Of a DNA stretch of 25,948 nucleotides, positions 1-25,948 are shown in pieces. This stretch comes from a virus, in IMG/VR virus record IMGVR_UViG_3300042549_004846, positions 1 through 25,948 of that record. One strand, 5' to 3'. A model generated the notes under the pieces. The model ran no database searches, was not told the DNA's origin, and saw only the letters and a program-made list of their open reading frames with translations. Position numbers and translations under genes: made by a program. Positions within the stretch are counted from its first letter, which is position 1. Each line of letters starts with the position of its first letter.

Positions 1-65
1 ATTATCATTTGGGTTTGAAGAATATCCCGAAGATGATAAACAATTTATTTCAAGCTACAGATAAC

Positions 66-269
66 ATGAAATACTATATTAGAGATTGTGCTAATAATAT
101 TGTAGGCAATCCAGAAGGTTATTCTTCTCATAAATCCGCATCAATTGCGTTATCTCGAAGGTATAAGGGCTGGCGTTCACTTAGGGATTATCTTTGGTGT
201 GTATACGATGAAGCATGTTCCAAGGGTCATAATGGTGGCATTGTCTCATCAATTAAATTAGCAAAATAA
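66..269 (+). CDS. Small hypothetical phage protein (67 aa)
   Basis: A short basic protein beginning MKYYIRDCANNIVGNPEGY and containing a Lys/Arg-rich middle (SRRYKGWRSLRDYL). From memory, small phage accessory proteins with a similar MKYYIRD...GNP opening exist, but their function is unknown. I chose the ATG at 66 because this sequence reads like a natural N-terminus. The reading frame stays open to the window edge, with a TTG at 9 and an ATG at 33 as alternatives, and no strong ribosome-binding site decides between them. It lies 12 bp upstream of the next plus-strand gene and probably belongs to the same accessory operon. No membrane segment is visible. Confidence 0.6.
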   Translation: MKYYIRDCANNIVGNPEGYSSHKSASIALSRRYKGWRSLRDYLWCVYDEACSKGHNGGIVSSIKLAK

Positions 270-281
270 AGTAATAGCACA

Positions 282-1055
282 ATGGAACAACATAAACCAA
301 AATCTTCAGTTATATACTCCGGTCCTTCATTAATTGATGGTAAACCTATTGTTTGTATTGCTATTATTGGTAGCGGTAATATCAAAACAGGCAATATGGT
401 GCAGACTTATATTATTCGCTCGGATATATCCCCCATGGATGCTAGTAAATCAGGCGAAGATTACTCTATTTGCGGAGATTGTATCCATAGGGGTACGCCT
501 ACTGATAACCCGGACAAGAAACAAGCATTAAACCGTTCTTGCTATGTAACGATATATCAAGGTCCAACTGTGGTATATAAGGGCTATAAACGGGGGATTT
601 ACCCTATTGCAAGCGCAGATGATACCCGTACTATCGGTAAAGGTAGGATGGTTCGTTTAGGGTCGTATGGTGACCCCTCTGCAGTACCCAAAAGCGTATG
701 GGATGAATTATTGTCCGAGTCTGTCGGGCATACAGGGTACTCGCATCAAAGCAAGAATCCAAAGGTTTCTGTTGATTACAATCGAGTCATGGTCAGCGCT
801 GATAGTAAGGCTTCTGCACAGGGTTATCACCTGAATGGGAAACGTACGTTTCGGGTCATACCCGTTAAAGTATGGGAGAATCAGGGGAAAGCTTCTATGC
901 TGCAATCGGAGATTCTATGTCCTGCCTCCAATGAAGCAGGGAACAAGGTAACATGCATCGATTGTAAATTGTGTGTAGGTAGTAGTATTAAAGCTAAATC
1001 TATTGCTATCGTGTCGCATGGTGCAGGTCGTAACATGTTGGAGGGTAACCAGTGA
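282..1055 (+). CDS. Conserved phage/plasmid protein with cysteine pairs (257 aa)
   Basis: The protein contains GNIKTGNMVQTYIIRSD near residue 35, then a CGDCIHRG motif and a following Cys in NRSCYVTIYQGP, then KGYKRGIYP. Near the C-terminus a second cysteine group reads CPASN...CIDCKLC. This arrangement (KTG-MVQT, CGDCxxRG, RxCYVxxxQGP) recalls a family of unknown function spread through proteobacterial phages and plasmids. The paired cysteines suggest metal binding, possibly zinc or an Fe-S site, which is inference. No ribosome-binding site is obvious before the ATG. The stop overlaps the GTG start of the following membrane peptide, so the two are probably translationally coupled. Confidence 0.75.
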   Translation: MEQHKPKSSVIYSGPSLIDGKPIVCIAIIGSGNIKTGNMVQTYIIRSDISPMDASKSGEDYSICGDCIHRGTPTDNPDKKQALNRSCYVTIYQGPTVVYKGYKRGIYPIASADDTRTIGKGRMVRLGSYGDPSAVPKSVWDELLSESVGHTGYSHQSKNPKVSVDYNRVMVSADSKASAQGYHLNGKRTFRVIPVKVWENQGKASMLQSEILCPASNEAGNKVTCIDCKLCVGSSIKAKSIAIVSHGAGRNMLEGNQ

Positions 1056-1195
1056 TTAAATCTAAGCGTAAACAGACAAGTAATAACCTTACAGTCTATG
1101 GGGCTATGCTTCATGTGGTAATAGTCGTAGGTGTGTTAGTTGCATTGGATGTATGGTTTGTGTGTTCCGTATGGTTTAAGGGATGTATAGGGTAA
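1052..1195 (+). CDS. Single-helix membrane mini-protein (47 aa)
   Basis: A short gene with a GTG start that overlaps the TGA of the upstream gene (GTGA). A strong GGAGGG site at 1040-1045 lies six bases before it. The product has a basic N-terminus (residues 1-8, IKSKRKQ), then a hydrophobic stretch at about 19-42 (including LHVVIVVGVLVALDVWF) ending in WFKGCIG. This predicts one transmembrane helix with a cytoplasmic N-terminus. The good ribosome-binding site and overlap support real translation. Function is unknown; small phage membrane peptides include lysis modulators, superinfection-exclusion proteins and host-takeover factors, and nothing here picks among them. Confidence 0.6.
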   Translation: MIKSKRKQTSNNLTVYGAMLHVVIVVGVLVALDVWFVCSVWFKGCIG

Positions 1196-1199
1196 CTAC

Positions 1200-1345
1200 A
1201 CAATCGAAACCTTAGGGTTTCTCCTTAGAAAATAATTCGTTTGTGGTAACCAAACAACAGTTTTATCTGTAGAATACAACGTATGGGAAGCAATCAAGCA
1301 TCCCAAAGGCTCCGTCCCTAACGGGCCGTAACCTACTTAAAGGAA
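1200..1345 (+). other. Leader/intergenic segment with hairpins
   Basis: No gene is visible between the membrane peptide and the next coding region. The segment holds a hairpin GAAACC-TTAG-GGTTTC at 1205-1220 followed by a pyrimidine-rich stretch, which could attenuate or terminate transcription weakly. A second small hairpin, CCC-TAAC-GGG near 1316-1325, lies just before the ribosome-binding site of the next gene. No recognised riboswitch class is evident. Confidence 0.35.
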
Positions 1346-1350
1346 ATCAA

Positions 1351-1647
1351 ATGTTGACTACTACGATTTACGATCAATCTAATGCTACTGTCACAGGTAC
1401 ATATCACACGTATAAGGGTGAGTGCATTACTGTAGAGTTTATGGGAAGTGCATCGGAGTGTGAGTGCTACATGAATGGAGTGTATCAAGCTAATGAGGGA
1501 ACTAATGAAGTAACGCACGTTACTATCAGGGATAAGGTGAAGCTTGCAACTCCAGTGCATACAGGCTTTGCATTGCACAATGCATGGAAGATGAACCCGA
1601 AGGAATCAGATTCATTGGGAAGTGTAATGTCTGTACAAGGTGCATAA
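1351..1647 (+). CDS. Hypothetical protein (98 aa)
   Basis: The ATG follows an AAAGGAAAT ribosome-binding site at good spacing. The 98-residue product is acidic and carries a CECYMNG motif at about residues 37-43. It has no membrane segment and no catalytic motif I recognise. The C-terminus (FALHNAWKMNPKESDSLGS) is polar. The next small gene starts one base after its stop, indicating an operon of accessory genes. Function is unknown. Confidence 0.6.
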   Translation: MLTTTIYDQSNATVTGTYHTYKGECITVEFMGSASECECYMNGVYQANEGTNEVTHVTIRDKVKLATPVHTGFALHNAWKMNPKESDSLGSVMSVQGA

Positions 1648-1648
1648 A

Positions 1649-1801
1649 ATGACTAATCCAACAATACAGTTTGATTGGGGTTCAATCGAAGGCATATCCC
1701 TTGCATTGTATAGGTTTCAAGTAATGTTCTGGGCAGCGCAACAGGCGCAGCATGACGGTATAGCGTACAGTGATTATCGTGCATACGATCAAGGGGAATA
1801 A
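1649..1801 (+). CDS. Small hypothetical protein (50 aa)
   Basis: This 50-residue reading frame starts one base after the preceding stop and ends one base before the ATG of the DUF2591 gene, so it exactly fills the gap in a tight operon. The product, MTNPTIQFDWGSIEGISLAL onwards, is rich in aromatic residues and Gln/Ala (FWAAQQAQHDG), with an acidic C-terminus. It resembles small soluble phage proteins with a helical core. There is no strong independent ribosome-binding site, so translation may depend on coupling to the upstream gene. Function is unknown. Confidence 0.5.
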   Translation: MTNPTIQFDWGSIEGISLALYRFQVMFWAAQQAQHDGIAYSDYRAYDQGE

Positions 1802-1802
1802 C

Positions 1803-2162
1803 ATGACATTGGTTAAAGTAAGTGATTTAGATGGTATGGCACTGGACTATATGGTTGCAGTGTTAGAAGGTATGAATAATAATTATATTGACTACTTTAC
1901 TAGCCAATGGCACCTGAACAAGTCTTTGCGTTACTCTACCAATAGAGATAAGGGTGGAGATATCATTGAACGTGAAGGTATAACTACCAGTAAGACAGCA
2001 CATGGATTTTGGGAGGCTTATATACGCCCGTCTGGTGTTAATGAGGGTTACTCTGTGGGTGATACACCACTGATAGCAGGCATACAGTGCTATGTAGCTA
2101 GTAAGCTAGGGGATACAGTGGAAGTACCTGATAGTATAATCAAGGTATGGAAGCATAAATAA
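1803..2162 (+). CDS. DUF2591 (NinX-like) phage protein (119 aa)
   Basis: I place the start at the ATG at 1803, behind AAGGGG, rather than at an upstream in-frame ATG at 1770 that would overlap the preceding gene. The product opens MTLVKVSDLDGMALDYMVA, has a central RYSTNRDKGGDIIEREGI, and ends in a TPLIAGIQCYVASKLGDTVE block. These three segments match the typical organisation of DUF2591, a family found in lambdoid and other enterobacterial phages that includes NinX (pattern xLxGxALDWAVA; YSxxWxxGGxIIEREGI; TPLIAAMRCYVxSxLGDxVEVP). The length is usual for the family. Its biochemical function is not established. Confidence 0.85.
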   Translation: MTLVKVSDLDGMALDYMVAVLEGMNNNYIDYFTSQWHLNKSLRYSTNRDKGGDIIEREGITTSKTAHGFWEAYIRPSGVNEGYSVGDTPLIAGIQCYVASKLGDTVEVPDSIIKVWKHK

Positions 2163-2178
2163 ACATAATGGTTTATTT
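2157..2178 (+). terminator. Hairpin at the end of the left gene block
   Basis: A perfect 8-bp inverted repeat AAATAAAC / GTTTATTT with a 6-nt loop overlaps the stop codon of the DUF2591 gene. The 3' arm ends in T-rich sequence. It is AT-only apart from one pair, so it would be a weak terminator. Its placement exactly at the end of the plus-strand block and before a long gene-free region supports the role. Confidence 0.45.
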
Positions 2179-2320
2179 AATAGTGTAATGTGGGTATGTA
2201 TAAATGTATAGCGTGGGTGGAGTAGGTATGTACTTTTTGTTTGTACGCACAATGTGCGGATGGTATACGGAAAACAAAACATCGCATAATGATGCGTAAA
2301 AACAACAGATAAACCCCTAT

Positions 2321-2492
2321 TAAACGAACAATACAACCCTCATATGACCACACAATGACCCCCTGTTACCATCCACCATAGAACGAACATTCAACCCCAC
2401 TACAAACGATTAAACGAACGATATAACCATAGCAAAGGACGATAAACCACGGTACAAACGAACATATAACGCACGATAAACGAACGATAACC
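2321..2492. repeat. Array of ACGAACGATA-like direct repeats (iteron-like)
   Basis: The consensus AAACGAACGATAAACC appears in full or degenerate form at about 2322, 2381, 2403, 2412, 2437, 2456, 2471 and 2478. All copies are in the same orientation, spaced irregularly at roughly 10-60 bp. The segment is strikingly poor in G and T on the plus strand. Direct repeats of this type in a gene-free zone are typical of replication initiator binding sites (iterons) or clustered operator sites. No initiator protein is identified in the window, although a winged-helix protein is encoded nearby at 5516-5806. Confidence 0.5.
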
Positions 2493-3025
2493 ACGTAGAT
2501 ATTTCCAGATTTAACGGGGAATGAAATAGGGGTGGGTGGTGGTACATCAAGACCACAGGAACATCTGCAGTAAAAATCCCTCGTTCCTCCCACCAATCAC
2601 CAATTCTACCTGTTGCAATAAAACCACAATGTAACCACAGTTCCAATCCTCATTGCTACACACATAAACTACACGCTAAACCATAGCTAGAACAGACGCT
2701 ATACCACCTAGGAGCTACGATGTAATAAAGGATATAGCTGAGGTAGTCTACACATTAAATGAAGGTTCTAGGAGGTTTAAACGAAGGTTGAATGAAGGTA
2801 ATAATTGTTGTATTTACACAACAGATACTTATGTATACTGAAGTTGAACTGAGATATAAGTTGTTGAGGTATGAAATTTTAAAAATAAGTTGTAACTGTA
2901 ATGTTCGTAGTAATGTGCGAAGAGTTATAAGTGCAGCATTAGTTTACCGCACAATGAATCGAACAATTCAGGTACTTAAGTAGAGCACCAAATATGTTAA
3001 CACATCAAAATAACTGAACTGAAGC

Positions 3026-3296
3026 TATAATGAAGGTGGATTTATCTGTTGTCAACTGGATATTTTCAGTATAAGCAGATATTGTAGCCTTCATTATGTG
3101 TAAGGTCTAAATTTTAAAATTATTAATTTGATAGATTTACTTCTTTGTGCTAGACCTTCAGGTCAATCTTCATACTACGCACGATCCAATATCAGCACTT
3201 AAGTTAGTCCGTGCTAACAACGAAGATTAGCTTCAGTTGCTATCATTTTGTTACTACATTATTGATAGCAATCCCTTACTTAATTGTTATTAGGGG
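3026..3296. repeat. Series of nested inverted repeats
   Basis: Five successive inverted repeats follow one another. (a) ATAATGAAGG 3027-3036 with CCTTCATTAT 3088-3097, enclosing TATCTG/CAGATA (3043-3048/3076-3081) and ACTG/CAGT. (b) AAGGTCTA 3102-3109 with TAGACCTT 3151-3158. (c) AATCTTC 3165-3171 with GAAGATT 3222-3228, enclosing AGCAC/GTGCT (3194-3198/3211-3215). (d) TTGCTATCA 3237-3245 with TGATAGCAA 3263-3271. (e) CCCTTA 3273-3278 with TAGGGG 3291-3296, one G-T pair. They adjoin each other almost end to end, giving a continuous chain of stem-loops in either strand's RNA or in single-stranded DNA. Confidence 0.6.
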
Positions 3297-3338
3297 TTTG
3301 ACTACTTAAAACTGAAAATCTTCAATGAAATCATATAG

Positions 3339-3403
3339 TTACAGAGGTCGCTAAAAAAGTTTATTCAGACAAATGGAATAAACTCCAGAAACAACCTCTG
3401 TAA
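3339..3403 (-). terminator. Terminator of the minus-strand operon
   Basis: Read on the minus strand, a perfect 9-bp stem (AGTTTATTC / GAATAAACT, plus-strand 3358-3366 and 3376-3384) with a 9-nt loop is followed at once by a six-T tract (3353-3358). This is a standard intrinsic terminator layout, placed about 25 bp past the stop of the last minus-strand gene. It is enclosed in an outer 10-bp inverted repeat TTACAGAGGT (3339-3348) / ACCTCTGTAA (3394-3403), so the whole element is a two-tier hairpin like those upstream of it. Confidence 0.75.
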
Positions 3404-3408
3404 TAGCT

Positions 3409-4620
3409 CTAATTATCCAGCCAGTTTTTGAACAATTCCTGCATCCGTTTACTCAAGAAAGTAACCTTCATTTGCTTACGATCACGAATGCAACCACGGA
3501 AAACCCATTGGATAGCTTGGTTCAGTGCATAACTATCTTCATCAACTTCATAACCATAACTCGCCAAATATGACTTTACAGTCACGTTATTGAAAATATT
3601 GAAAGCATGTACAGCATATGTCTTGTGTGCTAACTTATTGGTTGCTCGACAGTTACAAGCTACGAGATTATCTGATGAAACCTGCGGTCTTTTAACCTTA
3701 GAGAAACTTTCCATCGGAATAGTAAAGTAAAAGTTGTCTTTTAGTACACCTTGGTTTACACGTAACGAACCCAATAACTTACTCACATCGTCAGGGTTTA
3801 CCCCAGTTGGTCTAATGTTAGTAGATTCCCACCATGAACTACTCAAGTTATACTTAGATTGTTTCTCCAAGAATTTCTTGACAGACAACGGTTCAACGAA
3901 CTCAATTAATTGCTTAATTTCTTGTTTGTTCTGACTGTTGCTTCTATACAACGGTATCTTTAGTTCTTTGTTAGATATTTTATGTAAATTAAGAAATGCT
4001 TCCATGATTGATCCACCGAAGTTATACGTAAGTAAAATAAACCTATCAGCACTAAGTATAATATCAGGTGATAAATAGGTTACAAGCATAGTATCACTGT
4101 TCTTTTCACCATAGAGACACCCACGGTCACAAAGACGTTTAATGTCTCCATATCGTGCTTCATCTGACATATCTTGCTTAAGGAATGAAATACGTCCTAA
4201 ATTATTCAAGTCCTTACTGAGCATATTTTCTGAATAAAGGAAATCAATATCTTGTTTGCTGATCTTGAAGGCATCAATTAAATTAAGTTCTTCGTCACAA
4301 ACAATTTGGTAGTCCTGCAACTTGATCCATTCAATGTGTTCGCGTTTGAAGTGCAGGGTTAACGCATGGGTACAGGCTATATTCTTACCTTGCTTCATAA
4401 ACTCAAGTATTTGTGGTGCTAACGTGCCATCTTCCTTGCTTGCAACGTGGAATACCATATTAACTTCATCAGCTTCTTTCTGTACACGTTCATTAACCTC
4501 ATCCTTCATTGGACTAAGGTATAACCAAGGCTTTTCTTGATGCTCCGACATATAAGTAAAAATAGCTGTTGTTTTTCCGCTACCCGGAAGTGCATCTAAT
4601 ACTTCAATTTGTGTTGTCAT
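3409..4620 (-). CDS. Phage P-loop ATPase, helicase-like (403 aa)
   Basis: The N-terminus carries a Walker A motif, ALPGSGKTT at residues 10-18, and a Walker B-like VCDEE at about 107-111. TYLSPD-type segments and a basic C-terminal region (FRGCIRDRKQMKVTF) follow. This is the layout of DEAD-like superfamily NTPases found in phage replication or recombination modules. I cannot assign it to a named helicase, and motifs III-VI are not clear, so it may be a single-domain or divergent enzyme. It is the last gene of the minus-strand operon. Its start overlaps the end of the methyltransferase gene by 17 bp and has an AAAGGAA ribosome-binding site, so the two are probably co-translated. Confidence 0.75.
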   Translation of the reverse strand: MTTQIEVLDALPGSGKTTAIFTYMSEHQEKPWLYLSPMKDEVNERVQKEADEVNMVFHVASKEDGTLAPQILEFMKQGKNIACTHALTLHFKREHIEWIKLQDYQIVCDEELNLIDAFKISKQDIDFLYSENMLSKDLNNLGRISFLKQDMSDEARYGDIKRLCDRGCLYGEKNSDTMLVTYLSPDIILSADRFILLTYNFGGSIMEAFLNLHKISNKELKIPLYRSNSQNKQEIKQLIEFVEPLSVKKFLEKQSKYNLSSSWWESTNIRPTGVNPDDVSKLLGSLRVNQGVLKDNFYFTIPMESFSKVKRPQVSSDNLVACNCRATNKLAHKTYAVHAFNIFNNVTVKSYLASYGYEVDEDSYALNQAIQWVFRGCIRDRKQMKVTFLSKRMQELFKNWLDN

Positions 4621-5503
4621 TAATAATTCCTTTCAATATGTGAACAATTACATCCACAGTCCAACCATTTCCTAACATTTTATACCTTTCGGATGACCTA
4701 ACAACTGATGTATACCCCACCGGTACAGTTTGTAGTTTTTCATATTCTTCACAACTTAACTTAGTTAATTGACCATTTCTGGTCACATAATTACTGTTCC
4801 AACTAGCATCACTTCTTGCAGTTAAACAGTTCGCACGTAGAGGATCAACAACTGCATATTTCTTTTTCAGACATTCCTGACCTTTAACTGATAGTAACCA
4901 ACGGAGTCTACCGGGTGTTAACACAGAAGTTTCTTTTTCAGAACTATCCAATATATCTTTAAGATATATTTCATGGTCTGGAGGTAAGCTGAAATTAATA
5001 TTAGTCCAGAAAAGTCTTTTTCTATTTTGTGCAGATACAAGGTTTGAATTGAACTCAACATATTCTGTATTCATTGCAGCATTCATCGCCACCAAAGCAT
5101 CTTTATTTCCAGACACATTTTCTAATATAAAATTCTTTGGTTTAACTTCATTAAGTATTCGGTGGAAGTGCCAGAAAAGTCCTGATTTACCATCAAGACC
5201 TTCTCCTTTTCCAAGGTTAGATATACTCTGACAAGGACTACCACCAATTACTAGGTCAATATTACCTACATTGAAATTCCCATTTTCCGTATAAAGAACA
5301 TCACCCTTGTAACTGACCTTAGTTACATCTCCAATTTGGACGATATCATCCCAATTAGTACTGCTGACCTTGATTGCGTGTTTATCAACTTCACTTGCAT
5401 AATATGTTTTAACAGGTATACCTGCACGTTCTAGGGCAATCCGTCCACAGGACATACCATCAAATAGACTTAAAATTGTTAGTGGTTTCATTTGTGTATT
5501 CAT
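4604..5503 (-). CDS. DNA cytosine-C5 methyltransferase, Dnmt3-like (299 aa)
   Basis: The protein should transfer a methyl group from S-adenosylmethionine to C5 of cytosine in DNA. Motifs appear in order: I (LSLFDGMSCG, residues 11-20), the SAM-pocket acid in ASEVD (36-40), IV with the catalytic Cys (GGSPCQS, 87-93), VI (ENV, 128-130), VIII (QNRKRLFW, 159-166) and X (MLGNGWTVDV, 276-285). The spacing and the short target-recognition region resemble eukaryotic DNMT3 and compact phage enzymes more than long type II methyltransferases. The start follows AAGGAGAA. No restriction endonuclease partner is next to it, so it is a solitary methyltransferase, probably protecting phage DNA from host restriction or regulating phage promoters. 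The recognition site cannot be read from sequence. Confidence 0.93.
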   Translation of the reverse strand: MNTQMKPLTILSLFDGMSCGRIALERAGIPVKTYYASEVDKHAIKVSSTNWDDIVQIGDVTKVSYKGDVLYTENGNFNVGNIDLVIGGSPCQSISNLGKGEGLDGKSGLFWHFHRILNEVKPKNFILENVSGNKDALVAMNAAMNTEYVEFNSNLVSAQNRKRLFWTNINFSLPPDHEIYLKDILDSSEKETSVLTPGRLRWLLSVKGQECLKKKYAVVDPLRANCLTARSDASWNSNYVTRNGQLTKLSCEEYEKLQTVPVGYTSVVRSSERYKMLGNGWTVDVIVHILKGIINDNTN

Positions 5504-5515
5504 TCTTAATTCTCC

Positions 5516-5806
5516 TTATTTAATGATTACCTTATAACTATATTGTGGTCTGTTCTTCTCAGACTTACCTTCAATGACTTCAAGGTAACCATCTTGTTCT
5601 AATTTACGTATACCTTTTGTTACTGTTAGGGGTACAACACAAAGTACTTCTGCTATATTTTTCAAGGTTCTTGTACAGATACTGTTTTCTCTACAATCAT
5701 GATCTATCAGAGCTAAAATTAATTTATATCCAATAGGTAAGTTGGGTATGTTCAAAATATCTAAAGAGATATCTATATAATTAGGATTTGTTTGATTAGT
5801 TTGCAT
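5516..5806 (-). CDS. Small winged-helix DNA-binding protein (96 aa)
   Basis: The sequence contains a helix-turn-helix followed by a wing: TRTLKNIAEVLCVVPLTVTKGIRKLEQDGYLEV spans about residues 45-77, then a basic beta hairpin (GKSEKNRPQYSYKVIIK) closes the protein. This is the winged-helix layout of phage replication initiator N-terminal domains and MarR/GntR-type regulators. The length fits a lone DNA-binding domain. An AAGGTAAAT ribosome-binding site precedes it. It lies 12 bp upstream of the methyltransferase gene in the same operon. It could regulate the operon or bind the repeat region downstream; both are inference. Confidence 0.7.
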   Translation of the reverse strand: MQTNQTNPNYIDISLDILNIPNLPIGYKLILALIDHDCRENSICTRTLKNIAEVLCVVPLTVTKGIRKLEQDGYLEVIEGKSEKNRPQYSYKVIIK

Positions 5807-5866
5807 ATTTACCTTTATTTTAATTGCCCAAACATTATTGTACCATACGAATTCAAGAATTACTAG

Positions 5867-6076
5867 TTAAATCTTGTACTTACCAGTTCCACCACAAGCT
5901 TCACACTTCCAGTACCCACCACAGAATTGACCACCCTGTTCACCTTCTCCGTGGCACTCTGGACAGATACCTTCACTTATTTCACGGTGTTCTTCCTCGC
6001 ATTTACCACAAGGTAATTTTATAAACATGTGCTTAAAACATACTTTTCTTGGGTCTAGTGCAAAATATTCGTTCAT
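5867..6076 (-). CDS. DnaJ-type zinc-knuckle protein (69 aa)
   Basis: I choose the ATG at 6076 because a good AAGGAG site precedes it and its ATGA overlaps the stop of the upstream gene; a longer in-frame version would lie inside that gene. Cysteine motifs appear in sequence: CGKC, then CPECHGEGE, a Cys in QFCGGYW, and CEACGGTGKY at the end. CxxCxGxG repeats are the signature of the DnaJ/Hsp40 zinc-binding domain, here without a J domain. Small phage proteins of this kind are common and usually unassigned. It probably binds one or two zinc ions. Confidence 0.75.
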   Translation of the reverse strand: MNEYFALDPRKVCFKHMFIKLPCGKCEEEHREISEGICPECHGEGEQGGQFCGGYWKCEACGGTGKYKI

Positions 6077-6633
6077 GTTGTCTCCTTTGCAATCCAATTC
6101 TCCCATTTGTAAACCATGTGTTCATTGTAAAGATTATAAACAGGAATACCGTGCTTCTTAGCTAGTTCTACTGCTGTTCTAGTCCCACCTTTTACGGAGT
6201 TACCATTCGGTTCAGCATAAAAAATAACTCCAGTACTAGGTGTGTTTAAATCTTGACCTAACACCTGATATACATTTCTGGTATGTAGTGCCTTAGCACC
6301 TGTACCTAGCTTATTCCAAGCGGGGTGAATCTCAGAAGCTATTATTTGTGCATCCGGTACATTCAGTATCAACCTACCTTCCATACTTGAATACTGATCG
6401 TTAAAACCCTCCCAAGGTAAGTAGATTTCAGCTTTGTACATAGAACCATCTATTCCAACATCTTCACTAAAAGCATCACTCCAACCATCAGCAAATGCTG
6501 TATCTGCACCTTCAGCCCCACCTGATCGTAAGGTATAACCCTTCTTAGCCATCCAATAAGCGATCCGTCGCATCAACCGAAGGACTTCAACTGGTGTCTC
6601 CCTGCTGCCGATCCCTGTGTAGTATTTATTCAT
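6073..6633 (-). CDS. SLOG/DprA-like Rossmann-fold protein (186 aa)
   Basis: The protein begins MNKYYTGIGSRETP and has RSGGAEGADTAFADG at about residues 37-51, followed by a distal GGTRTAVELAKKHGIPVYNL. These GxGSRxTP and SGGAxGAD motifs define the SLOG superfamily, related to DprA and LOG-type nucleotide-binding proteins, and recur in large phages as predicted nucleotide- or ligand-binding proteins. The likely role is nucleotide or NAD-derivative handling or DNA metabolism; the exact substrate is unknown. It is the first gene of the minus-strand operon, with an AAGGAGG ribosome-binding site and a promoter about 30 bp upstream. Confidence 0.85.
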   Translation of the reverse strand: MNKYYTGIGSRETPVEVLRLMRRIAYWMAKKGYTLRSGGAEGADTAFADGWSDAFSEDVGIDGSMYKAEIYLPWEGFNDQYSSMEGRLILNVPDAQIIASEIHPAWNKLGTGAKALHTRNVYQVLGQDLNTPSTGVIFYAEPNGNSVKGGTRTAVELAKKHGIPVYNLYNEHMVYKWENWIAKETT

Positions 6634-6663
6634 TCAACCTCCTTATAAATTAAAGATGATCTA

Positions 6664-6692
6664 AGTATAGCACAGCTTTCGCTTTACTTCTA
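6664..6692 (-). promoter_or_regulatory. Extended -10 promoter of the minus-strand operon
   Basis: On the minus strand, TGCTATACT (6672-6664) is an extended -10 element, TGn plus a TATAAT-like hexamer. A weak -35 (TAGAAG) lies 17 bp upstream at 6692-6687. Transcription would start just before the SLOG gene and its AAGGAGG site. It is divergent from, and almost abuts, the plus-strand promoter at 6683-6710. Confidence 0.55.
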
Positions 6693-6710
6693 GCTTTTCT
6701 ATGATATAAT
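6683..6710 (+). promoter_or_regulatory. Extended -10 promoter for the rightward genes
   Basis: TTTACT (6683-6688), a 16-bp spacer and TATAAT (6705-6710) preceded by TGA make a good sigma-70-type promoter with an extended -10. The upstream motif CTAGCTTTTCT resembles CTAGCATTTCT in the promoter block at 9835. It would drive the gene at 6744 and those following. Confidence 0.65.
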
Positions 6711-6743
6711 AAAGACATATCAACAACCGAAAGGAACTAACAA

Positions 6744-7160
6744 ATGATTGAACAATTGAAAGACTCAGATAAAATCCAAGTACAGAACTTTGGTTTAGCT
6801 GAGTGGTTAAAGGATATTCAACAAGCTATTAATGAAGGTTATGAGTTTGATTTTGAGAGTAATTCAGGATACCCACAACAAATCGGTCATATTTATACCT
6901 GTCAGATGATGCCTAGAAGTGTAGAGTTATCTGCCGACACTACTGTTTATCTGAAACCAGTATTACAAGAAACAACCCCTGTTATTGACTTTCCACCCAT
7001 CGTAGAACCAGTAGAAGAAACCAAGGATGCACTGGTGATTGCCCCTTGGCAAGAATCTGTTGTAGCTCAAGAAGCAACAACTGTTGCTAAACAGGAAACA
7101 GAGAAGGTTACGACAGAAGTGAATCAACCAGCTAAACGTGGTCCTAAACCTAAGCAGTAA
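6744..7160 (+). CDS. Hypothetical protein with AT-hook-like tail (138 aa)
   Basis: An N-terminal region of about 75 residues looks folded (EWLKDIQQAINEGYEFDFE; IGHIYTCQMM). A long low-complexity stretch rich in Pro, Val, Glu and Thr follows, and the protein ends in PAKRGPKPKQ, similar to an AT-hook core (RGPKPK) and to basic nucleic-acid-binding tails. The likely architecture is a small domain plus a flexible linker and a basic anchor. The ribosome-binding site AAAGGAAC is strong. It is the first gene after the promoter at 6683-6710 and lies 23 bp before the PhoH-like gene. Function is unknown. Confidence 0.7.
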   Translation: MIEQLKDSDKIQVQNFGLAEWLKDIQQAINEGYEFDFESNSGYPQQIGHIYTCQMMPRSVELSADTTVYLKPVLQETTPVIDFPPIVEPVEETKDALVIAPWQESVVAQEATTVAKQETEKVTTEVNQPAKRGPKPKQ

Positions 7161-7183
7161 TTTATTTAAATAAGGAGGTATTA

Positions 7184-7930
7184 ATGCGCCAACCCCCAGT
7201 TAAGAAACGAGTACGTGGATCAGAACGAGATGGAACTAAAATCAAAGAGAAGTTCCTAGAACAACGTGAAGAACAAATCAAAGCTAAACCTTTGATTCCA
7301 ATGAATGAAAAACAAGAATATTACATCGATTTACTTAACACAAAACCAGTTGTGGTGGCAACCGGATTCGCCGGTAGCTCTAAGACCTATATACCTACAG
7401 TGATGGCTTCTGATTTATACAAACTAGGGAAGATTAACAAGATTATTGTTACTCGACCTGCAATTAGCTCAAGTATGTCAGTTGGTTTTACTAGTGGTGA
7501 CTTCTCAACTAAGATGAAAGCATGGTTAGGCGCAGTACTTCCCATCTTTAAAGAACGACTAGGTGCTCCAATGCTGGAGTTAGCTATTGCTAACACAGAT
7601 ATTGAGTTTATTCCACTTGAGACTGTTAAAGGCTTATCATTAAATAACACATGGTTACTTGTAGAAGAATCTTCAGATTTGACCAAGGAAGAAGTAGTTA
7701 AATTAGTGACCAGAATGGGTAAGAACTCTAAATTAGTACTATCTGGTGATATTCGTCAGTCAGAACTAAGAGCAGACTCGGGATTAGTCTGGTTAACTAA
7801 GTTCTTACAGCGACATGATCATTTAAACAAGAACTTTGGTTATGTTGACTTTAATTCAACATCCGATATTGTTAGATCACATGCTGTACGTGATTTTATT
7901 ATTGCGATGGTTACTGATGAGAGTAAATAA
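7184..7930 (+). CDS. PhoH-like P-loop ATPase (248 aa)
   Basis: PhoH-like proteins are ATPases linked to RNA metabolism and are very frequent in phages. Here a basic N-terminal extension of about 35 residues precedes a P-loop ATGFAGSSKT (59-68), a TRPAISS segment (90-96), VGFTSGDFSTKM (100-111, the family's GFLPG-type motif), a Walker B-like LLVEESSDLT (158-167) and SGDIRQSEL (187-195). The last Gly of the canonical GxxxxGKT is Ser, and the Walker B Asp is Glu. The overall match is clear, but these changes may lower ATPase activity. The ribosome-binding site AAGGAGG is strong. Confidence 0.82.
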   Translation: MRQPPVKKRVRGSERDGTKIKEKFLEQREEQIKAKPLIPMNEKQEYYIDLLNTKPVVVATGFAGSSKTYIPTVMASDLYKLGKINKIIVTRPAISSSMSVGFTSGDFSTKMKAWLGAVLPIFKERLGAPMLELAIANTDIEFIPLETVKGLSLNNTWLLVEESSDLTKEEVVKLVTRMGKNSKLVLSGDIRQSELRADSGLVWLTKFLQRHDHLNKNFGYVDFNSTSDIVRSHAVRDFIIAMVTDESK

Positions 7931-7931
7931 T

Positions 7932-8651
7932 ATGGCTAGTATTAGAAAACCTAAATTAGATTTAGCTGGTAAATCTTTTGGTGAATTAACTCCAATAAAA
8001 TATATTGGTGCAAGTTCTTGGGAATGTAAATGTAATTGTGGAACCATTAAAAATGTGTCTACAGGTCATTTGCAATCAGGCCATACTAAATCTTGTGGTT
8101 GTAAGTCATATCATTCAGGTGAGAATCACCATATGTTTAGTCACGGAAAAGCAAAAACTAAAGTATTTAAAACTTGGAACCGTATTAAGGATCGATGTCT
8201 GAATCCTGAGTGTGCTGCTTATTGTAAATATGGTGGTAAAGGTATAACTATTGCGCCAGAGTACGTTAGTGATTTTTCATTATTTTATTCTGAAGTTGGT
8301 GATCCTCCTGAGGGTAAATACAGTATAGATAGAATAGATCATAAACTTGGTTATATTAAAGGTAATATGCGATGGGCAACGGACAGTCAACAATCTCAAA
8401 ATAGAGGTAAACAAAAGAATAACAGTTCAGGCGTCACTGGAGTACGGATATTCCACTCAGGTAATGCTGAACATTCTACTTACTGTATTGCTATTTGGAA
8501 AACATTAGACGGTAAAAATAGGAATAAGAGTTTTAACTGCAATAAATTAGGTTTACTTCCTGCTTTCAAGGCTGCATTTAATTATAGAAATAAAATGATT
8601 TCAGAATTAAACAATAGTGGTGCAGAGTATTCTTATAATCATGGTGAATAA
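7932..8651 (+). CDS. HNH homing endonuclease with AP2-type C-terminus (239 aa)
   Basis: I start at the ATG at 7932, one base after the PhoH stop; an earlier in-frame ATG lies inside that gene. Residues 32-57 form a zinc-ribbon (CKCNCG...SCGC). The HNH core follows with TWNRIKDRCLNP (81-92) and DRIDHKLGYIKGNMRWAT (133-150). A C-terminal part beginning SGVTGVR (166-172) resembles the AP2 DNA-binding domain common in phage HNH enzymes. Such free-standing endonucleases nick or cut a homologous site in phages lacking the gene and spread by repair. It sits between PhoH-like and ClpP-like genes and is related to the endonuclease at 11085. Confidence 0.88.
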   Translation: MASIRKPKLDLAGKSFGELTPIKYIGASSWECKCNCGTIKNVSTGHLQSGHTKSCGCKSYHSGENHHMFSHGKAKTKVFKTWNRIKDRCLNPECAAYCKYGGKGITIAPEYVSDFSLFYSEVGDPPEGKYSIDRIDHKLGYIKGNMRWATDSQQSQNRGKQKNNSSGVTGVRIFHSGNAEHSTYCIAIWKTLDGKNRNKSFNCNKLGLLPAFKAAFNYRNKMISELNNSGAEYSYNHGE

Positions 8652-8661
8652 GGAGTAATAA

Positions 8662-9333
8662 ATGAAATTAAGTCAATATGAGAATCAGAATGGAAAAATT
8701 TTTAAGCACAAATCTGTAATGGATGACTCAGAAAATGATGAATATTCATCAGAACAATTAGGATTCTTTGCAAATTATCATCAAATTGCTAATTATACAG
8801 TCCCTATTGATGGTCCATTCAGGGAACCATCCTTTTATAGAGGTGTCATAAATATGTTGATGAATGCATCTGAACAAGACACAGTAGCTTTTATGATTAA
8901 TAGCGATGGGGGTCAACTTTCCAGTTTATTGTCTCTCCTAGAAGGTATTAACATGACTAAAGCGAACACTGTAGCTCTGGTTGTAGGTTCAGCTAGTAGT
9001 GCAGCATCCATGTTTGCTCTGCACTGTAACGAAGTATACGTTGGTGATAACGCTACTTTCTTGTGCCATAACATCAGCTATGGTACTGGTGGTAAAGGTT
9101 CGGATGTTTTAGCGCACGTACAGCATACGACTAGTTCTGCAAGTAAACTGTTACGTAAAACCTATAAAAACTTCCTGAGTGAAATCGAAATTACAGACAT
9201 GATTAACGGTAAGGAAATTTACATGGAATCAGATGAAATTGTAGAACGGTTGCAACAACGTGAAGAACTATTTCAAGCTGAACAGGAAGCTGGGGTTAAA
9301 CCAAAACGTAAAGCTCCAGCTAAATCTAAATAA
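8662..9333 (+). CDS. ClpP-like serine protease (223 aa)
   Basis: The protein has the ClpP/crotonase fold signatures: INSDGGQ at 79-85 (the oxyanion-hole Gly pair), GSASS at 109-113 (GxAxS, nucleophile probably Ser113), and the catalytic His136 within CHNISYGTGGKGSD. A hydrophilic, basic tail (KPKRKAPAKSK) ends it. Phage ClpP-like proteins often act as prohead proteases, but here a separate XkdF-like protease lies with the capsid genes, so this one may process another target or be an auxiliary maturation enzyme. It has a good AAGGAG site and lies 10 bp downstream of the homing endonuclease gene. Confidence 0.85.
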   Translation: MKLSQYENQNGKIFKHKSVMDDSENDEYSSEQLGFFANYHQIANYTVPIDGPFREPSFYRGVINMLMNASEQDTVAFMINSDGGQLSSLLSLLEGINMTKANTVALVVGSASSAASMFALHCNEVYVGDNATFLCHNISYGTGGKGSDVLAHVQHTTSSASKLLRKTYKNFLSEIEITDMINGKEIYMESDEIVERLQQREELFQAEQEAGVKPKRKAPAKSK

Positions 9334-9342
9334 GGAACCAAG

Positions 9343-9831
9343 ATGAAACCAGAAAGATTAAAGCAGATTCTAATCTACGATCCTCTTTCTGGGGATATTC
9401 ACACCCTTAAAAGCAAACGTAAACTAATCGCAGATCATGACGGTTTGGTTGTAGTGTTTGATCCTACAGAAAAGAAATCCTATAAGTTAAAACTAGATAG
9501 AATAGCCTGCATGTTAGCTTTTGGTACTGCTGTAAGTGACAACAAACGTGTGTTACACCGTGATTTGAACGTAGAAGACAATTCTCTGAAGAATCTAATG
9601 GTGGTTTCTCGTTCGGTGTTTCTGGCAGTAAAGGAAGCACACCGTAACTTGACTCAAGAGATTAAAATGTTGCAACATCCTACGGATCAGTTCAAATATG
9701 TGGTACACTGGCTAGAGAAAGGTCAGGAGAAGCAGAAAGTAGTACACGATATTACCGAAGCTAGGAAGTTGATGCTTAGGTTACAACTTAAGTACAGTAA
9801 AGTCTTGACTAAGTATTGTGTTTTCGATTGA
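9343..9831 (+). CDS. Degenerate HNH-type DNA-binding protein (162 aa)
   Basis: The N-terminal half resembles HNH_3 homing endonucleases: ILIYDPLSGDI, then LDRIACMLAFG where functional relatives have a His-Arg pair, then VLHRDLNVEDNSLKNLMVVS, corresponding to VxHIDGNxxNNxxxNLxxV. Asp52 replaces the first His and part of the second motif is altered, so nuclease activity is doubtful. The C-terminal half (KYVVHWLEKGQEKQKVVHDI, then repeated basic residues) could bind DNA as the AP2-like part does in relatives. It may be a domesticated endonuclease turned DNA-binding protein. It lies 10 bp after the ClpP-like gene and is the last gene before the structured non-coding region. Confidence 0.6.
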   Translation: MKPERLKQILIYDPLSGDIHTLKSKRKLIADHDGLVVVFDPTEKKSYKLKLDRIACMLAFGTAVSDNKRVLHRDLNVEDNSLKNLMVVSRSVFLAVKEAHRNLTQEIKMLQHPTDQFKYVVHWLEKGQEKQKVVHDITEARKLMLRLQLKYSKVLTKYCVFD

Positions 9832-9834
9832 TTG

Positions 9835-9874
9835 TAATATTTAACTAGCATTTCTGAAAATATTGTGATATAAT
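9835..9874 (+). promoter_or_regulatory. Promoter block A, extended -10
   Basis: TATAAT at 9869-9874 is preceded by TGA, giving an extended -10. The 34 bp upstream include TAATATTTAACTAG and ATTTCTG, repeated almost exactly, at the same distance from the -10, at 21324-21363. No consensus -35 is present, so the conserved upstream block may be the site of a phage activator or altered polymerase. It would drive the zinc-ribbon mini-protein, the structured RNA and perhaps the terminase genes. The 220 bp after it contain hairpins AGTC/GACT (9933-9947) and TCCGGT/ACCGGA (10018-10034). Confidence 0.65.
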
Positions 9875-10096
9875 ACTTCTAGATATACTTAAATTACTAA
9901 GTTTGTTTTCTACGTAAAATAATTTAGCTTTAGTCTAGTTATGACTGCAAGATACCAACCAACAGTAACGCTGAGTAAATCTAAGCTGTTTCGTTTGTCT
10001 AATACACTCACTGGAACTCCGGTAAGCAACCGGAACTTATATTCAATAACAATAACAAAGCCTGAATAACAGGTTATAATAGGGAGCCTAACTAAT

Positions 10097-10276
10097 ATGG
10101 CAACATGCGTACATTGCGGGGAATATTTCAGAGTAAGTCCTTGGAATTCAGAAGGAAAAGCCTGTGAGAACTGCGTAGATACATTGGATGAACCTGTGTA
10201 TGATGCAGAGGATCAGGTGGAAGTTGATATGCTGATGAATCCTACGGGTGTAACGCAAGCTGTGTTTTATGATTAG
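10097..10276 (+). CDS. Zinc-ribbon mini-protein (59 aa)
   Basis: A 59-residue product starts at an ATG with GGGAG 10 bp upstream. Residues 4-7 are CVHC and residues 24-27 are CENC, a two-knuckle zinc ribbon, followed by an acidic segment (LDEPVYDAEDQVEVD) and a hydrophobic end (NPTGVTQAVFYD). From memory, phages carry small proteins of this pattern (CxxCGEYF...NSEG..CENC...DEPVYD), so it is probably real and conserved. It lies in the transcription unit that continues into the structured RNA. It may bind RNA or DNA or a host protein; no function is known to me. Confidence 0.65.
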   Translation: MATCVHCGEYFRVSPWNSEGKACENCVDTLDEPVYDAEDQVEVDMLMNPTGVTQAVFYD

Positions 10277-11073
10277 ACTTAAGTAAAGATTTCTCAAAGG
10301 GATGGGAACCAGTAACGGAAGTTATCCATCAGGTGAAAAGCCTGTCCAAGCATAAGCGGAAGCTCCGTGGGTTAATCTAATCCTACTGAGGTATAATAGA
10401 ACCAAGAAACAGAATCTATTAAGAATTAAGCTCCGCATCTTACTGCGAGGAATAGACGGCGGTTTCTACGGTGTTAAATCATCGGTGAATCTTGGGACCC
10501 TAACGTAAGACTAATTTAATAGTGTATCTTATAGTATACGTTTACTATCAAATGTCTACTATAATGTACACTATTGTACAAACAGTTAAGTCGAGCGAGA
10601 TTCGTGTGGTCAGTCGGTGCGTAATAGCACAGAACATGTAGCTGGTAAATGGTGTAGGCAGAAGGACTAAAGACCTTTAGATAAAAACAGTAGCCTAATT
10701 AAAGTCTCCGTGAGCGCCTACTTATTCATTAAAAGAACCTACCTTGGGTCCGGGTATAGTCCCCGGTTAAGAACGAAAGTTCTAGGCGTCACTCGTGGCT
10801 AATGCGAGGATAAAGCGGTGTGTCAATCCGCACGATGAGTTTGCCAAAGCTCGGGCTAATTGATGGCGTGAATGACTGAACAGTTGGTACGAAAATTCAA
10901 CCGCAGGATTATGTAACCTGCACTAATTCAAGCTCCCTTGTGGAGCTATCTGCGTTTCTGCGCAGTATCCATGCAACGGATAAAAGCAAAGCAATAGGTA
11001 GTTCGTTAAAGTTAAGTTACTCTTATTAGGGTTCTGCTTTGCACCCTGTTGCAAATATCAGTAACTTAACTTT
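10277..11073 (+). ncRNA. Candidate large structured phage RNA (about 0.8 kb)
   Basis: No reading frame of 60 codons exists here, and the sequence is visibly richer in GC and hairpins than the genes around it. Stems include GATGG/CCATC (10301-10330), CAGG/CCTG (10330-10344), TAATAGA/TCTATTA (10394-10421), AATAGTGTA/TACACTATT (10518-10575) enclosing ATAGTA/TACTAT, GTGC/GCAC (10617-10630), GTAGGC/GCCTAC (10654-10721), CCGGG/CCCGG (10750-10766), AGAAC-GAAA-GTTCT (10770-10783, GNRA loop), GCAGG/CCTGC (10903-10921), AGCTCC/GGAGCT (10931-10947), CTGCGT/GCGCAG (10950-10965), TATCC/GGATA (10966-10982) and a 13-bp stem 11008-11020/11061-11073. Possible long-range pairs are GGACCC (10495-10500) with GGGTCC (10746-10751), and an 8-bp loop pseudoknot near the 3' end. 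Size and phage setting recall GOLLD and ROOL RNAs, but I cannot confirm membership. The 5' boundary is uncertain; the transcript may start near 9880. Confidence 0.65.
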
Positions 11074-11084
11074 AGGGGATTATT

Positions 11085-11747
11085 TTGAAATATCAAATTG
11101 GACATAAATTTGGAAAACTCACAGTTGTTGAGGAAGAGAGTAATTTTATAACAGAAGGTGGATATCCATACTTGAGATATAAATGTCAATGTGAATGCGG
11201 AAACTTTGTTTTTGCTAGAAAAAGCCAACTTAAAAGTAGTAGAGTTGTATCTTGTGGTTGTATTATTCGTACAAAGGATGGAATAATTCATGAAAGACAT
11301 AAACATTATGGGACTCAAATATATCAATCTTGGTTTGCTATGAAATCTCGTTGCATGGATACTAAAAATGCTATGTACAAAAATTATGGTGAAAGAGGTA
11401 TTTCTGTTTGTGATAAATGGTTATCTTTTGCTGGATTTTTTGATGACATGGGTTCAAGTTATATTAAAGATTATTCAATTGACAGGATAGATAATAATAT
11501 TGGATACTGTAAAGAAAATTGTAGATGGGCTGATGATTCAACACAAGCCTATAACCAAAGAATGTCTTCTAAGAATAAGTCTGGTAAAACTGGAGTTTCA
11601 TGGCATAAAACTACTAAACGGTGGAGAGTAAAGTTTATAGAGCCAGAAACTAAAGTAGAAATAGTAGAGTTTTATGATTATCTATGGGATGCTATCTATT
11701 CCAGAATGGAACTTGAACAAAAATATCACGGATATGTAAAGGAATAA
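11085..11747 (+). CDS. HNH homing endonuclease with AP2-type C-terminus (220 aa)
   Basis: The start is a TTG at 11085, seven bases after AGGGG; no better ATG exists upstream. The architecture matches the gene at 7932: a zinc-ribbon (CQCECG at 34-39, SCGC at 56-59), the HNH core (SWFAMKSRCMDTKN; YSIDRIDNNIGYCKENCRWA at 130-149), then SGKTGVSWHKTTKRWRVKF, an AP2-like DNA-binding end. All expected active-site residues are present. It lies directly behind the 13-bp stem that closes the structured RNA, and its stop region supplies the AAGGAATAAA ribosome-binding site for the small terminase gene. This suggests insertion between the RNA and terminase with little disturbance. Coding sequence is more AT-rich than neighbouring virion genes. 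Confidence 0.88.
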   Translation: MKYQIGHKFGKLTVVEEESNFITEGGYPYLRYKCQCECGNFVFARKSQLKSSRVVSCGCIIRTKDGIIHERHKHYGTQIYQSWFAMKSRCMDTKNAMYKNYGERGISVCDKWLSFAGFFDDMGSSYIKDYSIDRIDNNIGYCKENCRWADDSTQAYNQRMSSKNKSGKTGVSWHKTTKRWRVKFIEPETKVEIVEFYDYLWDAIYSRMELEQKYHGYVKE

Positions 11748-11748
11748 A

Positions 11749-12105
11749 ATGGTCTTCAAAAAAACAATAGATAACGGTGGCGTACCGGATAGCAGAATTA
11801 ATCGACTAGGAACAATCAAACCTAACCGTGAAAAAACACGTAGAGAAATTAAAGAACAAGAACTATTAAGTCTACTACGTAAGATTAAACCACATATTGC
11901 TGACAGTGTAATGACAGCTAGTAGGATTATGAAACGTGATGATGCAAATGATAGTAATAAACTAAAATCTGCAGCTTTGCTTATTTCTTTATACAAAGAC
12001 TTATTAAAAGATGCGTATGAAGGTGGTGATGAAGATGCGGAGGGAACTGAGGTTCAAAGTAATCAGCCAATGTTCTCTCTAACGATGTTAAAACCTTCAG
12101 AATAG
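11749..12105 (+). CDS. terS: Terminase small subunit (118 aa)
   Basis: The gene lies immediately before the large terminase, with an 7-bp gap. The protein is helical and highly charged, with a basic N-terminal half (NRLGTIKPNREKTRREIKEQE) suited to DNA binding, a helical middle (RKIKPHIADSVMTASRIMKRDD...AALLISLYKDLLKDAY) suited to ring assembly, and an acidic tail. Small terminases recognise the packaging site and deliver DNA to the large subunit. The sequence family is too variable for a motif-based call, so the assignment rests mainly on position, size and charge pattern. Confidence 0.75.
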   Translation: MVFKKTIDNGGVPDSRINRLGTIKPNREKTRREIKEQELLSLLRKIKPHIADSVMTASRIMKRDDANDSNKLKSAALLISLYKDLLKDAYEGGDEDAEGTEVQSNQPMFSLTMLKPSE

Positions 12106-12112
12106 GAGTAAA

Positions 12113-13594
12113 ATGAGTAATATTGTATTTGCTCCAGCCTCTGAACCACAGTCACAGTTTTTGACTAGTGATAGTTGGTTCACAATATATGGAGGTGCAG
12201 CTTTCGCGGGTAAGTCAATGTGTCTACTTGGAAGTATGCTCCCTATTATAAGCGATCCGGGAACTCGTGCTGTTATTATTCGTAAATCAACAAAGATGTT
12301 ATCTGGATCGGGCGGTTTGTTTGATGCAGCAATAAATCTTTATTCCAAAATTGATCCAAAGATGCGGATCAAGAGCCGAGATTTAACAATCGTGTTTTCA
12401 TCCGGTGCAGAACTGCAGTTCACTTACTTAGATAAGCCTGCAGATAGAATGAATTTACAAGGTCGAGAATACTCTCGTATGGCATTCGATGAGTGTCAGC
12501 AATTAGATGGGGATAACGTGTTCTACGCTTTGTCTCGCTTGCGCTCTACTCGCGTAACTTATCCATTACAAGCACACGCAACATGCAATCCTGATCCATC
12601 ATCTTTCTTGATGCAATTCGTGGAACACATGCTTGATGAAAATCTAGTACCTGTTCGCAAAGAAAAATACGATGAAAGATACTTCGTAAAAGATTCCTCT
12701 GGTATTGTATTCTACGATGACAAAGATGAAGCGCATAGAATTCATGGTATCGGTAAAGAAAACCCAGTTAAATCATATAAGTATATTCCCGGTACAATCT
12801 ACGATAATCCAATTGGTCTTGAACAAAATAAAGACTACATTTCTACACTAAAAGCATTACCTCCAGTTGAATCCAGACGATTACTGTATGGTGCATGGGT
12901 TAGAGAACAACGTAGTGGATTCTTTAAAAGAGAATGGGTCGATTTTGTATTATATGCTAATACACAAGCTAAACGCAGATGTAGAGCATGGGATTTAGCT
13001 TTCTCAGAAGCATCAGAAGCTAATCCCAAGGTTGATGCCACTGCTGGTGTACTGTTATCTAAAGATGATAAAACAAATAAGTACACAGTAGAGAACGTTA
13101 TTACTTTACGTAAACGTGTTCATGAAGTTGAACGTGCAATCTTCCAATGTGCTGAACAAGACGGTAGAGATTGTATCATTGGTCTGCCCTTAGACCCAGG
13201 GGCAACTGCCGGTGCTTACTGCAGAAACCTTGCACGAGAACTAGGTGAACGTGGATTTACTGTAAAGATGATTCGTCCAAACAAAGGTAAGCTACAACGA
13301 TTCCTTCCTTTCGCTTCAGTAGCAGAAGCAGGATTTGTTAGTGTAGTTAGAGCCGATTGGACTGAAGATTATATCAACGAATTAGAACAAACAGAGTTTA
13401 CTAATAAGACATTCGATGATAGAGCAGATGCTACTTCAGATGCTTTTTATGTTCTAAACAACATTCAAGTTATTCCTGATTTTACGTTAGGTACTTTCAA
13501 TAATGTATCCTCCGCTCCAATGATGAATGTAAACTTTAATCAAAGTTCTGTTCCAATGCAATCTTTTCAGTCTTTACCATCGTTCACATTTTAA
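12113..13594 (+). CDS. terL: Terminase large subunit (493 aa)
   Basis: This is the DNA-packaging motor and genome nuclease, docked on the portal. The ATPase half has a Walker A YGGAAFAGKS (26-35) and Walker B FDECQQ (125-130), followed by a coupling segment near 155-161 (ATCNPDP). The RNase H-like nuclease half begins at AWDLAF (292-297, first catalytic Asp), continues with GLPLDPGATA (357-366) and ends with the DDRADATSDA motif (435-444) bearing the remaining acidic residues. All key residues are present and the length is normal. The ATG follows AGGAG. The Ser/Pro/Phe-rich C-terminal tail (about 460-493) could contact the portal. Confidence 0.95.
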   Translation: MSNIVFAPASEPQSQFLTSDSWFTIYGGAAFAGKSMCLLGSMLPIISDPGTRAVIIRKSTKMLSGSGGLFDAAINLYSKIDPKMRIKSRDLTIVFSSGAELQFTYLDKPADRMNLQGREYSRMAFDECQQLDGDNVFYALSRLRSTRVTYPLQAHATCNPDPSSFLMQFVEHMLDENLVPVRKEKYDERYFVKDSSGIVFYDDKDEAHRIHGIGKENPVKSYKYIPGTIYDNPIGLEQNKDYISTLKALPPVESRRLLYGAWVREQRSGFFKREWVDFVLYANTQAKRRCRAWDLAFSEASEANPKVDATAGVLLSKDDKTNKYTVENVITLRKRVHEVERAIFQCAEQDGRDCIIGLPLDPGATAGAYCRNLARELGERGFTVKMIRPNKGKLQRFLPFASVAEAGFVSVVRADWTEDYINELEQTEFTNKTFDDRADATSDAFYVLNNIQVIPDFTLGTFNNVSSAPMMNVNFNQSSVPMQSFQSLPSFTF

Positions 13595-13612
13595 TTATAG
13601 TAAATTATAGCA

Positions 13613-13633
13613 GAATCCGAACCCTTTGGATTC
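13613..13633 (+). terminator. Hairpin between terL and portal
   Basis: GAATCC / GGATTC form a perfect 6-bp stem with a 9-nt loop in the 64-bp gap between terL and the portal gene. No T tract follows, so it may be an RNA processing or stability element rather than a full terminator. Confidence 0.35.
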
Positions 13634-13658
13634 GTCTTAACCCATAAAGGAGCCTGTA

Positions 13659-15128
13659 GTGGCAACAAAAAAATTACAATCAATGCAAACTCAGGTGGAT
13701 CAACCAGATAGGTTTAAGTTGTCCGAAATGGGTAACTTAGGTCTAAGTGTCTTTGGTGGGGTAACGGACTCTGAACTACGGTCAGAACTGAACTTTCCTC
13801 ATAGCATTAAAACCTATAAAACTATGAGCGCACATAGCGCGATTAATTCTGCGCTTACATTGTTCGATAATATCGTAGGTAAAGCCAAGTGGAATATGGT
13901 TCCTCCAAAAGATGCATCTGAAGAAGAAAAACGACAGTGTAAAATTGTTGAAGAAATGATGCATGACATGGAAGGTACATGGCCTGAGTTTATTCGTGAT
14001 GTATTATCAATGAATATGTTTGGTTTCTCCGTACATGAGAAAGTATATCGTAAGCGTTATACCTCAAATGGTAGTAAGTATAATGATGGTGTTATCGGTT
14101 GGAAGAAACTTCCTATTCGTGCTCAAGAAACTATTGAAAAGTTTATCTTCAGTCCAGACGGTAATGATATCCTTGGTGTAAAGCAAAATCTTTCTGGTAT
14201 CTCTGATCAATACAACCGATTCAGTGGTAGAGAAAGTAAAGAAGTTGTTTTACCTAGATCAAAGATTATGTTGTTTCGATCAGGTAAGCACAGAGGCGAT
14301 CCTTTCGGTAAATCACCACTAAGAGATGCTTATCTTGCTTGGCGCTTCCTAACAGCCCTAGAAGACCTAGAAGCTACCTCCGTATCTAAGGATGTATCTG
14401 GTATTCCAGTGCTGAGTATTCCTCCGCAGTATCTAAGTGAAGATGCTAGTCCTTCTCAGAAAGCTATCAAGACTTATTATGAGAATGCTCTGCGTAATCT
14501 TCAAATGAATCAGCAGACAGCGTTTCTACTTCCGTTAGCTTACGATGAAGTGTCTAAGCAACCTTTATTTAAGCTTGAATTACTTTCAATGGATGGTAAG
14601 AAAGCTTTTGATCTAAATAAGATTAAAGATTACTACAAGAACCTGATTGTAACAAGTCTCTTTTCAGAAACCACGAGTATGGGGCAAACTCAAGTTGGTT
14701 CTTTCGCTTTAGGTTCACTCAAAAATAGCATGACAGGTTTAGCCGCTCATGCTATGATTAAGGTTATTGCAGAAGTATTAAATAGAGAGTTAATAGAACA
14801 GACATATGCCCTCAATAACTGGAATGTAGCTAGGGCTGGAACTTTAGACTTTGATGGTATTGAAGATGTTGATCTTGAACAATTATCAAAATCTTATCAG
14901 CGATACTCAAGTACTGGTCTGCTAGAACTTGATCGTGAAGTACTAAATGCTGTTCGTGAATCTGTAGGTATTGATCCATTACCTATTGATTTACCTCCGC
15001 AGACTGAAATCTTGACAGGGAGTACTTCAAAGAGCGGCGAAGGGATGAAGTCACCCACAGGAATCGGAACGAGTACCACAGTTTCAGGTGAAGACACAAG
15101 TTCTAATAACTTAGAGAACACAGGTTAA
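13659..15128 (+). CDS. Portal protein, DUF935-like (489 aa)
   Basis: The portal forms the dodecameric ring at the capsid vertex through which DNA passes. The start is a GTG preceded by AAGGAG at six bases. Position directly after terL and the sequence support the call: an N-terminal segment HSIKTYKTMSAHSAINSALT, a VGKAKWNMVPP strand, then MNMFGFSVHEKVYRKR, IPIRAQ-like core, and RGDPFGKSPLRDAYLAWRF, all resembling the DUF935/Mu gp29 portal group. The C-terminal 50 residues are Ser/Thr/Gly-rich and probably disordered. The length is normal for portals. Confidence 0.88.
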   Translation: MATKKLQSMQTQVDQPDRFKLSEMGNLGLSVFGGVTDSELRSELNFPHSIKTYKTMSAHSAINSALTLFDNIVGKAKWNMVPPKDASEEEKRQCKIVEEMMHDMEGTWPEFIRDVLSMNMFGFSVHEKVYRKRYTSNGSKYNDGVIGWKKLPIRAQETIEKFIFSPDGNDILGVKQNLSGISDQYNRFSGRESKEVVLPRSKIMLFRSGKHRGDPFGKSPLRDAYLAWRFLTALEDLEATSVSKDVSGIPVLSIPPQYLSEDASPSQKAIKTYYENALRNLQMNQQTAFLLPLAYDEVSKQPLFKLELLSMDGKKAFDLNKIKDYYKNLIVTSLFSETTSMGQTQVGSFALGSLKNSMTGLAAHAMIKVIAEVLNRELIEQTYALNNWNVARAGTLDFDGIEDVDLEQLSKSYQRYSSTGLLELDREVLNAVRESVGIDPLPIDLPPQTEILTGSTSKSGEGMKSPTGIGTSTTVSGEDTSSNNLENTG

Positions 15129-15130
15129 AT

Positions 15131-15475
15131 ATGGAATATAACATAACTATAGACAAAGGTTTAACCTTTAATGAAACCGTAGAGATTAAAACTGATCTAG
15201 GTGTTGCTGAAGATTTAACGGGTAGTACTTTCTTGATGCAAATCAGAGATTATACTTTCTCTACTGATTATAGATTATCTGCTACTAGCTCCAACGGTAT
15301 GCTAGAAGTCACTCCTTTACTTGGAGTGATTGATATTAAATTACCACCAGTTGAAACTGATAAACTAGTAATCAGTAAAGGATACTATGATCTAATTCAA
15401 ACTAAACCTACAGGTGAGAAAGTTAAGATAATCTACGGAACGGTTACTGTTCAGCAGACTGTGAGTAGATCATGA
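15131..15475 (+). CDS. Beta-rich virion protein, baseplate/fibre-like (114 aa)
   Basis: The protein has the pattern TIDKGLTFNETVEI, LTGSTFLMQIRD, then alternating strands and a YYDLIQTKPTGEKVKIIYGTV end. This is seen in small phage proteins related to the N-terminal domain of upper baseplate proteins (BppU_N-like Ig fold). It is likely to form part of a fibre or spike attachment. Translation probably depends on an AGGTTAAAT site inside the end of the portal gene, three bases upstream. It overlaps the next gene by four bases (ATGA). Confidence 0.65.
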   Translation: MEYNITIDKGLTFNETVEIKTDLGVAEDLTGSTFLMQIRDYTFSTDYRLSATSSNGMLEVTPLLGVIDIKLPPVETDKLVISKGYYDLIQTKPTGEKVKIIYGTVTVQQTVSRS

Positions 15476-15684
15476 TTGTAGTAGTAAGACCTAATACTAA
15501 AACAGTAACAGTAGTTCCTACTACAAGTGAAGTTGTGGTAAATAGTCCGATTACAGCACTGAATCAAATGAATGATGTAAATATCTCCAATCCAGTGGAC
15601 GGAGATATTCTTAAGTATGAATCTGGAGAATGGATTAATTCTCCAACAGTAGTAGATAATCTAGACGGTGGAACCTTCAATTAA
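15472..15684 (+). CDS. Small fibre-associated protein (70 aa)
   Basis: The start ATG overlaps the preceding stop (ATGA), so the genes are translationally coupled. The sequence contains a DVNISNPVDGDILKYESGEW motif at about 34-53. This DVxxSNPxxGDxLxYxxxxxxW element is typical of tail-fibre and host-attachment proteins of several tailed phages. The end, NLDGGTFN, is another common fibre-module closing sequence. It is likely a short structural adaptor to the fibres encoded next. No catalytic motif is present. Confidence 0.6.
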   Translation: MIVVVRPNTKTVTVVPTTSEVVVNSPITALNQMNDVNISNPVDGDILKYESGEWINSPTVVDNLDGGTFN

Positions 15685-15693
15685 GGAAATAAA

Positions 15694-16146
15694 ATGGCGA
15701 GAATTCAATTAAAACGCGGCTTAAAGGCTAATTTACCAACAAGTGGGATGTTGGCTGGTGAAGCCCACGTTACTACCGATAGAGGTACTCTGCATGTAGC
15801 TACAGATGCTACTAATAAACTTACTATTGTACCAGCTATCGATGATCTGACCACATTAGCTAGTGTTGACGGAGCATCCGATTTACTTATTATTCATGAC
15901 GCAAGTGGTACTGGGCAAAAAGAAAAGAAGATTACTGTAGATTCGTTTAAAGCTTCTCTTAATATTCCAGCAGCAAGCACAGACGAAAAAGTAGCCGTAG
16001 TATCTGGTGGTACTGGTGGTTATCTTTGGGGTACTGATGGTACCGATGGTATTATTAGAATGAATACTTCAATGCAAATGACTAAAGATGCTGGTAATGC
16101 TTTCGTTACTCTAGCTGTAGGAACAATCGACTGCGGAACTTACTAA
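15694..16146 (+). CDS. Fibre protein with tropism-determinant-type N-terminus (150 aa)
   Basis: The N-terminus MARIQLKRGLKANLPTSGML, followed by AGEAHVTTDRGTLHVATD, is the classic pattern (RxxLKRGxxANLP...GExxxxTDxxxLxxGT) found at the start of phage fibre, spike and major-tropism-determinant proteins. The remainder is beta-rich with GGTGGYLWGTDGTDG, suggesting a short shaft. AAGGAA precedes the ATG. It is one of a run of related small virion proteins between portal and prohead protease. Confidence 0.7.
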   Translation: MARIQLKRGLKANLPTSGMLAGEAHVTTDRGTLHVATDATNKLTIVPAIDDLTTLASVDGASDLLIIHDASGTGQKEKKITVDSFKASLNIPAASTDEKVAVVSGGTGGYLWGTDGTDGIIRMNTSMQMTKDAGNAFVTLAVGTIDCGTY

Positions 16147-16147
16147 A

Positions 16148-16594
16148 ATGCCAAAAGTAATAACTAAACATTCAAGTACAGCCAGTGCAGTACCTATTGC
16201 TGCAGATTTAGAAGTAGGTGAATTAGCGGTTAATACTTTTGATGGTAAGTTATTTACTAAGCACACTGATAACAGTATTAAAGATTTAACTCCTTCTGGT
16301 GGAAGTGTAACATCAGGTTCTGGAACAGTAACTCTTGATTTTGGTTCAGGATCAAACGAAGCTTCTGTTGTAGTTGGTTCACAAACAGAAATACTAAGTA
16401 CAGCTAAAGTTAATCTTGGAGTTAACGCTGATTCTACAAGCGGTAATCATACAGCTTCGGACCATAAATGGTTCTTACAATTTTGCTCACTCACAGCAAG
16501 TACACCTGTTAACGCTACAGGCTTCACAATTTACGCACGCTCTGTACATAAACTAGTTGGTACATGGGTTGTTCAATATAACTGGATTAATTAA
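16148..16594 (+). CDS. Virion fibre/spike-like protein (148 aa)
   Basis: It opens MPKVITKHSSTASAVPIAAD and continues LEVGELAVNTFDGKLFTKHTDN, a variant of the same attachment motif as the preceding gene (KxSSxxxxxPxxxxLxxGELAVNxxDGKLFxK). A glycine/serine linker (GGSVTSGSGTVTLDFGSGSN) leads to a beta-sandwich-like end containing EASVVVGSQTEILSTAKVNL. It starts one base after the upstream stop and its ribosome-binding site is weak, so coupling is likely. It probably forms part of the same appendage as its neighbours. Confidence 0.65.
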   Translation: MPKVITKHSSTASAVPIAADLEVGELAVNTFDGKLFTKHTDNSIKDLTPSGGSVTSGSGTVTLDFGSGSNEASVVVGSQTEILSTAKVNLGVNADSTSGNHTASDHKWFLQFCSLTASTPVNATGFTIYARSVHKLVGTWVVQYNWIN

Positions 16595-16603
16595 GGAATA
16601 CTC

Positions 16604-18094
16604 ATGGCTTTGGAATCAAATATTATTGGTGCTTTATCTGGTACAGGAGCAGATGTTAATGCTTCTCGCCAATTGAAAATAGTACCAGAAACAGACGTAG
16701 CAACTAACCCTGAGAATGTAGGTGGTATTCGTTTTTTCGGTGAAAACGATGCTGGTCAAATTACAGGCGCACCTGCTCTTTATTCACCTGAAGTAGATAT
16801 CGATTATAGAAAACGTGTATCTCAAGATTTAATGCTTGATGATGAAAACTTTAATTACACTGCTCAAAACACAGGTAAACATAGTTTAACAGCTACTACA
16901 ATGGCAGCGACATTTACCGCTGGTCAAGTTACTCTTAACTCTGCTAGTATTACCACAGCAGCTACAGGTATTGTACTTGCTACTTACGCATGTTTCCCAA
17001 ACAACGGAACAAATACTCTTTCTGCTGACGTTGAACTCGCATTTAGCGCACAACCACAAGCTAACGTTTTCGTAGAATTCGGATTAGGTGTTCCGGGTGC
17101 TGCAGCAGTTGCTCCTACAGACGGGGTATTCATGCGTTTAAACAGTTCAGGACTAATTGGTATTGCATCAAGCAATGGTACTGAAACTCCAGTAGCATTC
17201 CCTTTAGCAGAAGGTTCTGGTACTTGGGCTTATAATAACGATAAGAAATATCAGTTCATCGTTTATCAAGGAATGACTAAAGCCGTATTCTGGGTTAATG
17301 ATGGTACCGGCGCAGTAATGCTCGGTGAAATCCCACTACCCCAAGGTCAAGGTCGCATGACAATGGCTCAAGGTCTGCAATTCTTCGTTAAACAGCGTAT
17401 TACTGGTGGTGCAGCGGGTGGTGTACTCCAGACTAAAATTGGCGCTTACTGTGTTCGCATTGGTGGTTCTAACTTAACCTCTACGTTCAGTACTCAGGGT
17501 AATCGCATTTATGGATCATACCAAGGTGCATCTGGTGGTACGATGGGTAGCTTGGCTACTTATGTAAACAGTGCAAATCCAACTGCTGCAGCACCTTCTA
17601 ATACAGCTTTAACAGCTAACTTACCGGGTGGTCTCGGTGGTCAAGGTGCAGTTATAGCAGCAGTTGCAGCAGCTACTGATGGTATTTGGTCTAGTTATCA
17701 AGTTCCAGCTTTGACTGTTAATATCGCAGGTAGACGTTTAGTACTTCGTGGTGTTCAACTTCACTTAGTTAACCTTGGAGCAGCAGTAGCAACGACAGCT
17801 ACTACCATTCAGTTCTCGTTAGCGTTCGGTCATACTGCAGTATCTTTAGCTACGGCTGAAGCTGCAACAGCTAAAGCCCCTAGAAGAATCCCACTTGGAA
17901 TTGCTACTTGGCCTGTAGGTGCAGCAATCGGTTCTACCCCTACAAACGGACCATTGAGCTTAGATTTAGGTGACGCTCCATTGTTTATTAATCCGGGTGA
18001 ACATTTAGCTTTGGTTGGTAAATTTTTAGTAGGTACTGCAACTGCTTCTCAGGTAATCAACTTTACATATACTCCGATTTTTGGCTGGGAGTGA
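16604..18094 (+). CDS. Large virion structural protein (496 aa)
   Basis: A beta-rich protein high in Ala, Gly and Thr, without catalytic motifs or membrane segments. The N-terminal 90 residues (GALSGTGADVNASRQLKIVP; GGIRFFGENDAG) look like an attachment domain, followed by a large domain with a concanavalin-like flavour (FVEFGLGVPG; KKYQFIVYQGMTKAVFWVND) and a C-terminal region ending NFTYTPIFGWE. Position among fibre-like genes and composition suggest an appendage or capsid-surface protein. The AAGGAA site is strong. Its stop overlaps the GTG start of the HNH gene downstream. Confidence 0.65.
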   Translation: MALESNIIGALSGTGADVNASRQLKIVPETDVATNPENVGGIRFFGENDAGQITGAPALYSPEVDIDYRKRVSQDLMLDDENFNYTAQNTGKHSLTATTMAATFTAGQVTLNSASITTAATGIVLATYACFPNNGTNTLSADVELAFSAQPQANVFVEFGLGVPGAAAVAPTDGVFMRLNSSGLIGIASSNGTETPVAFPLAEGSGTWAYNNDKKYQFIVYQGMTKAVFWVNDGTGAVMLGEIPLPQGQGRMTMAQGLQFFVKQRITGGAAGGVLQTKIGAYCVRIGGSNLTSTFSTQGNRIYGSYQGASGGTMGSLATYVNSANPTAAAPSNTALTANLPGGLGGQGAVIAAVAAATDGIWSSYQVPALTVNIAGRRLVLRGVQLHLVNLGAAVATTATTIQFSLAFGHTAVSLATAEAATAKAPRRIPLGIATWPVGAAIGSTPTNGPLSLDLGDAPLFINPGEHLALVGKFLVGTATASQVINFTYTPIFGWE

Positions 18095-18597
18095 CCGTGG
18101 ATATTATTTCTAGAAAAGAAGCATTGTCCTTAGGGTTGAAAAAGTTCTACACAGGTAAGCCATGTAAACATGGTCACATCTGTGAGCAGTATGTTTCCTC
18201 TGGATGTATAACGTGTGTTTCTGATAATGCTTCTAAATGGAAGAAAGAAAATAAAGAACGTCATTCTCAATTAAACAGAAAATCTTTCAGAAATAGTCCA
18301 AAGCAACAAGCTGCTCATAATGCTGAATCATTACTCAGAGCTAAGAAATATCCTGAAAAAGCTAGATATGCTGCAGCTAAACGTAGAGCATTAAAATTAC
18401 AAGCGACCCCACTCTGGGCTAATCAGGAATTAATGAAGGACATGTACAAAGAAGCTGCCCTTAAAGGAATGCATGTTGACCATATCATTCCTTTAAATAA
18501 TCCTTTAGTTTGTGGACTACATTGTGAATTCAATTTACAACTATTACCTGCTAAAGAAAATCTGAGCAAGAGTAATAAGTTCAATATAAGTAACTAG
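18091..18597 (+). CDS. HNH / endonuclease VII-like homing endonuclease (168 aa)
   Basis: The N-terminal part carries a zinc-binding knuckle (GKPCKHGHI at 22-30, SSGCITCVSDN at 36-46). A basic helical middle follows, then the C-terminal nuclease core MHVDHIIPL (127-135), CGLHCEFNLQLLPAKENL (141-158) and SKSNKF, the His-Me finger pattern of HNH and endonuclease VII-like enzymes. GTG at 18091 overlaps the upstream stop. A second GTG at 18097 has GGGAG at five bases and may be the true start, giving MDIISRKEAL. It belongs to a different family from the zinc-ribbon/AP2 type at 7932 and 11085 and interrupts the fibre block. Confidence 0.83.
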   Translation: MTVDIISRKEALSLGLKKFYTGKPCKHGHICEQYVSSGCITCVSDNASKWKKENKERHSQLNRKSFRNSPKQQAAHNAESLLRAKKYPEKARYAAAKRRALKLQATPLWANQELMKDMYKEAALKGMHVDHIIPLNNPLVCGLHCEFNLQLLPAKENLSKSNKFNISN

Positions 18598-18606
18598 GAT
18601 AAACGG

Positions 18607-18624
18607 AGCCTGATAATTCAGGCT
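18607..18624 (+). terminator. Hairpin after the HNH gene
   Basis: AGCCTGA / TCAGGCT form a perfect 7-bp stem with a 4-nt loop, followed by TCAATT, ten bases past the HNH stop. The short T content makes it a weak terminator or attenuator. Confidence 0.45.
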
Positions 18625-18652
18625 TCAATTAAATTATAAACAAGGAAATAAT

Positions 18653-18898
18653 ATGTCAACTCAAGATCAGTCCCCCTCTCCTTTAGTATTTGCGGTAACA
18701 CCTCACGCGAGTAACAACTTCTCACAAGAAGTAAGGCAATTATATGTAGGTACTGCCGGAAATGTAGCTGTTGTAAACATTGATGATTCTGTTGTTACTT
18801 TCAGTAATGTCAACGCAGGTAGCACTCTAGGTCCATTTTATATTAAACGTGTAAACGCTGTCGGTACTACTGCTAGTAATATTGTAGCGTTCAATTAA
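18653..18898 (+). CDS. Small virion protein, spike-base type (81 aa)
   Basis: The sequence runs SPSPLVFAVTPHASNNFSQE, then RQLYVGTAGNVAVVNIDD and a VNAVGTTASNIVAFN end. This is a widely shared small phage protein of about 75-90 residues, with a conserved RxLYVGTAGNVAVV core and TTASNIVAF end, usually encoded next to head or fibre genes and predicted to form a trimeric beta structure. Its exact position in the virion is not established. AAGGAA precedes the ATG. The next gene, the SGNH-hydrolase protein, follows after nine bases. Confidence 0.75.
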   Translation: MSTQDQSPSPLVFAVTPHASNNFSQEVRQLYVGTAGNVAVVNIDDSVVTFSNVNAGSTLGPFYIKRVNAVGTTASNIVAFN

Positions 18899-18907
18899 AG
18901 GTCTAAA

Positions 18908-21265
18908 ATGAAAATAGGTTTAAATATATCGATGAAAGCAATCTTGTATCAGGCAGGATTAATCGGACCTTCATATACACTTAATTTAGACTTAACTTCT
19001 AGTTTAGACAGTAGGATTACCTTCACCCGCGCAGGAACACGTAATTATATTAATGCGGGTGTATTAACAGCATTAGCCACCGGCTTACCCGCGTTTGAAT
19101 CATGGGATGGTGTAAATCGTGGTTTATCTATTGAGCCGGGTTTTACTAACTTAATTAAACACAGTAATAATTTTACTGATCCAGTTTGGACTTACTCAGG
19201 AACTAGTACAGTAGTCGCTGGTGACTCCGGTTCTGGTGTTATAACTCAGTTAAGTATGATGACTGCTACTGCCACTACCAATGTTCATATAATTCGACAA
19301 AAACCCGGTTCACAAGCTGCAGGTTTAGTGCAAACGTTTCAAGGTTTTGTGAAAGCCGCATCTGGTGCAACAAATTATTCTTGTTATCTACGAATGTCAA
19401 ATGAGTTCAATAATAATGGGCTGATTGGTATATTTCGTCTAGATGGCAGTGAAGGTTTTTTCCCAGTAAACGATACAACAATGTTGACAAATGGTATGTT
19501 TTGGTATCGTAAGTTGGCAGGTGGTGTATATATGGTTGGTATTACTGGTGCATGGGTTAGTACTGGAAATAAACAGGTTGAGGTTGGTGTCACTTCTAAT
19601 ACTGCTCCTGCTGGTTTAAATTATACAGCACTGACCACAGAGAAGGTTCAGATGTTTGGTTTATCACTAGCTACAACATCAGGGCCTCATGGTTATGTGG
19701 CAACGGGTGCAGCGACTGCATCACAGTCTGCTGAGTCTGCAATATTCAACGATACAGCATGGTTCAATAGTTCAGAGGGTACATTTGTAGTTGAACATGA
19801 TTGCTGGAATGGTCCTATTATCGGTAGTGGCTCTAATACAGTACTAGGTGCTACAGTTCCCGGTAAAACTGCAATTGCTTGGTCCGGTATTTCTAGTGAT
19901 GTAGTTAACAATGGTGGTTCAGCTTTATCTGGTCCACAACCAACTTTCAGTGGTTCAGATATCCGTTTACTAGCAACTACCAACACGACAAATACAGGTC
20001 ACATAAAGAATATTCGCTTTTATCCTACAAGATTAACAGTTGCCGAAATACAAGCATTGACAGTACCAACTATTGTATCCACAGCTACTCCTGGAGTATT
20101 ACGTACAGTTAGTGTAGATAATCGATTACCAGCAGGTATCAATACTACGGCAGGTTCTGCACTTACTTTTAAGAGTAGATTTCGTGTAAAATTAGGTAAT
20201 CACGCCTGTTCGGAATTAAGACTAGACTTCCCAAATATTAGATGGGCTGGTGGTACACCTGTAGGTAATGCGTTGAATATTACTAAGTGTTCATTGGAAA
20301 GGGTTACGACTGTTGCTGAATTTACACCTGTAACAGTTTCTAATTCACGTTCGTTTACAATTGCCGATGGTGCAAATACTACAGTAATATCAGATGTTAT
20401 ACTCCCAAGTTCGTTCACTGGACTCACTGAATTTCCGGCCAATACTGAGTTTTGGGTGCGTATAGAAGGTTCTGTGACAACTGCAGGTCATATCATTGTA
20501 GGTTCTAGGCAATCAGAAACTGGTGGTTGGGGTAGGATATATAATACTGCAACAGCATCATTTTCAGATGTTGATGGAGTAGGGGACATTGTACTATTAT
20601 CTGGTTCAGACCCCGGCCAGTTGACACAGAGTTATGTACCTATTTTAGTTGGTAAATTTGTTAGTGGTGATCCTAAAACCTTATTTATAGTTGGTGATTC
20701 TATTATAGAAGGTACTGGTTCACTAGGTACAACTGGAACATTTGTCAACTTAGCATGTCGAAATCTTGGATTACCTAAGTTGGAAATGTCACAGGGTGGT
20801 CAAAGTCAACTACAAGCCGCTGCAACTGCCTCAAATTGGACTCCGTATTTAAAATATTGCCGTGTGCTGCTGGATGAGTTTGGTACTAACAACGTTAATG
20901 CGGTGTTGGACTTCTTTACTTACTGGAAAACAGCTAAGACAACGTATAACTACGATAAAATTATCAAACTTGGACTATTTCCTCGCACGTCTTCCACAGA
21001 CAGTTTTGTTACTGAGGCAAACCAAACAGTTGTTCGTCCTTACCCAACTACATTTCCAGACCTTTCCCATATTCAGTGGTTAAAGTATGGATTTATTGAC
21101 TACAACATCGACCCTCAATCAGTACGTGGGGTTAATACTGCGAAATGGAAAGTTGATGGTACAACGTTTTACAGTACAACAGACGGTACACATCAGAGTA
21201 CTGCAGGAAACGCATTACTAGCAACAGAAGTTGAACCTATTCTATCAGCTATTACTGTAAGTTAA
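18908..21265 (+). CDS. Fibre/spike protein with SGNH-hydrolase domain (785 aa)
   Basis: The N-terminal third contains FTRAGTRNYINAGVL, GLSIEPGFTNLIKHS and NNFTDPVWTYSGTSTV, a module common in phage fibre proteins (FTRAS...Y...G; RGLxIExxxTNL; NNFxxxxW). A beta-rich middle follows. The C-terminal 200 residues form an SGNH esterase: GDSI at 596-599 (nucleophile Ser598), GGQS at 630-633, GTNN at 659-662 and DGTH at 759-762 (catalytic Asp and His). Such domains deacetylate or de-esterify capsular or O-antigen polysaccharide during adsorption. AAAGG precedes the ATG. A strong hairpin follows the stop. Confidence 0.83.
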   Translation: MKIGLNISMKAILYQAGLIGPSYTLNLDLTSSLDSRITFTRAGTRNYINAGVLTALATGLPAFESWDGVNRGLSIEPGFTNLIKHSNNFTDPVWTYSGTSTVVAGDSGSGVITQLSMMTATATTNVHIIRQKPGSQAAGLVQTFQGFVKAASGATNYSCYLRMSNEFNNNGLIGIFRLDGSEGFFPVNDTTMLTNGMFWYRKLAGGVYMVGITGAWVSTGNKQVEVGVTSNTAPAGLNYTALTTEKVQMFGLSLATTSGPHGYVATGAATASQSAESAIFNDTAWFNSSEGTFVVEHDCWNGPIIGSGSNTVLGATVPGKTAIAWSGISSDVVNNGGSALSGPQPTFSGSDIRLLATTNTTNTGHIKNIRFYPTRLTVAEIQALTVPTIVSTATPGVLRTVSVDNRLPAGINTTAGSALTFKSRFRVKLGNHACSELRLDFPNIRWAGGTPVGNALNITKCSLERVTTVAEFTPVTVSNSRSFTIADGANTTVISDVILPSSFTGLTEFPANTEFWVRIEGSVTTAGHIIVGSRQSETGGWGRIYNTATASFSDVDGVGDIVLLSGSDPGQLTQSYVPILVGKFVSGDPKTLFIVGDSIIEGTGSLGTTGTFVNLACRNLGLPKLEMSQGGQSQLQAAATASNWTPYLKYCRVLLDEFGTNNVNAVLDFFTYWKTAKTTYNYDKIIKLGLFPRTSSTDSFVTEANQTVVRPYPTTFPDLSHIQWLKYGFIDYNIDPQSVRGVNTAKWKVDGTTFYSTTDGTHQSTAGNALLATEVEPILSAITVS

Positions 21266-21272
21266 AGAAATA

Positions 21273-21311
21273 ATATACCTTGGTTAAAATATATAGTAAA
21301 CCAAGGTATAT
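21273..21311 (+). terminator. Terminator hairpin after the fibre block
   Basis: A perfect 13-bp inverted repeat, ATATACCTTGGTT / AACCAAGGTATAT, with a 13-nt loop, lies eight bases after the SGNH gene stop and directly before promoter block B. The downstream T run is broken (TCTTTG). On the opposite strand the arm is followed by T-rich sequence, so it could act on both strands. Confidence 0.6.
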
Positions 21312-21323
21312 CTTTGAAACTTA

Positions 21324-21363
21324 TAATATTTAACTAGTATTTCTGTAAATTGTATGGTATAAT
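21324..21363 (+). promoter_or_regulatory. Promoter block B, extended -10
   Basis: TATAAT at 21358-21363 is preceded by TGG. The 34 bp upstream repeat the block at 9835 nearly base for base, sharing TAATATTTAACTAG, ATTTCTG and AAAT at identical distances from the -10. It lies right after a terminator hairpin and 30 bp before the prohead protease gene, so it should start the capsid operon. Confidence 0.72.
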
Positions 21364-21392
21364 TACTACAAGGCGTATATTAAAAGGATATT

Positions 21393-21785
21393 ATGAATAA
21401 AACAAATACTAAGGTCCAAGTCGCCAAAGCATTAAACGAAGAACTGAAGCAAGTAACTTATGTTGCCATGCTTCCAGATTCAACTGACCTCCACGGTGAT
21501 TATACATCAGCAGAAGAAGTCCGTAAAGCTAAAGAATCTTTTAATTCTTCTTTGCAACGAGCAAATCTATTTCACATGGCAATGACAGATACTTTTGAAG
21601 TAATCGAATCGTATATTGCTCCTGCTGATATGGTACTAAATTCTCAGGCTGTAACTAAAGGTACTTGGTTAATGACACTCCAAGTTAAAGATGATAATCT
21701 TTGGGAACTAATTAAGTCAGGTCAAATTAATGGTATTTCTATTGGAGCTATGGCTGAAGTAGAAGAACTGGATGACACAGAATAA
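21393..21785 (+). CDS. XkdF-like prohead protease (130 aa)
   Basis: The protein matches the XkdF family of phage proteins, predicted serine proteases of capsid maturation: VTYVAMLPDSTDLHGDYTSA, then FHMAMTDTFEVIESYIAPAD, a KGTWLMTLQVKDDNLWELIK segment and GQINGISIGAMAE near the end. The family pattern is xDxxGDxxxxxE, H...xxxxVxESYIAP and KGxWxMxxxVxDDxLWxxIKxGxxxGxSxGGxA. It probably cleaves scaffold and capsid precursor, with His57 or the histidine in LHGDY as candidates. It is the first gene of the capsid operon, with an AAAGGA site, and is followed after nine bases by the scaffold gene. Confidence 0.82.
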   Translation: MNKTNTKVQVAKALNEELKQVTYVAMLPDSTDLHGDYTSAEEVRKAKESFNSSLQRANLFHMAMTDTFEVIESYIAPADMVLNSQAVTKGTWLMTLQVKDDNLWELIKSGQINGISIGAMAEVEELDDTE

Positions 21786-21794
21786 AGGAATCAA

Positions 21795-22799
21795 ATGACA
21801 ACACTAAGAAAAACAAAAAGAAAACTAACCAATATTGATTTTAGTTCAGAAACTAGTCATATTGCTTTAGTTTCTCCTGAGATTGGTGGTCCGGCGAATG
21901 GTGCAGATTATGCTCTAGTTCTAAAGGCTAATAAGTTCAGTAAAGAAGCTATTGAGAAAATGCAACAGGTCCAAGTAACAATGGAATTACCTGACTTTCT
22001 GCGTAAGTTTTTCGGGGTATATTATGAAGATGCTGAAGTTCTAGCACGACTATTAGGTTATGTTGAACCTGAAGATGATACAACAGTTGAACCCGATGAT
22101 TGGTATGAAAACTATATTCAGTCTAAGGTTGATTCATTTACTATTCTTAAATCTCTAAATGAATCTAAAAATATTACAGATGTTTTATCTGTGCTAGATG
22201 AAAAACAATACCTAGCAATACTCAATGATCAAGTTCTAATTGAAAAAGCATTAGCTAAAAAAGAATCTGAGTTAGTGGCTAAAGCCTCTGAGTCTGATAA
22301 CTCGACACACGCTAGCGTTGAGAAATCCGTTGAGGTATCTACCTCTGAAAAAACTAAGTCAAAGGAAAAACACATGACAAAACCTGTTACTACAGAAGCT
22401 ACTGTTGAAATGGTCGAGAAGTCTGTTTTGGTTGATCTACAGAAATCTCTAGAAGATAAATCTGTTGAACTCCAGAAAGCACTCGATTCTATCGCAGTAT
22501 TCCAAAAAGAAAAACAAGAACAAATTACCAAGTCTAAGACTGCACAGTTTACTGCTGTTGTTAAAGATGAAAAGTTAGTTGCTCCAATCGTAAAAGCTGC
22601 TTTAGCTCTAGAATCTGATGAAGATTTTACTGCCTTTTTAGGTGCTATTACTTCCATGCAAGTAGCTGTTGAGAAATCAAAAGAAACACTAGAGAAATCT
22701 GATCTATTCCAAGAAAAAGGTGCATCAGTTTCTGAAGATGAAAAACCACAGGAAAGCGCATTAGAGCGAATCCTAAAAGCTAAACAAGCTAAACAATAA
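21795..22799 (+). CDS. Scaffold / prohead core protein (334 aa)
   Basis: The N-terminal 90 residues (LTNIDFSSETSHIALVSPEI; GGPANGADYALVLKA; DFLRKFFGVYYEDAEVLARL) belong to a domain found in phage capsid assembly proteins next to XkdF-like proteases. Residues about 150-334 are rich in Lys, Glu, Ser and Ala, with long predicted helices and coiled-coil character (LQKSLEDKSVELQKALDS), typical of scaffolds that fill the prohead and are then degraded. The strongly charged composition and location before the decoration and capsid genes fit. A second start codon inside the frame may give a shorter scaffold, listed separately. Confidence 0.8.
   Translation: MTTLRKTKRKLTNIDFSSETSHIALVSPEIGGPANGADYALVLKANKFSKEAIEKMQQVQVTMELPDFLRKFFGVYYEDAEVLARLLGYVEPEDDTTVEPDDWYENYIQSKVDSFTILKSLNESKNITDVLSVLDEKQYLAILNDQVLIEKALAKKESELVAKASESDNSTHASVEKSVEVSTSEKTKSKEKHMTKPVTTEATVEMVEKSVLVDLQKSLEDKSVELQKALDSIAVFQKEKQEQITKSKTAQFTAVVKDEKLVAPIVKAALALESDEDFTAFLGAITSMQVAVEKSKETLEKSDLFQEKGASVSEDEKPQESALERILKAKQAKQ
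22374..22799 (+). CDS. Possible nested internal-start scaffold product (141 aa)
   Basis: Within the 334-residue gene and in the same frame, an ATG at codon 194 is preceded by AAAGGA at 22361-22366, seven bases upstream, as good a ribosome-binding site as any gene start in this window. Translation here would yield MTKPVTTEATVEMVEKSVLV and the whole coiled-coil C-terminus without the N-terminal domain. This is the arrangement of lambda C and Nu3, where an in-frame internal start produces the scaffold. The signal is seen directly; the product is inferred. Confidence 0.55.
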   Translation: MTKPVTTEATVEMVEKSVLVDLQKSLEDKSVELQKALDSIAVFQKEKQEQITKSKTAQFTAVVKDEKLVAPIVKAALALESDEDFTAFLGAITSMQVAVEKSKETLEKSDLFQEKGASVSEDEKPQESALERILKAKQAKQ

Positions 22800-22817
22800 T
22801 TTTAAGGAAAATATAAA

Positions 22818-23492
22818 ATGACCGTAATTGCAACTGATACATATCGTCTTTCTAATCTAGTTAAGCACGAATACAAGAAAGAACTAAACTTCTGCCGTGA
22901 CGCCGTTATCGTAAATGACGCAGCTTCTACATACGCAGTAGGCACTGTTCTAGGTAAAACAATCACTTCTGGTACTGCTTCTGCTGCTGCTAACGCAGGT
23001 AACACAGGCAATGGTACTTTCGGTGCTGTAACTGTAACTGCTCCAGCTAAAGTTGGTGTTTACTCTGTAGTATTTACTGCTGCAGCTTCCAACGCTGGTA
23101 CATTCCTAGTAGTTGATCCTGATGGTGTTGCTGTAGGTACTGGTACTGTAGCTGTAGCATTCTCTAAGGGTGGTTTAGCTTTCACTATCGCTGACGGTGC
23201 TACCGACTTCGCTATTGGTGATGGTTTCAAGGTTACTGTTCTAGGTACTTATAAGTACAAAATCTGCGTTCAAACCGCTACTGATGGTTCACAAGTTGCT
23301 GCTGCTCTTGTTCTAGAAGATAAAGCTATTCCAGCTACTACTGACACTAAGCTGGCAGTAATGGTTCGTGGTCCAGCTACTATCAGCAAGACTGCTCTAG
23401 TTCTAGATGCTACTCATAACACAGACGCTGAAAAAGAAGCTATCTATGCATCCTTAGCTGCTCTAGGTATTCAAGTTCTTGAAGCTGCTTAA
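22818..23492 (+). CDS. Head decoration protein, lambda D-like (224 aa)
   Basis: The gene sits immediately before the major capsid gene, shares the same leader (AAGGAAAATATAAAATG) and is beta- and Ala/Gly/Val-rich. The N-terminus LVKHEYKKELNFCRDAVIVN, followed by YAVGTVLGK, resembles the head decoration protein family (gpD-related HDPD), and the C-terminal KAIPATTDTKLAVMVRGPAT, ending ALGIQVLEAA, corresponds to its conserved strands. The middle (about 50-150) is an insertion rich in Thr, Gly and Ala that could form a surface-exposed Ig-like domain. It should stabilise the expanded capsid. Leucine is mostly coded by CTA, as in the major capsid gene. Confidence 0.85.
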   Translation: MTVIATDTYRLSNLVKHEYKKELNFCRDAVIVNDAASTYAVGTVLGKTITSGTASAAANAGNTGNGTFGAVTVTAPAKVGVYSVVFTAAASNAGTFLVVDPDGVAVGTGTVAVAFSKGGLAFTIADGATDFAIGDGFKVTVLGTYKYKICVQTATDGSQVAAALVLEDKAIPATTDTKLAVMVRGPATISKTALVLDATHNTDAEKEAIYASLAALGIQVLEAA

Positions 23493-23522
23493 TCTAACAT
23501 AAAATAACAAGGAAAATATAAA

Positions 23523-24551
23523 ATGGCAACTATTCGCTCTTATACCAATGCGTTTGAAGTAGTAGACGTAACGCAAGAACTACAACTAATCCCAAACTCA
23601 TGGACGCTACTAAACGATTCAGGTTTATTCTCTGAAGAATTTCTAAGCACCAATACTGTTACCTTTGAAGAACAGTCTAAAACCCTTGGTCTAATCGGTG
23701 ACCAATTCCGTGGTGCTAAACCACAAGCTAACAAGGATGACAACCGTAAGATTCGTTCTTACCCTATTGCTCACTTCCCTGTTGTTGATGCAATCAAGCC
23801 TGAAGATGTACAGGGTAAGCGCGCCTATGGTTCTACCGACATGGCTGAAACTGAAGCTGCTGTTCTAGCTCGTAAAATGGAACGTATCCGTCGTAACATG
23901 GATATTACTATGGAAGTTGGTCGTTTCAGCACACTAACAACCGGAAATTTATATGCTCCAAATGGCACTATCGCTGGTAACTTATTTACTGATTTTGGTA
24001 TTACCCAAAAGTCTGTAGACTTCGTTCTAGGTACTGCTGGTACTGACGTTGTAGCTAAGGTTGAAGAAGTTATTGCTCACGCCCAAGATAATGCAAATAC
24101 AGGTGATGTTATCACTGGTATTATCGCTTATTGCAGCCCTGAGTGGTTTGCTAAACTAATTGCACACGCTAAGATTCAAACTGCTTATCAGTACTTTAGT
24201 GCTACTGAAGGTCAGATGATCCAGCGTAATCGTGCTGGTGGTAACAACGGTCTATATCGTGAGTTTACATATGCAGGTATTCGCTTCATTGAAGTTCGTA
24301 CTGTTCTAGCTGGTCAGCGTTTGATCCCTGCTGGTGAAGTTGTGTTCGTTCCTACTGGTACTACTGATACTTTCGTAAGCTATTTTTCTCCAGCTAACCG
24401 TATGGATTTTGTTAATACGGTAGCAGAACGCGGATACCTCTGGACATACCGTGATCCAAAGGGTCAAGGAATTGATATTGATGGAGAATTCAATGTTACT
24501 CACATCATACGTCGCCCTGCCCTAGTAATCAAGGGTACAACTAGTAACTAG
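23523..24551 (+). CDS. Major capsid protein, lambda gpE-like (342 aa)
   Basis: A 342-residue protein with MATIRSYTNAFEVVDVTQEL at the start, a TNTVTFEEQSKTLGLIGDQF segment, a basic helix (LARKMERIRRNMDITMEVGR), ITGIIAYCSPEWFAKLIAH (cf. the xxxxxCSPEFFxxLxxH motif of gpE), and the C-terminal FVNTVAERGYLWTYRDPKGQ. This is the gpE family with the HK97 fold; length agrees with lambda gpE (341 residues). It is preceded by AAGGAAAATATAAAATG and followed by a strong intrinsic terminator. Heavy use of CTA for leucine marks it as a highly expressed gene tuned to one tRNA. Confidence 0.95.
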   Translation: MATIRSYTNAFEVVDVTQELQLIPNSWTLLNDSGLFSEEFLSTNTVTFEEQSKTLGLIGDQFRGAKPQANKDDNRKIRSYPIAHFPVVDAIKPEDVQGKRAYGSTDMAETEAAVLARKMERIRRNMDITMEVGRFSTLTTGNLYAPNGTIAGNLFTDFGITQKSVDFVLGTAGTDVVAKVEEVIAHAQDNANTGDVITGIIAYCSPEWFAKLIAHAKIQTAYQYFSATEGQMIQRNRAGGNNGLYREFTYAGIRFIEVRTVLAGQRLIPAGEVVFVPTGTTDTFVSYFSPANRMDFVNTVAERGYLWTYRDPKGQGIDIDGEFNVTHIIRRPALVIKGTTSN

Positions 24552-24568
24552 TATTACTTAATTAGATT

Positions 24569-24590
24569 AGCTCCTTCGGGAGCTTTTCTA
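24569..24590 (+). terminator. Intrinsic terminator after the major capsid gene
   Basis: AGCTCC-TTCG-GGAGCT (24569-24584) is a 6-bp GC-rich stem with a UUCG tetraloop, followed by TTTCTAT. This classic rho-independent terminator lies 17 bp beyond the capsid stop. Confidence 0.88.
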
Positions 24591-24629
24591 TCATATTACT
24601 TTGCAAATTACAGATTAATATGATAGAAT
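24587..24629 (+). promoter_or_regulatory. Promoter inside a 12-bp inverted repeat
   Basis: TTGCAA (24601-24606), a 17-bp spacer and TAGAAT (24624-24629) preceded by TGA form a plausible extended -10 promoter. A perfect 12-bp inverted repeat TCTATCATATTA (24587-24598) / TAATATGATAGA (24616-24627) frames the -35 and covers most of the -10. Either it is an operator or it forms an RNA hairpin just after the terminator. It would drive the GIY-YIG/HNH gene and the head-completion gene. Confidence 0.5.
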
Positions 24630-24635
24630 AGAGTG

Positions 24636-24706
24636 TAAGCTAGGCTGATCCCCGAAAAGACGAATATCCACCGTCCTGCTTATTTCTTAAGTGGAAATTT
24701 CGGGAG
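24636..24706 (+). promoter_or_regulatory. Pseudoknot-capable leader covering the ribosome-binding site
   Basis: Helix 1: TAAGC-AGG (24636-24644, one bulged T) pairs with CCTGCTTA (24675-24682). Helix 2: CCCGAAA (24651-24657) pairs with TTTCGGG (24698-24704). Helix 3: CCAC (24668-24671) pairs with GTGG (24691-24694). Helices 1 and 2 cross, giving a pseudoknot. Helix 2 includes the GGG of the GGGAG ribosome-binding site for the ATG at 24715, so folding should restrict translation. Confidence 0.5.
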
Positions 24707-24714
24707 AAATATTA

Positions 24715-25746
24715 ATGAATAAGAACGACAAATGTGTCTATCTACATTTAGATGTAGCAGGCATAATTAGGTATGTTGGTAGTGGTACGAAGAACCGTCC
24801 ATACTCGTGTTCAAGTAGAAATGATAAATGGAAATCAATATTCTCTCAACATAAACCCTCAGTAGTTATAGTTGAGAGTAATCTTTCTAAAGAAGATGCA
24901 ATATCCTTGGAATATTATATGTATCATTCATGTTTAAATAGTATTGTTAATACTACGGAGCCACGTCCACCAAAATCAATAGATTTTAAATCCTTGAATG
25001 AATATTTTTATGTTGATGAGACAAGTCCATCAGGATTAAGGGTAAAGAAAAAATTACCAAGAAATACCTCAACTAACGTGGGCGACCCAGCAGGTGCTGA
25101 AATTTCAGCAATGGGTAAGAAATATTGGAGAGTTAAACATAATGGTGTTTCTTACTATGTACATAGGATAGTTTATCTATTAACTAATGGTGTTATAAAC
25201 AGTAATTTGGTTATCAATCACATTGATGGTAATGGTTTGAACAATAGTATTACTAATTTAGAAGAAACAACACATCAAGTTAATTCCTTTAAAAGACCTA
25301 AAATTAAATCTACAGAATTACCATCCGGCATATCTTACACTAAATATAAAAATAAAGTAGATGGTTTTATTTCGAAATACACACCAGTAGGTGAAACCAA
25401 ACAAATGGTACAGCGATTTAGTATTGTAGCCTTTGGTTCAGAAAATAAAGCATTCGAAGCTGCAAAAGATTGGTTAGATTATTATTCACAATTAAATGGT
25501 TGGGTAATTGGAGATACAGATATAGAGTTGTTACGTATAAAAGTAATTGAACATATGAGAACTATCCAGATGATACGTTCCAACTCAAAAGCGTATCTGA
25601 CACCTAATGGTAAATGGACTTCTAGACTATCTATTAAAAAAGGTAAAAATATTTCATGTGGTGTTTTTGATACCCATGACGAAGCCTTATTTGCTAAAAT
25701 GAAATTAATTGAAGAATATAACAACTCAATTAGTATAGAACTCTAA
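24715..25746 (+). CDS. GIY-YIG / HNH fusion homing endonuclease (343 aa)
   Basis: I start at the ATG at 24715, eight bases after GGGAG; an in-frame GTG at 24691 lies in the leader. The N-terminal domain (about 1-75) has VYLHL at 8-12, RYVGSGTKNR at 19-28 and a Glu66 in SLEYYMY, the layout of GIY-YIG nucleases. Residues about 97-190 form an HNH_3-type domain: FYVDETSPSGLR, YWRVKHNGVSYYVHRIVYLL, INHIDGNGLNNSITNLEETT. The remaining 150 residues include SGISYTKYKNKVDGFISKYT and a final WTSRLSIKKGKNISCGVFDT, AP2-like DNA-binding repeats. Two nuclease domains in one homing enzyme is unusual. It sits between the capsid gene and a head-completion gene. Confidence 0.78.
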   Translation: MNKNDKCVYLHLDVAGIIRYVGSGTKNRPYSCSSRNDKWKSIFSQHKPSVVIVESNLSKEDAISLEYYMYHSCLNSIVNTTEPRPPKSIDFKSLNEYFYVDETSPSGLRVKKKLPRNTSTNVGDPAGAEISAMGKKYWRVKHNGVSYYVHRIVYLLTNGVINSNLVINHIDGNGLNNSITNLEETTHQVNSFKRPKIKSTELPSGISYTKYKNKVDGFISKYTPVGETKQMVQRFSIVAFGSENKAFEAAKDWLDYYSQLNGWVIGDTDIELLRIKVIEHMRTIQMIRSNSKAYLTPNGKWTSRLSIKKGKNISCGVFDTHDEALFAKMKLIEEYNNSISIEL

Positions 25747-25761
25747 TAAAAGGAAAATAAA

Positions 25762-25948
25762 ATGCCAGTATGGACAGATATACAAAAGTGCAGAATTGAA
25801 GTAGCTGATCTTGACCAGTCATTTCCTTTACTCTCAGATGATACTTACGCTTATTACCTAGAAAAGAACAGCAACAATATCACCAAGGCATCATTGGATG
25901 CAGCTAGAACAATATTACTAATGTTATCCCAACGAGGTGACGAGACAG
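25762..25948 (+). CDS. Head completion / head-tail connector protein, partial
   Basis: The gene begins at an ATG after AAAAGGAAAAT and runs past the window end. The visible 62 residues contain CRIEVADLDQSFPLLSDDTY, followed by AYYLEKNSNNITKASLDAAR and TILLMLSQRGDET. This matches a common small phage protein that follows the major capsid gene (DLDPxFPxLSDxxYxYFLxKN...AxLDAAxTIL...LSxRGDET) and is considered a head-completion or connector protein. The C-terminus cannot be seen. Separation from the capsid gene by 1.2 kb is due to the inserted endonuclease. Confidence 0.75.
   Translation, partial: MPVWTDIQKCRIEVADLDQSFPLLSDDTYAYYLEKNSNNITKASLDAARTILLMLSQRGDET

Follow-up and report, generated by a model that had tools for sequence, protein, structure and literature searches.

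Non-tRNA products of phage tRNA clusters include RNAs C and D of T4, which are stable species derived from its tRNA cluster, and RNAs tied to packaging genes include the pRNA of phi29, whose size range is like that of the RNA described here; ROOL is much larger than ~190 nt, and assembly into a 14-mer RNA cage is a feature of GOLLD. GOLLD and ROOL are phage-associated structured RNAs that occur near tRNA islands; the linkers of GOLLD sometimes contain tRNAs, and the function of ROOL is unknown (PMC12286853). We analyzed a 25.9-kb IMG/VR viral contig (the window), whose terminase has a distant kinship with Felix O1/PAK_P1-type phages and for which a preliminary description had proposed a single giant RNA of ~800 nt recalling GOLLD and ROOL. 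Comparison with related phages points instead to a core of ~190 nt that precedes terS, the small terminase gene. Its setting is indeed like that of GOLLD and ROOL, namely an ornate phage-associated RNA near a tRNA island: tRNA genes are found within ≤3 kb upstream of the core in 35 of the 43 contigs that have >1.5 kb of upstream sequence, and in relatives tRNAs sit in conserved spacers beside the core, although the window itself contains zero tRNA genes according to ARAGORN. The likeness does not extend to the Rfam models, since the GOLLD and ROOL covariance models gave no match in the window at the gathering threshold or at E ≤ 5, and none in the relatives at E ≤ 1. Membership in either family was therefore rejected on the absence of a covariance-model match at E ≤ 5 and on size: GOLLD exceeds 800 nt, whereas the conserved unit here has ~190 nt and a fixed place before terS, and the core likewise differs from ROOL in adjoining terS. 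The phi29 pRNA shares with the core the association with packaging genes; however, its fold is different, its Rfam model gave no match, and the phages studied here carry a pair of terminase genes, terS and terL.

Rfam 15 produced nothing beyond chance in the region 9830-12000. Thus, of the two options left by the preliminary description, a new class or a divergent member, the former is indicated as far as the models tell, and we describe the core as a conserved structured RNA of ~190 nt, as recognized by comparative sequence analysis, that is in no catalogued family. A search of the open-access literature found no description of the core RNA or of non-coding elements of the cultured phages named below, which is a weaker statement than "undescribed".

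Relatives of the window were first collected via the large terminase, and the region, aligned by blastn, matches them in blocks with insertions and deletions between the blocks. An IMG/VR search that started from aligned sequences of the small terminase-like protein (A2) yielded 80 loci, in most of which a profile of positions 10736-10928 has matches directly upstream of the small terminase-like gene. The covariance model R1 detected the core in about 70 IMG/VR contigs, as well as in unannotated gaps of two phages in culture, P26059A of Curvibacter and DC31 of Limnohabitans; a pattern search added three further copies (L135, L140, and L147). The copies are 120-195 nt long, and searches of whole records normally find one full-length, high-scoring copy per genome, located just upstream of terS. 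Neither R1 nor R2 found a core copy in twelve more distant isolates, and neither gave a convincing homologue in Felix O1-like, PAK_P1-like, rV5-like, Rheinheimera, Acinetobacter, and ICP1 isolates, one Rheinheimera phage having a 10-bit partial match with R1 only. The exact conserved core pattern, a narrow test, is absent from 84,980 bacterial and archaeal genomes. In the window, the core comprises eight hairpins and one pseudoknot, arranged as follows:

10736-10927, + strand: core structured RNA (working name "terS-leader RNA"), ~190 nt; 156 bits and E 4e-49 with R1; covariation
10737-10749, + strand: P0, 5' hairpin with a conserved CCUU-type loop; 82% paired, double-sided changes
10750-10766, + strand: P1, hairpin CCG.../...CGG; 91-94% paired, double-sided changes
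10770-10783, + strand: P2, GAAA-capped 5-bp hairpin; 100% paired where present, 5/5 pairs covary
10784-10790, + strand: single-stranded GGCGUC block; near-invariant unpaired columns
10791-10809, + strand: P3, hairpin whose loop enters the pseudoknot; 99.3% paired, 5/5 pairs covary
10798-10867, + strand: pseudoknot of the P3 loop, GCUA 10798-10801 with UGGC 10864-10867, beside a conserved CGU
10814-10832, + strand: P4, hairpin; 93.6% paired, 6/6 pairs covary
10834-10855, + strand: P5, hairpin with conserved GCCAA in the near-invariant loop; 93.1% paired, 7/7 pairs covary
10883-10901, + strand: P6, hairpin with conserved ACGAAA in the loop; 98.6% paired, 4/4 pairs covary
10903-10921, + strand: P7, hairpin with conserved GUAA in the loop, followed by CUAAU; 96.8% paired, 4/5 pairs covary

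Covarying pairs, on which the preliminary description had staked its structured RNA, are present in the homologues of the core. In the alignment of 56 distinct copies, which was fitted to the model and hence favours the structure (the helices themselves had first been derived from an alignment without such fitting), standard pairs fill 94.6% of the predicted-pair cells versus 68.0% after shuffling, double-sided changes occupy 491 cells versus 134 expected, and both sides change in 37 of the 40 core pairs; sliding the partners by one base lowers the pairing to 34-38%. The covariation outcome was the same for a first set of 65 distinct rows. Judged from these sequences, paired mutations keep the shape of the core in dozens of phages, so the core has some function. 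The P2 hairpin, which had been placed exactly in the preliminary description as a GNRA-capped stem, is optional, being absent from about half of the relatives, and the P0 loop is conserved in nearly all of them. Near-invariant unpaired motifs of the core are CCU(U), GGcGUCc, UAAcA, GCCAA, CGU, ACGAAA, and GUAA. For the pseudoknot, the own-partner score of 10.1 compares with a mean of 7.1 for permuted partners and was reached in 0 of 2000 permutations; about 20 pair types are found, including CUGU/ACAG, CUGA/UCAG, CUUG/CAAG, CUAA/UUAG, UUGUC/GACAA, and GUAAGA/UCUUAC, and the interaction is poorly formed in L015 and L067. The P5 loop (GCCAA) had also been considered as a partner of the UUGG of 10884-10889; this was rejected, as the UUGG side belongs to the P6 stem. 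Comparison of window positions 10790-10870 with L003, L005, L009, and L020 shows that the middle domain has been swapped between near-identical phages whose core ends are alike on both sides: between the window and L003, P3-P4-P5 is 54% alike and P6-P7 98%. This exchange is independent of terS, and the middle domain gives the impression of a specificity cassette.

The + strand of 10277-11084 carries no gene, which confirms what the preliminary description had noted for 10277-11073; the stretch also has no ARAGORN or Rfam match to a tRNA or tmRNA. Upstream of the core, the following elements were distinguished:

9866-10041, + strand: promoter and leader RNA; extended -10 TGATATAAT at 9866-9874; 96.6% identical in L009
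10097-10276, + strand: small ORF of 59 aa with two CxxC pairs, within the tRNA/RNA cluster; 43-97% identical in relatives
10289-10422, + strand: conserved spacer module A around a tRNA-Pro site; blastn segments flanking the tRNA in L009 and L010
10424-10517, + strand: module B, folded spacer; loop pairing UCUUAC (10438-10443) with GUAAGA (10505-10510)
10518-10583, + strand: near-perfect 58-nt inverted repeat; 89-95% identical in L003, L005, and L009
10584-10735, + strand: window-only segment of 152 nt; no blastn match in the relatives' loci, absent from L003, L005, and L009

In the relatives, tRNA genes are inserted here: Asp, Asn, Pro, Glu, and Thr in L013 (the same contig as L009), Glu and Thr in L003, and seven in L010. 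For example, the tRNA-Pro of L009 and L010 splits a spacer that is continuous in the window (between gcctgtcca and agcataagcgg, ~10348/10349), and the inverted repeat follows tRNA-Thr in L003 and L009. Since the relatives' tRNAs interrupt spacers that run on in the tRNA-free window, the upstream half (10277-10735) is, by this comparison, a remodelled tRNA cluster that has lost its tRNAs and kept its spacers. Modules A and B are, on the alignments available, separate folded modules with their own covariation. In module A (11 sequences), the stem 10367-10371/10382-10386 is 98% paired with covariation, one helix being clear and one poorly registered. Module B has compensating changes, read by eye in three homologues, as TCTTAC/GTAAGA, GTCAG/CTGAC (L003), and TGATGC/GCATCA (L006), and is missing from L009. 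The window-only segment contains a possible GTAGGC/GCCTAC pairing. A further conserved module (GGTATGTCGG...CACAAGAAACATT), absent from the window, occurs in the relatives' tRNA clusters at L108 3447, L009 3082, L010 7149, L048 2184, L069 2205, L077 3841, and L080 1386.

At the start of the cluster, the extended -10 promoter that had been reported from the window alone is conserved in the relatives. It is followed by a leader RNA that ends in the window in a P7-like hairpin (10018-10034); in other relatives, the core model gives the corresponding leader 16-18 bits. This second, weakly similar RNA, located right after a strong extended -10 and ending in a P7-like hairpin and ACUAAU, was observed at 9866-10041 in the window, L006 4601-4770, L101 3608-3771, L107 3553-3698, L030 4024-4227, and L102 1-170. 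Judging by the weak core-model score of the leader and the common P7-like hairpin and ACUAAU, the RNAs on the two sides of the tRNA cluster are probably related to each other.

Downstream of the core, the window contains three elements:

10930-11084, + strand: hairpins that follow the core, and the HNH-gene leader, including a 14-bp stem, 11008-11021/11060-11073
11085-11747, + strand: HNH homing endonuclease gene between the core RNA and terS; phrog_374, E 2e-58
11749-12105, + strand: gene for a small protein, taken as the marker of terS (small terminase) and lying immediately upstream of terL; 50-81% identity in relatives

The terS marker gene has no PHROG match, and its name rests on position. 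The three back-to-back hairpins seen earlier lie at 10930-10981. The segment 10930-11084 is kept together with the HNH gene in L003, L005, and L021, and L009 has neither the gene nor the part with the 14-bp stem. In about 36 of ~56 copies, the 3' end of the core lies 11-17 nt before the predicted terS start codon, with a Shine-Dalgarno sequence directly after P7 in the interval; this conserved placement just upstream of the terS ribosome-binding site is interrupted by the HNH gene in the window group. At the other end, the core begins 0-6 nt past the 3' end of a tRNA in several relatives, DC31 being among the directly adjoining cases. In at least one relative by terS, L031, the tRNAs run straight into terS and the core RNA is absent. 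P6-P7-like hairpins were also noticed elsewhere in the genome of P26059A (KY981271, 45173-45214, minus strand), directly before an apparent tRNA gene.

The fixed short spacing to the terS start, together with the upstream tRNAs and a core that in several contigs starts at a tRNA 3' end, leads us to prefer, tentatively and with a probability of about 0.45, the interpretation that tRNA excision leaves the core as a folded leader at the 5' end of the terS-terL message. The promoter at ~9870 would drive one transcript that runs from the leader RNA across the tRNA/RNA cluster into the packaging genes, and host enzymes would cut the tRNAs out, so that the core would be left as the folded 5' end of the terS-terL message. 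There it may protect the message and tune the level and timing of terminase translation, most likely by binding a protein or a ribosome component via the conserved loops CCUU, GCCAA, ACGAAA, and GUAA; in the window, the HNH gene would later have been inserted between the core and terS, and the tRNAs lost. A leader role is favoured by the presence of the full-length copy once per genome, at terS, and by the related, weaker-scoring RNA between promoter and cluster start in several relatives. It is opposed by the window, L003, and L005, where the HNH gene separates the core from terS and yet the core is intact, by the exchange of P3-P4-P5 independently of terS, and by the occurrence of terS without the core RNA in L031. 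A more specific scheme, in which the P0 loop (CCUU, like the 16S anti-Shine-Dalgarno) masks the terS ribosome site, was not supported: the pairing probability is near zero in most of 20 sequences and at most 0.44, and the loop is constant while the Shine-Dalgarno sequence varies.

The main rival to a leader function is that the core works in trans as a stable small RNA. Cuts at its 5' and 3' ends would free it from the tRNA precursor and the terS mRNA, respectively, and it would serve as a separate molecule for the ribosome, a host factor, or self-assembly, as proposed for GOLLD and ROOL. We regard it as possible, if less so: the elaborate fold with its pseudoknot and conserved loops, the persistence of the core despite the HNH insertion, and the specificity-like swapping of the middle domain all fit such a molecule, and so does the tRNA-island setting as in GOLLD and ROOL (PMC12286853). 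However, the strict position at terS and the fixed short spacing to the start codon speak against a trans-acting RNA, and its 3' terminator or processing site is putative. Rather doubtful is the fuller proposal of a new RNA class, existing as its own molecule beside the tRNA island, in which the exchangeable P3-P4-P5 domain and the pseudoknot would set specificity, for example for self-assembly, a host target, or the terminase. A role in DNA packaging, either as a phi29-pRNA-like motor RNA or as a structured transcript made from the start site of packaging next to terS, appears improbable despite the constant location beside terS/terL, the length of 120-195 nt, and a P3-loop pairing that could in principle form between molecules, given that the core matches neither the phi29 pRNA model nor any Rfam family, that a small terminase candidate is present so that an RNA ring is not needed, and that L031 lacks the core.

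Very improbable is the single ~800-nt ornate RNA (10277-11073) of the GOLLD/ROOL kind that was originally put forward. The tRNA island and the several folded modules agree with it, and the folding energy of the whole 808 nt beats that of 20 dinucleotide-shuffled versions (z -4.63); taken singly, the pieces give modest values (z -1.34 for 10736-10985 and -1.46 for 10277-10420), so folding energy is insufficient as proof and the comparison with relatives had to decide. That comparison upholds a structured RNA, by covariation in 10736-10927, but contradicts one giant unit, since its pieces are absent from or inserted in individual relatives: the ~600 nt outside the core are tRNA-cluster spacers, optional modules, and the HNH-gene leader, gained and lost independently. 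The suggested long-range pair (GGGACC 10494-10499/GGGTCC 10746-10751) has one side in an optional piece that L009 lacks and the other in P0/P1, and the 3' stem, although real and of 14 bp, belongs to the HNH insertion. Hardly credible is a ribozyme, such as a group I intron, together with its HNH endonuclease. The HNH gene lies directly downstream, the relatives have group I introns in terL, and the sequences GGACTA/TAGTCC near 10662/10757 look like the P7 of such an intron; however, Rfam RF00028 has no match in 9830-12000 at E ≤ 5 in a search that finds the relatives' terL introns, the 5' strand of the would-be P7 (GGACTA) lies in the window-only 10584-10735, and the intron is contradicted by the covariation model, in which the core has a different architecture.

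The core represents a structured RNA family with strong covariation at the start of the packaging genes; Rfam lacks it, and the records of the two phages in culture leave it unannotated. The cultured members of this phage group have freshwater bacteria as hosts. The core could reveal that packaging genes are controlled in part through RNA, or extend the list of ornate RNAs, such as GOLLD and ROOL, whose attraction to phage tRNA islands is puzzling. As the hosts of DC31 and P26059A are cultured, its expression and function are directly testable.

The window bears a heavy load of homing endonucleases, with four HNH-type matches in 26 kb (7836-8651, 9343-9831, which is weak, 11085-11747, and 24691-25746). 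Its terL is without a group I intron; in or beside the terL of relatives, such introns score 63-101 bits (L009 6342-6544; L008 236-431 and 734-950; L030 6105-6323). Matches to the int-alpA RNA (RF02996) near or above threshold occur at L009 4928-4992, L007 1734-1798, and L101 5360-5423; where the neighbours were inspected, these matches seem to lie shortly before homing endonuclease genes.
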